DNA of 64,000 nt. It comes from Branchipolynoe longqiensis. Lineage: Eukaryota; Annelida; Polychaeta; Phyllodocida; Polynoidae. Numbering within the stretch: position 1 is the first letter of the stretch; each line of letters begins with the position of its first letter. The position numbers and the translations under genes are program-made. The notes below the pieces were generated by a model. That model made no database searches and was not told the origin of the DNA. It worked only from the letters and a program-made list of their open reading frames with translations. Positions 1 to 64,000 of this stretch are shown here, piece after piece. The stretch covers positions 1,564,923 to 1,628,922 of the forward strand of contig CM059199.1 in NCBI GenBank assembly GCA_030323885.1, in the 5' to 3' direction.

Positions 1-2
1 TA

Positions 3-357
3 TTAAAGTTGCATAGTCCGATGGTTTTGAGTTTCCGAAATTTTCTGAGATAAATACATTAGGTTGGTCATTATAATGTACCTTACTTTAGCTTGAAGTA
101 ACTTTTATTTTAAGTGGCTAACTTTTGAGATATTTGAAGTGCAACCATGCAAAATTAATTTTGGCATGCTTGCCAAAACTGTGACACCATAGCATTCTGC
201 AGTACCATTATCTATTCAATTGCCTCACTATTCCCTTCTGTGTGGCGATAAATGATTAATAAGTACATCAGTATCTAACGCAGATATGTAGAATCAAATT
301 TAGATCGTTGTTTTGGTTTTGAAAATTTGATGATTTCATCGGACTATGCAGCTTTAA
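3..357 (+). mobile_element. MITE family M1, full-length
   Basis: Non-autonomous element with terminal inverted repeats AGTTGCATAGTCCGATGG and CATCGGACTATGCAGCT, flanked by TTAA on both sides. Length is about 355 bp and there is no coding capacity. Near the middle is a quasi-palindrome TTTTGGCATGCTTGCCAAAA. Many other copies occur in the window. TTAA flanks fit either a TTAA target (piggyBac-like) or a TA target. Confidence 0.85.
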
Positions 358-368
358 CCAACGCCGCC

Positions 369-862
369 GCATTGACAGTGTTATACTTATAGCTGCATTG
401 ACAGTGTTCTACTTATAGCGGCATTGACAGTGTTATACTTATAGCCGCATTGACAGGGTTATGCTTATAGCCACATTGACAGGGTTATACTTATAGCAGC
501 ATTGACACGTTTATACTTATAGCCGCATTGACAGGGTTATACTTATAGCCGGATTGACAGGGTTATACTTATAGCCGCATTGACAGGGTTATACTTATAG
601 CTGCATTGCCAGGGTTATATGTATAGCTGCATTGACAGGGTTATACTAATAGCCGCATTGACAGGGTTATACTTATAGCCGCATTGACGTGGTTATACTT
701 ATAACTGCATTGGCAGTGTTATACTTATAGCCGCATTGACAGGGTTATACTTATAGCAGCATTGACAGTGTTCTACTTATAGCCGCATTGACAGGGTTAT
801 ACTTATAGCCGCATTGACAGGGTTATACTTATAGCCACATTGACAGGGTTATACTTATAGCT
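369..862. repeat. 26-bp minisatellite, about 19 copies
   Basis: Tandem unit GCATTGACAGGGTTATACTT followed by ATAGCC, repeated head to tail with point variants. It begins just after M1 copy 3-357. No CRISPR character: there are no spacers. Confidence 0.95.
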
Positions 863-1310
863 GTACTTTCTATCCAACCATGATGGCCGACGAGGCACTG
901 GTCATGTGGTGCTAATCGTTTGAATTCAGGGATGAAAGTGATTTCTGTCTAAAAACGCGGAAACCAGGCCACGATTATTACAGCGACGGCAAATTATCGC
1001 GAAAACGCGGATCTTCTCCCATAGACTTAGCACTGTCAGGGAATCGCGGACATACTTTTCGTATGTTGTCTATCTGAGCTATTAGTTATAAGTCTACTTT
1101 TTGTCACATATACACATGTTGTATGTGTATAATTATATTTATCTACGTGGTTTTGGTTCAAACTGATTCTTTCATCGGACTATAGGCATTCGTCCTCTCA
1201 AGAGGTGAGATACATTTGTCTGTCATTAGTTCGATTCAACCCAGTTTGTACCCTTCAAAGTCGCTATATATATATTTATTTATTTATATATACATATAGC
1301 CGGATATATG
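863..1310. other. Unassigned intergenic DNA
   Basis: No gene or clear repeat. A stretch at 924-1070 begins TTCAGGGATGAAA and later contains GTCAGGGAATC; both strings recur in or around 63.2-63.46 kb, hinting at an unresolved low-copy element. A (TA)n tract lies at 1265-1310. Confidence 0.5.
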
Positions 1311-1620
1311 CAAAGCGTCCGTCTCCCGTGCTGGTAGATCGTGGGGTCGTTGGTTTGAACCCTGGTCGAGTCAAACCAATGACTTAAAAATTGATACTTG
1401 TCGCTGCCTAGCCAGGCGCTCGGCATTATTAGGACAGGGCAAGGACTGGTGTGCTCAGTGTCAGGATAATGTGACTGAGTGGGATACCAGGTCATGGTGC
1501 CAGCGGCCTGGTTTCCCAGTGGGACAGCACTATAAGGTCGCCATCAGTGCGCACTGTCACAAGTCGGTGCCTGTCCTGATATGACCTTAGATGTTGCTAG
1601 GACGTAAAACAGCAAACAAA
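1311..1620 (+). mobile_element. SINE-A, near full-length
   Basis: tRNA-derived head with a B-box-like GGTTTGAACCC (about 1350), then a conserved body (ACCAATGACTT, TGTCGCTGCCTAGCC, GTGTCAGGATAATGTGACTG, CAGTGGGACAGCACTATA), ending GTTGCTAGGACGTAAAAC and an A/CA-rich tail. About a dozen copies or fragments occur in the window. It does not encode protein. Confidence 0.85.
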
Positions 1621-1684
1621 GATAATTATATACATATTGTATTATATGTACATATTATATTAGATATACATATATATACACATA

Positions 1685-1771
1685 CATCATGGTCGCGATG
1701 CGACAAAGACTGCTTTCATTACTTGACTGCCGCTCTCCATTTAGCTCTCTGCTGTGAGAGTTGCGTCCATA
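1685..1771 (-). mobile_element. LINE-1x 3' end fragment
   Basis: Reads as the reverse complement of the 3' end of LINE-1x: GTCGCGATGCGACAAAGAC then GCTCTCCATTTAGCTCTC, the antisense of the terminal QQRAKWRAAVK-like codons. Inserted in AT-rich DNA just after the SINE. Confidence 0.7.
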
Positions 1772-1984
1772 CATATATACCTATATATAAAGGAACGCAG
1801 TTTCCAACGAAGATATTTAGAAGAAATCTTCCGCCCCCGGTGGTGTATAAAATGTAAGGCCCCTAAAAGGTTGGCGCGCTTGGTGCCAACTGGAGCGTGA
1901 CCCGGTGCAGGTACCAGCAGCGTCTAAACTAAACCAGGTCGGTGTAAGCTGGCAGAACGCCACAAGGTTCTTGTACCGGAAGTG

Positions 1985-3012
1985 GCCCCTGGGTGTAACC
2001 TTGGTTGAAATAGCCTCAAGTCGGTGTGTGTAACCTTGTTTGAAATAGCCTCAAAAACGGTGTGTGTAACCTTACGTTTTAAATAGTCTCAGACCAGCTG
2101 TGTCTACCCTTATGTTTCAATTAGCCTCAAACTGGTGTGAGTAACTTCATGTTTCAAATAGCCTCAAAACCGCTGTGTGTGTAACCTTATGTTTCAAATA
2201 GCCTTAAAGTGGCATTGTCCGATGGTCTTGAGTTTCTGACATTTTTCTGAGTTAAGTATATTAAGTTGATCATTATTATTTACCTTACTTTAGTTTGAAG
2301 TAACCTTTAATTGAAATGACTACCTTTTGAGATATTTGAAATTCAAACATCTGGAAATAATTGTGGCAAGCACGCCAAAACTCTGATACCATAGGCTTCT
2401 GCAGTAACAGGTTCTATTAAATCGACTCAGTGTTCCCTTCTATGTGGCACCAAATACTTAATAAGCACATCAGTATCTAAGTTAAATATGTAGAATCAAA
2501 TCTAGATAATTGGTTTGATCTTGAAAACTTGATGCTTCATCGGACTATGCAGCTTTACACTGGTGTGACTAACCTCATGTTTCAAATAGCCTCGAACCGG
2601 AATGTGTAACCTTATATTTCAAATAGCCTCAAACCTGTTGTGTGTGTAACCTTATGTTTCAAATAGCCTTAAGCTGGTGTGACTAACGTTATGTTTCAAA
2701 TAGCCTCAAACCAGTGTGTGTAACCTTACATTTTAAATAGTATCAAACCCACTGTGTCTACCCTTATGTTTCAATTAGCCTCAAACTGGTGTGAGTAACT
2801 TCACGTTTCAAATAGCCTCAAACCGGTGTGTATAACATTATGTTTCAAATAGCCTCAAACCGGTGTGTGTAACCTTACGTTTTAAATAATATCAAACCCA
2901 CTGTGTCTACCGTTATGTTTCAATGAGCCTCAAACTGGTGTGAGTAACTTCATGTTTCAAATAGCCTCAAACCGCTGTATATAACCTTATATTTCAAATA
3001 GCCTCAAACCCG
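1985..3012. repeat. 37-bp minisatellite interrupted by a MITE
   Basis: Tandem units close to CCTCAAACCGGTGTGTGTAA followed by CCTTATGTTTCAAATAG, with 33-40 bp variants. The array is split by an M1 element at 2204-2557 and continues on its far side with the unit phase nearly preserved. Confidence 0.9.
2204..2557 (+). mobile_element. MITE M1 inside minisatellite
   Basis: Full-length M1 with slightly diverged ends. The empty site can be read from neighbouring array units (GCCTTAAGCTGGTG), which puts the insertion at a TTAA target. Confidence 0.85.
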
Positions 3013-3381
3013 TCCTGTGCGATGGCATTTGGAGAGCTGGTTAAAGAAGCATCAAGATTTTTTCAACCAAAACCCTGGCATAGATTGGACTCTGCCTTAT
3101 CTAACTTAGATACCGATGCGCTTAGTACGCATTTCTGGCCACATAGAGGGGAATACAAAGTCATTGTAACCAAACCTGTTACTGCAGAAGCATGCTGTCA
3201 CAGTTTTGGCATGCTTGCCAAAATTAATTTGGGTATTTATTTGCTCCTCAAATATCTCAAAAGTTAGTCATATAAAATAAAAGTTTCTTCAAACTAAAGT
3301 AAGATGTATTATAATGACCAGCCTATTATATTTAGCTCAGAAAATGATAAAAACTCAAAACCGTCGGATTATGCAACTTAA
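3012..3381 (-). mobile_element. MITE M1, diverged left end
   Basis: Reverse-orientation M1 abutting the minisatellite. The right end is intact (CGGATTATGCAACTTAA) and the internal palindrome TTTTGGCATGCTTGCCAAAA is kept at about 3204. An 81-codon frame inside it is incidental. Confidence 0.75.
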
Positions 3382-3396
3382 GACTTTCTGAAGCCC

Positions 3397-3657
3397 CAGT
3401 CACACTACTTCTTGCGACCACAAAAAAAGGGTGTCCGCAAACAATTGGTAAATGGTCTCAAGTGGGTTTCAGTGGTCGTCGACCTCATTGCGATCAGTGA
3501 CCTCCTTGTGACCAGTTTGTTTGCAAGGAGGTTGCAGCTACTGCACTAAAAACCTGCTTGCGACCAATGTGGTTGGTTGCCCAGAGGTCGGCGACCATTG
3601 CTTTGGTCGCAAGGTGGGTTCCTTGGGCCAAATTGGTTGGAAGCAGTAATGTGACTG
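3397..3657. mobile_element. MITE family M2, full-length
   Basis: Terminal inverted repeats CAGTCACACTACTTCTTGCG (left) and GGAAGCAGTAATGTGACTG (right). The 261-bp interior is rich in TTGCGACCA/TGGTCGCAA motifs on both strands. Two partial copies lie at 40.88 and 47.9 kb. Confidence 0.8.
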
Positions 3658-3960
3658 AAGTATAAAATTCTCTTCAGATTCTGGAAATATATATGATATA
3701 TATATGATATATATATTATATTGTTACCTTGGTACTAAACCTCTGGCTAGTCGTAGCCCATGGAGAAGGAAGCACATCCGGGTCCAGCAATTAGCATAAT
3801 CTACTCACAACGGGAGGATGTTTGTTGAGTAGCTCCGGCAGTTTTCTTTTACATTAACTACTAAACCAACAGGTTAGTATGGTTTTTGAATGGGTACGTT
3901 GGTATAGTTCATGTTAGCATTCACATACATCAAGTTTTAAAAGTTTATATGTCACTGTTT
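3658..3960. other. Unassigned, with (ATATATG)n
   Basis: AT-rich sequence with a short ATATATG microsatellite near 3687-3720. Nothing else is recognised. Confidence 0.5.
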
Positions 3961-4840
3961 CCTCAAATATGTAAAAGCCGCATAATCCGATGAAAGCATC
4001 TATGAATTAATACAATAAAACGTATTAGTACATTATCAAATGAATAGAGAAAATAACGATTGGTTACATTCTAAATACTATGAAAATACATCGATCCATT
4101 TAATATTTCGGGAGTGATATATTACTACTGTTGCCGTATTGCTGTTGACTTTTTCGGTAACTATCATAAATTGATTGTGCTGTAAATTGTGTAGCTATTT
4201 ATTTTGCTCACTTCAATACGTTATTAATATTATACTTATTTGTGTAAATAATCACGAATTGACAAATGGCAGTGATTCGATGCTCACAGAAGAGCATATC
4301 AATCAGAATAAACATATTTACCACAAGAAAAGTTCAAAACCAAAACGCTTATCTAGAATTGATATACTGCTAAAGTGTATGGTGTCACACTTTCGATATG
4401 GATATTATGATCGGATATTTTAGCTTCAAATATCTCCAAAGAAAACCAGTTCATAGCATTAGTTATTTCAAACGAAATTAAGGTAGTTTATAATTATCCA
4501 ACTGATTATATATGGCAGTTTAAACCAATGACTTTATGAGTCAAACCAATGCTTTTAAAATGTATACTTGCCGCTACTTAATCTGGTGCTTGACCTTCAT
4601 GGAACAGTTGAATGAGGAAGACCAATTGTCTCTAATTGAAATTGTCCCTTCTCCATCAACTAATGTTCAAAGGAATTACATAATTATAGAAGTTCAAAAG
4701 CATCGAACTCTGCAACTTTAATTGTAAATTTGAAGCAGGAATCTTTCTTTGTGACTGTTCAACTTTAAGGAACTAATGTATCAAAAATAAATAAAACAAT
4801 GGCAGTAGCTCTAAGCCATATGACTGTGCAACTTTTAAGT
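3960..4840 (-). mobile_element. Degenerate M1 remnants with nested SINE-A fragment
   Basis: Scattered M1-like segments in reverse orientation: CCGCATAATCCGATGAAAGC (about 3968), GTTCAAAACCAAAACGC (about 4332), TTCAAATATCTCCAAAG (about 4425) and ACTGTGCAACTTTTAAG (about 4822). A SINE-A body fragment at 4538-4597 (AGTCAAACCAATGC, CTTGCCGCTACTTAATC) is inserted. Exact boundaries are uncertain. Confidence 0.5.
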
Positions 4841-4864
4841 CTATTTGAAGGAGAAAACTTCCTA

Positions 4865-5536
4865 AAGGCCCTGTCACATTACAACGCATCTTGCAAGCGC
4901 GCAGCCAACACTTAAAATCACTTTTTTATGTCGAGAAGCATCAAACCTTTAGGTACGCGGGGTAAAGTTGGACATATACATACAGTATACATAGCATATG
5001 GGCAACGTATGAGCAACATATGGCTAACGTGCTTCCGGGCGGTAAATGCTCGAATTATGCTCATGATATGTACGCAGAATGCCGGTGAACGTTATATACG
5101 TTATTGGATCGCCAGAACTACACCTCATATGTTACATAAGTCAAGACACGCTGGAGAAATGCTAAATGTATGTTAGACGTACATTATCCATACGTTATCA
5201 GCACGCGGACTGTACATTCCCAGTGCCTTTAATGTAGGTCAACATAGTGCAACGTAGTGAACAACTTCTTTCTAACGTACATCAACATACACCTAACGTA
5301 TACATAACGTACAGCTGACTAAAATCCACACATTGTCATACGTCAAAAGTTTTGTGCATGTACAAAACTTTGTCGATGTGCACCGCTGTATCTCGATGAA
5401 CATCGACATACATTGAGGTATACCAATGAGCAGCTAACGCGCGCGTAACGCATAACGACGTGTCCCGACATAGCTGGCAAAAAATCACATACGTCAGCAT
5501 ATATTTTCGCGATGCGTCGTAATGTGACAGCCCCTT
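4865..5536. mobile_element. MITE family M3, 672 bp
   Basis: Ends AAGGCCCTGTCACATTAC (left) and GTAATGTGACAGCCCCTT (right) are inverted repeats extending about 27 bp, flanked by TA on both sides. The interior contains GTTTTGTGCATGT and AAAACTTTG, shared with a copy at 60.49 kb, and many ACGTA/CATAC palindromic motifs. Overlapping frames here are not genes. Confidence 0.8.
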
Positions 5537-5539
5537 TAG

Positions 5540-5768
5540 TGCCAGAAGTTGTCGGCTGTGGAATTCCCCTTGATTGATCAACGAATGCACCAACAAATAA
5601 AACAATAATAGTAGCCAAAACTTAAAACCATCGCAATATACGAGTTCAAGTTAAATTTCTTTAGGAGAAAACTTTCTTCGTGGCGTTCTTGAGTATGAAA
5701 ACCCCATTTACCGCCGCACCCCCTGCTCTGCAGGGCGCAGCAGCAGGCCCTCTTTCGGACAGGGCAGT
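5540..5768. other. Unassigned, with M1-like fragment
   Basis: Short AAAACTTAAAACCATCG (about 5618) resembles an M1 end. The rest is unique, with a GC-rich patch at 5705-5765. Confidence 0.4.
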
Positions 5769-6048
5769 TTGTTGGAGTTGTAGATCCTGGCAACATCTAA
5801 GGTACTATCAGGACAGGTAGAGACTTGTGACTGTGCATTCATGGCAACTTTATAGTGCAACCCCGCTGGGTGATCAGACCGCTAGCACCATGACCCGATA
5901 TCCCACTCCGTCACATTATCCTGACACTGAGCCAACCATTCCTTGCCCTATCCTAATAATACCGAGCGCCTGTCTAGGAAGTGACAAGGATCCCACGATC
6001 TACCAAAACGGGAGATGGACGCTCAACCCATTCGCCCATCCCGTCTGG
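5769..6048 (-). mobile_element. SINE-A with internal deletion
   Basis: Reverse-orientation SINE: tail GGCAACATCTAAGG at left, body CACATTATCCTGACACTGAG, and tRNA head at right with GATCTACC and GAGATGGACGCTCAACC. About 45 bases covering the B-box and ACCAATGACTT region are missing at about 5990. Confidence 0.8.
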
Positions 6049-6490
6049 TCCGGGCAGGTAGGCGCATCTTCTGGCGGGCAGGGCAGGGCAGGAAGGCACG
6101 TCCTCTGGCGGGCAGGGAAGGGCAGGGCGGGTAGGCGCACCCTCTGACGGGCAGGGCAGGTAGGTGCCTCCTCTGGCGGGCAGGGAAGGGAAGGGCAGGT
6201 AGGCGCGTCGTCTGGCGGGCAGGGCAGGGCAGGGAAGAGCAGGTAGGCGCATCCTATGGCGGGCAGGGCAGGGCAGGCATGTGCGTCCTCTGGCGGGCAG
6301 GGCAGGTAGACGCGTCCTCTAGCTGGCAGGGAAGGGTAGGGAAGGGCAGGGCAGGTAGGCGCAGTCTCTGACGGGCAGGGCAGGGCAGGTAGGCACGTCC
6401 TCTGGCGAGCAGAGCAGGGCAGGGCAGGTAGGCGCGTCCTCTGGCGGGCAGGGTAGCACGCACTCTAGTGGGCAGGGCAGGATATGGCGC
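6049..6490. repeat. G-rich minisatellite
   Basis: Variable 36-45 bp units of CTCTGGCGGGCAGGGCAGG followed by TAGGCGCGTC, about 11 copies, directly abutting the SINE head. Four overlapping minus-strand Cys/Pro-rich frames are its translation. Confidence 0.9.
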
Positions 6491-6844
6491 GGCAAATCCG
6501 TCACTCAGCGGAGACGGGACAGGCAGGCGAATTGAGTTAGAACCCAGTTACCCAACGCAGGCCTAAATTAATAAATACGACCTGGCGCGAAAAGTAAAGT
6601 GTGGAAAAGAAAGCGCGCAAATTTAAAACTCCTCTAAATAGTCAGCTTCTGGCTTCAGCATTAAGATAGGCAACGCTGTGCGGATAAAAGTGTTCCATAT
6701 TCAGTGGTGGAATCTGCCTATTATCTTCCAACATCAAACAAAATGTGCCGTCGGTTAACTCAACCTAATCACTCCCTGCGGAGATTGATATTTCGCAAGG
6801 TGTGCGTGGAAAGCAGGAGGGGGATGTGAGAGGAGGAGTGTCTG

Positions 6845-6920
6845 TGCGGGTGTGTGTGTGTGTGTGTGTGTGTGAGGGAGGGGGGTGGGGGTGGGGGGGG
6901 GGGGGGGGGGGGGGGGGGGT
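6845..6920. repeat. (TG)n followed by long G run
   Basis: A TG microsatellite runs into GGGGGTGGGGGTGGG and then an uninterrupted G tract of about 25. Strong G-quadruplex potential; length is prone to assembly error. Confidence 0.9.
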
Positions 6921-7019
6921 AAGGCATAGGTCTTAAAAGTTGAGGGCACCCTTCATCGTTTCTTTGCTTAATGCACCGTGAATAATTTGCTTTTGGCTGG
7001 AAAGCTGAAACCTTTTCAC

Positions 7020-7400
7020 ATTTCCTCTCCTCACTCACTCACCTCAGCTCTCCTCATTCGCCTCCCATCCCCCTCTCCTCTGCACATTTGCCTCGCCTCT
7101 ACTCTCCTCCTCTCTCCTCTGCATATTTGCCTCGCCTCTACCCTCCTCCTCTCTCCTATGCATATTTGCCTCGCCTCTACTCTCCTCCTCTCTCCTCTGC
7201 ATATTTGCCTCGCCTCGCCTCTACTCTCCTCTCTCCTCTGCATATTTGCCTTGCCTCTACTCTCCCCACTTCTATGCTCCTCCTCTCTCCTCTTCCTTGG
7301 TCTCCTCCCCGCACCGGCTCTCCTATCATCTCCCCTCGCTCCTCTCCTCCTCTTTCCCCGTCCTCTCTCCTTCCCCTCCCCATCCCTCTTCACACGTCCA
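7020..7400. repeat. CT-rich minisatellite, ~37-bp units
   Basis: Units of TCTCCTCTGCATATTTGCCT followed by CGCCTCTACTCTCCTCC, five clear copies at about 7075-7260, inside a longer pyrimidine tract. Frames on both strands here are repeat translation. Confidence 0.9.
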
Positions 7401-7439
7401 CCAACTCCGCTGTAATCGACAGCTACACTCGGTACTGGG

Positions 7440-7800
7440 AAACTTTCTGCCCATAAGAAGTTAATCCGCGGCGGGCGGGCGGGCGGCGCGCATACCTCCG
7501 GAGGGTTTACTCAGCGCGCAAAGTGCGTTTTTTACGCGGCCGCCCCTTTCTGTATCCCTTATTTAGCACGGAGCTCACGGACGTGTGGCTCCCCCTGGTG
7601 GAGGCGGCGAGAAATCCCCGCCACGCCGCGGCCGTCCAACGCAGCCACAATACAGTAAGCTCATTGCTTAGAAAGCTGATTCTTCTGGCCGGCCTTCTTA
7701 ATATTCCACGCCCACCCATTGCCATGGCGACGCGCTCGGGAACGGTGGGTGCCCCTTCTTACTTAAATGAATGCCGGGGAGGGGGAAGGACCCGGATTGC
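7440..7800. promoter_or_regulatory. CpG-rich block with X-box-like and CTCF-like motifs
   Basis: The sequence changes abruptly from CT-rich minisatellite to CpG-dense DNA with a (CGGG)n run at 7469-7488. A CTCF-like GCTCCCCCTGGTGGAGG lies at 7588-7604. ATTGCCATGGCGAC (7718-7731) matches the palindromic RFX X-box GTTGCCATGGCAAC at 12 of 14 positions, and its ATG starts a short open frame with a weak donor-like GTGGGT 21 bases on. These features suggest a promoter or insulator, but no gene can be assigned. Confidence 0.35.
7588..7604 (-). promoter_or_regulatory. CTCF-like core motif
   Basis: On the minus strand this reads CCTCCACCAGGGGGAGC, close to the vertebrate/insect CTCF core CCACCAGGGGGCGC. 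It is the best of the three CTCF-like matches in the window. Confidence 0.45.
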
Positions 7801-7839
7801 CGCCATTCATCACGTAGTTGGACCGGCCGGGCGGCCGTG

Positions 7840-8110
7840 TGGGGGAAGGATGGGGGGTCGGGGGAAGGGTGGGGGGAGCGGGGAGGCAGGTGGGATGGAG
7901 TAGGCGCGGGGTGGGGGGGGGGGGTTAAAGGGGGATGGGCGCAGGGAGGCAGGTGGGATAGGGTGGGCGCGGGGGGTGGTGGGTTGGGGGTGGATTTAAT
8001 TGGCTGGCGGCCTGTGGAAATCCCCACAGTAGAAGGATGGGGAGGGTGGGGGGGATTATGTGAGCAGGTACAGGAGGAGGTGATGAAGGGGATGCAGTGT
8101 GGGGCAACGT
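7840..8110. repeat. G-rich low-complexity repeat
   Basis: Imperfect units of GGGAGGCAGGTGGGAT with G runs. No gene. Two overlapping frames are compositional. Confidence 0.7.
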
Positions 8111-8274
8111 GTGGAGGAAATAGGCGGATTAAGCTGCCATTATATATGCCTCTGGGGAGGATTTATAAATCATAAGAATAACCATTGGTAAGTGCGGCTC
8201 CCCCCTCCCGCCAAAATCTCTGGATGCTGCCAAATTGATCCTCAGTTGATGTTAGCCTAATCATGGCATGGCAT

Positions 8275-8276
<2 letters not shown>

Positions 8277-8352
<76 letters not shown>
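8277..8352. repeat. (AT)n microsatellite
   Basis: About 76 bases of alternating A and T with one phase slip. Followed by a G run (8388-8400). Confidence 0.95.
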
Positions 8353-8355
<3 letters not shown>

Positions 8356-8389
8356 GATGCAATAATATAAACAACTACATGCAGGGGTG

Positions 8390-8656
8390 GGGGGGGGGGG
8401 CCCTTGGTGTAATATTAAATGTTCATGTCTTCCTATTCTGCGTTCGCCTATTGGCTGAGTAGGGCAAGCGGGGGGTGAGGGGTGTAGGGAGGGGGTGGAA
8501 GGGTGGGGGGGATCTGGTGACGAGAAAGGATGGGTTGTGTGGGTGTGGGTGTGTGGACAGGAGAACCGAGCTTAAGCTGTCAGCACGGCTTGTTTTATTT
8601 CATCCTCGTGCCACAATCACGATCATTCTTTACTGTCAAATCATTCGGCTCCCCCG

Positions 8657-8687
<31 letters not shown>

Positions 8688-9310
8688 CCGTTCATTAATT
8701 TATAACAGGGCTGGTAAATTTGCCCCCCCCCCCACACACTAACCCCCTCACAACCCCCAAACCAGATTCTGCATTTAAGAAAAATGCCAAAAGAAATCTA
8801 TACAATCCGTCCGTCACCTTTAAGGTGTGTCTTGTCTAATTCGCCTTTATCGGTATTCTTTTTCTTCTACCTCGTTCTCCGTCGTGGCTTTGACTTCAGA
8901 GTACGGCTCACTACCAAGCGCCACGACAGTTTATGTAACGACTCTTTACTGCGGTTCTTATTACCTGAGCAAACACCAATAACTTTACGTAATCATCACA
9001 AATTGGTTCATTAGAAGACAAAGAGCATGACTAATTAAGTAAGACAGCTTTCGCTGCTAGTGCTACCGGTTTGTGTGGCCTTGGGTGGGTTTTTTTTTCG
9101 CTCTTCAATATCGGGGGTGGAGGTGGCTTGTTTAATTGTGTTTAATAATACATGAAATGAAATAATAATGAATCCACGTCGCTGTGTTCACTACTAACTG
9201 CAGGTCAGCGCGCATAAACCTCACGCACCAAGTCCATAAATCATAGGTGCTTGAATCGCCTACGCAAGCTGTCGCTACGGACGCTCACACTATCGTACGG
9301 TTACGATTGA
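8390..9310. other. Unassigned, G/C homopolymers then AT-rich
   Basis: Holds a C tract at about 8650-8692 and a second at 8723-8734, then AT-rich unique sequence. No gene seen. Confidence 0.5.
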
Positions 9311-9312
9311 TT

Positions 9313-9340
9313 CACACACACACACACACACACACACATT
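9313..9340. repeat. (CA)n microsatellite
   Basis: Alternating CA run followed by CpG-rich sequence to about 9540 (GCGCCAGTGTCGCCGCTAG), which shows no recognisable gene. Confidence 0.9.
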
Positions 9341-9536
9341 CACACTCACGCATGCGCAAATTGATACCGCGCCAGGCGCCAGTGTCGCCGCTAGCGCCAC
9401 GATGCGGCCGAGTTTGGACATTAGTTCCGGGATTTCTCTCCAGGTGGCAGGGCGGGTCTTGACCGTGGCGTCACGTGGGGTCGGCTGGGTCGGGAGTGGC
9501 TGAGGGCCTCCGCGAGGGGCATTGCGCCCGCCCTTG

Positions 9537-10297
9537 GTGCATAGTCCGATGAAAGCATGCATTTTTGGGGTTAAAAAAACCAACACGCTTAGTTAGATTT
9601 GATACTGGTGCACTTTTTAAGCATTTGTTTTTGCATAGAAGGGGGGAAGTACTAAACCAATTTAATAGAACCTGTGACTTGCGAAGGATATGGCGTCATT
9701 TTTTATTGAGGCTGTATTTATGCTGTCCATAGCATATAAGCCTGGGTACCCAGGCTTGTTTTCAATGCTGGCCAGTTGTAGTGTTGGTGTTATCTTACCA
9801 CACAGTTGCTGCTGATAAGTTATTTGATTGCCTGCATTTCAGTAGCAGATAGATAATTGGTTGGTATGGTTAGTAGCGTATGTTAGTTTTTTGGGGATTT
9901 TATTGGCATATATGTATTTTATTTTGTTCTACTCTTATTACTAGACTAGCCTACTCCTATTTACATATCATAGGTTTGTACATAGCTGTGTGGTGTGTTA
10001 TCTGGCTACTCTTGACATGGTTACCTTCCATTGGGCGTCATAACTTGTGACATTCTTCCCTAAATTAAGTTGGTGTGTTTTCACTTCAAATATCTAAAAA
10101 GATAAATGGCAATTTCAAATATAAAAAAGTTATTTCAATCTAAAGTAGAGTAGATTATTATAATCAAGCGAAAGTATTTATATCAGAAAATGACAGAACC
10201 TCAAACTAAGATAGAATAGATTATTATGATCAACCGAAAGTATTTATATCAGAAAATGACAGAACCTCAAACAATATAGCGCGACGCAACTTTAGAT
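9537..10297 (-). mobile_element. MITE M1 split by repeat C, with internal duplication
   Basis: The left end GTGCATAGTCCGATGAAAGC and M1 body run to about 9690. M1 resumes at about 10075 (CACTTCAAATATC) and ends GCGACGCAACTTTAG (about 10281-10295). The right part carries a 66-bp tandem duplication (units at about 10141 and 10206). Between the halves lies repeat C. Confidence 0.75.
9691..10070. mobile_element. Dispersed repeat C
   Basis: TTGAGGCTGTATTTATGCTG, TCCATAGCATATAAGC and CTTGTTTTCAATGCTGG also occur at 39.3 kb, and the first part at 47.05 kb. It is inserted within an M1 element. Class unknown. Confidence 0.6.
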
Positions 10298-11205
10298 TTT
10301 GCTGTATGCAGTAAATGGACAGGGTCGAAGGGGGGGGGGGGGGGGGGGGAGATGGTGAAACTGTCGGTATTGTACCCCATCTCTGTGATGTTCAAAATAA
10401 ACGCTAAATTGTACCAGCAGTTTTTAAGCTTCCACACAGCGGGTCCGAAGTGGTTAAACACAAATATTTCTGGGGTTGTTTTTTTACGACACATTCTTTT
10501 CTGTTGTTTATCCAAACCATTCTAACTCAAGGTCACAGTTTTCATTTCCAAAACGCTGGATTGGATGGTTATGGCGAGGGCTATTCTTAAAAATGGAATG
10601 AACAATCTACTTATTTAACATGCCTTTTTTTTCCGGTGGTTGATTTAAAATTCTGATTTGCTTCTCCTTGGTCTTCTTCTTCTTCTAGTCTTGGACACAA
10701 AACACTTGATCTAATCAAACAACAGTGGTTGGATAATTATGCGTGGTGGGGGGGGGGGTGCGCTTGCTATTATCACAAAGTGAATATTCTGACCAATTAG
10801 AGAGCAGGTGTTATTTGTTGGTGCCAGAAATTTAAAGCATATCAAGCACATAATCTAATGACATTCTCAGTTTTTTAAAACAACAAAACATATTTAGTTA
10901 CCTATATTAGAGTATGTTTATGCCAATTAGCTGCTGTGGCACTCATTAAGCATTTCTTGCAGGTTTATGCTGCCTTGTTATATATATATCTTTACTCTCA
11001 CCAATTGGTAATGACAACTGTTAAATAACTCTGTCTGATTCTGCCTGCCAAATCAATGTATGTTTTTACTTCCATTAGCTCGCTTACAATCAAAGTGAAT
11101 GACAAATGAAATTTAACACAGACACAGCAGACTATGCGGGTTTTTTTTTCTTTTTATATATACTGCCTATCATGGATAAGTCTGAATAGACTTCTTTTCA
11201 TTATT
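10298..11205. other. Unassigned AT-rich DNA
   Basis: Contains a G run at 10330-10349 and another at 10747-10759; otherwise unique-looking AT-rich sequence with no supported gene. Confidence 0.5.
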
Positions 11206-11209
11206 AGAC

Positions 11210-11445
11210 AGTTTGTCGGTAGAAAGCCTGAGCATACACTTTTACCGACCCAAGGGATTTTTAACCTCCCACACCACATAGACATGGTATGAGAGCAACT
11301 GGCCTTTGATGACGCTGTAAGTTATACACAGCGGTGGAAATCCAAATTGGCAGAGGTGGGGGAATTGAACCACTGACCTTCAGATTAGGAGTCTGACCTA
11401 GAAAAAAGTCAGACACTCTAACCACTCAGCCACAGAGATTTAATG
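11210..11445 (-). mobile_element. SINE-B (Meta-SINE-like), with tRNA head
   Basis: On the minus strand: an A-box-like GGCTGAGTGGTTAGAG and an anticodon-arm-like TCAGA-CTCCTAA-TCTGA (anticodon CCT), then GGTTCAATTCCCCC, then a core with CAGCGTCATCAAAGGCC and GGGAGGTTAAAAATCCCTTG. The core arrangement resembles molluscan/deuterostome Meta-SINE cores. An inverted GTCTGAC/GTCAGAC insert disrupts the tRNA, so this is not a tRNA gene. A headless copy is at 55.13 kb. Confidence 0.75.
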
Positions 11446-11576
11446 GAGATTGCTTCAATTGGCTATTTATTACTCTTCTGTTGGATCCTTTCGACATTTC
11501 TCTAAAAGTTAGTTTTCATTCGTAGAAGTTACCATTGTTGGTGGGTGAGTGAAGGTGTGAGTGAGGGGGTGAATCA

Positions 11577-11620
11577 AGGAGTGAGTGAGTGAGTGAGTGA
11601 GTGAGTGAGTGAGTGAGTGG
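11577..11620. repeat. (GAGT)n microsatellite
   Basis: About 10 uninterrupted GAGT repeats, preceded by degenerate ones. Confidence 0.95.
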
Positions 11621-12121
11621 CCTAGTTGAAAACCCTAATGTATTTGTTTCGGAGCGGTTATTTTATCTCCAAGTAGTGTGTTTAATTTGTATGCATAAGC
11701 TCTTTTTGATCTTATTGCCTGTGACCTGTATGGTCATTCATGTAGAACAGCCACTGGGTGCAGCTCTGAGGAGCTGGGTGGGAGGGGTGGGGGGGGGGGG
11801 GGCATTGTCTGTCTTCAGTGAATCTACTGAATTTCACAATTTTGTATTCCTATAGATGTGATCCCCACCACAGGGTTCTGAGTTTTTAATAATGAAATTA
11901 CTCATTCCTCTTTCCTGCAGATCCCCTGGAAAACGGTATGGTTTTATTATTAAGAGCTACTCTGTATCAGGAAAGGGAAAATGTATATAGTTTCTGCTAA
12001 ATATGCCACGCTTAAGGCTCTTACAATGCTTAAATTGCTTGAATTGTAGGAGCTCATGGGGTTGGGGTGCTTTCCCCTGGACCAGGTCCCGGACCTAGGC
12101 CTGATTTTTCTTGATGGCCAG
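11621..12121. other. Unassigned
   Basis: Unique sequence with a G run at about 11786-11801. The short frames show no domain. Confidence 0.45.
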
Positions 12122-12233
12122 GCCAAACCAAACCGTGAACTTACCAAATTAATTCTTGTCGCTACCTAGCCTGGTGTTCAGCATTACTAGGATAGGACAA
12201 GGACTGGTTGGCACAGTGTCAGGATAATGTGGC
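12122..12233 (+). mobile_element. SINE-A body fragment
   Basis: From ACTTACCAAATTAATTC through GTGTCAGGATAATGTGG, where it is cut by the M1 element that follows directly. Confidence 0.75.
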
Positions 12234-12570
12234 ATTTGGTTTTGAATTTTTGTATTTGTTCTGAGATAAATATATTAGATCGACTACTAGTATCTACTTT
12301 ACATTAGTTCAAAGTTACTTTTATTTTAAATCGTAAACTTGAGATATTTTGAGTGCAAACATGGAAAATTAGTTTTGGCAAGCTTGCCAAATCTCTGACA
12401 TCATAGACTTCTGCAGTAACAGGTTCTGTTAAATTGACTCAGTATTGCCTTCTACGCAGAAACAAATGCTTAATAAGTCCATCAGTATCTAAGTTAGATA
12501 TGTAAAATCAAATCTAGATAATTGGTTTGGTTTTGAAAATTTGATATTTCATCAGACTATGCAGCTTTAA
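12234..12570 (+). mobile_element. MITE M1, young subfamily, 5' truncated
   Basis: Nearly identical to the copies at 17415, 53505 and 59888 but lacking the left TIR tip. The right end CATCAGACTATGCAGCTTTAA is intact. Confidence 0.85.
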
Positions 12571-13517
12571 TATACAAAATAAACATAATTAATATAGCTA
12601 ACAATAAGCGACTAAGTATACTCGCCTCTTCCGGCTTCTTTTTCTCTATTAAAGTATTATAAGGTTTTTGTATACTACTTCATAGTCAACTGCAGCATTG
12701 TTTTTAATTGACTGTGTAGTATCATAATTAAGTATTTTGGTTTGGAAAAGTGTATTCTTTCATCAGAGTCTGCAAACCAAATGATCTCAGAAACAGTCCA
12801 CAGCAAAATGCTATCGACATGTAGAAAATAAATTAAAATTTAAAAGCCTGCTCAAAGGTCAGAGTTAATTAATGCTGTCAACGTTAAAAGGCAATAACGT
12901 GTTCTTTCCATTAAAAACTAATTATTCTGCTTATGTTTGTGAGTGAGCAAATCCCATTTACAAGAGTTCAAGCTGAGCGAACAAGTTTGGGACTATCATA
13001 TACCCCTCCCTATTCAATTATTGAATTTATTAATTGAAAATACCTGAAGGCAATATGTACAAATGCTTGCGTTACCATACAAATCTACAAAACGAAAATT
13101 CCATGCACCATGCACTAATGGTGACGAGAGATCTCAAGTATGTAAGTGGTCCTACCTTGAGGCATATCAGAGTTCACTGAAGCGTGTCTGGGTTACGCTA
13201 CGATGATGACACGTGACATGGTCATGTGTCATTAATCTTCCACTTCCAACTCACAACTAAATTTCGAACATTATTATTAACAAATAGCCAACACCAAAGC
13301 GGATATTCGTTGATGCCAGTCAACCAGAATATATCAACTAATTTGAATATTCAAATGATTTTTGAGTTTATCCATTTTCTTATATTCTACCTTACTTTAT
13401 TTAGACATAACCCTTTTTATGAATGACTACCTTTGGAGATTTTAAGTGAGAATATGGACAAATACTTTTGGCATGCATGTATAAATTCTGCAACCTTATA
13501 CGCTTCAAGTAGTAACA
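12571..13517. other. Unassigned AT-rich DNA
   Basis: No gene supported. A stretch near 13420-13480 (GAATGACTACCTTTGGAGA, GGCATGCATG) vaguely recalls M1 interior sequence. Confidence 0.4.
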
Positions 13518-13627
13518 TCATCATCATCATCATGCTGTCAGTCGCGATGCGATAAAGACTGCTTTCATTACTTGACTGTCACTCTCCATTTAGCTCTCTG
13601 CTGTGAGAGTAATGTCCATGAGTCAGT
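13518..13627 (-). mobile_element. LINE-1x 3' end fragment
   Basis: Begins with the antisense of the 3' (ATG)n tail (CATCATCATCATCATGCTG) and runs through the terminal coding and UTR segment to GTCCATGAGTCAGTC. Confidence 0.75.
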
Positions 13628-14600
13628 CAAGTAGTAACAGGGTAAACAAAATTGACTTCCTATTCGCTTCTAGGCAGCAAAACCCCAGTGTTACCTCTGC
13701 GCAACCTTGGCCTTGTCTGCTTGGTTAGCTCTGTGCAGATAGATTTTCAGCCACATTTTGTGCGCCCTGCTACCAAAGGCCTCATTTTTACTGTTAAATG
13801 TGGCAAACTTTGGGTTCAACCCCAAGCACTGACAGTCATTTCTTGTCCATGTTGTAATTACTTACTGTCACAGTCATTCCTCTGTCACAGTCATTCCTCT
13901 ATCACAGTCATTCCTCTGTCACAGAACAATCAAATTGAACCCTTTCTACATCTGGAAATAACGAATTAATCAAACCTAAAAACAAGTATCTGGATGTGAA
14001 TTCAGATCTGAATTCTGTATATATTTGAGGCATGACTTAATAAAAGAAATTCACTCTAGTTCCAAGACGCGTCTAATCAAATGACTGACTCTATATTACT
14101 CTAATGTGCCCTTGCCATCGCCATGCAAACTCTTTCGATCTTTTGCTTTTAAACTTTTTGACAACCGGAAATAAAACAAATGGAATAACAAATTCTGGCT
14201 CAATTCTAGCCAGGGTGTGTGTGTGTGTGACTACACGACACACACCACGTAGAAATAGTAAATATCTACTCCCTTGTACAACATGTATGCTTACTAACTA
14301 AATCCTGTCAAGTCACCTCACCCCCATCCTAATCCCCCAACCCTAACCTCCTCCTGCCCCCCCCCCCTCCCCTCCCCACACCCCTAAACACATACCAAAC
14401 ACATCCACTTATGCATACACAGTTCTGAACCCTGTCCGCACCCTGATCGCCCCCCCCCCCCATCTCCTACTCACCGCCCCCCCCCCCCATTCTCCCCCTC
14501 CATCCCCTATTCACTAATTAATACAGGGCTCAGTGGAGCGCCCCCCCCATCCAAATCCCCCCCCCCCCCACACACACACACAACCCACAGCCGTTCATCA
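13628..14600. other. Unassigned, with short tandem repeats
   Basis: An 18-bp tandem CACAGTCATTCCTCTGT (three copies, about 13870-13923), a (GT)n at 14213-14230 and C tracts from 14360 to 14570. No gene. Confidence 0.5.
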
Positions 14601-15050
14601 CAGCGCGCAATCTGGGTCATGCAGACGCCATGTGTGAAGCAGGGGCCGGCATGACTGCTACGCTAAGCGAGCTAACCCGAAAAGCAGGATGTGTCTCCGA
14701 GGCCCGAGGGCACCGCCGGCACCCGGCAGTAGGCCGGCACCCACATCATGTAGGGTTTCGGGGTTCGGGCGCGGCGCAGGCCCCGGCCCCGGCCCCAGCC
14801 GTACACCGCCGCCCACCCACCCCGGAACCGCCGATGGATCCAAAGCAACGGGTGGATCAGCCGGAACTGAGTTGCTGTGATCGCCGTCAGAACAGTGAGT
14901 ATGGTTTTAGTTCCTTTAATCGCTACTGAGGGTTTGTTTATGTGTCAGGGTGGTGGGCCCGGCGGGTGCCAGTCGACATGCTTGTGGGGGGCGGGTGGGG
15001 GGCGAGTAGTGGGTGGTGCCTCTAGTCTTTATACTGCCACTCGGGTTTCC
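14600..15050 (+). promoter_or_regulatory. CpG-rich block with a donor-like site
   Basis: GC-rich island after a run of C-homopolymers. A good-context ATG (CGCCGATGG, about 14833) opens about 21 codons ending at a donor-like ACA/GTGAGT (14894-14902). It could be a promoter or an untranslated/first exon on the plus strand. The peptide is not recognised and no acceptor partner can be assigned. Confidence 0.25.
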
Positions 15051-15079
15051 GTCCGCAACGCTGTGTTGTGTGTGGTTGG

Positions 15080-16080
15080 CTCACTCTCACTCACTCTCAT
15101 TCGCCCTCACTCACTCACTCACTCACTCTCACTCTTGGCTCTCCCTCTATCTCTATCAATACACGCGTTGTGAACATTGTCTTCATGTGAATTACAGCTT
15201 AAGAGTACATGTCGATACATATAGCAACAAGGACAGCTAGTGCATGTATGTGTGGATTTTCCTCACAGAGTGGCTTGTCCATACACACACACACGCTCGC
15301 TATCTCGTTGTATCCATACTACAGAACTCAACTAGCAATGAAGCTAAACTGGGAAAATATTGTTTAGGGTTTCAGGCTTAAGCTCGGCAGCCTGCCTACT
15401 AGGTATCCCCTCCCTCCTCTTTCAACTTACGCCTAAGGCTGATCTTCGGCCGCATTTGCACACCCACTGCTACAGATTAGAAATGTTAGTTCGCTAGCTA
15501 GAAAAATATTACCGGGATTGGAAGTAGAAAATAAAGTTCCACCCTTTTTGTTTCGCATTACAGCCGAACTTACACATCGGGGTTTTGGCTTGGTGTGAAT
15601 CGGGGCCCGTTGTCGGTTCTTTATTGGCCGGCGTTGGCTTAGGCCACACCCTGCTAATGAATATTCAATGTAGACTAATGAATATTCAGTGAGGACCGTT
15701 GGTGTGTGTGTGTTGGGGGGGGGGGGGCGGGTGTGGCTAGCCCCCCCCCCCCCTGCCAACCTATGGAGAACTGACCACAAGCACAATGACATGACCCCTT
15801 GACCCCTCCAGACAGGCTACTATGTTCCAGACAAGTATACACTGACAACACACTGGTGTATACCAAGAGTGAAATGCTGATTTAAGAACTTGTCTCCCCC
15901 CCTCCCCTCCCCCTCCCCTCCCCCCCTCAACCACCACCCACCACCCACCACCCATCTGGCTCCTGTGATGTGCACTTGTGGTGTGTGACCACAGCCTGAG
16001 GGGTAGAGGTAGAGGATGGGGAGGAGGAGGAGGAGATGGGGGGGGGGGAGAATACCCAGTCGGAAAGATTATAATAGACC
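15080..16080. other. Unassigned, microsatellites and G/C runs
   Basis: (CTCA)n at about 15082-15134, a G run at 15714-15727, a C run at 15741-15753 and a CT/CCA-rich tract at 15895-15955. Between them, at 15200-15680, is unremarkable sequence. Confidence 0.5.
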
Positions 16081-16089
16081 TTAATGACC

Positions 16090-16500
16090 AACCCTGCCCA
16101 TTGCTTGCACCTCAGCTCACTCCATAAACCAGTCTCTGCTCAGACAGGTGCCAGAGATACCCACCACCCTGATTGCGGCCGAATTCGCCCCAATTACGGA
16201 GTGGCGACCAAGATGCCAGCCATGAGGCTGTCCAACGGTGTCACCAGGTGACCAGTGGGACCACGTGACCGGGTCTAAGGCCCCCGATACATCATTTGAT
16301 GCGTTGCCAGCCAGGTAGGTTTAATGCCCCACCTGGAGGCACCCTTCACTCCCGTTCCCACACTCGATGGCTATCGCCCGGCTCACGTCGCTCCCCGCCC
16401 TGTTATCTGCACAGGTGAGCTATTGCCGCGTCGCGCAGGTAAGCAGTTCACCTGTGGCAGTTGGGTGCCGACAGGTACCACTTTGGAGTCGGGTTCCCGC
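16090..16500. promoter_or_regulatory. GC-rich low-repeat patch
   Basis: About 400 bases of balanced, CpG-containing sequence with CACGTG (16262-16267), CCAATTACGG (about 16190) and CAGGTGA E-box-like sites. No repeat family or domain-bearing frame is visible. It may be cis-regulatory; this is inferred from composition only. Confidence 0.25.
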
Positions 16501-17005
16501 CAGCTTTTGCTGCCACTTCCTTTCTGTTCTGTTTTAGTAATGTTTCACCCTCCCACCCACCCTCCAACCACCACCACCATGCTAACGCTCCCTGCCCCCA
16601 TTTACTCAGAAATAATTCTGCAGTTTTTCTGGTGATTGGCACATCAAGAACAAAAAAGTATAATATCTGATTATATTCTTCATACACAAATATGGAAATT
16701 CGTTGATTGGCATTCAGAGAGGATGTGTATTTTTTATTGGTTGTAGAATTTTAATTTATTTGATAAAACGCAGCTCTGCATAGACAATTGTAAGACGGCG
16801 TCGGTGGTCGGTCAATTCGGACAGATTCAATATTTGTCTTCTACAAAGTTCTGATTACTCTAGTAATAGTAGGTATTGCCATACTAAATACATATCGACA
16901 TTATATATGGGTTGTTCTCAGAAGCTATGTACCAATTTTGTGTCATAGAAAGCAAAAGTGAAAAGATTCCCAATAATAGCAGAATCCACATTCATATGAA
17001 GGTTT
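16500..17005. other. Unassigned
   Basis: A short GTCGGTGGTCGGTCAATTCG (about 16800) resembles the end of the pogo-like MITE at 18.4 kb and may be a remnant. No gene. Confidence 0.4.
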
Positions 17006-17007
17006 AC

Positions 17008-17143
17008 ATGTTGTGCAGCTGAGAGACATTAAGACCGACTCCTGGACACAACTCTCACAGTAGAGAGCTAAATGGAGAGTGGCAGTCAAGTAATGAAAGT
17101 AGTCTTTGTCGCATCGTGACCGACAGCATGATGATGATATATA
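17008..17143 (+). mobile_element. LINE-1x 3' end fragment
   Basis: Sense orientation: CTGAGAGACATTAAGACCGA, then CACAACTCTCACAGTAGAG (terminal coding codons), ending at CAGCATGATGATGAT. 5' truncated; the upstream boundary lies further into the ORF than in most other copies. Confidence 0.75.
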
Positions 17144-17414
17144 TGTCTGAGTTTAAATTTTAGTTTTTCACTTGTTGATTTTGTCTCATACAAACTGAGA
17201 AAGATGTTAAAATTAATCGCTTAATATCCATCCATAACATCATTTTAACACACATCCATACAATAATTTTTAGCACACATAATAAATTCAACCAAGCTGT
17301 TATTGATTACAGTTAAGTCATGATAATTATTTCTTACAAGAAAAGACTATGATGTCGATATGCTTTAGCGTAAACTAATATAAGCATATTTTGAATACAT
17401 CTTGTGAGGATATA

Positions 17415-17774
17415 TTAAAGTTGCATAGTCCGATGGTTTTGAATTTCTGTATTTTTTTTTTTTTTAGATAAATATATTAGATCGATCACTAGTATCGACT
17501 TTACATTAGTTCAAAGTTACTTTTATTTTAAATGGTAAACTTTTGAGATATTTCGAGTGTAAACCTGGAAAATTAGATTTGGCAAGCTTGCCCAAACTCT
17601 GACACCATAGACTTCTGCAGTAACAGGTTCTGTTAAATTGACTCAGTATTGCCTTCTACGCAGAAACAAATGCTTAATAAGTGCATCAGTATCTAAGTTA
17701 GATATGTAAAATAAAATCTAGATAATTGGTTTGGTTTTGAAAAATTGATATTTCATCGGACTATGCAGCTTTAA
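17415..17774 (+). mobile_element. MITE M1, young subfamily
   Basis: Full-length with TTAA at each end. A T-homopolymer expansion near 17450 is the main difference from its sister copies. Confidence 0.9.
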
Positions 17775-17964
17775 ATACATGTAATATTGCTAACATACTT
17801 AGTACACGGTCAAGAATAATAATTTGATTCACTTCCCCCACAAAAGAAGGGTAACATCATTAACAATGTAACATGGAAACCACATATCAGCTGCACAGTT
17901 TCAGAGAATGACCTATATACATTATATATATATCATCACTCCTGTGGAGGGTTGAAATCTATGG

Positions 17965-18140
17965 CTGCACTCATATTTATTTCGGTTGATATTTATTTCG
18001 GCTGATATTTATTTCGGCTGACACTTATTTTGGTTGATATTTATTTCAGTTGATATTTATTTCGGCTGATATTTATTTCGGTTGATATTTATTTTAGTTC
18101 ATATTTATTTCGGTTCATATATATTTCGGTTGAGGTTATT
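17965..18140. repeat. 16-17 bp minisatellite
   Basis: About ten units of ATATTTATTTCGGTTG with variants. It leads into the dispersed repeat at 18150-18300. Confidence 0.9.
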
Positions 18141-18149
18141 TCGATTCAA

Positions 18150-18300
18150 AGCATTTTAATATCTGTCCTAATTTGATCTTTTTTGCATCCGACATTGATA
18201 CAGCCCTTTTTTAGTCACTGATATTCTTACATCCCACATTTATACGTCCCTTCTTGGTCACCGATTTTCTTATCCCCACGTTTCTTGTCTCGGACAATCT
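18150..18300. repeat. Dispersed ~46-bp minisatellite element, copy 1
   Basis: Units of TTTTTAGTCACTGATATTCT plus CATCCCACATTTATACG. It ends with CACCGATTTTCTTATCCCCA and CGTTTCTTGTCTCGGA, identical to the end of the array at 43.70-43.95 kb. Confidence 0.7.
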
Positions 18301-18398
18301 GGGTATTCTGTTATCTAGTTCTATACATATTTACTGTGACTTGTCGACTGCCAGAATAACCTGCTTCTTCTAGTAGTATAATCTAGTGCCTTACTAAG

Positions 18399-18580
18399 TA
18401 GAGTAATACCTCTCCATACCGACCCCTCCACAGATCGATCAGTCCCCTATATCGATCGCTTTATTTGGGTCCCAAAATTACCATTGTAAGGATATTCTAA
18501 CTCTCTAAACCGACCACCTCCATAAATGGACCACTTAAAGTCGGTCCAATGGTGGGTCGATTTGGACAGGTTTTACTGTA
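18399..18580. mobile_element. MITE M5, pogo/Tc1-like ends
   Basis: Left TAGAGTAATACCTCTCCATA and right GATTTGGACAGGTTTTACTG form roughly 28-bp imperfect inverted repeats with TA flanks. CAGTAAAACCTGTCC-type termini resemble pogo/Tigger derivatives. 182 bp, non-coding. Confidence 0.65.
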
Positions 18581-18879
18581 TATACATATATATAGGTTAA
18601 ATATATATATATAAATATATCTAGATATGTATTTATATATATGGAGGGTTGAAATCTATGGCTGCTTGGGTTATTTCCTATTACACATTGTATCGCACCA
18701 TGTGCGGAAGTTATTTCCATTCTGAATATTTTAATATCTGTAGCCTCATATTCAGTATGACTTGCATATTTTTCTACAAGAAAAGCCTGCTTATTCTGGT
18801 AGTATATATAGACCTATTTCACATGACGTCAGCATATGTATTTAGGTTGGTGCGCGCACTGCTTGGATGCAGGACAATC

Positions 18880-19450
18880 TTCATAGAGAAAAGGTGAAAT
18901 ATCTCTAAAACCACACCACCTAGAAAAAAAACGCTTGGCACACATACAGAAAACATATCCAATGCAAATATCGTATTAATTTATAAGGTTAGGGTTCTGC
19001 ATTTCTATTAATTTTGAATGAAATTGACGTGTTGCACAGCGCATATCGGCAAACTCAATGCATTGTCAATAGCAGTGAGCAATCTTCATACAGAAAAAGT
19101 GAAATATCTCTAAAAGCGCACAAACTGAAAACATATTCAACAAAAATATTATATTAAATTTATACGGTTAGGGTTCTGTATTTCTATTAATTTAGAATAA
19201 AATCGACGTGTTGCACTACGCGTGTCGGCAAACTCAATGCATTGTCAATGGCCGTGAGAAAGTCTTCCTACTGAAAAAGTGAAATATCTCTCTCAAACTA
19301 CACCACCTAGAAAGAAACCGCTCAGCACATATACAGAAAAAATATTCAGAGAAAAGGTTATATTAAATTTATGAGGTTAGACTTTTGTATTTCTATTAAT
19401 TTTGAATAGAATTGACGTGTTGCACTGCACTTATCGGCAAACTCAATGGC
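18880..19450. repeat. Large tandem repeat, 3 units of ~180-200 bp
   Basis: Each unit starts GAAAAAGTGAAATATCTCT and contains GGTTAGGGTTCTGTATTTCT and TTGACGTGTTGCAC. Units begin near 18889, 19092 and 19271. No ORF is conserved among the units. Confidence 0.85.
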
Positions 19451-20319
19451 AGTGTGCCTTCGTTCTGCAGCCAAGGTGCGTGCGCATCCATAATGTTTAT
19501 AAACATTGAAAGGGGTCTATAGTGCCACACTATTGGGGGTAGTGTGTGAATAAATAGTCCAGTCCCTAATCCTGACCATGCACATGTCGGCCTAAATAAT
19601 ACAATGATCGACCTTTTGCATCCATTCATTTATTAGTTCAGGCTTACTGTTGGCTGATTTCAGTGTCACAGTTCTGTGGTTTATATATGACTGATTTACA
19701 TTAATTCTCCAGAATTGTAATAAGGTTGATTACTAGTTCGTAAATATGTCATTAAAGCCGTGTACCACTTACTCATTTATTGTGAAAATCCCAATCGTTG
19801 AATTAAACTGGACCCAAATTAAGAGATATATAATTAATCTGGCAAGGCCCATTTAGTTTAATGCTCTTAAATGACGCTAAACTGCCACCGCCTGATTAAT
19901 ATAAATTCATATTAGCTAATATATATGGGTGGAAATCTAAGTGTATCTACCACTTAAAAGTACATGTGCATTTGCAAACATGAATATTACACTTAACGAA
20001 TGCTCCGATACTCGTAAACTAACAGGCACTTCCATTTATTTCTCGTTAGATCCTCGTAGATCGGCTATTTGGTGCTATTTACTTAGGCATGTAGGTTTAT
20101 CTTGCAGTAATAGGGTTTACGCCCACTGCCACTGGGCATCCCGCTCCCACTGATACATCATCATAGCGATGCAACATGGCGTATTTATCTATGGTTTACA
20201 AACTACTACCTGGATTTCATAGCAAATGCAACCCATGACAGTCTCTCATTTCTCATGAGTAGGTTTGCTTTTCGGTTAAACAGTGATGAAAAAAGAAGCA
20301 AAACCCCGAACCTACAAGA
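19451..20319. other. Unassigned
   Basis: AT-rich unique DNA. The short frames (19396-19629 minus, 19941-20153 plus) have no recognisable features. Confidence 0.45.
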
Positions 20320-21100
20320 TTGAAAAGTATTTACAGTCGGGCACCAGAAGGTGATCTGCTTTTCACCCAATCAGAACGCGCGATACAAACACCCACGGAA
20401 AGCAGCGGCAGCGGCAGCGACACCGGCGCCACCTCGCGGATAAATCGGGAGGCAGGTCAACTTGACATGATCTGTCATTTTTATGATCTGTTTGACCTCA
20501 AATGTGGAGAAGTCTTGTTCACATGGCGTTTATGGTTGGATAATGTTTACACGCGGCTTCTGGGAGGCCTGGACTGTGTAAAACAGAGTCTCCCGTTCCG
20601 ATTTTACGGCTCTTCTTGGCTAGTTTCCGTGCGTTCCCTGCCTCGGCCCCATGTTAGACAACACGGTGTCAGATGTTTTTGTGCGTGACGCGGGACAGAT
20701 TCCACCGCCGATCGCCCGCCCTCCCGTGGATTTGATGCCCATATTTACGCCACATTAGTCCGGCTTTTTATAGGGTGAACCATTAAACCAGCTGCTATTT
20801 TTGTAGTGAAAAGCTGTCGTTATAACTAACGGTGTGCGAACGCCTGTCACGGTTTATTATTGATCCCATATTCTCGATAGCCAATTTTCTGATCAATTGA
20901 CAAGTGTCGCAGGCTACAGCTGTAGGTTATTGCGTCTACACGGGCGATATAACCCCATTCGGCGCTAGAAATTACAACTCACCTCCCAGAATTCGTTACC
21001 GTTATTTATACCTCAGCACGCTCATTGGGTCTTTTTCTTGTTCCCTTTTTAAATATTTTTGTTCTCTCTTTTTTTGTTCCTTCTTTTTTTAAATTCTTGT
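20320..21100. promoter_or_regulatory. Candidate conserved regulatory block A upstream of miR-10
   Basis: Mixed-composition, CpG-containing sequence with no dispersed repeat that I can see. It holds an AGGTCA half-site near 20453 and an inverted TGACCT near 20502, flanking TGACA, CTGTCA and TTTATGATCTG, which resemble TALE (Meis/Pbx) and Hox/caudal sites. Further on are GTTTATGG (about 20528) and TTTATTATTGATC (about 20852). A 122-codon open frame (20320-20688) has no recognisable domain and is not called as a gene. The enhancer role is inferred from composition, motifs and position about 4-5 kb upstream of miR-10 on the same strand. Confidence 0.4.
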
Positions 21101-21479
21101 TTTAAAACGGCAAAGTTTTAATGTTTCCTAGCTAATTTATTGTTCCGTGAACATAAATGTTTATGCCATATGAGATCTTCAGGGAACTCCAAAAAACTAG
21201 ATGGAATACAACAGAGTCACAGAGGGGAAGGAGGACACACATTATAACTGGCTATAGGTATCTCTACTCAACGGGGTGTGATTCAAAATATATGTGTTTT
21301 CAAAATGTCCCGGCGGTATTCGTGGGTTTCATTTCCCCATGTATTTTGTTTGTTGTGTTTATTGTTTTTTAGAACTGCAGTAAAGACCCTATAGATTTAA
21401 AGATGCAAACATATGCAGACCCCATAGATCGAAATAGCCCCTTAGGTGCTTCACCTCCCCTCCATTCCTCTCCAGTATT

Positions 21480-22030
21480 CCTCCAGGAAGCACCAGCGCC
21501 ACCTGGTGTCGTCAACCAGGGCAATTCGTCAGCAGCGTTATGAATGGAGAAGATTTCAGAAACAATATATTTAGACTAGCAGCCCTCAGCCGGGACTATT
21601 CATATCTGCAGACAGATACAAATGAGGCCACAGGAGGGTCTTGGCCAAACTTAATTCGCCTTCAGTTTATCAATGTCTGGCCTGACGAAGATTTGTGCCC
21701 TCGGCTGATGACAGCGTGGGTGTGGAGGGATGAGGAGGGTAGATTCCTCGTCTAAATCAAGCCGGCGAATAGCAAGACAAAATGATGAATTCTCCCATTT
21801 AATGAAAACTCTGCTAGGTGCAATTTGCCTGGCCTGGGACGTCGAGGGGTCGGGGTTGCGGATGACATAGCTGGGATGTGGTTTGGGTCTGGAAGCCTCT
21901 CATTTATAAGGAATCTGACATGGCCGAACAGGAGGTGACAGTGAGACGGTTGGTGTTTTATGAGGGCCATGTCCCATTTATTTTGCATTTTAACAGGACG
22001 TAGCCCGGTAAATAATATACCTGATGAATG
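21480..22030. promoter_or_regulatory. Candidate regulatory block B with CTCF-like site
   Basis: Repeat-free, moderately GC-rich sequence between the homopolymer-rich stretch near 21.1 kb and the CpG-dense block at 22.0 kb. It opens with a CTCF-like core (21496-21510). It ends in a homeobox/POU-like cluster with CATTTATTTTGCATTTTAA (about 21976-21994) and TAAATAATATA. The 71-codon frame at 21540-21755 shows no domain. Its function is inferred, not shown. Confidence 0.35.
21496..21510 (-). promoter_or_regulatory. CTCF-like core motif
   Basis: GCGCCACCTGGTGTC matches the reverse complement of the CTCF core GCCMYCTRSTGG at 11 of 12 positions. It sits at the edge of the GC-rich region upstream of miR-10. 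A single motif match is weak evidence, but two similar motifs occur in other GC-rich blocks (7.59 and 36.06 kb). Confidence 0.4.
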
Positions 22031-23110
22031 ACCGGCCCTGTCTCCCCCGCCCCGCTTCCCCTCCTCCACCGCCCGTCAGTGAGGCAGCATTCACGTCCCC
22101 CACCCCGTCTGCCTGTGCCCTCACACGGCCCCCCCATCCGCAGCCTAGAGCAGTGGAGCACGGGCACCGAGCTGCTCCCGACGCTACGACAAGGCTTCTC
22201 CAACTCTAATGGCGCTAATATTTTGTGCGTCAGCCGCCCGTCCGTCCGTGTGAGCCGAGGAGAGGAGGAGGAGGGAGGAGGACTGGGGGGGGGGGGGTTG
22301 GCCCCAGGTGTGGCCCACCCTGTATTCCCCTGGTGGCTCCTCGCCGGTCGCCCGGCTTCTGCCACCGGCTGCCCCCGCCTTTCTCCAGGTGTCGCCGACC
22401 TTTGTGCCGAGGCGATGAATGTCCGGTCATCAATCGACGGCCGAGTGGGCGCGCCAACACAGCAACGACTCCGTGGAGGCCCCCGGCCCCGGTTTTATCC
22501 TCGGGTCGCGGCGGGCGGCGCGGCCCGGCCGGCGCACCGACCGAGCCCGGCCTAATGGCTAAGCCAGACCAGGTAAGCATTCAGTATTCACTTTCATTAC
22601 CACAGACCTGTTAAAACGACCTGGCGCTGCTTTTCTTGGCCGGTGCACATAAACACGAGCTGTGCATGCGTCCATCTTGTACGGGCCGTAACAGCCCATG
22701 TGCCCCGCATACTGATTTTCCGAGGGGGGGGGGGGGCGGGAAAGGTAGTCCCGGGGGCGGGGGCAGGGGCGAGGGGACAACCAAGAGCTCGGGCCTGGGC
22801 GCGCCGGAGTGCCGGGGCGACGCTGGACACTGCGGCCGGCTGGCGACTTGGGGCGGGCGGGGTCCGGCCCCCGGCGAAGGCAGATGGGAGGAGGGGTTAG
22901 CCGGGCTGACTGACCACTCACACCGGGTCACGGTACTGATCAAGCCGGACATCAGAAGGCCCGGTTCATTCATTTTGGGAGGTTGGCCCGATGGCGGCAA
23001 TGCCAACGGTGGCTGTGAGTCAGGGAGAACTTCCCAGTCACTGAACCTCCCAACATCCTGGTTCCCAGAAGCCAGTTAGTTATCGGTTACCCGGTCATTT
23101 ATATCAACTG
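22030..23110 (+). promoter_or_regulatory. CpG-dense island, candidate pri-miR-10 promoter
   Basis: About 1.1 kb of very GC- and CpG-rich DNA, 2-3 kb upstream of miR-10 on its strand. It includes a strong splice-donor-like CAG/GTAAGC at 22570-22578 just after an ATG at 22555, a G-run at 22725-22736, and many CCGG/GCGC steps. CpG-dense DNA in an otherwise AT-rich neighbourhood suggests a hypomethylated promoter or regulatory island. Long open frames in several phases are expected from low stop-codon density and are not called. A pri-miRNA promoter is the favoured but unproven role; a Hox upstream exon is an alternative. Confidence 0.4.
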
Positions 23111-23269
23111 GCTACATACTGCGCCCTCTTAATTCCTGCAACTCACCCCGCGCGGATCGACTGATGCATGAAGGCCTCCTCCGCAACGATCCCTCCCCAC
23201 ACTCACTCATCTAGACGTGCACCTGCTCGCTAATTATCTTAATCATAATCGCCACTAGGAGCCCCCCTA

Positions 23270-23494
23270 CCCTCCCCACCACCAGGCTCCACCTCATCCC
23301 TCTCTTTCTCGCTCTCTCTCCCCTCTCTCTCTCTCCATTTCTCCCCCTTCCTCTCCCTCTCTCTCGCTCTCTTTCCCTTCCCCACTCTCTCTCCCCCCTC
23401 TCTCTCCCCTCTCTCCCTTTCTCCCCCCTCTCTCGCCCTCTCTCTCCCCCTATCTTTCTCCCTCCCCCTCTCTCCCCCTCTCTCTCTCTCTTAG
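23270..23494. repeat. CT-rich microsatellite tract
   Basis: Compound (CT)n/(CCCT)n pyrimidine tract of about 220 bases. Confidence 0.9.
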
Positions 23495-24075
23495 CTAAAA
23501 CCGACAGCTTCCGTTGTCGGAAACTCCCGGTTGGGGGAAGGATGGCGAGGTTGGTTGGCAGCCGCTACAGTCCCAATATATCGTTTCTAATAAATCATCG
23601 CCTTTGAGTCGGCCATATCTGAGGAGAGAATAGTGAGGAGCCTCGGGATGATAAAAGCTGGCTTTTCTAACAGGCTCCATCCCCTCAGTACAATCGTGAG
23701 GAAACAGGGATAGATGCAGATAGTGAGATACACGCGGGGGGTCGGGATGTTGTTTTGAGTTGTGTGCGTTTCTGTGTTGATCCCGATTTGAGGTATTTCA
23801 TCAACGCCATCAATGCTTACAACTGTCAATGTGTTGATTTGTTCTTGTCGGATGTAGCAATTGTTCAGTTCGCCTTTGTTTCAAGTTGCGCTCCTGAATC
23901 TGACTATGGTGTTTTTGGTGTTAGGTCTAGTTTCATTCCACGGGTCGGATTGGAATGGTTATATGTACAATGTATATTTATGTATGCGTTTATTCAGGTC
24001 TGTATTATATGTATAAACACACTGGATTGGATATATCTACACACATAATATTATATATATTATAATTATGCATAT
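23495..24075. other. Unassigned
   Basis: Unique sequence. A 97-codon plus-strand frame (23755-24048) has no recognisable domain or splice context. Confidence 0.4.
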
Positions 24076-24113
24076 AAAGTTTGTTTTATTTAACGACGCC
24101 GCTAGCGCACATG
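24076..24113. mobile_element. SINE tail fragment
   Basis: AGTTTGTTTTATTTAACGAC plus GCCGCTAGCGCACAT matches, from memory, the tail motif of a SINE family abundant in mollusc genomes (TTTAACGACRCCACTAGAGCACA). Only about 38 bases remain. Confidence 0.55.
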
Positions 24114-24158
<45 letters not shown>

Positions 24159-24280
24159 CTGGATTGTATATATTCACATGTAATATATATTGTGTATATG
24201 ATATATATAGCATATTATATATATAATATATATAGCATATTATATATATAATATATATAGCATATTATATATATATATAA
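24114..24280. repeat. (TA)n and TATATAGCATAT repeats
   Basis: AT microsatellite followed by 28-bp units of ATATATAGCATATTAT. Confidence 0.9.
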
Positions 24281-25013
24281 TGGCATGTCATTGAGTAGAT
24301 TTGTGTTCGTTCAAAGGAATATTGGGTGCTAAAATAACTGTAGTGTCTTGTTATTGTTACTTTTCAGCCAATGAAACTGGACCTCAACTGCTAGATCCCA
24401 GGTCAACTTTGTGTAAAAACTGTAATGTTCTATGCCTGATTTGTGAAATAAGCCCGCAACCACCTCAGCCCATAAATTAGTTGTCTGATATCCGCAATGA
24501 ATCTTGACATCAGCTCTAAGTGGATGATAGTAAGATATCCCATATCTTGGCAATATCTGCAACTTGATGACAATAAACGAAGCAGAAAAAACACTGTTGA
24601 TCCATTCACATTAACAGGTATTTTACTGCAATTTAAATAGCCCAATTATAGGATCAGCGTGGTGTTGGGTTAACACAACGAAAGGTACTTACCGCCAAAA
24701 CACATTGTGGTATGCTCTCTACACTCAAATCCACAATTACTGTTTGTTTATTTGCTACTTGGGGTTTTACCTACTGGCAACATGTAAGGCCCATATCTAG
24801 CCATTACAGGTTTCTCCCACACAGCCGTTGAGGAGTAAGGGTGGCCTGAGTTGTATCAGCCCTCATCGGTATGCACCGGTCTCTTTGCAACATCGATCAA
24901 GACTTGCAAACAATATCTATCAAGACTCGCGACTCGGAACACAAATACGAAGCTGAGCGGAAGCTGTAAGCGTCTCTGGCGGTTTAGGTGCCGGGACGGA
25001 CGGGCCTGATCTG
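24281..25013. other. Region just upstream of miR-10
   Basis: AT-rich, then more balanced from about 24840, with CpG-containing sequence at 24940-25010 (GGTGCCGGGACGGACGGGCC). It is probably part of the primary transcript. No repeat was recognised in the 700 bases before the hairpin. Confidence 0.4.
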
Positions 25014-25091
25014 GTAGACTATTTCTACCCTGTAGAACCGAGCGAGTGTTTGGTATTCACCACTCAGTTCTCAGGGTCTATGTACTCTACC
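25014..25091 (+). ncRNA. mir-10: miR-10 family microRNA precursor
   Basis: Precursor of a miR-10 family microRNA, a small RNA that represses target mRNAs through Argonaute. The predicted 5p mature RNA is about 25026-25048 and begins TACCCTGTAGAACCGA. From memory it matches the common miR-10 sequence at 17 of 22 positions; the differences are U to A at position 12 (as in vertebrate miR-10b) and changes at positions 17-20. The seed ACCCTGT (25027-25033) is intact. The stem folds by hand: a basal clamp GGTAGA/TCTACC (25014-25019 with 25086-25091), CCCTG/CAGGG (25028-25032 with 25072-25076), GAAC/GTTC (25035-25038 with 25067-25070), then GAG/CTC and GTG/CAC, closing a 9-nt loop at 25049-25057. 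About 12 nt separate the basal junction from the mature 5' end. Processing motifs known from animal pri-miRNAs are present: TG at 25013, TGT at the loop base (25047-25049) and CNNC at 25097-25100. The 3p arm is about 25059-25080. No neighbouring Hox exon is visible. Confidence 0.92.
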
Positions 25092-25209
25092 CATGACAAC
25101 ACAACAGTAGCCCTGCTTACATTTACAACTTACATAGAAATGGCCGCGTCCTAGTTACAGCGTGGATTCGGAAGATGACCCTTGACCCCGGCGTATTGGA
25201 GGACAAGGA

Positions 25210-26110
25210 AGAGGCCAGGAGGAAAGGGCAGAGGATCGTAAGCGAGGAGAGGACACTGGACAAGAGAGAGGCGAGCATGGAAGGACAGGATTGGAAGCGA
25301 GGATAGGAGAGCGGAGAATTGGAGAGGAGAGCGGGGACATCAGCATAGGAGAGGGCATGAGTGCCGAGGAGCGGAGAAGAAAGGGAAGAGAGGGAAGGAG
25401 GGAACAGGAGAGGAGAGAATACCAGAGACAGGGGAACAAGACAAAAGATCAGTGGAGAAGAGAAGAGAGGAGATGGGGAGGTGTAGGGACGGGAGTGGAG
25501 AGGAGATGGAGAACAGAGTGGAGGAGTAGGGACGGGAGTGGAGAGAAGATGGAGAACAGAGGGGAGCAGTAGGGACGGGAGTGGAGAGGAGATGGAGAAC
25601 AGAGGGGAGGAGTAGGGACGGGAGTGGAGAGGAGATGGGGAACAGGGGAGAAGTATGGACGGGAGTGGAGAGGAGATGGAGAACAGGGGAGAAGTATGGA
25701 CGGGAGTGGAGAGGAGATGGAGAACAGAGGGGAGGAGTAGGGACGGGAGTGGAGAGGAGATGGTGAACAGAGGGGAGGAGTAGGGACGGGAGTGGAGAGG
25801 GGATGGAGAACAGAGGAGAGGAGTAGGGACGGGAGTGGAGAGGGGATGGAGAACAGAGGAGAAGTATGGACGGGAGAGGAGATGGAGAACAGAGGGGAGG
25901 AGTAGGGACGGGAGTGGAGAGGAGATGGAGAACAGGGGAGAAGTAGGGACGGGAGTGGAGAGGAGATGGAGAACAGAGGGGAGCAGTATGGACGGGAGAG
26001 GAGATGGAGAACAGAGGGGGGGAGATGGGACGGGAGTGGAGAGAGGAGGGGAGATGGGGAACAGGAGAACAGAGCGGAGGAGAGGGTATGAGAAGGGAGA
26101 GGAGGCAACA
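25210..26110. repeat. Purine-rich tract with 41-bp minisatellite
   Basis: About 900 bases almost wholly A/G on the plus strand. From about 25477 to 26040 it is about 14 units of GAGTAGGGACGGGAGTGGAG followed by AGGAGATGGAGAACAGAGGGG. Overlapping Ser/Pro/Leu-rich frames of 384, 306 and 219 codons on the minus strand are translations of this repeat. Confidence 0.95.
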
Positions 26111-26300
26111 GAGACCGGGTGGCCGGGCCCCGCTCGCCGGCTCCGGCCCCCGCCTTGCCGGGGCTCGCCGACGACGGCGGACCGCCCCGAACACCGGCCG
26201 AGGCCCGTGTCGCACTTGCCGGGCACCGGTTGGTGGTCGGGCCGGCCGCTGACTCCGCACCTACTGACCCACTCCACAGGATGAGCCCTTTAGGGCGCGC
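26110..26300. other. CpG-rich patch downstream of purine tract
   Basis: Abrupt change to CpG-dense DNA (GGCTCGCCGACGACGGCGGA). It ends at an acceptor-like CCACTCCACAG (26270-26280). It may be an exon of the primary transcript or a regulatory patch; unresolved. Confidence 0.25.
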
Positions 26301-26899
26301 AGTATTTTTCCTGGTTTGTGTTTTTATTTCATCACCATTTCAATCAACGGAAAATGAAGACCAACACGAATGAGGGGCAACCTGAGCGAACATCGTAAAG
26401 GAAACAAAAATGGGGTGACATGAATTGTTATTTTTGTGTTTGTATCTTTTTTTTGTGTGTGTGAGGGTTTTTTTTCCGGGTCAGTGACTTTTGATGGAGT
26501 GGTGTGTGTGTGTGCGGTGTGTGTGGGGCATGGAATGTGAAGGCTAGCGCTACCTGTCTACTGAGAACCAGCTGACTGATGAACTTATGTAGAAAATATA
26601 CACTACCAATCTGTGTAAATAAACGGGTGTAAACACGCGATACTGAATTAATTCGTCACCGCTAAGCCTATGTGTTAATATCCACAAATGCATTTCGGAA
26701 GGAACTATTCCGTGCAAGTACAACACCCCCCCCCCCACACACACACACCCACACACATAAATGATAAAAAGAAAAGCCACACACACAAAAAAACTAAGCC
26801 AGCCTGACACGCTAATTAATTGCTCCTCAGAGACGATTAAAAGCGTGTTTCGATTGTGAATTAATAATGGGATGGGTGACTAGGGAAAATAAATAGTCC

Positions 26900-26900
26900 G

Positions 26901-26950
<50 letters not shown>
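26900..26950. repeat. (TG)n microsatellite
   Basis: About 25 uninterrupted TG dinucleotides. Confidence 0.95.
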
Positions 26951-26952
<2 letters not shown>

Positions 26953-27255
26953 TTAAAAGAATAAAATAAGAGTAGAGTGAAATGGGGGCACAGTGTCTAG
27001 CAGTAGACCGACCTACTTGTGTTTGTGTGTGGCGAGGTTCGTGGAGACGCAGGGACTGACTCACTCACTCACACCGACTCTAGGTTAGCTAGAAGCCGAG
27101 CAGATTGTCAGGGGGGTGGAGGAGGGGAGGAGGGAGGGTGGGTGGGGAGTAGGGTGTTTTGCGCAACATTGCCTACTGACCTAGGTCTGGTAAATTGGCG
27201 GTCGGTGGGTCCCGTTCCGATACCTGATACTCTGCAGCAGGAGTCAGTGACTGGG

Positions 27256-27292
27256 CGGTAGGTGGGTGGGTGGGTGGGTGGGTGGGTGGGTA
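27256..27292. repeat. (GGGT)n microsatellite
   Basis: Nine GGGT units with G-quadruplex potential. The surrounding 26300-27500 region is otherwise low-complexity TG/CA/CCCA-rich DNA without a gene. Confidence 0.9.
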
Positions 27293-27506
27293 GGAGGGAG
27301 TGTGCCTGTGTGTGTGGGGGGGAGGCGGATGGCTACTACTACATAGTACCTACAACTACTCCTGTTGTCTAGTGCACACTCACCCACCACCAACATTCCA
27401 TAACCCCCCACCCACAACTTACCACCCACAACTTACCACCCACAACTTACTATGCAAAATCCACCACCCACCAGATCCGGGCCGGCCAAGTCAGGCCGCC
27501 ATGTTT

Positions 27507-27830
27507 GTTAGCGTTTTTCAACTGCCAATTGTCGCCACTACACACATTGCAATTTCCCCACATCTACGCTTCACTTTCAATATATTCCGATTAAACCATG
27601 TTCTACTGCTGCGTTAGCCTTTTTCAACTGCCAATTATCACCACTACACACATTGCAATTTCCCCACATCCACGCTTCAGTTTCAATATATTCCGATTAA
27701 ACCATGTTCTACTGCTGCGTTCGCCTTTTTCAACTGCCAATTATCGCCACTACACACATTGAAATTTCCCCACATCCACGCTTCACTTTCAATATATTCC
27801 GATTAAACCATATTCTACTGCTGCTTCCCT
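27507..27830. repeat. 106-bp tandem triplication
   Basis: Three copies beginning GTTAGCGTTTTTCAACTGCC, GTTAGCC and GTTCGCC at 27507, 27613 and 27719, more than 90% identical by eye. No ORF. Confidence 0.95.
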
Positions 27831-28340
27831 TGATGTATGCCAGCGACCCTGCATCACCTATATATAAGTTCAAGGTAAAATAAGCCAAAACTTTACCATG
27901 TGCACTAACTTTTAATACCTTGTCTGATGTGATTTGCTGTGTGTGTATAGAGAGAGGGGGAGAGAGAGAGAGAGAGAGCTGTTCCCTAAACGGACCGAAT
28001 ATTCCTCAAACAACTGTACAGGAGTGGTCCTAAATATCATAACTGACTGTTTCTTTTCCTCAGAACACATCACAGACTCTTCACCAAATAAATTGTCATC
28101 ATATATCCTATACTTCAGAATATCTACCTTATCCCTGCTGTATATTTATCGCCAGATTATCCTTTTCCTAATCATCAAGCACAATTACCTATTAAATATG
28201 TTGCAGAATATCTAAATTTTCCTTGCTGTATATATTTATATAGAGATTCATCTTACACACACATATCCCACCTTTGCTCCGATATCCTTGCTGTCGTTGT
28301 CCACAGGGACACGTCGAGTCTACACATTCATCTTACGCCG
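27831..28340. other. Unassigned, (GA)n at 27952-27978
   Basis: AT-rich unique DNA with a short GA microsatellite. The 93-codon frame is AT-rich hydrophobic noise. Confidence 0.5.
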
Positions 28341-28345
28341 CCAAT

Positions 28346-28598
28346 GTCATCATCATCATCATGCTGTCGGTCGCGATGTGACAAAGACTGCTTTCATTAC
28401 TTGACTGCCGCTCTCCATTTAGCTCTCTGCTGTGAGAGTTGCGTCCATGAGTCGTTCTTAATGTACATTTCATGAAAGCTGCCTGCAAAAGTGTTGAAGT
28501 GCTGCTGGCTTTTGCAAGTTACCAGCGACACTCTCTCGGGGAGCAAATAGAGGTTTCACACCGGCAAGAACATGTCAAGACAGGCGCAAAACTATTTG
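28346..28598 (-). mobile_element. LINE-1x-tailed element, alternative 5' part
   Basis: Antisense of the LINE-1x 3' end (28346-28450) continues into a different sequence (CATTTCATGAAAGCTGCCTG, CTCTCTCGGGGAGCAAATAG, CATGTCAAGACAGGCGC). The same composite occurs at 50.95-51.2 kb in the opposite orientation. It could be a SINE that borrowed the LINE tail, or a LINE subfamily with a diverged C-terminus. Confidence 0.7.
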
Positions 28599-28602
28599 TC
28601 CC

Positions 28603-28674
28603 TGCCAATGTATGTGTATGTTATATAGCCAATTTTGCTGCCAATGTATGTGTATGTTATATAGCCAATTTTGC
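28603..28674. repeat. 36-bp direct duplication
   Basis: Two perfect copies of TGCCAATGTATGTGTATGTT plus ATATAGCCAATTTTGC, immediately after the LINE-tailed element. Confidence 0.95.
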
Positions 28675-28957
28675 TCCCACCTTCATGTCGTTGTTCCTAC
28701 GGACAATCCGTCCGGTTATGTCAGTCTCCGTTATGGATTCGTTATCATTCTTCTATCGACATGTTTGCATAATGCACACAGCTCGTGTGCACATATTGAC
28801 AAACAGTTGGCACTGGATTCCCCCCTCCCCACCCCTCTGTCTAGACCTATAGAGCGCGAATTCACGCTGATGTGTGTAGGGTAGCATGCAGGACGCTGGG
28901 AGTATGCAGTGCAAAGATCCATATATAGATTATTGTCGCTGAAATTTACCAGTATTG

Positions 28958-29281
28958 CAAGCTGCAGAGTCCGATGAAACATCACATTTTCAAAACTAAA
29001 ATAATCAATGGACATTGTTTCTACATATCTAGCTTAGATACGGATGCACTTATTAGGAATTCGCTGCCACCTAGAAGGAAATACTTAATTTAATGAAGTT
29101 TGGCGTGCTTGTCAAAACTAATTTGATATGTTTGCACTTCAAATACGGTATCTCAAAACTTAAGCGATTTAGAATCGAAGTTAATTCAAACTAAAGGACG
29201 GTAGATGGTAGCAATCAATTCTATATATTTACCTCAGAAAAATGACGGAAACTCAAAACCACCGGACTATGCAACTTCAAA
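28958..29281 (-). mobile_element. MITE M1, older copy
   Basis: Both ends recognisable (GCTGCAGAGTCCGATGAAAC; CACCGGACTATGCAACTTC). The interior diverges moderately from the young subfamily. Confidence 0.8.
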
Positions 29282-29539
29282 TAAAGTTGGAAAAACTGTG
29301 TCTCATAAACGAGAAAATAATCAATGTCTCCCTCCCTCCTCCCCCACCCTACAAACATATACCTCCAGCTAACTAGTAGATCTGTTTTCAGAGAGAGGAG
29401 CGGAAACTAGATGACAGTCTTGCGTCGCATAGTAGTTACAAGTTGGCGCACATCTGGGTTTATAGTAGTCACGCCTTTCCCCACAAGAATAACCAGTATT
29501 AATAGAAGAGTATTAATTATGCGTGTTTTTGGTTCAACT

Positions 29540-29702
29540 ATTTCCCCAAGTTAACCTTTAAATGTAAATAGTGCTTTCAATTAAACTAATTTAACTTAGA
29601 ATGATCCAACTGTTATAGTATGTACCTTGTAATGACCAACCTAATATATTTATCTAAATAATACAGCTATTATCTAAAGACCATCAAACTATATAATTTA
29701 AT
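29540..29702 (-). mobile_element. Degenerate M1 right half
   Basis: AATGACCAACCTAATATATT and ATCAAACTATATAATTTAA correspond to the M1 right end. The left part cannot be traced with confidence. Confidence 0.5.
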
Positions 29703-29832
29703 TATTTCTGTGTTCATCAGAACAATTAATTAATTTACCTACAAAAAAATCAAAGAATAATCACCGTTCAGTGAAATAATTCCTCCTCCTCCATTTCTCA
29801 CAAAGAAATTAGAAAGGAAAAGAGTATAATCT

Positions 29833-30766
29833 CCACCATGTTCTCTATGTCATACTCATTAGTAGAGTCCACATTGTTACCTATGCCATCCTCATTAGTA
29901 GAGTCTCCACCTCGTTACCTACGCCATACTCATTAGTAGTCTCCACCATGTTCCCTATGCCATCCTCATCAGTAGAGTCTCCAACTTGTTCCCTATGTCA
30001 TACTCATTAGTAGAGTCCACCTTGTTACCTATGCTATCCTCATTAGTAGTCTCCACCTTGTTACCTATGTCATACTTATTAGTAGTCTCCACCTTGTTAC
30101 CTATGATATCCTCATTAGTAGAGTCTCCACCTTGTTACCTATGTAATACTCATTAGTAGTCTTCACCTTGTTATATATGCCATACTCATTAGTACAGCCT
30201 CCACATTGTTACCTACGTCATACTCATTAGTAGAGTCTCCACCTTGTTACCTATGCTATCCTCATTAGTAGTCTCCACCTTGTTACCTATGTCATACTCA
30301 TTAGTACAGTCTCCACATTGTTACCTATGCCATACTCATTATTAGTCTCCATCTTGTTACCTATGCCATACTCATTAGTAGAGTCCACATTGTTACCTAT
30401 GCGATCCTCATTAGTAGAGTCCACATTGTTACCTATGCCATCCTCATTAGTAGAGTCTCCACCTCGTTACCTATGCCATCCTCATTAGTAGAGTCTTCAC
30501 CTCATTACCTATGCCATACTCATTAGTAGAGTCCACATTGTTACCTATGTCATACTCATTAGTACAGTCTCCACCTTGTTACCTATACCATACTCATTAG
30601 TAGAGTCTCCACCTTGTTACCTATGTCATACTCATTAGTAGAGTATCCACCTTATTACCTATGCCATCCTCATTAGTAGAGTCCACATTGTTACCTCTGT
30701 CATACTCATTAGTAGCGTCTCCACCTTGTTACCTATGCCATACTCATTAGTAGAGTCCACATTGTT
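29833..30766. repeat. ~37-bp minisatellite, about 25 copies
   Basis: Units of TCTCCACCTTGTTACCTATG followed by CCATACTCATTAGTAGAG, with a recurrent 5-base deletion variant (AGTCCACATTG). It is the longest array of its kind here. Confidence 0.95.
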
Positions 30767-31014
30767 AGGATTGTAACAACGTACCCAACTCTCTGACCTC
30801 TGCGCCATGAGCTATGGTTAGCCAGGTTCTACTACAAAAGTTACATTATTCCATTCATGTTGGCTTCAGGTATGATGTCACTGGTGATGCTTTCATGCCA
30901 TCGCGTTCCTTGCATCCCCTACTGACTATTATAGACCTGTCCAATTTTGGATGGAACTCCTCGAGTCTAGCTAGTTAGCTATACTGACCACAATGGTCAT
31001 GGCATGGCGGCCCC

Positions 31015-31354
31015 AATAGAGGGAAGGGAGTGCACGTGTCGTCATCACTCAGCAGTCTGCGGTCAGCGGCCAGCCATCTTGGATTACGAACACCCTCCCT
31101 AGCCATGTTGTGAATGCATGCAGATGCAGTAAAACAGAGTTTTCTTGTGTTCTGGTAGGTTCTGGCCAGTTTACATCCAAAGTGTTTATTTACAGCATTT
31201 TAGCAACAACTTCTGAGGCCAAACTGCTTAAAACAGTGATAAATAAACCAACAAATCAGTAAATAAGCACAGTGTAGGCAGTTGCAAGCCTTCTGTATGT
31301 AATCCAATATGGCCACCAAAAGTTGTCTTGTGACGTCATTACACCCCCTCTATA
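31015..31354. mobile_element. MITE family M6
   Basis: Left ATAGAGGGAAGGGAGTGCAC...GTCGTCAT...GGCCAGCCATCTTGGATTAC is mirrored by right GTAATCCAATATGGCCACC...GTGACGTCAT...ACACCCCCTCTAT, giving long imperfect inverted repeats of about 70 bp. About 340 bp, non-coding. It contains YY1-like GCCATCTTGG. Confidence 0.65.
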
Positions 31355-31526
31355 GGAATCATTGGTGTTGTTGGCAGGAGGAGTTTTCGTCACTCATGCC
31401 GACATCAAAACAAGCGGCATATAACTAACTACAGCTTCATAGTTCAAAGAAAGGGTCACATGTTCAAAACCAAAATGCATATCTTGATTTTTATTCTACA
31501 TAACCAACTCAGACGCCGGTGCATTT

Positions 31527-31583
31527 CCCGTCCTGATATGACCTTTGGTCTTGCCAGGACGTCAAACTCCAACAACCATCCAA
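31527..31583 (+). mobile_element. SINE-A tail with 11-bp target duplication
   Basis: A 57-bp 5'-truncated SINE-A (CCGTCCTGATATGACC to the CAAC-rich tail), flanked by perfect direct repeats CCGGTGCATTT at 31516-31526 and 31584-31594. This is the signature of LINE-mediated insertion. Confidence 0.85.
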
Positions 31584-31707
31584 CCGGTGCATTTGTTGCT
31601 GCATTGAAGATATTGATTTTTATTTCAATTTAATAAAAAAAAACATCAACCCCGAAAGATATGCTCTCAGAATATTTACATGCAAGCTGAAATTAATTTC
31701 GCAACTA

Positions 31708-31985
31708 ATGGCTGGCGCACACCTACCGTTTGTGCGCACCCACCTACCGTTTACTATGTAAAACTGCCCGTTTCGCGCACAAAAATCGCTAGGTGTGCGC
31801 CCCCCCACGCACACCTAGCGATTGCGATTCGCGCATAAAACTCAGTTTTTAGTGCTAAAAGCGGACGTTTACGATTGCGATTCGCGATTCGAAAAATGAA
31901 TCGGCCCGTTTTCAGTTTTAAGCGGGTCGGGTCGGGTCGCGAGTTTTAGTGCGCGAATCGTAAATGGGAGGTGTGCGCCAGCCAT
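31708..31985. mobile_element. MITE family M4, 278 bp
   Basis: Termini ATGGCTGGCGCACACCTACC and GGGAGGTGTGCGCCAGCCAT are near-perfect inverted repeats with TA on both sides. The interior is packed with CGATTCGCG-type palindromes. Confidence 0.9.
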
Positions 31986-32322
31986 TAGATACGGGAATAG
32001 AATGGAGAACTCGAGCAGCTAAATAGAACTTCTTTCCGCTTAAACCTCTGTATGGTGCCAGGGTCTTTAGGTGCATGCCAAGATTAATTTGGCATGTTTG
32101 CACTTCAAATGTCACGGAAAGTATCCATTAAAAATAACAATTACTTAAAGCTATAAATATATAAGTAAGGCATATATAAGAATCAACCTAATACATAAAA
32201 TCTTTTTTCGTTAAATTACACAATTTCAAACTAATATTAAAATTATAAGATTTAAGAAATAATGTAATATATATATATATTTTTTAATTATAATTTACAT
32301 GACCATCAGACTACAACTTTAA

Positions 32323-32890
32323 TATCAGAGCAGAAATTTGCTCTGCGTCCGACCCACCCATCACCACCAAAAGAGAAAATCCCATCACCCCCAAAAGAAT
32401 GTCGACGGTATCAAATTTTAAAAAGAGCAACAAAAAACAACCGCACCACCCCCCCTAAAAGAAAACAACCTTCATTGCACCCTACCTTGTAGGCGTGCAC
32501 ACTGAATGATGGATGTGCCTCTTGGGTAAACATGATGCATTTATTATCGATACCATCAGCCCTCCTCCTCACCTGTGGCCTTTACCCATATGTGGCCTGT
32601 TGCGTTAGATGGATTTATACAATGGACGCGCCAGTTTGACTCAGTCGCCCACTATTTTCATGTATCTCAGACCTATTGCAGTGGCAGGGCCCTGCCTGCT
32701 CTGCCCTATCAGTTCAGTTATCCGGATACTCTGGTATTCATAGGTTCAGCTTGGTGGGAGTTCGGGCAAATGCCCTGCTCCCGGAGAGGTAATTCTCTCA
32801 TAAGTCACACCATTCCTGCTGCCTTGTTGCATACCGCCTGTTCACGCTCCCCCCCCCCCCCCCCCCCGCTGCCCTCACACCCTCATCCAC
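32323..32890. other. Unassigned
   Basis: AT-rich then balanced sequence, with a C run at 32850-32867. A 108-codon plus-strand frame (32575-32901) ends in the C/P-rich tract and has no recognisable domain. Confidence 0.4.
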
Positions 32891-32892
32891 CC

Positions 32893-33640
32893 CAGCTGTG
32901 ATGGGGTGACGGCCGGCCCGTGAACAGTTGGTGGAAGGAGTGAGTGACAAGATCTACCCTAGGTGGTGGTGTTGGTGGTGGTGGTGGTGCCAGGTTGAGA
33001 AATTTGTCAGCGCGAGGTTGAGAAATTTGTCAGCGTGAGAAACTACCTGTATTATCACCACCACCACCACAACCTCCCACCCACCCACCCACAACCCCAG
33101 CTGGAATGGAGTGACGGCTGACGTATGGCTGGAGGGTGGAAGGAGTGACTGACAAGATCTACCCTAGGTGGTAGTGGTGGTGGTGGTGGCAGGTTGAGAA
33201 ATTTGTCAGCGCGAGAAACTACCTGTATCATCACCGAGGTGGTGGTGGCGGTGGTGGTGGTGGTGCCAGGTTGAGAAATTTGTCAGCGCGAGGTTGAGAA
33301 ATTTGTCAGCGCTAGAAACTACCTGTATTATCACCACCACCACCACCACCACCACCACCACCACCACAACCTGCCTCCCACTACCCACCACCCCAGTTGG
33401 AATGGAGTGACGGCTGGCATATGGATGGAGAGTGTCAGGAGTGAGTGACGAGATCGAGGTGGTTGTGTTGATGATTGTGACAGGTTGAGAAATCTGTCAC
33501 TGCAAAACCCTACCTGCACAACCACCACCGGCACCACAAACAACCCCAGCTGTAATGGAGTGACGGCCGGCTTATGGACGGACGGTGGAAGGAAGGAGTG
33601 ACGAGATTTAGATGGTGGTGGTGGTGGTGGTGGTGGTAGT
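32893..33640. repeat. Complex tandem repeat with GGT/ACC tracts
   Basis: Four units beginning near 32895, 33102, 33399 and 33550 with GGAATGGAGTGACGGC-type sequence, each followed by a (GGT)n run, one or two GGTTGAGAAATTTGTCAGCG and a (CAC)n run. The GGT and ACC tracts can pair as hairpins. Confidence 0.85.
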
Positions 33641-33649
33641 AATTGTGGT

Positions 33650-33700
33650 GCCACCTGGATAAAAGCTTGCAAGTACGGGTGAAGCTTTTATCTAGGTGGC
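33650..33700. repeat. 19-bp stem hairpin
   Basis: GCCACCTGGATAAAAGCTT (33650-33668) pairs with AAGCTTTTATCTAGGTGGC (33682-33700) with one mismatch around a 13-base loop. It lies within the GGT/ACC repeat region. It is shorter than a typical pre-miRNA stem. Confidence 0.85.
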
Positions 33701-33734
33701 AGGTTGAGAAATTTACCAGCACGAGAAACTACCT

Positions 33735-33795
33735 GTACAACCACCAGAACCACCAGAACCACCAGAACCACCAGAACCACCAGAACCACCAGCAC
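33735..33795. repeat. (ACCACCAGA)n microsatellite
   Basis: About six 9-bp units. The encoded NHQNHQ/TTRTTR frames are repeat translation. Confidence 0.95.
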
Positions 33796-33979
33796 CGGTT
33801 CCCACCCCACACCTCCTCCCCCCGCCTCCCACTCACATCAACCCCGGCCTTCCCTGCCTACTGCTGCCGGTGTATCGGCACCGCCCCCGCCCCCAGACAC
33901 ACGGACAATCTCCCAACTCACTTGTATCAGCATGTACATACACAGAGACATACCCATCACGCACCACCAGCTGTCAGTC

Positions 33980-34160
33980 GAGCAGTGGTTGGTGTGTGCC
34001 GAACGAATTAGTCAGTATCCACGTGACCGAGTGACTTGTTGGGGCTGGCGGCTCCCCCGCACGCAGATAAACCAATTTTGCCACGGTACTCAAGACGCCG
34101 AGTCCCCGGCCGCCATTTTCCAATCCAAGATGGCGGCGGCCCTCTGACTGCCCACCAACC
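33980..34160. promoter_or_regulatory. Candidate promoter core with inverted YY1-like pair
   Basis: GCCGCCATTTTCC (about 34109-34121) and CCAAGATGGCGGC (about 34125-34137) form a convergent pair of YY1-like motifs (AAGATGGCGGC core) a few bases apart, in CpG-containing DNA. In animals such motifs are common at TATA-less transcription starts. No transcript structure can be deduced. Confidence 0.35.
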
Positions 34161-34219
34161 CACCCGCCCACTCACCCACCCATGCCCGTGCGTTGGATGC
34201 CGCCGGTGTGGGCGGGTGT

Positions 34220-34560
34220 ATGTGTGTGTGTGTGGGGGGGGGGGGGGGGGGGGGGGAGTACCCGGCAGTTTGTGGTGGTCTGTGTGTCCATGGTCTCTCT
34301 CTCCCGATGCTGACTTTCAACATGACTACCTCTCCTCTAGATACAAGATTCACCCCATACTTGTTTACTCTGCGTAGGGGTGAATCTCTTATCTACCTCC
34401 CCCCCCCCCCAACATTCTGATCCTTCACGTATCACACACAGTCCAGTCCACGTTTATTCTTAGAAAGTCACATACCGGTATCATGTTCGTTACCATGGAA
34501 AATGGAGCATTTATAAACCAGCGCGGAATTTAGACATGGATCAAGCACGGGTGGTGATGG
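34220..34560. other. G run and unassigned sequence
   Basis: (TG)n to a G tract at 34232-34257, a C run at about 34400-34410, then unique sequence. No gene. Confidence 0.5.
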
Positions 34561-34569
34561 GGTGTGGTT

Positions 34570-34840
34570 GGGGTGGGTGCCTTACGATTGATGCGGCATG
34601 CGAATGCGACAAAAAATGGAAAAGCATCTAAGTGGATGGGGGTGATTTCATGCCTCTGAATGCGAATGCGGCAACTGAATCGGTCCATGTAGCCATCGGT
34701 GTGGCATGCGAATGCGAATGCGAATGCTGCTGTGTTTGCCATAGAAAACAGTTGTGAGAAACCTGACACTATGTGTGGGTGTGGGTGAAAGGAATCAACC
34801 CGTTCGCATGCCGCATACCGCGTGTACGGAATCCTAGCTT
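34570..34840. repeat. Palindrome-rich GCGAATGC element
   Basis: ATGCGGCATGCGAA (34591-34604) and its exact reverse complement TTCGCATGCCGCAT (34803-34816) bracket about 200 bases holding GCATGCGAATGCGAATGCG repeats. It is probably a MITE of the same style as M4, but the ends are not resolved. Confidence 0.55.
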
Positions 34841-34949
34841 TACCATTGTGTATAATTTCCTTGCTAACCTCAACCCCACAGAGCCTCCCCACCCCCACAA
34901 TACACACACACACTCCCACGCACACACACGCGCCCAACTCACCCCCAAC

Positions 34950-35140
34950 CCTTTCTGGATCGTGGCTATTCGTCTAGTTTCGTCGTTGTCGGCAGAGGTC
35001 GCTGTAGGACGGGCGGTATCCATCAACGTCACCCGCCATTGCACCTTCTCCGTCCGGAGGGCGGCGGCGGGGGGCGGATGGCGACACACCGGTTCTTTAC
35101 ACGGCTCTGGTGTGTGAACCCGGGTGTAGAATTTCTCGAC
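34950..35140. promoter_or_regulatory. GC-rich patch
   Basis: A CpG-containing patch without repeats, following the MITE-like palindromic segment at 34.57-34.84 kb. The overlapping open frames are compositional. It has no specific motif beyond GC-box-like GGCGGCGGGG (about 35061). Confidence 0.2.
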
Positions 35141-35569
35141 TTGTTGCTAAGGTGACCGCGTGTCCGCTGCGTTCCGCAAATGCCTCTCCTTAGTGAGTCT
35201 TAGTGGGGCCTGATCCTTTTGTTGGGTTCTTTGCGCTTCCGGTGGGGATTCTTTTGGCTTTTTTTGTGTGGTTTATTTTTTACTTGTTATTGTTCCTTTG
35301 CCACAGTTTCGCTCCCTAATGCGGTCCCCTGTTAAAGCGATGCAGGAAACATAGAGGTTTAACGGTGCGCAATTTGCACTGTGAAGGAAAGGTTTTAAAG
35401 AAGCCTCCACTCTTTCTTATTTCGCAATAAGATCACGCGCATAGCTATCTATTATTATCTAAATTCTACGACAGGAAGCAATTTTATTTATTTGTTTTGG
35501 GGACATATTCTAAATTACCCACCTCATCTTCAGGTAATATATATAATTTATTTTCTTCTTTTTTTAAAG

Positions 35570-36130
35570 GAAAATCTCGGTGGCGGAGCCAATTCAGGGC
35601 GTTGGTTTAAGCCGCGCCTCTACCGGTGATCTATTAATTCCCTTCCTGCCACACTTTTCGTTAACTTCTCTGATGGTGGCAGTGGCGGTGGTCCGTCCAT
35701 TACGTCGCCTGTAAGGGCCGGGCAATGTGTAGAGAGTGGGAGGGATTGGTGGGGAGGCCGTGGGTGTTTAGTCCGGGCCGAATATCTATCAATTACGGAA
35801 CGCCGGGTTGGGACGCCGGGACGGCAGGCCTCGCCCCGCCGCGTGGTCCTAATGGGGGGATATGTCTCCCACGGTCGGCCAGTAATTGCCAACTTAGCAC
35901 GGAACCTATCCCTCTCACAACGCTTCGCCCCCACCCAGGCCTCATCCTGCCAGCCATCATCCCACCCCGCCACCTCGGCAGCCACCCACAACATTTCCAC
36001 ACCACCACCACCATCTCCACACCTCCTGTCACCACACTTCCACACCTGTTCCGACCTCTGGCGCCTCCTGGTGGCGCCTAGGCTTTTGGTCGAGGTCGTC
36101 AACTTCGCCGCCTCCGTCATAATGAGTGTG
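35570..36130. promoter_or_regulatory. Candidate regulatory block C
   Basis: GC-rich, repeat-poor sequence with homeobox-like core sites in a CpG-rich context: CTATTAATTCC (about 35629), TATCAATTACGG (about 35788) and CAGTAATTG (about 35879). It ends in a CTCF-like palindrome at 36054-36079. It resembles blocks A and B upstream of miR-10. The 202-codon minus-strand frame (35620-36228) lacks any domain and has runs of Pro, so it is not called. Confidence 0.35.
36054..36079. promoter_or_regulatory. CTCF-like palindromic site
   Basis: GGCGCCTCCTGGTGGCGCC is an inverted repeat of GGCGCC around TCCTGGT. It gives CTCF-core-like matches in both orientations, 11 of 12 on the minus strand. Confidence 0.35.
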
Positions 36131-36229
36131 TTGGGGATGGGGGGCGGGGGAGGGGGGGGGGGGGTCAGGCTTCTGTCGCAGACACCATTCACTCCCTCAT
36201 CATACTCATAGCGCCTCTCTCTCCTCACC

Positions 36230-36230
36230 C

Positions 36231-36275
<45 letters not shown>
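36230..36275. repeat. (TC)n(TA)n microsatellite
   Basis: CT run followed by an AT run, preceded by a G run at about 36150-36164. Confidence 0.9.
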
Positions 36276-36278
<3 letters not shown>

Positions 36279-36554
36279 ATCCATCTACCCATGAGAATCA
36301 GCATCTCCGCAAGTCAATTTGATCCTACACTACTCTTACTAGTCCTATTCCTCCCCCATCCCTTAAAATAATGAATATGGGGAGAGGAAGTGGAGATGTG
36401 GGGAAAGTGATGGCGCGCATTTGAAAGCGCCTGGGAGTAATCCCAGAAATACGAAAAAGAAGAAGCAGGGGGGAGGTAGAGGACGAGATGAGGAAGGATG
36501 AGCCAGGAGCATGGGCGGAGCAGGGAGGGTGAAAATGAGGCGGCAGCAAAGTCA

Positions 36555-37360
36555 ACTTCTAAGTTTAGATAACCTGGGGTAAACTGTCACCAGTGTCACG
36601 GGCGTCCAGCCCCCATCCACTTGGTGTATCAACAGAGTTGGGGACGTGCAAGTTTGGGAAACTTCTGTAGGGAGACAGATGCCATTAGCCTCAATATAAC
36701 CCGGTCCCATCACCATATTTTTATTTCTTTATTTGTTTGTCATGGAAGAGGAACGGGGAGTTGGAAAAGGGGACCAGCAGTAAAACGAAAATTCACTGAA
36801 GTTGAACTTTTCTGAGGTAACATTATCAATGTACCAAACTGGAATTTACCAAAGTTGAACTAAACTGGGGTAATATTATCACTGTACCAAAGTAAAATTG
36901 AGATAACTGTGCGTAAGATTATCAGTATACTCAACTAAAATTCACCAAAATTGAACTAACCACGGGTAATATTATCAGTGTACCAAACTAAAATTCACCA
37001 AAATTGAACTAACCGCGAGGTAACATCAGTGTGCCAAACTAAATTTCATCAAAGTTCAACTAAACTGGGGTAACAATATCAGGGTCTCAAACAAAATTTC
37101 AGTAAAGTTGAGCTAACCCTGTGGTAATATATTATCGGTGCTACGTGCATCCAGTCCAGCTTCACTTGATGCGTCAATAGAGTTTGAAAGGGGGGAAGTT
37201 TGCGAACTTATATATGGAGGGGGGGGGGGGGGGGGCAGATGCCATAAGCCTCGATATAGCCAGTTCCCATCACTCGTATTACTTTTATTTTCTTCATTTG
37301 TCAAATTTCTTTTTTTTGTCGCTGCGGGAATATGGAACGTCGGGAAGTAATTCGGCGGGC
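36555..37360. repeat. Compound tandem repeat
   Basis: A ~200-bp segment (CAGATGCCATTAGCCTCAAT, GGTCCCATCACC) at 36590-36790 recurs in diverged form at 37135-37360 (CAGATGCCATAAGCCTCGAT). Between them are about six ~56-bp units containing CACCAAAATTGAACTAACC and GGTAATATTATCAGTGTACC. Confidence 0.8.
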
Positions 37361-38390
37361 GCGGAGAGCGGAAAACGAAGAGCGGAAAGATTGTCGGCCA
37401 GCGTAGGAACTGACTAATGGTGAGTTATAGGTGGCTGGGGTGGGGGTTGTTAGGTGAAAGATCTAAGATGGCTAAAGGGGTGGAGGTGGGGGGGGGGGGG
37501 AGGTCTCGCGGGGATGTGGCGATGATGTGAGCCCTTTGTCAGGTGCCGACATCCTTTGATCCCCAGGCCTGATGAGGCGGGAAAGACAAGGCGGCTTCCA
37601 TTTCGATCCCGGTGCTCAGAGCTGACCCTCCAGTGCCCATAAAGCTGGGTGGGAGGGGATGAGGGGTCGTGTGGGAGGGGTGTGTGGCGGGAGGGGGGGG
37701 GGGGGGTTCCACGCGCATCTTCCAGCAGCAGAATGGGACAAAATGACTTCTAATTTTCCCAGATCTGCTTCTCACTCACTGCCACTCTGTCACTCTCTCA
37801 TCCTCCACCCCCACCCCCACTCATCCCCGTCTTCCCTCCCCGCTCTCACTCCATTCACCGGTACCAGGCTAATGGGGTTTCGACACTGCGAATTGAACTT
37901 CGTTTTCTCCAATGGCCTTTTCTTGTGGAGGTGGCAAATCGCGACGGGGAGACGAATTGGGGGGGGGGGGGGGCGTTGTTCCGCCTGTCCTTTTTGGACG
38001 TGGGACTTGAAGACTGGGGAGTTGCTGGTATTTGTCCTGCTTGTCTCTACCCCCCCCCCCTCCTCCCCCACACCCAACCCTCGTACTAGATCTTATAAGA
38101 GCTGCTGTTCTTTAAAAGTTTAAGCGCTGGCAGCATACTATCTCTATGCATGAAACCGGCCCCGCTTGGTCGGACACAGACTCCGCGAGCAAAGCATTTT
38201 GGAACTCGCGCCGAAGTTCAAATCGATCCAGGCGAACAAGAAAGAAAGGTCTTCTTTTTCTTTAAACGCCTAGAAAACACCAGGTCAATTCTGGCGGAAG
38301 CTTCGTCATAGTTGCCTTTAAAAAAAACCTAAGAAACTACAGGCAAAGGAGGAACAGGACAGCGCGATTATCTTGTTCGGTTATTTGTTT
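37361..38390. other. Unassigned, G/C homopolymer-rich
   Basis: G runs at about 37487, 37691 and 37961 and a C run at about 38050. Interspersed CpG-containing sequence (for example 37540-37640) has no recognisable gene; a 154-codon frame (37659-38123) spans these runs and is not supported. Confidence 0.45.
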
Positions 38391-39060
38391 ATTTGGCCAT
38401 GTCTGTTTTATCCTGGTGATATTATCCTATAACAACATTTATCCTGGTGTCATTGTCCTACAGCAAGGTTTATAGTGATGCTACAATCCTATAATGGCAA
38501 GCAATCAAACATAAAAGGGGTGGTAAGCAATATCATATAATTGGAATACTCTCGAGTTTCGGTCTTTTTATCCTGGTTCCCCAGCCCTGTTACTAGTGTT
38601 ATCCAACAAACGACTCGGACGAAAGGGCACAGGAAGGATTTGAATAAACGGCACAGGAAGGACACAGATAGGATTAAGGGCACAGGAAGGATAACGTATG
38701 CTGTCTATTTTCCCCCAGAGATGATTGTATCGTAGCATACCCCATTTTCCTATAACAACAAATAATCGGAAGCAAATCGACACATGAATCAAAATTATAT
38801 ACACAACATGAATGTCGTTGATTTTCCGTCCTTGGCTATGCTGCTGTAGTCATGCTACACTTAGCGATATAACATTGTCCTATAACAACATTCAATCAAC
38901 CGGGGAGAAAAAAAACCCAACAAGAAGCAAGAGTATCTATCACAAGAATAATGTCCAGTTTCAATGCTTGTCCTGAAGCTGCAGTAGTGGTAAACCATTA
39001 TCCTTTAAAATACATATGATAACCCATTATCCTTTAACAAATCAAACGAAAAAGGCTGTT

Positions 39061-39112
39061 TGTTTGTTGTTGTACGTCCTAGCAATATCCAAGGTCATAT
39101 CAGGACGGGGAC
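39061..39112 (-). mobile_element. SINE-A tail fragment
   Basis: GTTGTTGTACGTCCTAGCAA then CAAGGTCATATCAGGACGGG, reverse of the SINE-A 3' end. Confidence 0.75.
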
Positions 39113-39299
39113 TAAAAGGGCACACACAGTATACTACACAAATACTGTCAATGTTCGGTTTGTGTGACCCGATTCTATAGTAGTGCCACACACGCGGTAC
39201 AACAATTAATCAAACAAATAATGTACAGGAAGCAACACTATATACCATGCGAGTACCGTCAATTTTCTGCACCTTATCCTGGGGCGGTAGTAGTGTTAC

Positions 39300-39800
39300 A
39301 TACTATTCTATAACAACACTGCCCATAGCGTGTAAGCTCCCGTGAGGGTGCTTGTTTTCAATGCTGGACAGCTGTGAGGAATGTTATGGTGTATGCCAAG
39401 GTTCAGGTTCTCGGTTCGTATCCGGGACATCCACCAGCATCTATTTAAGTAGTTAGTATCAATGTTAGTTTGGGTGTTTTTTTACGGTATAACTTCCTAT
39501 CATATATAACTAATATCTTAGCCTAGTATGTACATCTAGCGAGATGGTAATAGGCTTGTGAATGAGGACATGTCCCCAGAATTTGTTTTCTTTTGTTTTC
39601 TTTTGTTTGCAGCTTTCCTTTCACTTGTGCCCTGTCCCTAGTTAGTGCCTAGATGTGCCATATCACATCCGTACTCTTCGGGACTGCTACCAGGTAGGTC
39701 GGCTGTGGTGTTAATTTGTTAACAATAGTTCTTACGGCATTGTCCCTGACTTTTTGTTTTACCATCTTCCTTTCACCTGTGCCCTGTCCCTAGTTGGTAC
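39300..39800. mobile_element. Dispersed repeat C, copy 2
   Basis: CTGCCCATAGCGTGTAAGC, CTTGTTTTCAATGCTGGACA and AGTTAGTATCAATGTTAGTT match repeat C at 9.7 kb. Followed by a ~35-bp duplication of CCTTTCAC..GTGCCCTGTCCCTAGTT (about 39615 and 39770). Confidence 0.55.
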
Positions 39801-40066
39801 CCGGGTACATATATCTGCTCGAGTAGGGTTATAGACAGATAGAATATTCACCCCTACCCAAAGTAGTACAGAGTAGTACGGGCTGAATCTTTTATCTAAG
39901 TTATACATAGATATATCATTAGCCTATACCAAAAACTAAACGTTAAAAGCACAGGAAGCAGTAGTGTACATACCACATCAATAGCGCCTCTCAACCCATC
40001 CTCGGGTATGTATTATGTGCCCTATGTATTTGTGCCTTTATTTCTGCGCATAACTTCAGCATCATG

Positions 40067-40440
40067 ACCAGTTTATTTTTCCGCAACTGACCCAGTCACA
40101 AGTACCTAACTTCAGCAGCACAACCAGTTTATTTCTCCGCAACTCACCCAGTCAGTCACACAAGCCTAACTAACTTCAGCAGCACAAACCAGTTTATTTC
40201 TCCACAACTCACCCATTCAGTCACACGAGCCTAACTAACTTTAGCAGCACAAACCAGTTTATTTCTCCGCAACTCACCCAGTCAGTCACACGAGCCTAAC
40301 TAACTTCAGCAGCATGACCAGTTTATTTCTCCGCAACTCACCCAGTCAGACACAGGAGCCTAGCTAACTTCAGTAGCACAACCAGTTTATTTCTCCGTAA
40401 TTGACCCAGTCAGTCAGGGGTCATATCTGTCCAACTTCCT
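40067..40440. repeat. 65-bp minisatellite, 6 copies
   Basis: Units start ACCAGTTTATTTCTCCGCAA at 40067, 40123, 40188, 40253, 40317 and about 40381. Confidence 0.95.
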
Positions 40441-40880
40441 GTCATCGGTCCAACTACCTGTCATCATTCAGTCAGCTAGCCTACCTCCATTGACAAGTTG
40501 ATGCAACAAAGAAACAGTCTTGACCTGGTCTTCTTGACAAGAGTGGAGATAGACATCCGTCCGTCCCGTCAGACACTTAGCACTCCCCACTTGGGTCAAT
40601 GTAGGTCAGCCGAACCCTTGTTTTGTTGACTTCACAATCATGGCGCCGCTAAATGATTGATGGCAGAATTTGCTCGTTTCTTTTCAACTTCATTCACACG
40701 GAAGGTGGTTGGCGTATCAACAGGAAGTGTGTGAAATGTAGGCCTAGATCTATTCTCGCAAAGAAACCTCTTCTGGAAACAGACTTTTATTGTTGGGATA
40801 AAGGTAGTCCGTAGATCTAGTTATTTCTACACTAAACAGTGAGAGTGAGACCTGTGTTCGTTGTGATCGGGTAATAATAC
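40441..40880. other. Unassigned
   Basis: Balanced unique sequence with CATGGCGCCGCTAAATGATTG (about 40639), possibly regulatory. No gene. Confidence 0.4.
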
Positions 40881-41065
40881 CCCAGTCATACTACGACTTG
40901 CAACCACTTTGCGACCAAAAGGCCGACTAATCGTCGAGGCGTGAAAGTGGTCGGCATCCTCCTAGCAAGACTTTTTTGTCGCAGAACCCGCAACCTCCTT
41001 ACGATCGAAATGGTCGACGCCTGGTCGGCGACCGATTGCCGACCATTCCACTGTAGAGGTTTGCG
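40881..41065. mobile_element. MITE M2, left part
   Basis: CCAGTCATACTACGACTTGC begins the element. GTCGGCGACCGATTGCCGAC is interior. The right TIR is missing. Confidence 0.65.
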
Positions 41066-41179
41066 TTTATCTCTGCTTCCACCGCTTGTCCGATCACAGG
41101 ACACTTGCCTTGACCGGACAATCTTTTTGTTTACTACAACACTGTGGGGGAAATATCGATCGCGGATTTCCTTATTCGA

Positions 41180-41312
41180 CTGCTCCTTCAGTCCTTGCAC
41201 TATCATAGTAACGCCAAATGCCAGGCGAGGTAGGTAGCGACAGGTATCAATGAGTAAGTCATTGGTTTGACTCGGCCAGGGTTTGAACCCGTGAGTCCTG
41301 ATGTAAAGCTGT
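41180..41312 (-). mobile_element. SINE-A 5' portion
   Basis: From CAGTCCTTGCACTATC through CAGGCGAGGTAGGTAGCGAC and AAGTCATTGGTTTGACTCGG to a B-box-like GGGTTTGAACCC. The tail is absent. Confidence 0.75.
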
Positions 41313-41449
41313 CCTTTTGTACTTACTTCCACTAACTCTATGGGAAATCAATCGCCAAACTTTTCTTTAATTATACTTTGCCTGGACAGCTGCATCTCCG
41401 TCAAAATAGCGGTGGCCAAGGTAACCCGAGGTTCGATAAACAAGAACTC

Positions 41450-41700
41450 AACATATATTTCCGATAGATGTGTCCTTAAACTTACAGACTGCGATGTGGA
41501 ACGCACAGGAAACGCATGGAACCGATTATCAGCTGAAATTGTAAATGCTCAAAGCCTGAATGCATTCAAGAGTAGAATCGACAAGCACTGGTGGCAATAC
41601 CGATACAGTGAGCGCTCGCCACATGAGAACTATACGTTTACCAGGTCTTAGACAGGACAAATCTGCGAACAGCCCTAGTAACCTAAATCAAATCAATCAG
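41450..41700 (+). pseudogene. LINE-2x reverse-transcriptase C-terminal remnant
   Basis: The frame ending at 41651 contains AWNRLSAEIVNAQSLNAFKS and RIDKHWWQYRYS. This is the usual non-LTR retrotransposon C-terminal pattern of a W-N-x-L-P-like stretch, then V-x-A-x-S-L-x-x-F-K-x-R-L-D-x-H-W. Related remnants are at 59.2 and 63.06 kb. 5' truncated; no polymerase motifs remain. Confidence 0.75.
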
Positions 41701-41715
41701 AAGAGGACAACTTAA

Positions 41716-42075
41716 CATAAATGAAAGCGAAACATTTTCAAAGCTAAAGCACTCGTCTAGGTGTTATTCTATAGAACATACTTCGATACTGATGTCCTTG
41801 CAAAGTTGCATAGCATGTGTTTCTGCATAGCACACTTACAAGGGAATAAGTACTGAGTTATGAGAATGTATGAAGTCCTCTTACCGCTGAAGCCGACGGT
41901 GTCAGCATTTTCAACGCAAATGACAAAATTTACTTTGCGTGTTTTAATATCAGATATCTCCAAATTTGTTATTTATAAGAAAAGTGACCTCAAACGAAAG
42001 TAAGACAGATTCCAACGATCAGGCTACTATTTTTCTTAATGGCCGAAACTCAAACCCATCGGACATGAGAATTAC
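41716..42075 (-). mobile_element. MITE M1, diverged
   Basis: Segments ATTTTCAAAGCTAAAGCACT, GTGTCAGCATTTTCAACGC and GAAACTCAAACCCATCGGAC align with M1 in reverse orientation. Ends eroded. Confidence 0.55.
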
Positions 42076-43700
42076 ATGAAGTCGCACATCAAATTCTCTG
42101 CAGGAAATGCGTTATTTTGTTTATAAGAATGTTGTAGTTAGTTTTCCTTTGAAAGCTTCAGTTATATAGGTCTAGCCATTGTAGATATCCACGCCGCTAA
42201 TTCTGGAATTAAAAAGCACAAATCTGTCCCAATTTATCTTTCTTTTATTTGATGTTCATGTGCTTTCGTTTAGTTGAATAGATTTCTTCAGATTTTTCAT
42301 CCAATCTGAGTGGCTTTTCGATAGCTATTTCATATAATTGACAGCAGTACGGATAATACTACTAGCATAGCTACATCCCCCCGCCCCCCCCCCCCGTAAA
42401 CTGAAAGCCAATTTTTAATTTCCAACTTGTTTTGGTTCATTTACTTGACCCTTAGATGACAGGACACGTGCCTTGTCAGGACAGCTCTGGCCTAGATATA
42501 TACGAGGAGTTCAACGGCAAAATCCCAAAAATTGAGACAAACCTTCAAAAGGTTAATTTTCTTACATGCATATTTGTTTGTCATTGCTCCATGAACATTT
42601 CCTCTTAAGAAAAGTGAATTAATGAAAATGAAAATTTCCCCCAGCTAAAAATCTGTTATTTAATTCAATTTTTGGATTGGCGTTTACAGGGTTTTGCATC
42701 TGAAGTCTGAACTCGTTGCGCGCTGAAGCCGAGCACTACTGTGTCACACTCTCCCTTCACTGATTGAACAACCTTCTCAAAGACAGCGGCATTTCACCTA
42801 GATTACGAAAGAATTAGATGAGCATCGCCAGTTGTGATTTTAGTATTTTTCTTTTGTGAGCGGGAAGTTGACACAAGTCTAACCGCTACGAAATTGCATC
42901 AGTCATAAATGGTTATTGCGTTGCTGTCAATTGACCTTTACGAACTTTTGTGTTAATTTGAATGTAGGCACGTGAATGTGATTGACAAGACTGGCAGAAG
43001 ATACAGATACACCTGACGCTTCGCCATGAATATCGTAACTTGTTTGGCGACATGCCATTAAACCGTCCGCAATCATCAACATCGCAAATTGTGGCCTTCC
43101 AGTGTTACTACAATTCATCGTGTGGCCAGGCACGGCCCCCGCCACCGCCGCCACCGCCACCACCACCACCCAGAGGCACACGTAAAGGACTAGGGGGAGT
43201 ATGTTAACAAGTGACGCACAATATATTAAATTACTACTTAGTACATATGTAGTCCAAGGGTCCTGACCCCAGCTGACACAACTGACAGAATGCGCAACAA
43301 ACTCCTCGAACGAAGAATGCCTATAAAGTGTACTCAGTCAACAGACTCCACCCTCTGGGAGTGCCTATATATTGTAGTCAGTCACAGTACTCCACCCTTG
43401 CTTGCTTGTACACTGTACACTACCATTGTACTCCAACAATCAGTGCCTATACTATCTCACAGTACTCCACCGACTATAGTGTACTCAGTCAGCCCACGTA
43501 TGCATATGCCAAGTGTCCTCGGTGACCGTGCCCTAGTTAATTTAACACGCCACCCACAACGTGGCCAACACCCTTCTCACGCGATGAACTTGGAGTGCAC
43601 AACTTGGAACAAATGCTTGTGTGATTTAGTTTTACTTTTAATGAAGGTAACTTGTTGCCTTGACAACTTCATAGGAATCCATCGAATAACAACCCCTTTA
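42076..43700. other. Unassigned
   Basis: AT-rich unique DNA with a C run (42379-42396) and a (GCCACC)n run (43137-43170). A ~60-bp imperfect repeat of CAGTACTCCACC occurs three times at 43340-43480. The 175-codon frame at 43290-43817 reads through this and the next repeat and is not supported. Confidence 0.45.
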
Positions 43701-43950
43701 CATTTCAGATGTATACGTCCCTTTTTAGTAACTGATATTTGTTTGCATCCTACATTCACGCATCCATTCTTGTTCACTGATATCGTTTACATTCCATATT
43801 TAAACCTCCCTTTTTAGTAACTGATATTTGTTTGCATCCTACCTTTATACATCGCTTTTTAGTCAGCGATATTATTTACATCACACATTTTATACATCTG
43901 TTCTTGGTCACCGATTTTCTTATCCCCACGTTTCTTGTCTCGGAAGTCTA
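43700..43950. repeat. Dispersed ~46-bp minisatellite element, copy 2
   Basis: Five or six units of TTTTTAGTAACTGATATTTG plus CATCCTACATTTATACAT, ending in the same CACCGATTTTCTTATCCCCA and CGTTTCTTGTCTCGGA as the copy at 18.15 kb. Confidence 0.75.
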
Positions 43951-44303
43951 GCCATTAATCGAAACAAACCAATCCAATAGATTGAACAACTAAAACACAA
44001 AATTATTATCCGGCATTTTGATTTGCAGCCATTGATTTATTTAGCCTCGCAATCTTCTGTTGTAACTATACATCATACCTAACTTTCACACCGCAAAGTG
44101 CAACTTGTTACCCTTTTTTCATCCAGGTCTATTCGTTGGAGGTCACATACCTTCGCTTAGACAAGCATGGCTAGATTGTATCGTGTGTATATTTACTCAT
44201 CCTCTCATTTTATTTCTTTAATCAAACCCGAATTTTTCCGACCGAGACCCAATTTGCCGTGTTTCTGCCGATCTATAGACCATGTTGTATACTTCCTTCT
44301 ATT

Positions 44304-44634
44304 ATAGGCCGATGGTTTTTGGGTTTCTGCCAATTCTTTTTGATGAATAAATATACATGGAATAGAATATTATAATTGACCTTACTTTAGTTTGAAGGAA
44401 CTTAATTATATGTTGCTGGCTAATTTGAGATATTTGAATTACAAACATCCGAAATCAATTTTAGAAAGCACATCGAAAACCTGACACCATAGGCTTCTGT
44501 AGCAACAGTTTTAATTTGAATCAGGATCCCCTCCTATGCAGCAACATATAAGTTAATACGGGCACCATTCTACATATAATTGCTTTGGTTTTTTAAATAA
44601 AATTGTATGCTTTCATCAAAGAATGCAGCAGTAA
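44304..44634 (+). mobile_element. MITE M1, older copy
   Basis: GGCCGATGGTTTTTGGG at left and TATGCTTTCATCAAAGAATG at right, with a recognisable interior (ATTGACCTTACTTTAGTTTG). Confidence 0.7.
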
Positions 44635-44790
44635 TTCTAGGCAGTTTTGAGATTCCCAATTTTTGCCACTAAAACACATTTTGTTGTGTTCGTCCCGATA
44701 CCCAGAGATGATTGTGACTATTCCGTTCTATGTGGCGAAAAATGTTTGATACTTGAACGATACATAAGCATGAATGCATCCTATTTTAGA

Positions 44791-45142
44791 GCTGCATAGT
44801 CTGATGAAAACATCACATTTTCAAAACCAAAACAATTATCTCATCTACATATCTGACTTAGATACTGCTGCACTTATTAAACATTTGTCATCACATATAA
44901 GGGAATAAAAAGAGAAAAAAAATACTGAGTCAATTTAATAGAACCTGTTACTGCAGAAGCCTATGGTGGTAGAGGTTTGTCAAGCTTGCCAAAATTAAAT
45001 TTGCACTTCAAATATCTCAAAAGATAACCCTTTAAGGTAAAAGTTACTTCAAACTAAAGTAAGGTAGATTATAACGATCAACCTAACATATTTATCTCGG
45101 AAAATGACAGAAACTCAAAACCATCGGACTATGCAGCTTTAA
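44791..45142 (-). mobile_element. MITE M1, full-length
   Basis: GCTGCATAGTCTGATGAAAA at left and CCATCGGACTATGCAGCTTT plus AA at right. The interior is conserved. Confidence 0.9.
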
Positions 45143-45590
45143 GCAGACCCCATTTCTGATTGTCTTTGAGATTTGATAAACAATGATTCAGGACCATCTC
45201 TGTTTTCTAATGGTAGTCAATATCTGGAATGTGGACATCGCGGTTGAACACAAGCAGTAACTTAAGACCTGTCACTTTAGACTGAGTGCTACATTTCTCT
45301 GAACAATGCTGCTGCTGGTCCGGTTCAATTGGAGTCGTAGCCCAAGTGCCAATGTTGCCATCAAGCCGTCACTATCATACAGAGCCTTCTTGGCAATGTA
45401 TAAGTACTCCATTTATTCCATACAAAGACCTGTTCTCAAGCATGTTAATCCTAGCAAACATCCCTGCAAGCTTTAATCATCTATACAATGTCCTTGCGAA
45501 TGATCTAGTCCATAAATCTCAAATCTCAACGAGATCCTTCAGTAAACAATGTCGGCTCAGCGGTGTTGTTGGTTTTATTAAAAGCTATAT
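45143..45590. other. Unassigned
   Basis: Unique sequence with a 105-codon plus-strand frame (45286-45603) that has no recognisable domain. Confidence 0.4.
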
Positions 45591-45799
45591 ATATATAATA
45601 TAGAGCTCTATATACAGTATTTAAATGTATATCTGTATGGGAATGTATATATATAATGCATGATTAGATATATCAAGTTGCATATAACTTATATGTCTTA
45701 TAGTATAAGCTATGCAGTTCCATAGTATATAATCTCAATATTTGTAGCAATATATGGTATACAAATTATTATATAAATCAGCATAGAAATTATATATAA

Positions 45800-45968
45800 A
45801 AATGTACATGCATATATATAAATCTACATGCATATACACAAATCTACATATATATAAATCTACATATATATAAATCTATATATATAAATCTACATATATA
45901 TTAATCTACATATATATAAATCTACATATATATAAATCTACATATATATAAATCTACATATATATAAA
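45800..45968. repeat. 16-bp ACATATATATAAATCT minisatellite
   Basis: About eight units in AT-rich DNA, ending at the tail of a LINE-1x insertion. Confidence 0.9.
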
Positions 45969-46263
45969 TATCATCATCATCATCATGCTGTCGGTCGCAA
46001 TGCGACAAAGACTGCTCTCATTACTTGACTGCCGCTCTCCATTTAGTTCTCTGCTGTGAGAGTGCCATCCTTGAGTCGGTCTTAATGTCTCTCAGCTTCA
46101 GGTTTCTCTTGATGGTATCCTTGAACCGGAGACGAGGGCACCCTCTCTTTCTGTAGCCAGAAGACAGTTGAGAATAGAGGATCTGCTTTGGTAGCCTGTC
46201 TGATGACATCCTCGTGAGGTGTCCAGCCCACCGGAGATTCTTTTTGATCAGAAGATCTTCCAT
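45969..46263 (-). pseudogene. LINE-1x, 5'-truncated C-terminal ORF and 3' UTR
   Basis: On the minus strand an 80-codon frame (46263 down to 46021) reads NLRWAGHLTRMSSDRLPKQI, then SSGYRKRGCPRLRFKDTIKR, and ends TKWRAAVK. This is the familiar C-terminal region of non-LTR reverse transcriptases (R-W-x-G-H-x-x-R-M; G-x-R-x-x-G-x-P-x-x-R-x-K-D). The 3' UTR ends in a (ATG)n run at 45971-45985. The polymerase domain is absent, and the insertion lies between AT minisatellite sequence on both sides. It defines the protein source of the 3' fragments at 1.7, 13.5, 17.0, 28.3 and 51.1 kb. Confidence 0.85.
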
Positions 46264-46439
46264 ATATAAATCTACACAAAGCTACATATGTAATAATCAA
46301 TATATTCTATAAAAATAATCAATGTATAATACATGACAATTATATATCAATATATATATATATAAATCAATTTAAAAATCAACACATGATGAATCAGTAT
46401 CCCCATACCTACTGGTACTATCACTACTGCCCATTTAGT
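46264..46439. other. AT-rich spacer
   Basis: Continuation of the (TATATAAATCTACA) minisatellite followed by unique AT-rich DNA. Confidence 0.5.
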
Positions 46440-46700
46440 CCACTACTAATTCATTGATTTTCCCGTGGCCCATTCATTCGTCAAGACGACAAACTCTGGC
46501 CGCTCTGCATCCTTCTTCCCCGGTTGCCCGTGACATTTGCTGTGGTGCGGATGACAGTTGAACAAATGCGAAAAGTGGAAGGAATGGGCCTGAATTATGG
46601 ACGAGCCGCGTGCCCTTTGGGAACACGCCGCCAAGCCGAAGGTTGCCCGCCTCCAGTCGACAGAAAATAAATAAAACAAAATGGCCGCGCAGTGACCCCC
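46440..46700. promoter_or_regulatory. GC-balanced low-repeat patch
   Basis: A small island of complex, CpG-containing sequence between AT-repeat tracts. It holds ACTAATTCATTGATTTT (about 46444), TGACAGTTGAAC and AAAATGGCCGCG (about 46678, YY1-like). It may be a conserved regulatory element. The minus-strand 77-codon frame shows no domain. Confidence 0.3.
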
Positions 46701-46852
46701 GGCCTTGAACTGTTCGTGTGTGTAGGGGGGTGGGGGCGGCGGAATGGGGTCAGGCTGCCTTCAAAGTTTTTCTCTTGGAGAATTCAGCCGGGAGTTTGAG
46801 CATTGTGCTGCTGCTGGCTTTTAGGTGTGCGTGTTGGTTTGGTGGTGGTGTT

Positions 46853-46893
46853 TTATTACCTCAGATGTTGCTAGGATGTGAAGCCACAATAAA
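46853..46893 (+). mobile_element. SINE-A tail fragment
   Basis: ATTACCTCAGATGTTGCTAG plus GATGTGAAGCCACAATAAA matches the SINE-A 3' end. Confidence 0.65.
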
Positions 46894-46977
46894 CTATATA
46901 TATATATATTTGTTGTTTGTTGGGGATGTAGACGTAAGGCATTGAATTATGCGGAAGAATAACAGAGGAAATAGATT

Positions 46978-47030
46978 GGTTGTTGGAGTTTTACGTCATG
47001 GCAACATCTAAGGTCATATCATCACTGGAG
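46978..47030 (-). mobile_element. SINE-A tail fragment
   Basis: TTGTTGGAGTTTTACGTCAT plus GGCAACATCTAAGGTCATAT, reverse of the SINE-A 3' end, followed by a short repeat C piece (TTATTGAGGCTGTATTTATA, 47050-47090). Confidence 0.7.
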
Positions 47031-47099
47031 ATATTACCTTTTTTTTAATTTTATTGAGGCTGTATTTATACTGTCCATAGCATATACCTTAAATGAATG

Positions 47100-47890
47100 C
47101 AGGGCATATTTTTAGCGCAAAACGTAAATAAAACCCTGAAATTTGATTTGATATAAGGAGGCAAAATATATGGACCAAAAGCAGTGGCCAAATCGGAAAA
47201 GGCTTCCTACAACCCCACGTATTTTCAGGTCGATGAGGAGTAATGTGTTGTAGTTTCGCTCCCGTAGATTACGTGAAACCAAGTTGGCTACTTGCCGCCA
47301 TCTAGTCTACGTCACTCACCGCTTTCCCACTTATTTTCTTCTTTTTTTCGTTCTCTCGGCCTACTTCCATTCTGTGACCTACTTTCTTGATTGGCAGTCA
47401 ACCATTGCAGCAACCATTGCCTCCCGGCCAGGTGTGCCAAGCTCTCCGGTGGTAACATCGACACACATCCACGCTTTCCCTTCCAAAATGAAACCAGGGT
47501 CGACAACGTTCTACTGCTCCTTTTCATCTTGTATCAGTATTATTGTTATTATATTCATATAATGTGTTATACAACCATATATGTTATACTATTATCAATC
47601 TTATAACACTACTCTTAATATTTACTTTATTATCGCAATTAAAAGCTTCTCATTTGTTATATTTTTATGAATATTATACTATTATCAATCCTTATTTGTT
47701 ACAATATTGTTGCTCTCGCTTATTATGCAATTATGAATATAATCAATCTTAGTGTATTCCTTTTATTTCGTAGATTATTGTTGATATTATACTCATTTAA
47801 TGTATGTACTGTTATGAATATTATACTATGATCAGTCTTATTACACTACCTATTATATGATATTGTACACCGGTGTTTTTCCTTAGCCCA
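47100..47890. other. Unassigned AT-rich DNA
   Basis: A slightly CpG-containing patch at 47200-47510 (92-codon frame without domain), then AT-rich sequence with repeated TATACTATTATCAATCTTAT. No gene. Confidence 0.45.
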
Positions 47891-47894
47891 GCCT

Positions 47895-47996
47895 AGACCA
47901 TTTTGGTCGCAAGGAAGTCGCCGACCAATGAGGACCATTTTGCGACCAATTGCAACCAAGCATTTGTTTTGTGGTCGCAAGCAGTAGTGTGACTGG
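47895..47996. mobile_element. MITE M2, right part
   Basis: TTTTGGTCGCAAGGAAGTCG to GTGGTCGCAAGCAGTAGTGT plus GACTGGG. The left TIR is lost. Confidence 0.75.
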
Positions 47997-48202
47997 GATA
48001 TACCTAAAGCATTGTATAGTGGTGACTAAGTAGTAGTATCCCCAGAGCGCATCTTGTTGCTATGTGAATTATCTGTTACCGAATAACATTGGTAATAGTA
48101 TAACAAATAAGATGCCTATAATCGTGTACAAAATAACAGTATAGTAACACTGGTGTATACGAGTCAGCCTCACGAAAATGAGCCAATTGGTGGTTTATTT
48201 AA

Positions 48203-48606
48203 GATGTCGGCATCGCAATTCTTAAAGTGTACTGCATTTCTTTGGTTTATATTAAATTATCCTAGAAACAAATAAGGTTGTTGTGTTTTCTCTACATTTA
48301 CATTCAGGATAAATTTAAGGACTTTGCAACACCTCTGTCAATGCTATACTATAATTTTGTCGTTCGATGCCGACATCCAATGCTCGACGCCGACAACTTT
48401 AACAGATGTTGGCGTCGCAATTCATCAAGTTTAGTGCATTTCTTTGGTTTATATTAAATTATCCTAGAAACAAATAAGGTTGTTGTATTTTCTCTACCTT
48501 TACATTCAGGATAAATTTAAGGACTTTGCAACACCTCACTCTGTCAATGCTATACTATAATTATGCCGTTCGATGCCGACATCCAATGCTAGATGCCAAC
48601 AACTTT
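48203..48606. repeat. Tandem dimer of a 202-bp unit with inverted-repeat edges
   Basis: Two direct copies, start to start 202 bp. Copy 1 is bracketed by a perfect inverted repeat GATGTCGGCATCG (48203) and CGATGCCGACATC (about 48365). A second pair (CGACGCCGACAAC / GATGTTGGCGTCG) marks the junction with copy 2. Confidence 0.85.
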
Positions 48607-49280
48607 CCTCAATTGGCCTCTTTTCATGATCCTGACTCATACTCATATTATTCACTATTCTATTATTCATGTTATCATCTTATTTGTTACATTATAGCCG
48701 ATTTTATTTCATACATTTTAATTGCTATTATTATACTAGCCTAGTAATTTAATTTGATACATATGTGACATACCGTATATGTCCCAATAGAAGCATGCTA
48801 CCCCATAGAAGCACACCCCCGATTTCAGGATTGAAAGCATGCAAAAATGTACAATCATAATCAGACTGGCTGCACATAAAATAAGACAATCCCACTTTAT
48901 TTCAGAGGCACAACAACAATAAATCAAAATGTATGATCATATTCAGACTGAATACACATAGTATAAGACAATGCCACTTTATTTCAGAGGCACAACAAAA
49001 ACAAATCCATGAAATTCTTTAACTTTGAATAGACGCTCACCCAAGTGTCTGCGCCTGCGCAGTGCGCGTTTATTAGGACATATACTTCCTGTTTCGTTTC
49101 TAGAGATGCATATCTTGTACCGTGTACAGGCAGGAAGGTCATACCGTCACCATAGTCAGATCCCGGCCGACCAAACCGGATGGCTGGTTGTTGGAGCCTT
49201 ATGTCCTATAAGATTGGTATAACTATACTATATATATATATACACATACATATAACCTCATCTAAATAAGCAGTTCGACA
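48607..49280. other. Unassigned, with ~100-bp duplication
   Basis: ATTCAGACTG..ACACATA..AAGACAAT..CCACTTTATTTCAGAGGCAC occurs twice (about 48860-48912 and 48940-48993). A SINE-A-like fragment GGTTGTTGGAGCCTTATGTC lies at 49185-49204. Confidence 0.5.
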
Positions 49281-49560
49281 GTGAAAAGGCAATATAGTGC
49301 TAATCCCCCACAGCAAACTCTCGCATAATTCATGTCGCGATTCGCCCCTGAACAAAGGTCACATAATGTTTCATTTAAGTGATGTACTTAATCGATCTAT
49401 GCAGGCGGAAAATGACGACATCACCTGCGTTGTCCTGATAATGCACATATATATCTATATTCACAATGAGTTAATTTACACCCGGCGCCCCATGACCTGG
49501 ACTGCTCCCCTGTGTAGAAGCCCTACTCCATGACCAATCCATTCGGTCTATGCGGCGCGG
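49280..49560. promoter_or_regulatory. Low-repeat patch with homeobox-like sites
   Basis: Complex sequence with GCATAATTCATG (about 49322), TTCATTTAAGTGATG (about 49370) and TTAATCGATCTATG (about 49387). No repeat was recognised. A regulatory function is inferred from composition only. Confidence 0.22.
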
Positions 49561-49739
49561 GTGTAAACGAACGTTTATATCACGACGCCGACCATAGACG
49601 CTATGGAGTAAGGTCATAAAATGGTCGCTTTGCATCTGTCTCGGAACAGCATGACACAGGCGTCCCAGTGTAAAGTGTAAGTGCGCCTCCAGAAAGAACC
49701 CCGGGGTTAATTTCTATACAACATTCACAAAACTATAGG

Positions 49740-49800
49740 ACATCCCTATTCCCTCCCCCCACCTCCCCTCCTCCCCACCCCAACACTCACACCCATACAC
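49740..49800. repeat. C-rich low-complexity tract
   Basis: CCCTCCCCCCACCTCCCC-type sequence preceding balanced unique DNA (49800-49950). Confidence 0.7.
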
Positions 49801-49960
49801 ACATGCTCATTCACCCGGCCTCCCTCTCGCGCTGATCGGTAATATGCCCCCCGGGAATTTTCACCACAATTCAAAGCTAAATAGTTAGTTAACTGCGCCG
49901 CTAAATGCAAATTCAGCGGTGAGACTGTAATGTAATAACAACAAAAACTCTTACATAGTA

Positions 49961-50361
49961 ATGAGCTCAAAAGGAATGTTGTCGCGAATGGTCTTTCTTT
50001 GTTGGCCAGTCTTGCATAAGAAAAACATTCGCACAATAACAAAATTAAGTTTTTTTTAAGCAAAGGGGAAGGAAAAATTTGATCACTTTGCTAGGGGATT
50101 TGAATGGGAAGATATGTTAAACCGCTTACATAATGATAATTATTATCTTAATAAACTTAAAGTGAATAATAATGAGCTCAAAATGAATAATAATAATAAT
50201 AATAAGCTCAAAGGGAATTTTGTCGCGAATGATCTTTCTTATCCAGTCTTCCATGCCCAAAAACAATTGCACAATAAAACAAATTTAAAACAATTTAGCA
50301 GCAAAGACGGAGGGAGGAATTTGATCAAATTGCTTGGCGATTTGAGCCAGGAGATTTGTTA
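49961..50361. repeat. Direct duplication, two ~160-bp copies
   Basis: Copy 1 at 49961-50120 (GAGCTCAAAAGGAATGTTGT) and copy 2 at about 50203-50361 (AAGCTCAAAGGGAATTTTGT). They share GTCGCGAATG, TCTTTCTT, GCACAATAA, AATTTGATCA and GATTTG. Diverged about 25%, separated by an (AAT)n-rich spacer. Confidence 0.8.
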
Positions 50362-50509
50362 AAGCAACGGCGTCCGTCGCCACATGCCGTTTCTTATAGG
50401 CCACTCTGTCACGAACAGTGTCGGGTGTTGGCAACAAAAGCGTGTTGTCACAGCTCACTATCAGCCGCTGTATGATCAATCACACCACGGGGTGAGGGGT
50501 GGGGGGGGG

Positions 50510-50860
50510 GGGGGGGATCCGCGCTTCTGTCCACCTTTACTGCCGGCATGAAACGCCTCGCTATGCCGCCCAGCCCCATCCATTGAGCCCGGGGTCCCAA
50601 GGCCGGGGTGCGTCAGACTGCAGATGGTCTAATCTGTATGGAACCACCTGTATGTGCCAGAGGCGCGCCGCGAGCTGCGAGCTGCTCCCACCTCCCCGCG
50701 CGCCGGGATTAACGCGCCGGCAGCCGGCATTGTTACCCGCACCGTGTGGCGCCACCTCCCGGCGGATAAAACAGCTCGTTATTGCCCCACAAGTTAGGTT
50801 GGCACCGGGAAGTGGGGAAGTGGTGGAGTCGGCCTGGCAAGTTGGTTGTGTTTAAGTGAG
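50510..50860. promoter_or_regulatory. CpG-rich block
   Basis: It follows a G-run (50500-50516). CpG-dense with GCGCGCCGGG and GGCGCCACCTCCCGG (about 50749), the latter a weak CTCF-like match. The frames on both strands lack domains. Candidate promoter or enhancer. Confidence 0.28.
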
Positions 50861-50904
50861 TTATTAGTGGCGAGCGATTCATGTAGACACATGTATGTGT
50901 GTGG

Positions 50905-50947
50905 ATATATATATATATATACATATATATACATATATATATATACG
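50905..50947. repeat. (TA)n microsatellite
   Basis: AT-dinucleotide run immediately 5' of a LINE-1x-tailed element. Confidence 0.9.
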
Positions 50948-50952
50948 TCATA

Positions 50953-51210
50953 GTTTTGCGCCTGTCTTGACATGTTCTTGCCGGTGTGAAACCTCTATTT
51001 GCTCCCCGAGAGAGTGCCGCTGGTAACTTGCAAAAGCCAGCAGCACTTCAACACTTTTGCAGGCAGCTTTCATGAAATGTACAACCGCGCACCGACTCAT
51101 GGACACAACTCTCACAGCAGAGAGCTAAATGGAGAGCGGCAGTCAAGTAATGAAAGCAGTCTTTGTCGCATCGTGACTGACAGCATCATGATGATGATGA
51201 TGATGACGTC
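50953..51210 (+). mobile_element. LINE-1x-tailed element, alternative 5' part
   Basis: Sense copy of the composite at 28.35 kb: GCGCCTGTCTTGACATGTTC through GCAGGCAGCTTTCATGAAAT, then the LINE-1x end (CACAACTCTCACAGCAGAGA) and a (ATG)n tail at 51184-51208. Confidence 0.75.
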
Positions 51211-51239
51211 ATGGGGGTGATGAAAATTGGAAATAATGC

Positions 51240-51480
51240 GCCTAGAGCGGGACTCAAACCCACTTGACAGCTCAACAGAAATATCCAGTCAGCCATTTCT
51301 TAAACATTTATAAATACTTTACTCCCGGATAATGTGCTATCAGGTCATGGTGCTAGCGGCATGGTCTCTCAGTGAGACATCACTATAAAGTCGCCATGAA
51401 TGTGCACCGTCACAAGTCAGTGCGCGTCATGTTGTGACCCTAGATGTTGCTACCACATAAAACCCCAACAAGCAAAATCT
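51240..51480 (+). mobile_element. SINE-A 3' half
   Basis: GGATAATGTGCTATCAGGTC at 51327 through GTCGCCATGAATGTGCACCG to the tail at about 51478. A separate antisense B-box-like GGGACTCAAACCC lies at 51249 and may be another tRNA-derived remnant. Confidence 0.7.
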
Positions 51481-51759
51481 CTTTCAGAGATATCCATTGG
51501 AATTTGCATATCTCCACTCAACCAACTCGACCTCCAGCAAACTCTTTCCACAGTCCGCCCATTATCTCCCCCCCCCCACCCACCCACCCCCCTTCTGTCT
51601 GCACCTACACACAGACACGCCAAATGATCATTTATTCAATTAAATCAAAATGTACCCGGTGCAAACCCAAAGAAAACCCCACCCAAAACATCATCAACAC
51701 AGCATATGAAGACGGAATTAACTGTGATTTAATTTGAACTTTTGCACTTCAATGAGCTT
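51481..51759. other. Unassigned
   Basis: Unique sequence with a C run at about 51568-51590. No gene. Confidence 0.45.
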
Positions 51760-52090
51760 CGGCTTGAATCCACGCGGCGCCATTTTTAATTCCGTGGCCT
51801 CCTCGTTTTCGAAGTTGAAGCGGGGAGAGGGAGGGAAAAACCTGCTTACGTCGGAATTCTCATGGAAATAAGAAGACCGTGGGCGGGTGGGTGGCTGGGG
51901 GAATGTTGCCCGGCTCGGGCTGCACTGTTTTGTGTGCGTCGTCTTGCAATTCTAACAGGTGCTGATTGCGTTGCTTCCCACCATCAGTCACCTTTCCACT
52001 GTCGCCGCTTTCACCTCCTGCTTTCTTTCTTCTTTTTCTGCGCGAATCAGTGCCGCGCCTGGTAATTCCGCGTGCGCGCGCGTATGTGTG
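51760..52090. promoter_or_regulatory. GC-rich patch with E2F/YY1-like site
   Basis: GGCGCCATTTTTAATTCC (about 51777) combines E2F/YY1-like and AT-rich homeobox-like cores. CpG content stays elevated to a (CG)n/(TG)n run at 52072-52100. No coding evidence. Confidence 0.25.
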
Positions 52091-52239
52091 TGTGTGTGTG
52101 AGTGAGGAGATCATGGGGGGGGGGGGATAGGGAGGGGGGTAAGGGGTTGGGGACGCGGAGTTCCCGCCACAAACGGCTCTTCCCAAAAGCAATTCTTACA
52201 ACAAATAATCATCAGGCAAAGACGATGGCGAGCGAGTCC

Positions 52240-53050
52240 TTACCACTCCACCCCACCCCACCCCACCCCTCCCCCACCCCCACCTCCCACACCAACCAGC
52301 CGCACTAACTAAGACAATTTCCCTGGCTATTGCCAGCCACAATGATCCTCTCCATCGGCCCATGTTCCATTCAGCACCAACCACTCCCCAATCGATGTCC
52401 CCATTCCCACCCGGCCAACTTCTGAGAGAATCCCCCCCCCCCCTCTCTCATCACCTTCTCACACATCTCCCTCCCCCCGCCCCTTCCACCCAACCCCATT
52501 CATATTCCCCCCATCCCCCCATCCGCGCCCTTTTTGAAACAACTCTGATGTCCCTCTTTTACTCCTTAAGCCCTCCCCCTCCCCACCCCCACGCCCCGCC
52601 CACTACTCCCTCCCACCCCACCTCTCCGCCATCCGCTTCCTTTTTGAGACAAATCTGCTGTCCCTCTGTTACGCCCCGCGTCCTCCCCCCTTCTCCCTCC
52701 CCCCCCCCTCCGCCTCCTCCCCCCCCCTCCTCCCTCCGCCCCCCCCCCCTCCGCCCGGCCCCTCTTCCTCCTCCCCCCTCCCCCTCCTCCGATCACCCCA
52801 TTTTTGAGACAACTCTGCTGTCCCTCTATTAAGACCCGCGTCCTCTCCCCTCCCCCCCCCTCCCTCCTCCCTCCCCCTCCTCCCCCCCCTCCTCCCCCTC
52901 TGCCCGCCCCCCTCCTCCTCCCCCTCCTCCTCTCACTCCAATTTTGAGACAACTCTGCTGTCCCTCTGTTCCTCATTGCAACCCGCGCCCTGTCCCCCTC
53001 CCCCACCTCCACCCCCCGCCCCCGCACCCCTCCCCTTACTGCAGCCCTTG
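52240..53050. repeat. Pyrimidine tract with 4-copy ~120-150 bp repeat
   Basis: TTTTTGAGACAACTCTGCTG plus TCCCTCTGTTA recurs at about 52530, 52648, 52800 and 52943, separated by C/T-rich filler. Long Pro/Ser frames (plus strand) and Gly/Arg frames (minus strand) are its translation. The last unit ends CATTGCAACCCGCGCCCTG, which reappears at 54813. Confidence 0.9.
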
Positions 53051-53400
53051 ATTAGTTTCCCTGTCCGGTTCCCACGCTTCCTCCGATCCTCCTGGAGGAG
53101 CTCTCAGCAACAGGAGGCTCCCTCTTGTGAGCGCTAATGAGTGGCAGTTGTCCAAATGAGACGCCATCAATTTACTCAAACTTCTCCTACCTAACCCCCC
53201 CCCCCCCCCTCCCCCACCCGCTAATCACCCAGAGTTGGGGAGGGCGATCAGATGAATATTTGATCATGATTCCTTTTAGCGAAGCCGGACGCGTTTGGAC
53301 CGTGGAGAAGGAACCGGATGACGGGAGACGGGGGATGGGAAGCGTGGGTGGGGGGTGGGGGTGGGGGGTGGGGGTGGGGGGGAGGACCTTCTGCGTTATT
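53050..53400. other. Balanced patch and G/C runs
   Basis: CpG-containing sequence at 53050-53130 and 53235-53330 flanks a C run (53197-53210) and a GGGGGTG repeat (53350-53385). No gene. Confidence 0.4.
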
Positions 53401-53401
53401 C

Positions 53402-53503
53402 ATTTAACGACCACGGCAAGTCGTAGTCGGTGTACACCGTGGGGATTTGAACCTGGGTTTGCCAAATTTTATGTTGTCCGTGGGTATCTACTACAGTGCG
53501 CTG
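53402..53503 (-). mobile_element. tRNA-like remnant, probable SINE head
   Basis: On the minus strand GGTTCAAATCC is a perfect B-box, but no A-box at the right spacing or clover-leaf is evident. Interrupted at 53505 by an M1 element. Confidence 0.35.
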
Positions 53504-53504
53504 G

Positions 53505-53853
53505 TTGCATAGTCCAATGGTTTTGAATTTCTGTATTCTTTCTGAGATAAATATATTAGCTCAATCACTATTATCTACTTTACATTAGTTCAAAGTTACT
53601 TTTATTTTAAATGGTAAACTTTTGAGATATTTTGAGTGCAAACATGGAAAATTAGTTTTGGCACGCTTGCCAAAACTCTGACACCATAGACTTCTGCAGT
53701 AACAGGTTCTGTTAAATTGACTCAGTATTGCCTTCTACCCAGAAACAAATGCTTAATAAGTGCATCAGTATCTAAGTTAGATATGTCAAATCAAATCTAT
53801 ATAATTGGTTTGGTGTTGAAAATTTGATATTTCATCGGACTATGCAGCTTTAA
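53505..53853 (+). mobile_element. MITE M1, young subfamily
   Basis: Near-identical to the copies at 17415 and 59888. Immediately followed by another M1. Confidence 0.9.
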
Positions 53854-54213
53854 TTAAAGTTGTATAGTCCGATGGTTTTGAATGTCTGTCATTTTCTGAG
53901 ATAAATATTATTGGTTGATCACTACGATCTACCTTACTTTGGTTTGAAATAACTTCTATTTTAAATTGCTAACCTTGGAGATATTTGAAGTGCAAACATG
54001 CACTATTAATTTTGGAAAGCACGTAAAACCTCCAACAGGATAGGCTGCTGCAGTGTCATCTTCTATGAAATTGACTGAGAAGGATATTTTATTTGGCCAC
54101 AAATGCTTAATGAGTTCATCGGTATCTAAGTTAAAGAAATAGGATTAAATCTAGATAATTGTTCTGGTTTTGAAAATGTGATGCTTTTATCGGACTATGC
54201 GGCTATAGTTAAT
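53854..54213 (+). mobile_element. MITE M1, older copy in tandem
   Basis: Starts TTAAAGTTGTATAGTCCGAT directly after the TTTAA of the previous element and ends ATCGGACTATGCGGCTATAG. The two are in the same orientation, but the second is clearly more diverged. Confidence 0.85.
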
Positions 54214-54810
54214 GAAAAATCTGATGACCCTTGTTGAGCTTTTGAGTTGATTTTTATTTAACCACAAAGATGTATGGCTTCCCCAACGAGTGATCTTCCG
54301 CCCGAGCGATCAATGTTACATTCGATTAAAGTTCATACTTACGCAAAATACATTGGTTCAACAAATCTGCAATTGAAATCGTTAACTAGAATCAGATATG
54401 TCCCTGTATATGAGCCTCATTGTAACGATTGACACAACAGAGCACGGAAATGGTTACACTGAAAACACAAGGACATTTGCTTCACATCAATATGTATTCT
54501 ATTGGGATTATGAAACACCATGTAAAAAACAAATCAGTTTATCCTGAGCAAATGCATAAGCAGATAGATGTTGATCGTTACAATGGACAAAGTGTTGTCC
54601 CATATTGCTTAGCACCTTTTGAGACAGTCTCATATGTATAAAGTATATACTATATACGAGCATCGATATATGATATATAACAATGTATATAACTATGTAT
54701 AACTATATATATATATATATAATCGAACAAGAAATGAAGTGACAGCTGGGAGAGCATTGGAGTCGGTTCCCAGGAAAGGGGAAGCGGCATGATAGATAAG
54801 TATTCATATT
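54214..54810. other. Unassigned AT-rich DNA
   Basis: A 70-codon frame (54429-54641) has no recognised domain. (TA)n runs at 54640-54720. Confidence 0.4.
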
Positions 54811-54812
54811 TC

Positions 54813-54870
54813 ATTGCAACCCGCGCCCTGTCCCCCTCCCCCCTCCACCCCGGTTACAGGGGGGGGGGGG
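54813..54870. repeat. Displaced copy of 52.97-kb repeat end
   Basis: CATTGCAACCCGCGCCCTGT plus CCCCCTCCCCC duplicates 52974-53005, followed by a G run. Confidence 0.8.
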
Positions 54871-54924
54871 GCTACATGCATATTACATAAGGGCACAGGA
54901 CAGGTCATGTCAAAATTGACAATT

Positions 54925-55040
54925 TTGACTCCACGAATAACCTTTCACACATAAAAATTAATTTGTACTGTTTTCACTTCAAATATCTCCAAAGGTAACC
55001 ATTTATAATGAAAGTTCCTTTGAACTAACAAAAGTACAAC
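54925..55040 (-). mobile_element. M1 fragment
   Basis: TTTTCACTTCAAATATCTCC and ATGAAAGTTCCTTTGAACTA correspond to the M1 interior. Confidence 0.5.
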
Positions 55041-55129
55041 CGCAGGACAAATTTTTAGTTTTTTTTAGTTTTTGGTCCATTAGTTGTTTAAGCAGGGGAA
55101 TTTCAGTCATAGATGACTGGTCTTCCTCA

Positions 55130-55292
55130 TTCCACTGCTGGTCGATAGAAAGCCCGAGCCTACACTTTTACCGACCCAAGGGATTTTTAACCTCCCACAC
55201 CACATAGACATGATATGAGAGCAACCGGCCTTTGATGACGCTGTAAGTTATACACAGCGGTGGAAATCCAAATTGGCAGAGCTGGGGGCACG
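55130..55292 (-). mobile_element. SINE-B, headless copy
   Basis: GGTCGATAGAAAGCCCGAGC through AAGGGATTTTTAACCTCCCA to ACAGCGGTGGAAATCC is about 95% identical to 11213-11345, but the tRNA-like head seen there is missing. Confidence 0.8.
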
Positions 55293-56210
55293 GGGAATGA
55301 TGTCAATAATATACAATAGTGACTCCATGAATAACGTTTCCCTAATTTGTTCCTATTTTAGGATACATTTGTTGCCATGATACTCAGATACACTGTTAAT
55401 ACAAATCAGCGATTGATAGCGTGGTGTGTCTTTGTGGGTTTTTTTTTGTGGGTTTCTTTTACATAGGATCAGAGCTAGTCCTGTATGCAACAAGGTACCG
55501 GAAGTGCACAAAGTCTATTCTCGATGTCAGACATCCGGGCACTTTTTGCGTTCACAACGCGCGAAGGGTAAAACAAATGCCACTGTCATAGAGACAACAT
55601 TAAAACCAACCTAACTATCACAGTAATTTGTGCTTGTTGGTGATTTGAAAGCAAACTTCCCTTGTTTCTATTACTATTATTAGATAGTTCAGATCTTCCT
55701 CTACAATTTTACATTCAGCTTTTTTTTTATCAGCCAATTGGAAGTTCTTGAATTTATTTTGCGAAAATAGTTTTTGAGGCCATGATCTGGTAAGGCTAAC
55801 TCTGGCACTGACACTCAGAATATCCCAACTTTCACTATTATCTCTGTTTTTAATACTATCAGAGTAAATTGCTCTTAGGTTACATTAAATACTTCAGATA
55901 TTCCTCTTCAATCACGCATTAAGATATTTTTAATCGATCCAGTGAAAGCTTTTAAATTTATTTTGCAAAAATAAATGCTCCGCATAGACATAGCATTGCT
56001 GCAGCACAAATCACTGCAGTGTTTTACCCTTCGCGGGCTAGTTTCTGGGGTTGTGATACCACGACGACAGAGAATATGTGTGACTGGCCTCCAGGTTGAG
56101 TAGCACAGTTGAGTTTATTAAAAAAGAAAATAGGTTAAAGTACATGGAATTTCAGATCGTAGGCAATTGGTCTTTCTCATGCCAGCTTCTACTATGTTAT
56201 AAATGCTGAC
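55293..56210. other. Unassigned AT-rich DNA
   Basis: No gene supported. A loose duplication (AGATATTCCTC/AGATCTTCCTC..CAATT..TTTTAAATTTATTTTGC) spans 55690-55980. Confidence 0.45.
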
Positions 56211-56211
56211 T

Positions 56212-56500
56212 AGATGCGTGGATGGTCGAGAATTCAAATCACAACCGAGTCAAACCAATGACTTTTAAAATTCAAACCCGTCGCTGCCTAGCCTGGTGCT
56301 CGGCATGAATAGGGTCGGACAAGGACTGGTTTGCACAATATCAGGATAATGTGATTGCATGGGATAGCGGGTCATGGTGCCGGGAGGCTGGTCTCCCAGT
56401 AGGACAGCAATATTAAGTCTCCATGAGTGTGCACTGTTACAAGTCGGTACCCATCCTCCTATGACCTTAGATGTTGCTAGGACATAAAGCAACAACAATA
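56212..56500 (+). mobile_element. SINE-A, near full-length
   Basis: Partial tRNA head (GAATTCAAATCACAACC), ACCAATGACTTTTAAAATTC, the complete body, and tail GTTGCTAGGACATAAAGCAA. Confidence 0.85.
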
Positions 56501-57340
56501 TTAATGTTGAGGGGCAGGATGGGTGAGAGTGATGTTCAACGGACAGAGAATACCCGCTGTGGTAATGGTGGGCATTGGCAGTCAAGATGGTGCTCAAGGT
56601 TAGTGTGAGGTTGAGAGGTGTACATTGTCGGTGGAGGGGAGGGAGTTGGCCGGGTGGGAGTGTGTGGGGGGTAGGGGGCGATACTGGAAGAGGTGGCGAG
56701 GTCCTCTGGGGAGTAGGCGGGTGGGTGGGAGAGGGAAGAGTGGGAGGGAGGGCGGGTGTGGGAGGGATGGCTAGAGTGATGACCACAAGGGGTCGAAGAG
56801 GTGAGGATTCTGGATCCATTTCTCAGCCTCCTCCTGCGCCCCCTCCCCGTCCCTCTCCCCGTCCCTCTCCCCCTCCCCCACGTACATCCATCCCCACTTC
56901 CTCTATCTCTCCCCCGTCCTCCCCCGCCCCCTTTCTTTCCGCCCATATTTCTGGTCTAAAGCCTCTCCGCCCTCGGGCACCGTCAGTGCCCTCTGGCACC
57001 CTAGCCACCCACCGGCACCCTTTCCACCCTCTGGCACTCTCCAGTAGCCTCGCCCCCCATCGGGCACCCTTTGGAACCCTCGGGGCACTCTCACCCCCCC
57101 CCCCCTCTCACCCCCCTTGACACCCTCTCCACCCTCAGGCATACTCTCCACCCTCACCACTCTCTGGAACCCTCTCTTCCCTAACCCCTCTCTGGTACCA
57201 TCTCCACCCTCTTTCCCACTGCCCGCTACCCTCTCCATCCTCTGCACTCTTCGATACCCTTTCGACCCAACCCCATCCCCTCCCCCCAACAACCCCCCTC
57301 ATCCCTTCGCTAAGCACTCGTGAACCCCTTCCACGCCTTG
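56501..57340. repeat. GC-rich imperfect repeats (CACCCTCT-type)
   Basis: G-rich then C-rich low-complexity DNA. About 57000-57300 is made of 15-30 bp units of GGCACCCTCTCCACC type. Frames on both strands (181, 184, 136 and 129 codons) overlap each other and are compositional. Confidence 0.7.
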
Positions 57341-57520
57341 CCCCAGCCCCAGCCCCTCAGCCCCAGCCCCAGCCCCAGCCCCAACCCCAGGACCAGGCCT
57401 CAGGCCTCATGCCCAAGGCCCCAGCCCCAGGACCAGGCCTCAGACCCCAGGCCCCAGACCCCAGGCCCCAGGCCCCAGGCCCCAGGCCCCAGCCCCAGCC
57501 CCAGCCCCAGCCCCTGGTGG
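57341..57520. repeat. (CCCCAG)n minisatellite
   Basis: CCCCAGCCCCAGCCCC and CCAGGCCCCAGG units, about 180 bases. Confidence 0.95.
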
Positions 57521-57529
57521 GCCATAGGC

Positions 57530-58500
57530 GGACAAATCAGGCAGGTATTTCTGCCCAATAAAAGTAAACCTGTGGCTCGCTCGGGCGATGATCAACGGCC
57601 CGGGGGCAGCGCGGCGCGGCGCCGACGCGGAAATGAAAGCAAATAGTTCAGTGTCGTTGGCCGAGAATTGCGCGCGCGGCGGCGGGCCCATAAAGTACGC
57701 GGAGGAAGCGCTCCGTCAAGACGGCGGGACGGGGGCCGGGGGCCGGGGGCGGCAGTCGGTGGGGGGTGGGGGGGGGGGGGCGAAGACGAGGAGGAGGAGG
57801 AGGCGAGGCGGGGGACTGGGAGGTGAGGGTCATGGGCAGGGAGGGGGGCAGCCACAGCCGAGGAGTTGGCGCAGAAGGAAGCGGGGAAGTGGGGGGTCAT
57901 GGGGGAGGGAGGAGGGGTAAGGGAAGGGTCATGGGGGGAGGGGGGGGGGGGATTGCCGTGAATCATTAAGTTCCCACGCAGGGTAAATATAGATGAGCCT
58001 CGACCAGGGGCGACCTGCTGTGTCTTCACTCTGATTGAAAAACAACTTTCTAACTCGGCAAGATGAATTTAGGAGGCGGCTTCGGCCGATGTATGGGCTG
58101 GGAATTCTTTGGGGAGGCTCGGGCAAGAGAGAGGGGGAGAAGGAGCTGGGGAAAGGAGAGGGGAGGGAGGGAGTGCGGGGAGGAGAAAGAGGGAGGGGGC
58201 AGGGGGAGCATGGATTGGAGGCCGAGGGAGAGGGGGGTTTCGGGCGCCGGGAGGGGAAGGGGATGCGGGCGAGGGACGGGGTGCGGGCGGGAAGGCGGCG
58301 GGCGGGCGAGGGGGGTTCAAGCGCCGGCAGAGGGAGGGGGTGCGGCCGGGCGGGCTGACCACGAAGACGGACAGAGGGGCAAGCCCGGCAGAGCCGCCGT
58401 GTCCATCAGAACTGACCGGCCGCCTGACGGTGTGGGCAGCCGGCGGGGCCGCCTGGCAGCGGGTGGCGGCAAAGCACCTGTTATTTATTCATTCCGTTTC
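57530..58500. promoter_or_regulatory. CpG-dense island
   Basis: A very GC- and CpG-rich segment with CGCGGCGCCGACGCGG (about 57614) and GCGCGCGGCGGCGGGCC (about 57671), separated by purine-rich low-complexity tracts. Long frames in several phases (for example 58063-58761 and 58109-58801) are Gly/Arg/Glu-rich and overlap each other, so they are compositional. Candidate promoter for a rightward gene beyond the window; unproven. Confidence 0.3.
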
Positions 58501-58735
58501 TATTTTGTTTTATTCCCTCCACTACCCACCCACCCACCACACCCGTCTGCTCACACCTCCTCCTCCTCCTCCCCCTCCTCCCCCCTCCTCCCTCCTCCTC
58601 CTCCTCCTCCTGGCTCTGAGCTTGACAAGGAAGCCGAGGATGCCCGGAAGGACGGACGCGAGTACGGAGCTCGTGGACACCGCCGGCGCTTCCTTGCGCG
58701 TTCCCCGGCCGCACTTCCGTCGTGGTTCCTTGTTT
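58500..58735. repeat. (CCT)n tract and balanced flank
   Basis: CTCCTCCTCCTCC run at 58555-58610, followed by CpG-containing sequence up to the SINE. Confidence 0.7.
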
Positions 58736-58736
58736 T

Positions 58737-59117
58737 GTTTTATTGTTGTTTTACGTCCTAGCAACAGTTTGAGTCATATTAGGACGGGCACCGTCTTGTG
58801 ACATTGGCCACTTATGGCGACTATATAATCAGGATGGGTACCGACTTGTGACAGTGCGTATGCTTGGCAACATTATAGTGCTGCCCCACTGTGAGATCAT
58901 GTCGCTGGTGCCATGACCCAATATCCCACACAGTCACATTATCCTGATACTGAGCTAACCATAACCAGTCCTTGCCCTATCCTAATGATGCCAAGTGCCA
59001 GGCTAGGTAACGACGAGTATTAATTTTATACAAGTCATCGGTTTAACTCGATTGGGATTCAAACTCCCAGCTCTCTGCACAGGAAGCCTGCGCTCTACCG
59101 ATTGGGCCCCCGCGTGC
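58737..59117 (-). mobile_element. SINE-A with duplicated tail
   Basis: The tail segment GGACGGGCACCGTCTTGTGA..GGCGACTATA (58787-58827) is followed by a second copy GGATGGGTACCGACTTGTGA..ATTATAGTGCTG (58831-58883). Then come the full body and a tRNA head with an A-box-like CAATCGGTAGAGCGC (antisense near 59088-59102). Confidence 0.85.
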
Positions 59118-59217
59118 AATTCTGGGCAACGCGGGTAGCATGTTAGTCATGTATGCATCATGTGTGTCATGTATATATTATGCATGTTATTTATGTGTCA
59201 GGTATATTAGTTCAGAA

Positions 59218-59435
59218 CAGTAACAAGATGACAAACTCCTGAAATATGTTACCTGCCAAGGTGGTTACTGACACCAGAACTACACACTTTAAAATCTAGA
59301 CTGGACAGACACTGGTGGAAGTACAGATATAGCCAACACACAACACACGATGCCTGTTATTTGAATAAGCCAAACTTAGAGCGGCCTCGGCCTGATCCAG
59401 GGTATGTAGCATAACCAACATAACCAAATTAGATT
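59218..59435 (+). pseudogene. LINE-2x C-terminal remnant
   Basis: After a frameshift, one frame reads LKSRLDRHWWKYRYSQHTTH and NKPNLERPRPDPGYVA before a stop at about 59411. Upstream LPAKVVT-like codons are in another frame. It matches the 41.45-kb remnant in pattern and keeps more of the C-terminus. Confidence 0.75.
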
Positions 59436-59528
59436 CACCTGAGTATGCGTGAGTGAGTATGTGTTCCCAATAGTTGAAATAAAACAAGTACGCTTCAGAA
59501 AACGGAGCCTCGCATTCGTTAACATTTA

Positions 59529-59866
59529 TTTGCATAGTCTGATGAAAACCTCAAATTTTCAAACCCAAAACAATTATCTAGATTTGTTTGCTACATATTT
59601 AACTTAGATACTGATGAACTTATTAAACATTTGTTGCCACATAGAAAGGAATAAATACTGAGGCAATTTAATATAACCTGTTACTAGAGAACGCTATGGA
59701 GTTTTGGTGTGCTTTCCAAAATTAATTATGCATGGTTGCACTTGAAATCTCTTAAAGGTTAGCTATTTAGCATAAATTAACCTTAAACTAAAATAAGGTA
59801 GATTATAACGATCATTTACGCCAGAAAATGAGAGAAACTCAAAACCAGCGGACTATGCAAATTAAA
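59529..59866 (-). mobile_element. MITE M1
   Basis: TTTGCATAGTCTGATGAAAA to CCAGCGGACTATGCAAATTA. First of four M1 elements within 2.3 kb. Confidence 0.85.
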
Positions 59867-59887
59867 GGCAATAGGGTAGGTAGGACC

Positions 59888-60242
59888 TTAAAGTTGCATA
59901 GTCCGATGGTTTTGAATTTCTGTATTTTTCCTGGGATAAATATATTAGATCGATCACTAGTATCTACTTTACATTAGTTCAAAGTTTCTTTTATTTTAAA
60001 TGGTAAACTTTTGAGATATTTTGAGTGAAAACATGGAAAATTAGTTTTGGCAAGCTTGCCAAAACTCTAACACCATAGACTTCTGCAGTAACAGGTTCTG
60101 TTAAATTGACTCAGCATTGCCTTCTACGCAGAAAGAAATGCTTTATAAGTGCATCAGTATCTAAGTTAGATATGTTAAATCAAATTTTGATAATTGGTTT
60201 GGTTTTGAAAATTTGATATTTCATCGGACTCTGCAGCTTTAA
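59888..60242 (+). mobile_element. MITE M1, young subfamily
   Basis: Full-length with TTAA flanks. The central TTTTGGCAAGCTTGCCAAAA (60045-60064) is a perfect 20-bp palindrome. Confidence 0.9.
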
Positions 60243-60487
60243 CTGACCATCTGAAGCTGCTGGTTGCTATGGAAGCATCACATTTTCAATACTAAATCCC
60301 TGACCTAGATTTGATTCTGCATATTCACCTTAGATAACTGGTGCACTGAATACACATTTAGTGCGAGCTAAGAGGGAATCCTCATTCAATGAAATCGATT
60401 GACGCTGTCTCGGTTGAAGCCTATCCAGAATTTCCACATGCATGCCCAAATTAATTTGGAATCTAGTATTCACTTTACATATATTTA

Positions 60488-60885
60488 AAGTGCCTGTCAC
60501 TCTATGCCGGTTTGAGCAACGGACAGAATTGTCTAGCCCGGTGGCGTTTGGGCATGATAAGTATCAACATGTATTAAAATGTGTCAAAATGTTGCGATAT
60601 CGGGTCAAAGGCTGCCGGATGAATGGGCATGAAACGTACATGAACGGATAGCCAACGGACGATAAGCGGCCTAAACAAACTCAAACCGGGCAAGAACCGT
60701 AGACGTCAATCCGGCGGCATCACTTCCAAGTTTTGTGCATGTTCAAAACTTGTAACGGATCGGGCCAGATATCAATGGATATGCAACGGATATGCAACAG
60801 ACCCAAACTGTACTTTGCCGGATATCAACGGACATTGTTCAGTTTCTTTCCGTTTCCCCAATCCAGTGAGGTGTGACAGAGCCTT
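60488..60885. mobile_element. MITE M3, shorter copy
   Basis: Ends AAGTGCCTGTCAC and GTGTGACAGAGCCTT with TA on both sides; 398 bp. It shares AGTTTTGTGCATGTTCAAAA with the 672-bp copy at 4.86 kb. Confidence 0.75.
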
Positions 60886-60902
60886 TAAGTTAGCAGTTTT
60901 GG

Positions 60903-61215
60903 TTGTTGTTGTTTTATGTCCTAGCAATAACTAAGGCCATACCAGGATGGGTACCGACTTGTGACAGTGCACACTCATGGCAAATTTATAGTGCTGCCCC
61001 ACTGGGAGACCAGGCTGCCAGCACCATGACCTGATATCCCACTCAGTCACATTATCCTGACACTGAGCCAGCCAGTCCTTGCCCTATCCTAATAATGCCC
61101 ATCACCCGGCTAGGAAGCAACAAGTATAAATCTTTAACTCATTGGTTTGACTCGACCACGGTTCGAACCCACGAAAGACTGACGCTCTAAGTCATTCGGT
61201 CATCCCATCTGGTCA
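60903..61215 (-). mobile_element. SINE-A, full-length
   Basis: Tail GTTGTTGTTTTATGTCCTAG at left. tRNA head at right with a B-box (antisense of GTGGGTTCGAACCGTGG, about 61155-61171) and A-box-like ACCGAATGACTTAGAGCG. Confidence 0.9.
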
Positions 61216-61420
61216 AACGTTGCATGGGGTTCAAGTAAAATAGCGTATTAATTATGATTAACCGAATACAGTAATAATTATTTAACAAAATGTGGCAGGA
61301 ACTCAAAACCATCGGTCTGTGCAATTCTAAGTGCACCAACTATGAAGACAGAACACACTGGTTAATAATTAAGGATCTCCTTGTTTTTTTTTGTTTGGGC
61401 GCCTAATTTCCTTACCCACA

Positions 61421-61780
61421 TTAAAGCTGCATAGTCTGATGAAGCATCAAATTTTCAAAACCAAAACATTTATCTGGAATTGATTTTACATATCTAACTT
61501 AGATACTGATGAATGTATTAAGCATTTGTTGCCACATAACAGGGAATACTGAGGCAATTTAATAGAACATGGTACTGCTAAAGCCTATGGTGTCAGAATT
61601 TTGGCAAGCTTGCCAAAACTAATTTGACATGTTTGCACTTCAAATATCTCAAAACATAAACTGTTTAAAATAAACAGGACTTGAAAGCGTAGAGCGTAAG
61701 GTTGATTATAACTGTCAGGTTAATCTATTTAGCTCAGAAAAATTACAGAAACTCAACAACATCGGACTATGCAACTTTAA
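61421..61780 (-). mobile_element. MITE M1, full-length
   Basis: TTAAAGCTGCATAGTCTGAT to ATCGGACTATGCAACTTTAA. The central palindrome TTTTGGCAAGCTTGCCAAAA is perfect here too (about 61601). Confidence 0.9.
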
Positions 61781-61942
61781 CACGTTGATGTTATTATTAA
61801 CCGGGGAAAGCACCTCATAAGTATTGTATTCTGCTTTCTCCCTTTTCATGTGAAACATTGATATACCTTTCTACTTGTATGATCATGTGGAAATAAATGA
61901 ATATATGATCATTAATTATTATTATTATTGTGTAGTATCTTG

Positions 61943-62003
61943 GGGCTGTTCACCCGTCCTGATATTACCTTAGAACGTAAAACAACAACAAACAAACAAA
62001 CCC
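61943..62003 (+). mobile_element. SINE-A tail fragment
   Basis: CACCCGTCCTGATATTACCT plus TAGAACGTAAAACAACAACAAACAAAC. Confidence 0.75.
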
Positions 62004-62048
62004 TAGCAGTGGCGTTCAACAAAATCAATTGCCATCGGAATGCTCATA

Positions 62049-62553
62049 TGCTGCGTTCATATGAACTGGTGAGTATGGTGTTTCCCATTTCACAACCTGT
62101 GAATTGCATTCAAGTGACTTCACAACTGGTGAACACCGCCTGTGAACTGGAGATTTTTTAAGCCGCTCCGGTAACGTCACCACTTGTGAAAGAAATGGCT
62201 GGCGTGTCGCAGTTTCCGCTGTCTTCCGTAGCAAACACATTAGTATTTATTCAAAATTAATAGCAATTCAATACCCGTTACCTTATAACTTTGAATATAT
62301 CTCTTACTTTGGGTAACGATGTGTCTTTTCTATATGCGTCCTAAAGCGATTTGTTTCTAGAGTGAGTGTGGGTTTAGAAAGAGATATTTCACTTTCTCTG
62401 TATGCAAGATTTGACAATGAACCTCTATTATCATCCAGCATGAAGCGCGTTTACCGTGAATTGCCAAATGAATGCTCTCAGTTTACATGGTCGGGTTTAC
62501 CAGCAGTAAGTGGGCAGTTCACCATGTTCACGAGACCTGTATGAACGCAGCAT
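62049..62553. mobile_element. MITE family M7, 505 bp
   Basis: Left TGCTGCGTTCATATGAACTG and right CCTGTATGAACGCAGCAT form inverted repeats of at least 13 bp (TGCTGCGTTCATA) with TA flanks. The interior has repeated GAACTGGTGA/TCACAACTGGTGAA motifs near the left end. Confidence 0.65.
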
Positions 62554-62810
62554 TACACACAACACGCCTCCTCTATTCGCCGTCCCTGTAGTTGTGTTGT
62601 TTGTGGAGATAATTGATGTTATGATATCCAGGCCTTATTTACTTTCTGTAGTGCCCCCCCCCCCCCCACCGCTCCCCAACAAAAAAAACCTCGGAGGAAA
62701 TATGTGTCTGTAGGTCAAGAACGGCAGCCGGTGTGCGATAAAAACGAAGCGTCGACGAACAATCGTGGTGGGTGATACATGGATGTACACGCAACACTGC
62801 CTGATGTTAT
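62554..62810. other. Unassigned, C run
   Basis: C run at 62655-62668. A CpG-containing GATAAAAACGAAGCGTCGAC (about 62738). No gene. Confidence 0.45.
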
Positions 62811-62965
62811 ATATATATATATATGTGTATGTGTATGTATTTATACTTGTATTTATACAAGTATAAATATATATGTATATATGTATATTTATACTTGTAT
62901 ATATAAATATGTGTGTTTATACTTGTATATATAAGTGTATATATATATATTTATATATATATCGG
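62811..62965. repeat. AT-rich TATACTTGTATATATAAAT repeat
   Basis: Repeated TTATACTTGTAT and its near-reverse complement make this tract strongly self-complementary. Confidence 0.85.
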
Positions 62966-63059
62966 AAAGTTCTGTACCTGGGAACTTTCTAAGCAGCAGC
63001 ACCATTTCACAGGTAATAACGGTATAGAATTATATATAACATAAATGATATTGACAGTG

Positions 63060-63190
63060 ACAGAATAACAAACTTCTAGAATATGCTGCTACCTGTCAAA
63101 GTGGTTAGTCTGCCATTACTAATATTAATAAAGGCTTTAAATCCAGACTGGGCAGCAAAACAGATAAATATAGCCCAACTCCGGATTTTG
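63060..63190 (+). pseudogene. LINE-2x C-terminal remnant
   Basis: LPVKVVSLP-like codons, followed in another frame by GFKSRLGSKTDKYSPT-like codons. A decayed copy of the C-terminus seen at 41.5 and 59.3 kb. Confidence 0.6.
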
Positions 63191-63195
63191 AATGC

Positions 63196-63460
63196 CTATA
63201 ATTCAGGGATGAAAATCTCCGCGATTCCGGCATTTTTCAATCCCGCAGCACTGTCAGCGTATACTAATATGTGGTGCATACTCCACAGCACTATCAGCGT
63301 ATACTACTATAGTACTAATACATGCTCCAAGCGCCCCAGCACTATCAGCATACACAACTACTAATACATGCTTCAAACAGCGCAGCGCTATCAGGGTATA
63401 CCAATATATATGAAACCCGACTTCCAGGAATTTTCCATGATTCCCTGACAATGATAAACC
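63196..63460. repeat. Imperfect tandem repeat (GCACTATCAGCGTATACTA)
   Basis: About five units of CAGCACTATCAGCGTATAC plus TACTAATACATGCTCCAA, of 30-45 bp, flanked by TTCAGGGATGAAAAT on the left and ATTCCCTGACAATGAT on the right. Confidence 0.8.
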
Positions 63461-63674
63461 TATGTGAGAATATCAGCATTTTGAATCCCAGAATTTTGAA
63501 AAAGGCAAACCCAGAGAAGCACCAAACCTTAGTCTAACCAAATCAGATGAGTATGAGCATAGCAAATGTAATGAAAATATTAACAAACGGTGGATCAGAA
63601 TTAAACCTTCCGGATGGTGCAAGTAAGTAAGTAGGTAAGTAAGTAAGTAGGCAGTGATCTCTTCTCTGTCGGAT

Positions 63675-63993
63675 CCGGATTGGTAGAGCGCAGGCCTCCC
63701 TTGCGGGAGAACCGGAGTTCGGTTCCCGGTCGAGTGAAACCAATGACTTATACAAATTGATACTTGTCGCTTCCTAGCCTGGCACTCGACATTATTAGGA
63801 TAGGGCATGGAATGGTTGGCTAAGTATCAGGATAATGTGACTGAGTGGGATATCGGGTCATGGTGCTGGTGGGAGGCCTGATTTCCCAGTGGGGCAGCAC
63901 TATAAACTCGCCATGAGTGCACACTGTCACAAGCTAGTACCCATCCTGGTATGACGTTAGATGTTACCAGGACATAAACCTCCAAGAACCAAC
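63675..63993 (+). mobile_element. SINE-A, full-length with best-preserved head
   Basis: A-box-like GATTGGTAGAGCGCAGG, B-box GAGTTCGGTTCCCG, then the complete body and tail (GTTACCAGGACATAAACC). The anticodon arm does not fold properly, so it is not a functional tRNA gene. Confidence 0.9.
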
Positions 63994-64000
63994 TAAACTG

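Follow-up and report, generated by a model that had tools for sequence, protein, structure and literature searches.

A probable miR-10-family microRNA gene, one of four posterior copies, in the Hox cluster of Branchipolynoe longqiensis

Extra Hox-embedded miR-10 paralogues are already known in annelids and molluscs, as two earlier reports describe (PMC3394115, PMC6160089). The first places additional amphioxus miR-10 copies at Hox5/6 and Hox9/10, with a similar placement in Capitella (PMC3394115). The second reports mir-10b from annelids and molluscs, together with a mir-10c specific to annelids and with mir-1991, in the Hox clusters of Eisenia (PMC6160089). Elsewhere, mir-1991 is placed between Post2 and Post1 (PMC4138081), and the zebrafish HoxDb cluster is described as reduced to miR-10d (PMC3707753). 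Here, we analysed a 64-kb stretch of DNA, the window (C14:1564923-1628922), within a 1.85-Gb assembly of 1914 contigs. A hairpin in this window is, in our judgement, very probably a microRNA gene of the miR-10 family and a posterior Hox-cluster paralogue, and we document its sequence, fold, position, paralogy and the selective conservation of the hairpin relative to its surroundings. The features of the hairpin, together with their state in three paralogues (L002, L003 and L004), are as follows.

25012..25013, plus strand: basal UG at -14, also UG in L002 and L003 and CG in L004
25014..25091, plus strand: miR-10-type precursor hairpin (core stem-loop), from its fold, the shuffles and a structure kept in the three paralogues
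25014..25091, minus strand: antisense of the hairpin, folding at -36.5 kcal/mol, z -6.32
25026..25048, plus strand: predicted mature 5p arm TACCCTGTAGAACCGAGCGAGTG, seed ACCCUGU, identical in L002, with a putative exact 5′ end
25047..25049, plus strand: apical UGU, kept in all four copies
25060..25080, plus strand: predicted 3p (star) arm, from pairing and placed with 2-nt overhangs, with putative ends
25097..25100, plus strand: CNNC (CAAC), starting at +17 from the predicted 3′ Drosha cut, also at +17 in L002 and L003 and at +19 in L004

The original prediction of an intact miR-10 seed on the 5′ arm of a 78-nt stem-loop at 25014-25091 was borne out. Read on the plus strand, the stretch runs GTAGACTATTTC-TACCCTGTAGAACCGAGCGAGTG-TTTGGTATTCA-CCACTCAGTTCTCAGGGTCTA-TGTACTCTACC, with divisions that are our probable assignments, and ACCCUGU sits on the 5′ arm behind a predicted mature start at 25026. 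We take ACCCUGU on a 5p arm to be the seed of the miR-10 family. Furthermore, TACCCTGTAGAACCGA corresponds to what we take to be the first 16 nt of vertebrate miR-10b, and AACCGA in the mature arm presumably recurs in miR-10b as well; the order-2 Markov expectation of this 16-mer in the window is 1.4e-5, a figure to be read in the light of a family picked after the fact. The predicted basal TG, apical TGT and downstream CNNC are likewise present at the canonical offsets that positional rules assign to UG, UGU and CNNC. Across the four copies, UG at -14 occurs in three, CNNC at +17 in three and the apical UGU in all; at the offsets tried, the genome's two other miR-10 hairpins showed no UG at -14.

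The 78-nt stretch forms one stem-loop with a minimum free energy of -29.1 kcal/mol (z -4.34), which none of 200 shuffles and, in a separate run, none of 3000 dinucleotide shuffles matched, in agreement with the expectation that it would fold better than shuffled sequence. The longer stretch 24990-25110, suggested as a fold check, gave a less striking result than the core (z -1.95, with 10 of 200 shuffles as good). When the 5′ side was held constant, an equally good fold was reached by 11 of 3000 shuffled 3′ sides and by 34 of 5564 window stretches put in place of the 3′ side. Of 3298 78-nt windows matched for GC and drawn from across the 64 kb, 21 folded equally well, three of them being the antisense of the hairpin itself. 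Folding alone is thus not rare here and would be insufficient evidence.

When the genome was searched with the hairpin at the DNA level, four places were returned, all on C14; this copy number is a lower bound.

C14 1.590 Mb, plus strand: the window copy
C14 1.446 Mb, plus strand: L002
C14 1.213 Mb, plus strand: L003
C14 0.594 Mb, minus strand: L004

Mean identity over the four copies is 96% in the mature arm and 89% in the 22-nt star arm, against 24%, which equals chance, in the 100-base flanks; the loops differ. The structure is shared as well, with 97.4% of cells paired over the four copies compared with 32-50% when partners were slid. Covariation is weak. Changes to both partners occur in three basal-stem pairs, a number that 49 of 500 shuffles reach and that partners slid by -2 or +2 also yield, and further pair types equal the shuffled mean. 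The covariation score was reached by 6 of 500 shuffles, as was the count of such cells; within the 18-pair duplex helix, no pair changed on both sides in the four copies. The argument for selection therefore comes mainly from conserved arms between unrelated flanks, as old functional miRNA duplicates predict. The three conserved paralogues on the same chromosome are the decisive support for a real miR-10-type hairpin, and they likewise support the membership of the miR-10 family that had been proposed for it.

The strand deserves separate consideration, because the antisense of the hairpin folds better than the sense (-36.5 vs -29.1 kcal/mol), as it does in three of the four copies, whereas the two other miR-10 hairpins of the genome fold better in sense. 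Additionally, a single CTCAGGG site occurs 1.2 kb past the Hox4 stop, against about 0.1 expected over the whole 13.2 kb read past Hox stops. These observations would suit a functional minus strand, or two functional strands, in a bidirectional locus like iab-4/iab-8 with a minus-strand 5p arm carrying CCCUGAG, which we take to be the seed of lin-4/miR-125. However, the energy gap is largely accounted for by conserved C-A duplex mismatches that become G-U in antisense. Precursors that we take to represent miR-10a, miR-10b and fly miR-10 fold better in sense when computed, but the presumed miR-100 precursor is slightly better in antisense (-26.8 vs -25.7), so the reversal is not unique to this locus. 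On the plus strand, six of the listed stem pairs contain G-U cells and none contains A-C cells, which favours the plus strand, with the caveat that the sense fold supplied the list and that two conserved C-A mismatches fall outside it. Of four minus-strand starts tried, three lack UG at -14, and none of the five minus-strand ends tried has CNNC at +16 to +18. We therefore regard function of the minus strand, alone or together with the plus strand, as very unlikely. It is very unlikely that the posterior copies in general are bidirectional, with a miR-10-seed RNA from the plus strand and a CCCUGAG (lin-4/miR-125-like) RNA from the minus strand; if they were, a single array within the Hox cluster would provide seeds of both classes, in analogy to iab-4/iab-8.

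Database scoring raises a different doubt. At gathering thresholds, Rfam returned no RNA-family match in the window, mir-10 included. The mir-10 model (RF00104) scored the hairpin at 26.1 bits against a gathering cut-off of 47.5, with E 0.0003 over 301 bases. Over the whole window, E was 0.064, and 14 of the 59 listed rows had a smaller E, from other families and all under their own cut-offs. Among the paralogues, L002 scored 36.7 and L003 25.6 bits, and L004 gave no mir-10 match at E 0.1 or better. However, the canonical miR-10 of the same genome, an exact 20-nt match that served as a control, reached 33.1 bits, and a hairpin near Antp (L057) reached 28.9 bits, likewise under the cut-off. Since the canonical miR-10 itself misses 47.5, the cut-off is no fair bar and does not separate members in this genome. 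The low score, well below the family cut-off, and a fold weaker than those of L002 and L004 might be expected of a decayed miR-10 duplicate whose expression has gone. Yet the mature arm is the same as that of L002 while the flanks are at chance identity, and the hairpin and its motifs are kept, which makes such decay highly improbable.

The genomic setting was established with a homeodomain query, which found 36 places in the genome, 30 of which were read. The Hox gene names rest on residues that we take to be diagnostic, and those of Lox4 and Hox3 are also backed by database matches.

C14 0.532 Mb, minus strand: Post2, homeodomain match
C14 0.969 Mb (homeobox to 969591), minus strand: Lox2, homeodomain match
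C14 1.705 Mb (homeobox from 1705234), plus strand: Lox4, homeodomain and database matches
C14 2.339 Mb, minus strand: Antp, homeodomain match
C14 2.394 Mb, plus strand: Lox5, homeodomain match
C14 2.596 Mb, plus strand: Hox5, homeodomain match
C14 3.004 Mb, plus strand: Hox4, homeodomain match
C14 3.744 Mb, plus strand: Hox3, homeodomain and database matches
C14 4.201 Mb, plus strand: Hox1, homeodomain match
C14 48.9 Mb, far outside the cluster: Post1, homeodomain match

For Lox4, the first organism-named matches were the annelids Capitella teleta and Paralvinella palmiformis, each at 97% over 60% of the query (among the best 120 of 2902), and the mollusc Lottia stood at 82% to the same query among the matches listed. 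These matches point to a spiralian and probably to an annelid. A vertebrate (lamprey or hagfish) origin, which AACCGA in the mature arm had suggested, was rejected on the Lox5, Lox4, Lox2 and Post types of the Hox genes. From the window hairpin, the distance is about 115 kb to the Lox4 homeobox and about 620 kb to that of Lox2, with Hox genes on both sides on the same contig. Three of the copies, the window hairpin included, fall in the Lox4-Lox2 interval, and the fourth falls in that of Lox2 and Post2. None of the 36 homeodomain places falls inside the 64-kb window; there, tblastn with five homeodomains gave a best E of 0.071 over 19 aa, and N-terminal and full-length Hox4/Hox5 queries gave nothing at E 1. 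From Post2 to Hox1, the cluster occupies C14:531943-4200782, about 3.7 Mb on one 78-Mb contig, and Post1 lies about 44.7 Mb past Hox1. A Hox2/proboscipedia-type homeodomain was not recognised in the 30 of 36 matches read; it may be lost, intron-split or missed. Homeodomains of ParaHox type occur at C6:39.59-45.26 Mb, where one that we take, by diagnostic residues, to be Xlox-like (L011) and one taken to be Cdx-like (L014) are 55 kb apart and a presumably Gsx-like one (L015) is 5.6 Mb off.

A pattern search added two further hairpins. The canonical miR-10 core, an exact CCCTGTAGATCCGAATTTGT with a hairpin fold, is at C14:2807936 on the plus strand, inside the Hox5-Hox4 interval (2596228-3003649) and about 1.2 Mb from the window hairpin. 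The related hairpin L057 (C14:2330600-2331600; match at 2331126, minus strand) has the core CCCTGTAGAACCGAGC, reads CCCTGTAGAACCGAGCTTGTG, folds at -52.7 kcal/mol and lies about 7.5 kb from the Antp homeobox. It has the CCCTGTAGAACCGAGC core in common with the window hairpin; unlike the latter, it continues with UUGUG, has another star arm and a much stronger fold, and lies on the minus strand. This search yielded 44 matches at three mismatches or fewer versus 41 for the reversed pattern, which puts the weaker matches at chance level, and only the exact match and the one strongly folding Hox-cluster match (-52.7) were counted from it. At least six miR-10-type hairpins can thus be assigned to one cluster: the canonical one in the Hox5-Hox4 interval, L057 close to Antp, three copies in the Lox4-Lox2 interval, and L004 between Lox2 and Post2.

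The original prediction had treated the hairpin as the anchor gene of a locus between Hox4 and Hox5. The hairpin is indeed a marker of the Hox cluster, but it belongs to a set of four similar paralogues rather than being a single anchor gene, and it sits between Lox4 and Lox2; the proposed Hox4 and Hox5 flanks are elsewhere on C14, around a separate canonical core. That the window should hold the single canonical bilaterian miR-10 of the Hox4-Hox5 position, as the seed, the 16 nt presumably in common with miR-10b and a locus within a Hox cluster might suggest, is scarcely credible with the Hox5-Hox4 interval about 1 Mb off and furnished with its own exact CCCTGTAGATCCGAATTTGT and hairpin fold. 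The miR-10 seed by itself does not place a locus between Hox4 and Hox5.

For the posterior paralogue that we favour, transcription would proceed on the plus strand, which also carries Lox4 and, in all, six of the nine cluster-placed Hox genes. Drosha would be expected to cut before 25026 and after about 25080, followed by Dicer, and the 5p arm would then enter Argonaute and may repress mRNAs with ACAGGGU-type sites. By analogy with known miR-10 genes (PMC3394115), Hox mRNAs would be expected among the targets of the 5p arm, along with others. Seed sites in 13.2 kb past ten Hox stops showed no excess: a 7mer-m8 occurred once (Lox5), a 7mer-A1 once (Hox5) and an 8mer not at all, compared with about 2.0, 0.6 and 0.2 expected at the rates of the window; these are stretches past stops rather than defined UTRs, and the count is a weak negative. 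With four hairpins giving nearly the same mature RNA, the dose would probably be raised in posterior Hox territories, or expression may be split among regulatory neighbourhoods. Four near-identical mature RNAs whose flanks have diverged to chance make it possible to test whether selection keeps posterior miR-10 dosage or separate regulatory neighbourhoods.

Pfam searches of 10 of the 97 listed ORFs gave one match, a DUF under its cut-off; the tRNA search of the window found none, and no homologue was found for one transposon-like ORF. At 32970-33710, repeats that form strong hairpins contain a recurrent AGGTTGAGAAATTTGTCAGCGCG unit and may be what is left of a mobile element. Tandem arrays make up 13.5% of the window (1-64000), and seven copies of a 300-nt family match the reference copy at 67% identity or better. 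The window is repeat-rich relative to expectation for the inside of a Hox cluster.

In the main texts of open papers, UACCCUGUAGAACCGAGC was not found, and CCCUGUAGAACCGAGC or its DNA form was absent among the matches listed. The mature pattern was absent from prokaryote contigs and a looser pattern from viral contigs, collections that are uninformative for an animal gene.

Compared with known systems, the window hairpin shares the seed ACCCUGU, the 5p arm, the hairpin and a Hox-cluster location with the canonical Hox4/Hox5 miR-10 (Rfam RF00104), and differs from it in its Lox4-Lox2 position, its four copies and a mature 3′ half that reads GCGAGUG rather than AUUUGUG. The spiralian mir-10b and annelid mir-10c, compared by description (PMC6160089, PMC3394115), are extra miR-10-family genes in a spiralian Hox cluster, as here; Eisenia is described with two mir-10b and one mir-10c (PMC6160089), versus four window-type copies in the present genome. 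By its description (PMC4138081), miR-1991 likewise has the miR-10 seed and a place in the posterior Hox cluster of lophotrochozoans, but it lies between Post2 and Post1, whereas the copies here lie between Lox4 and Post2 (C14 0.594-1.590 Mb). The four Lox4-Post2 copies look like a lineage-level elaboration, and what appears to be new locally is that a Hox cluster of about 3.7 Mb has four posterior copies whose mature RNAs are almost identical.
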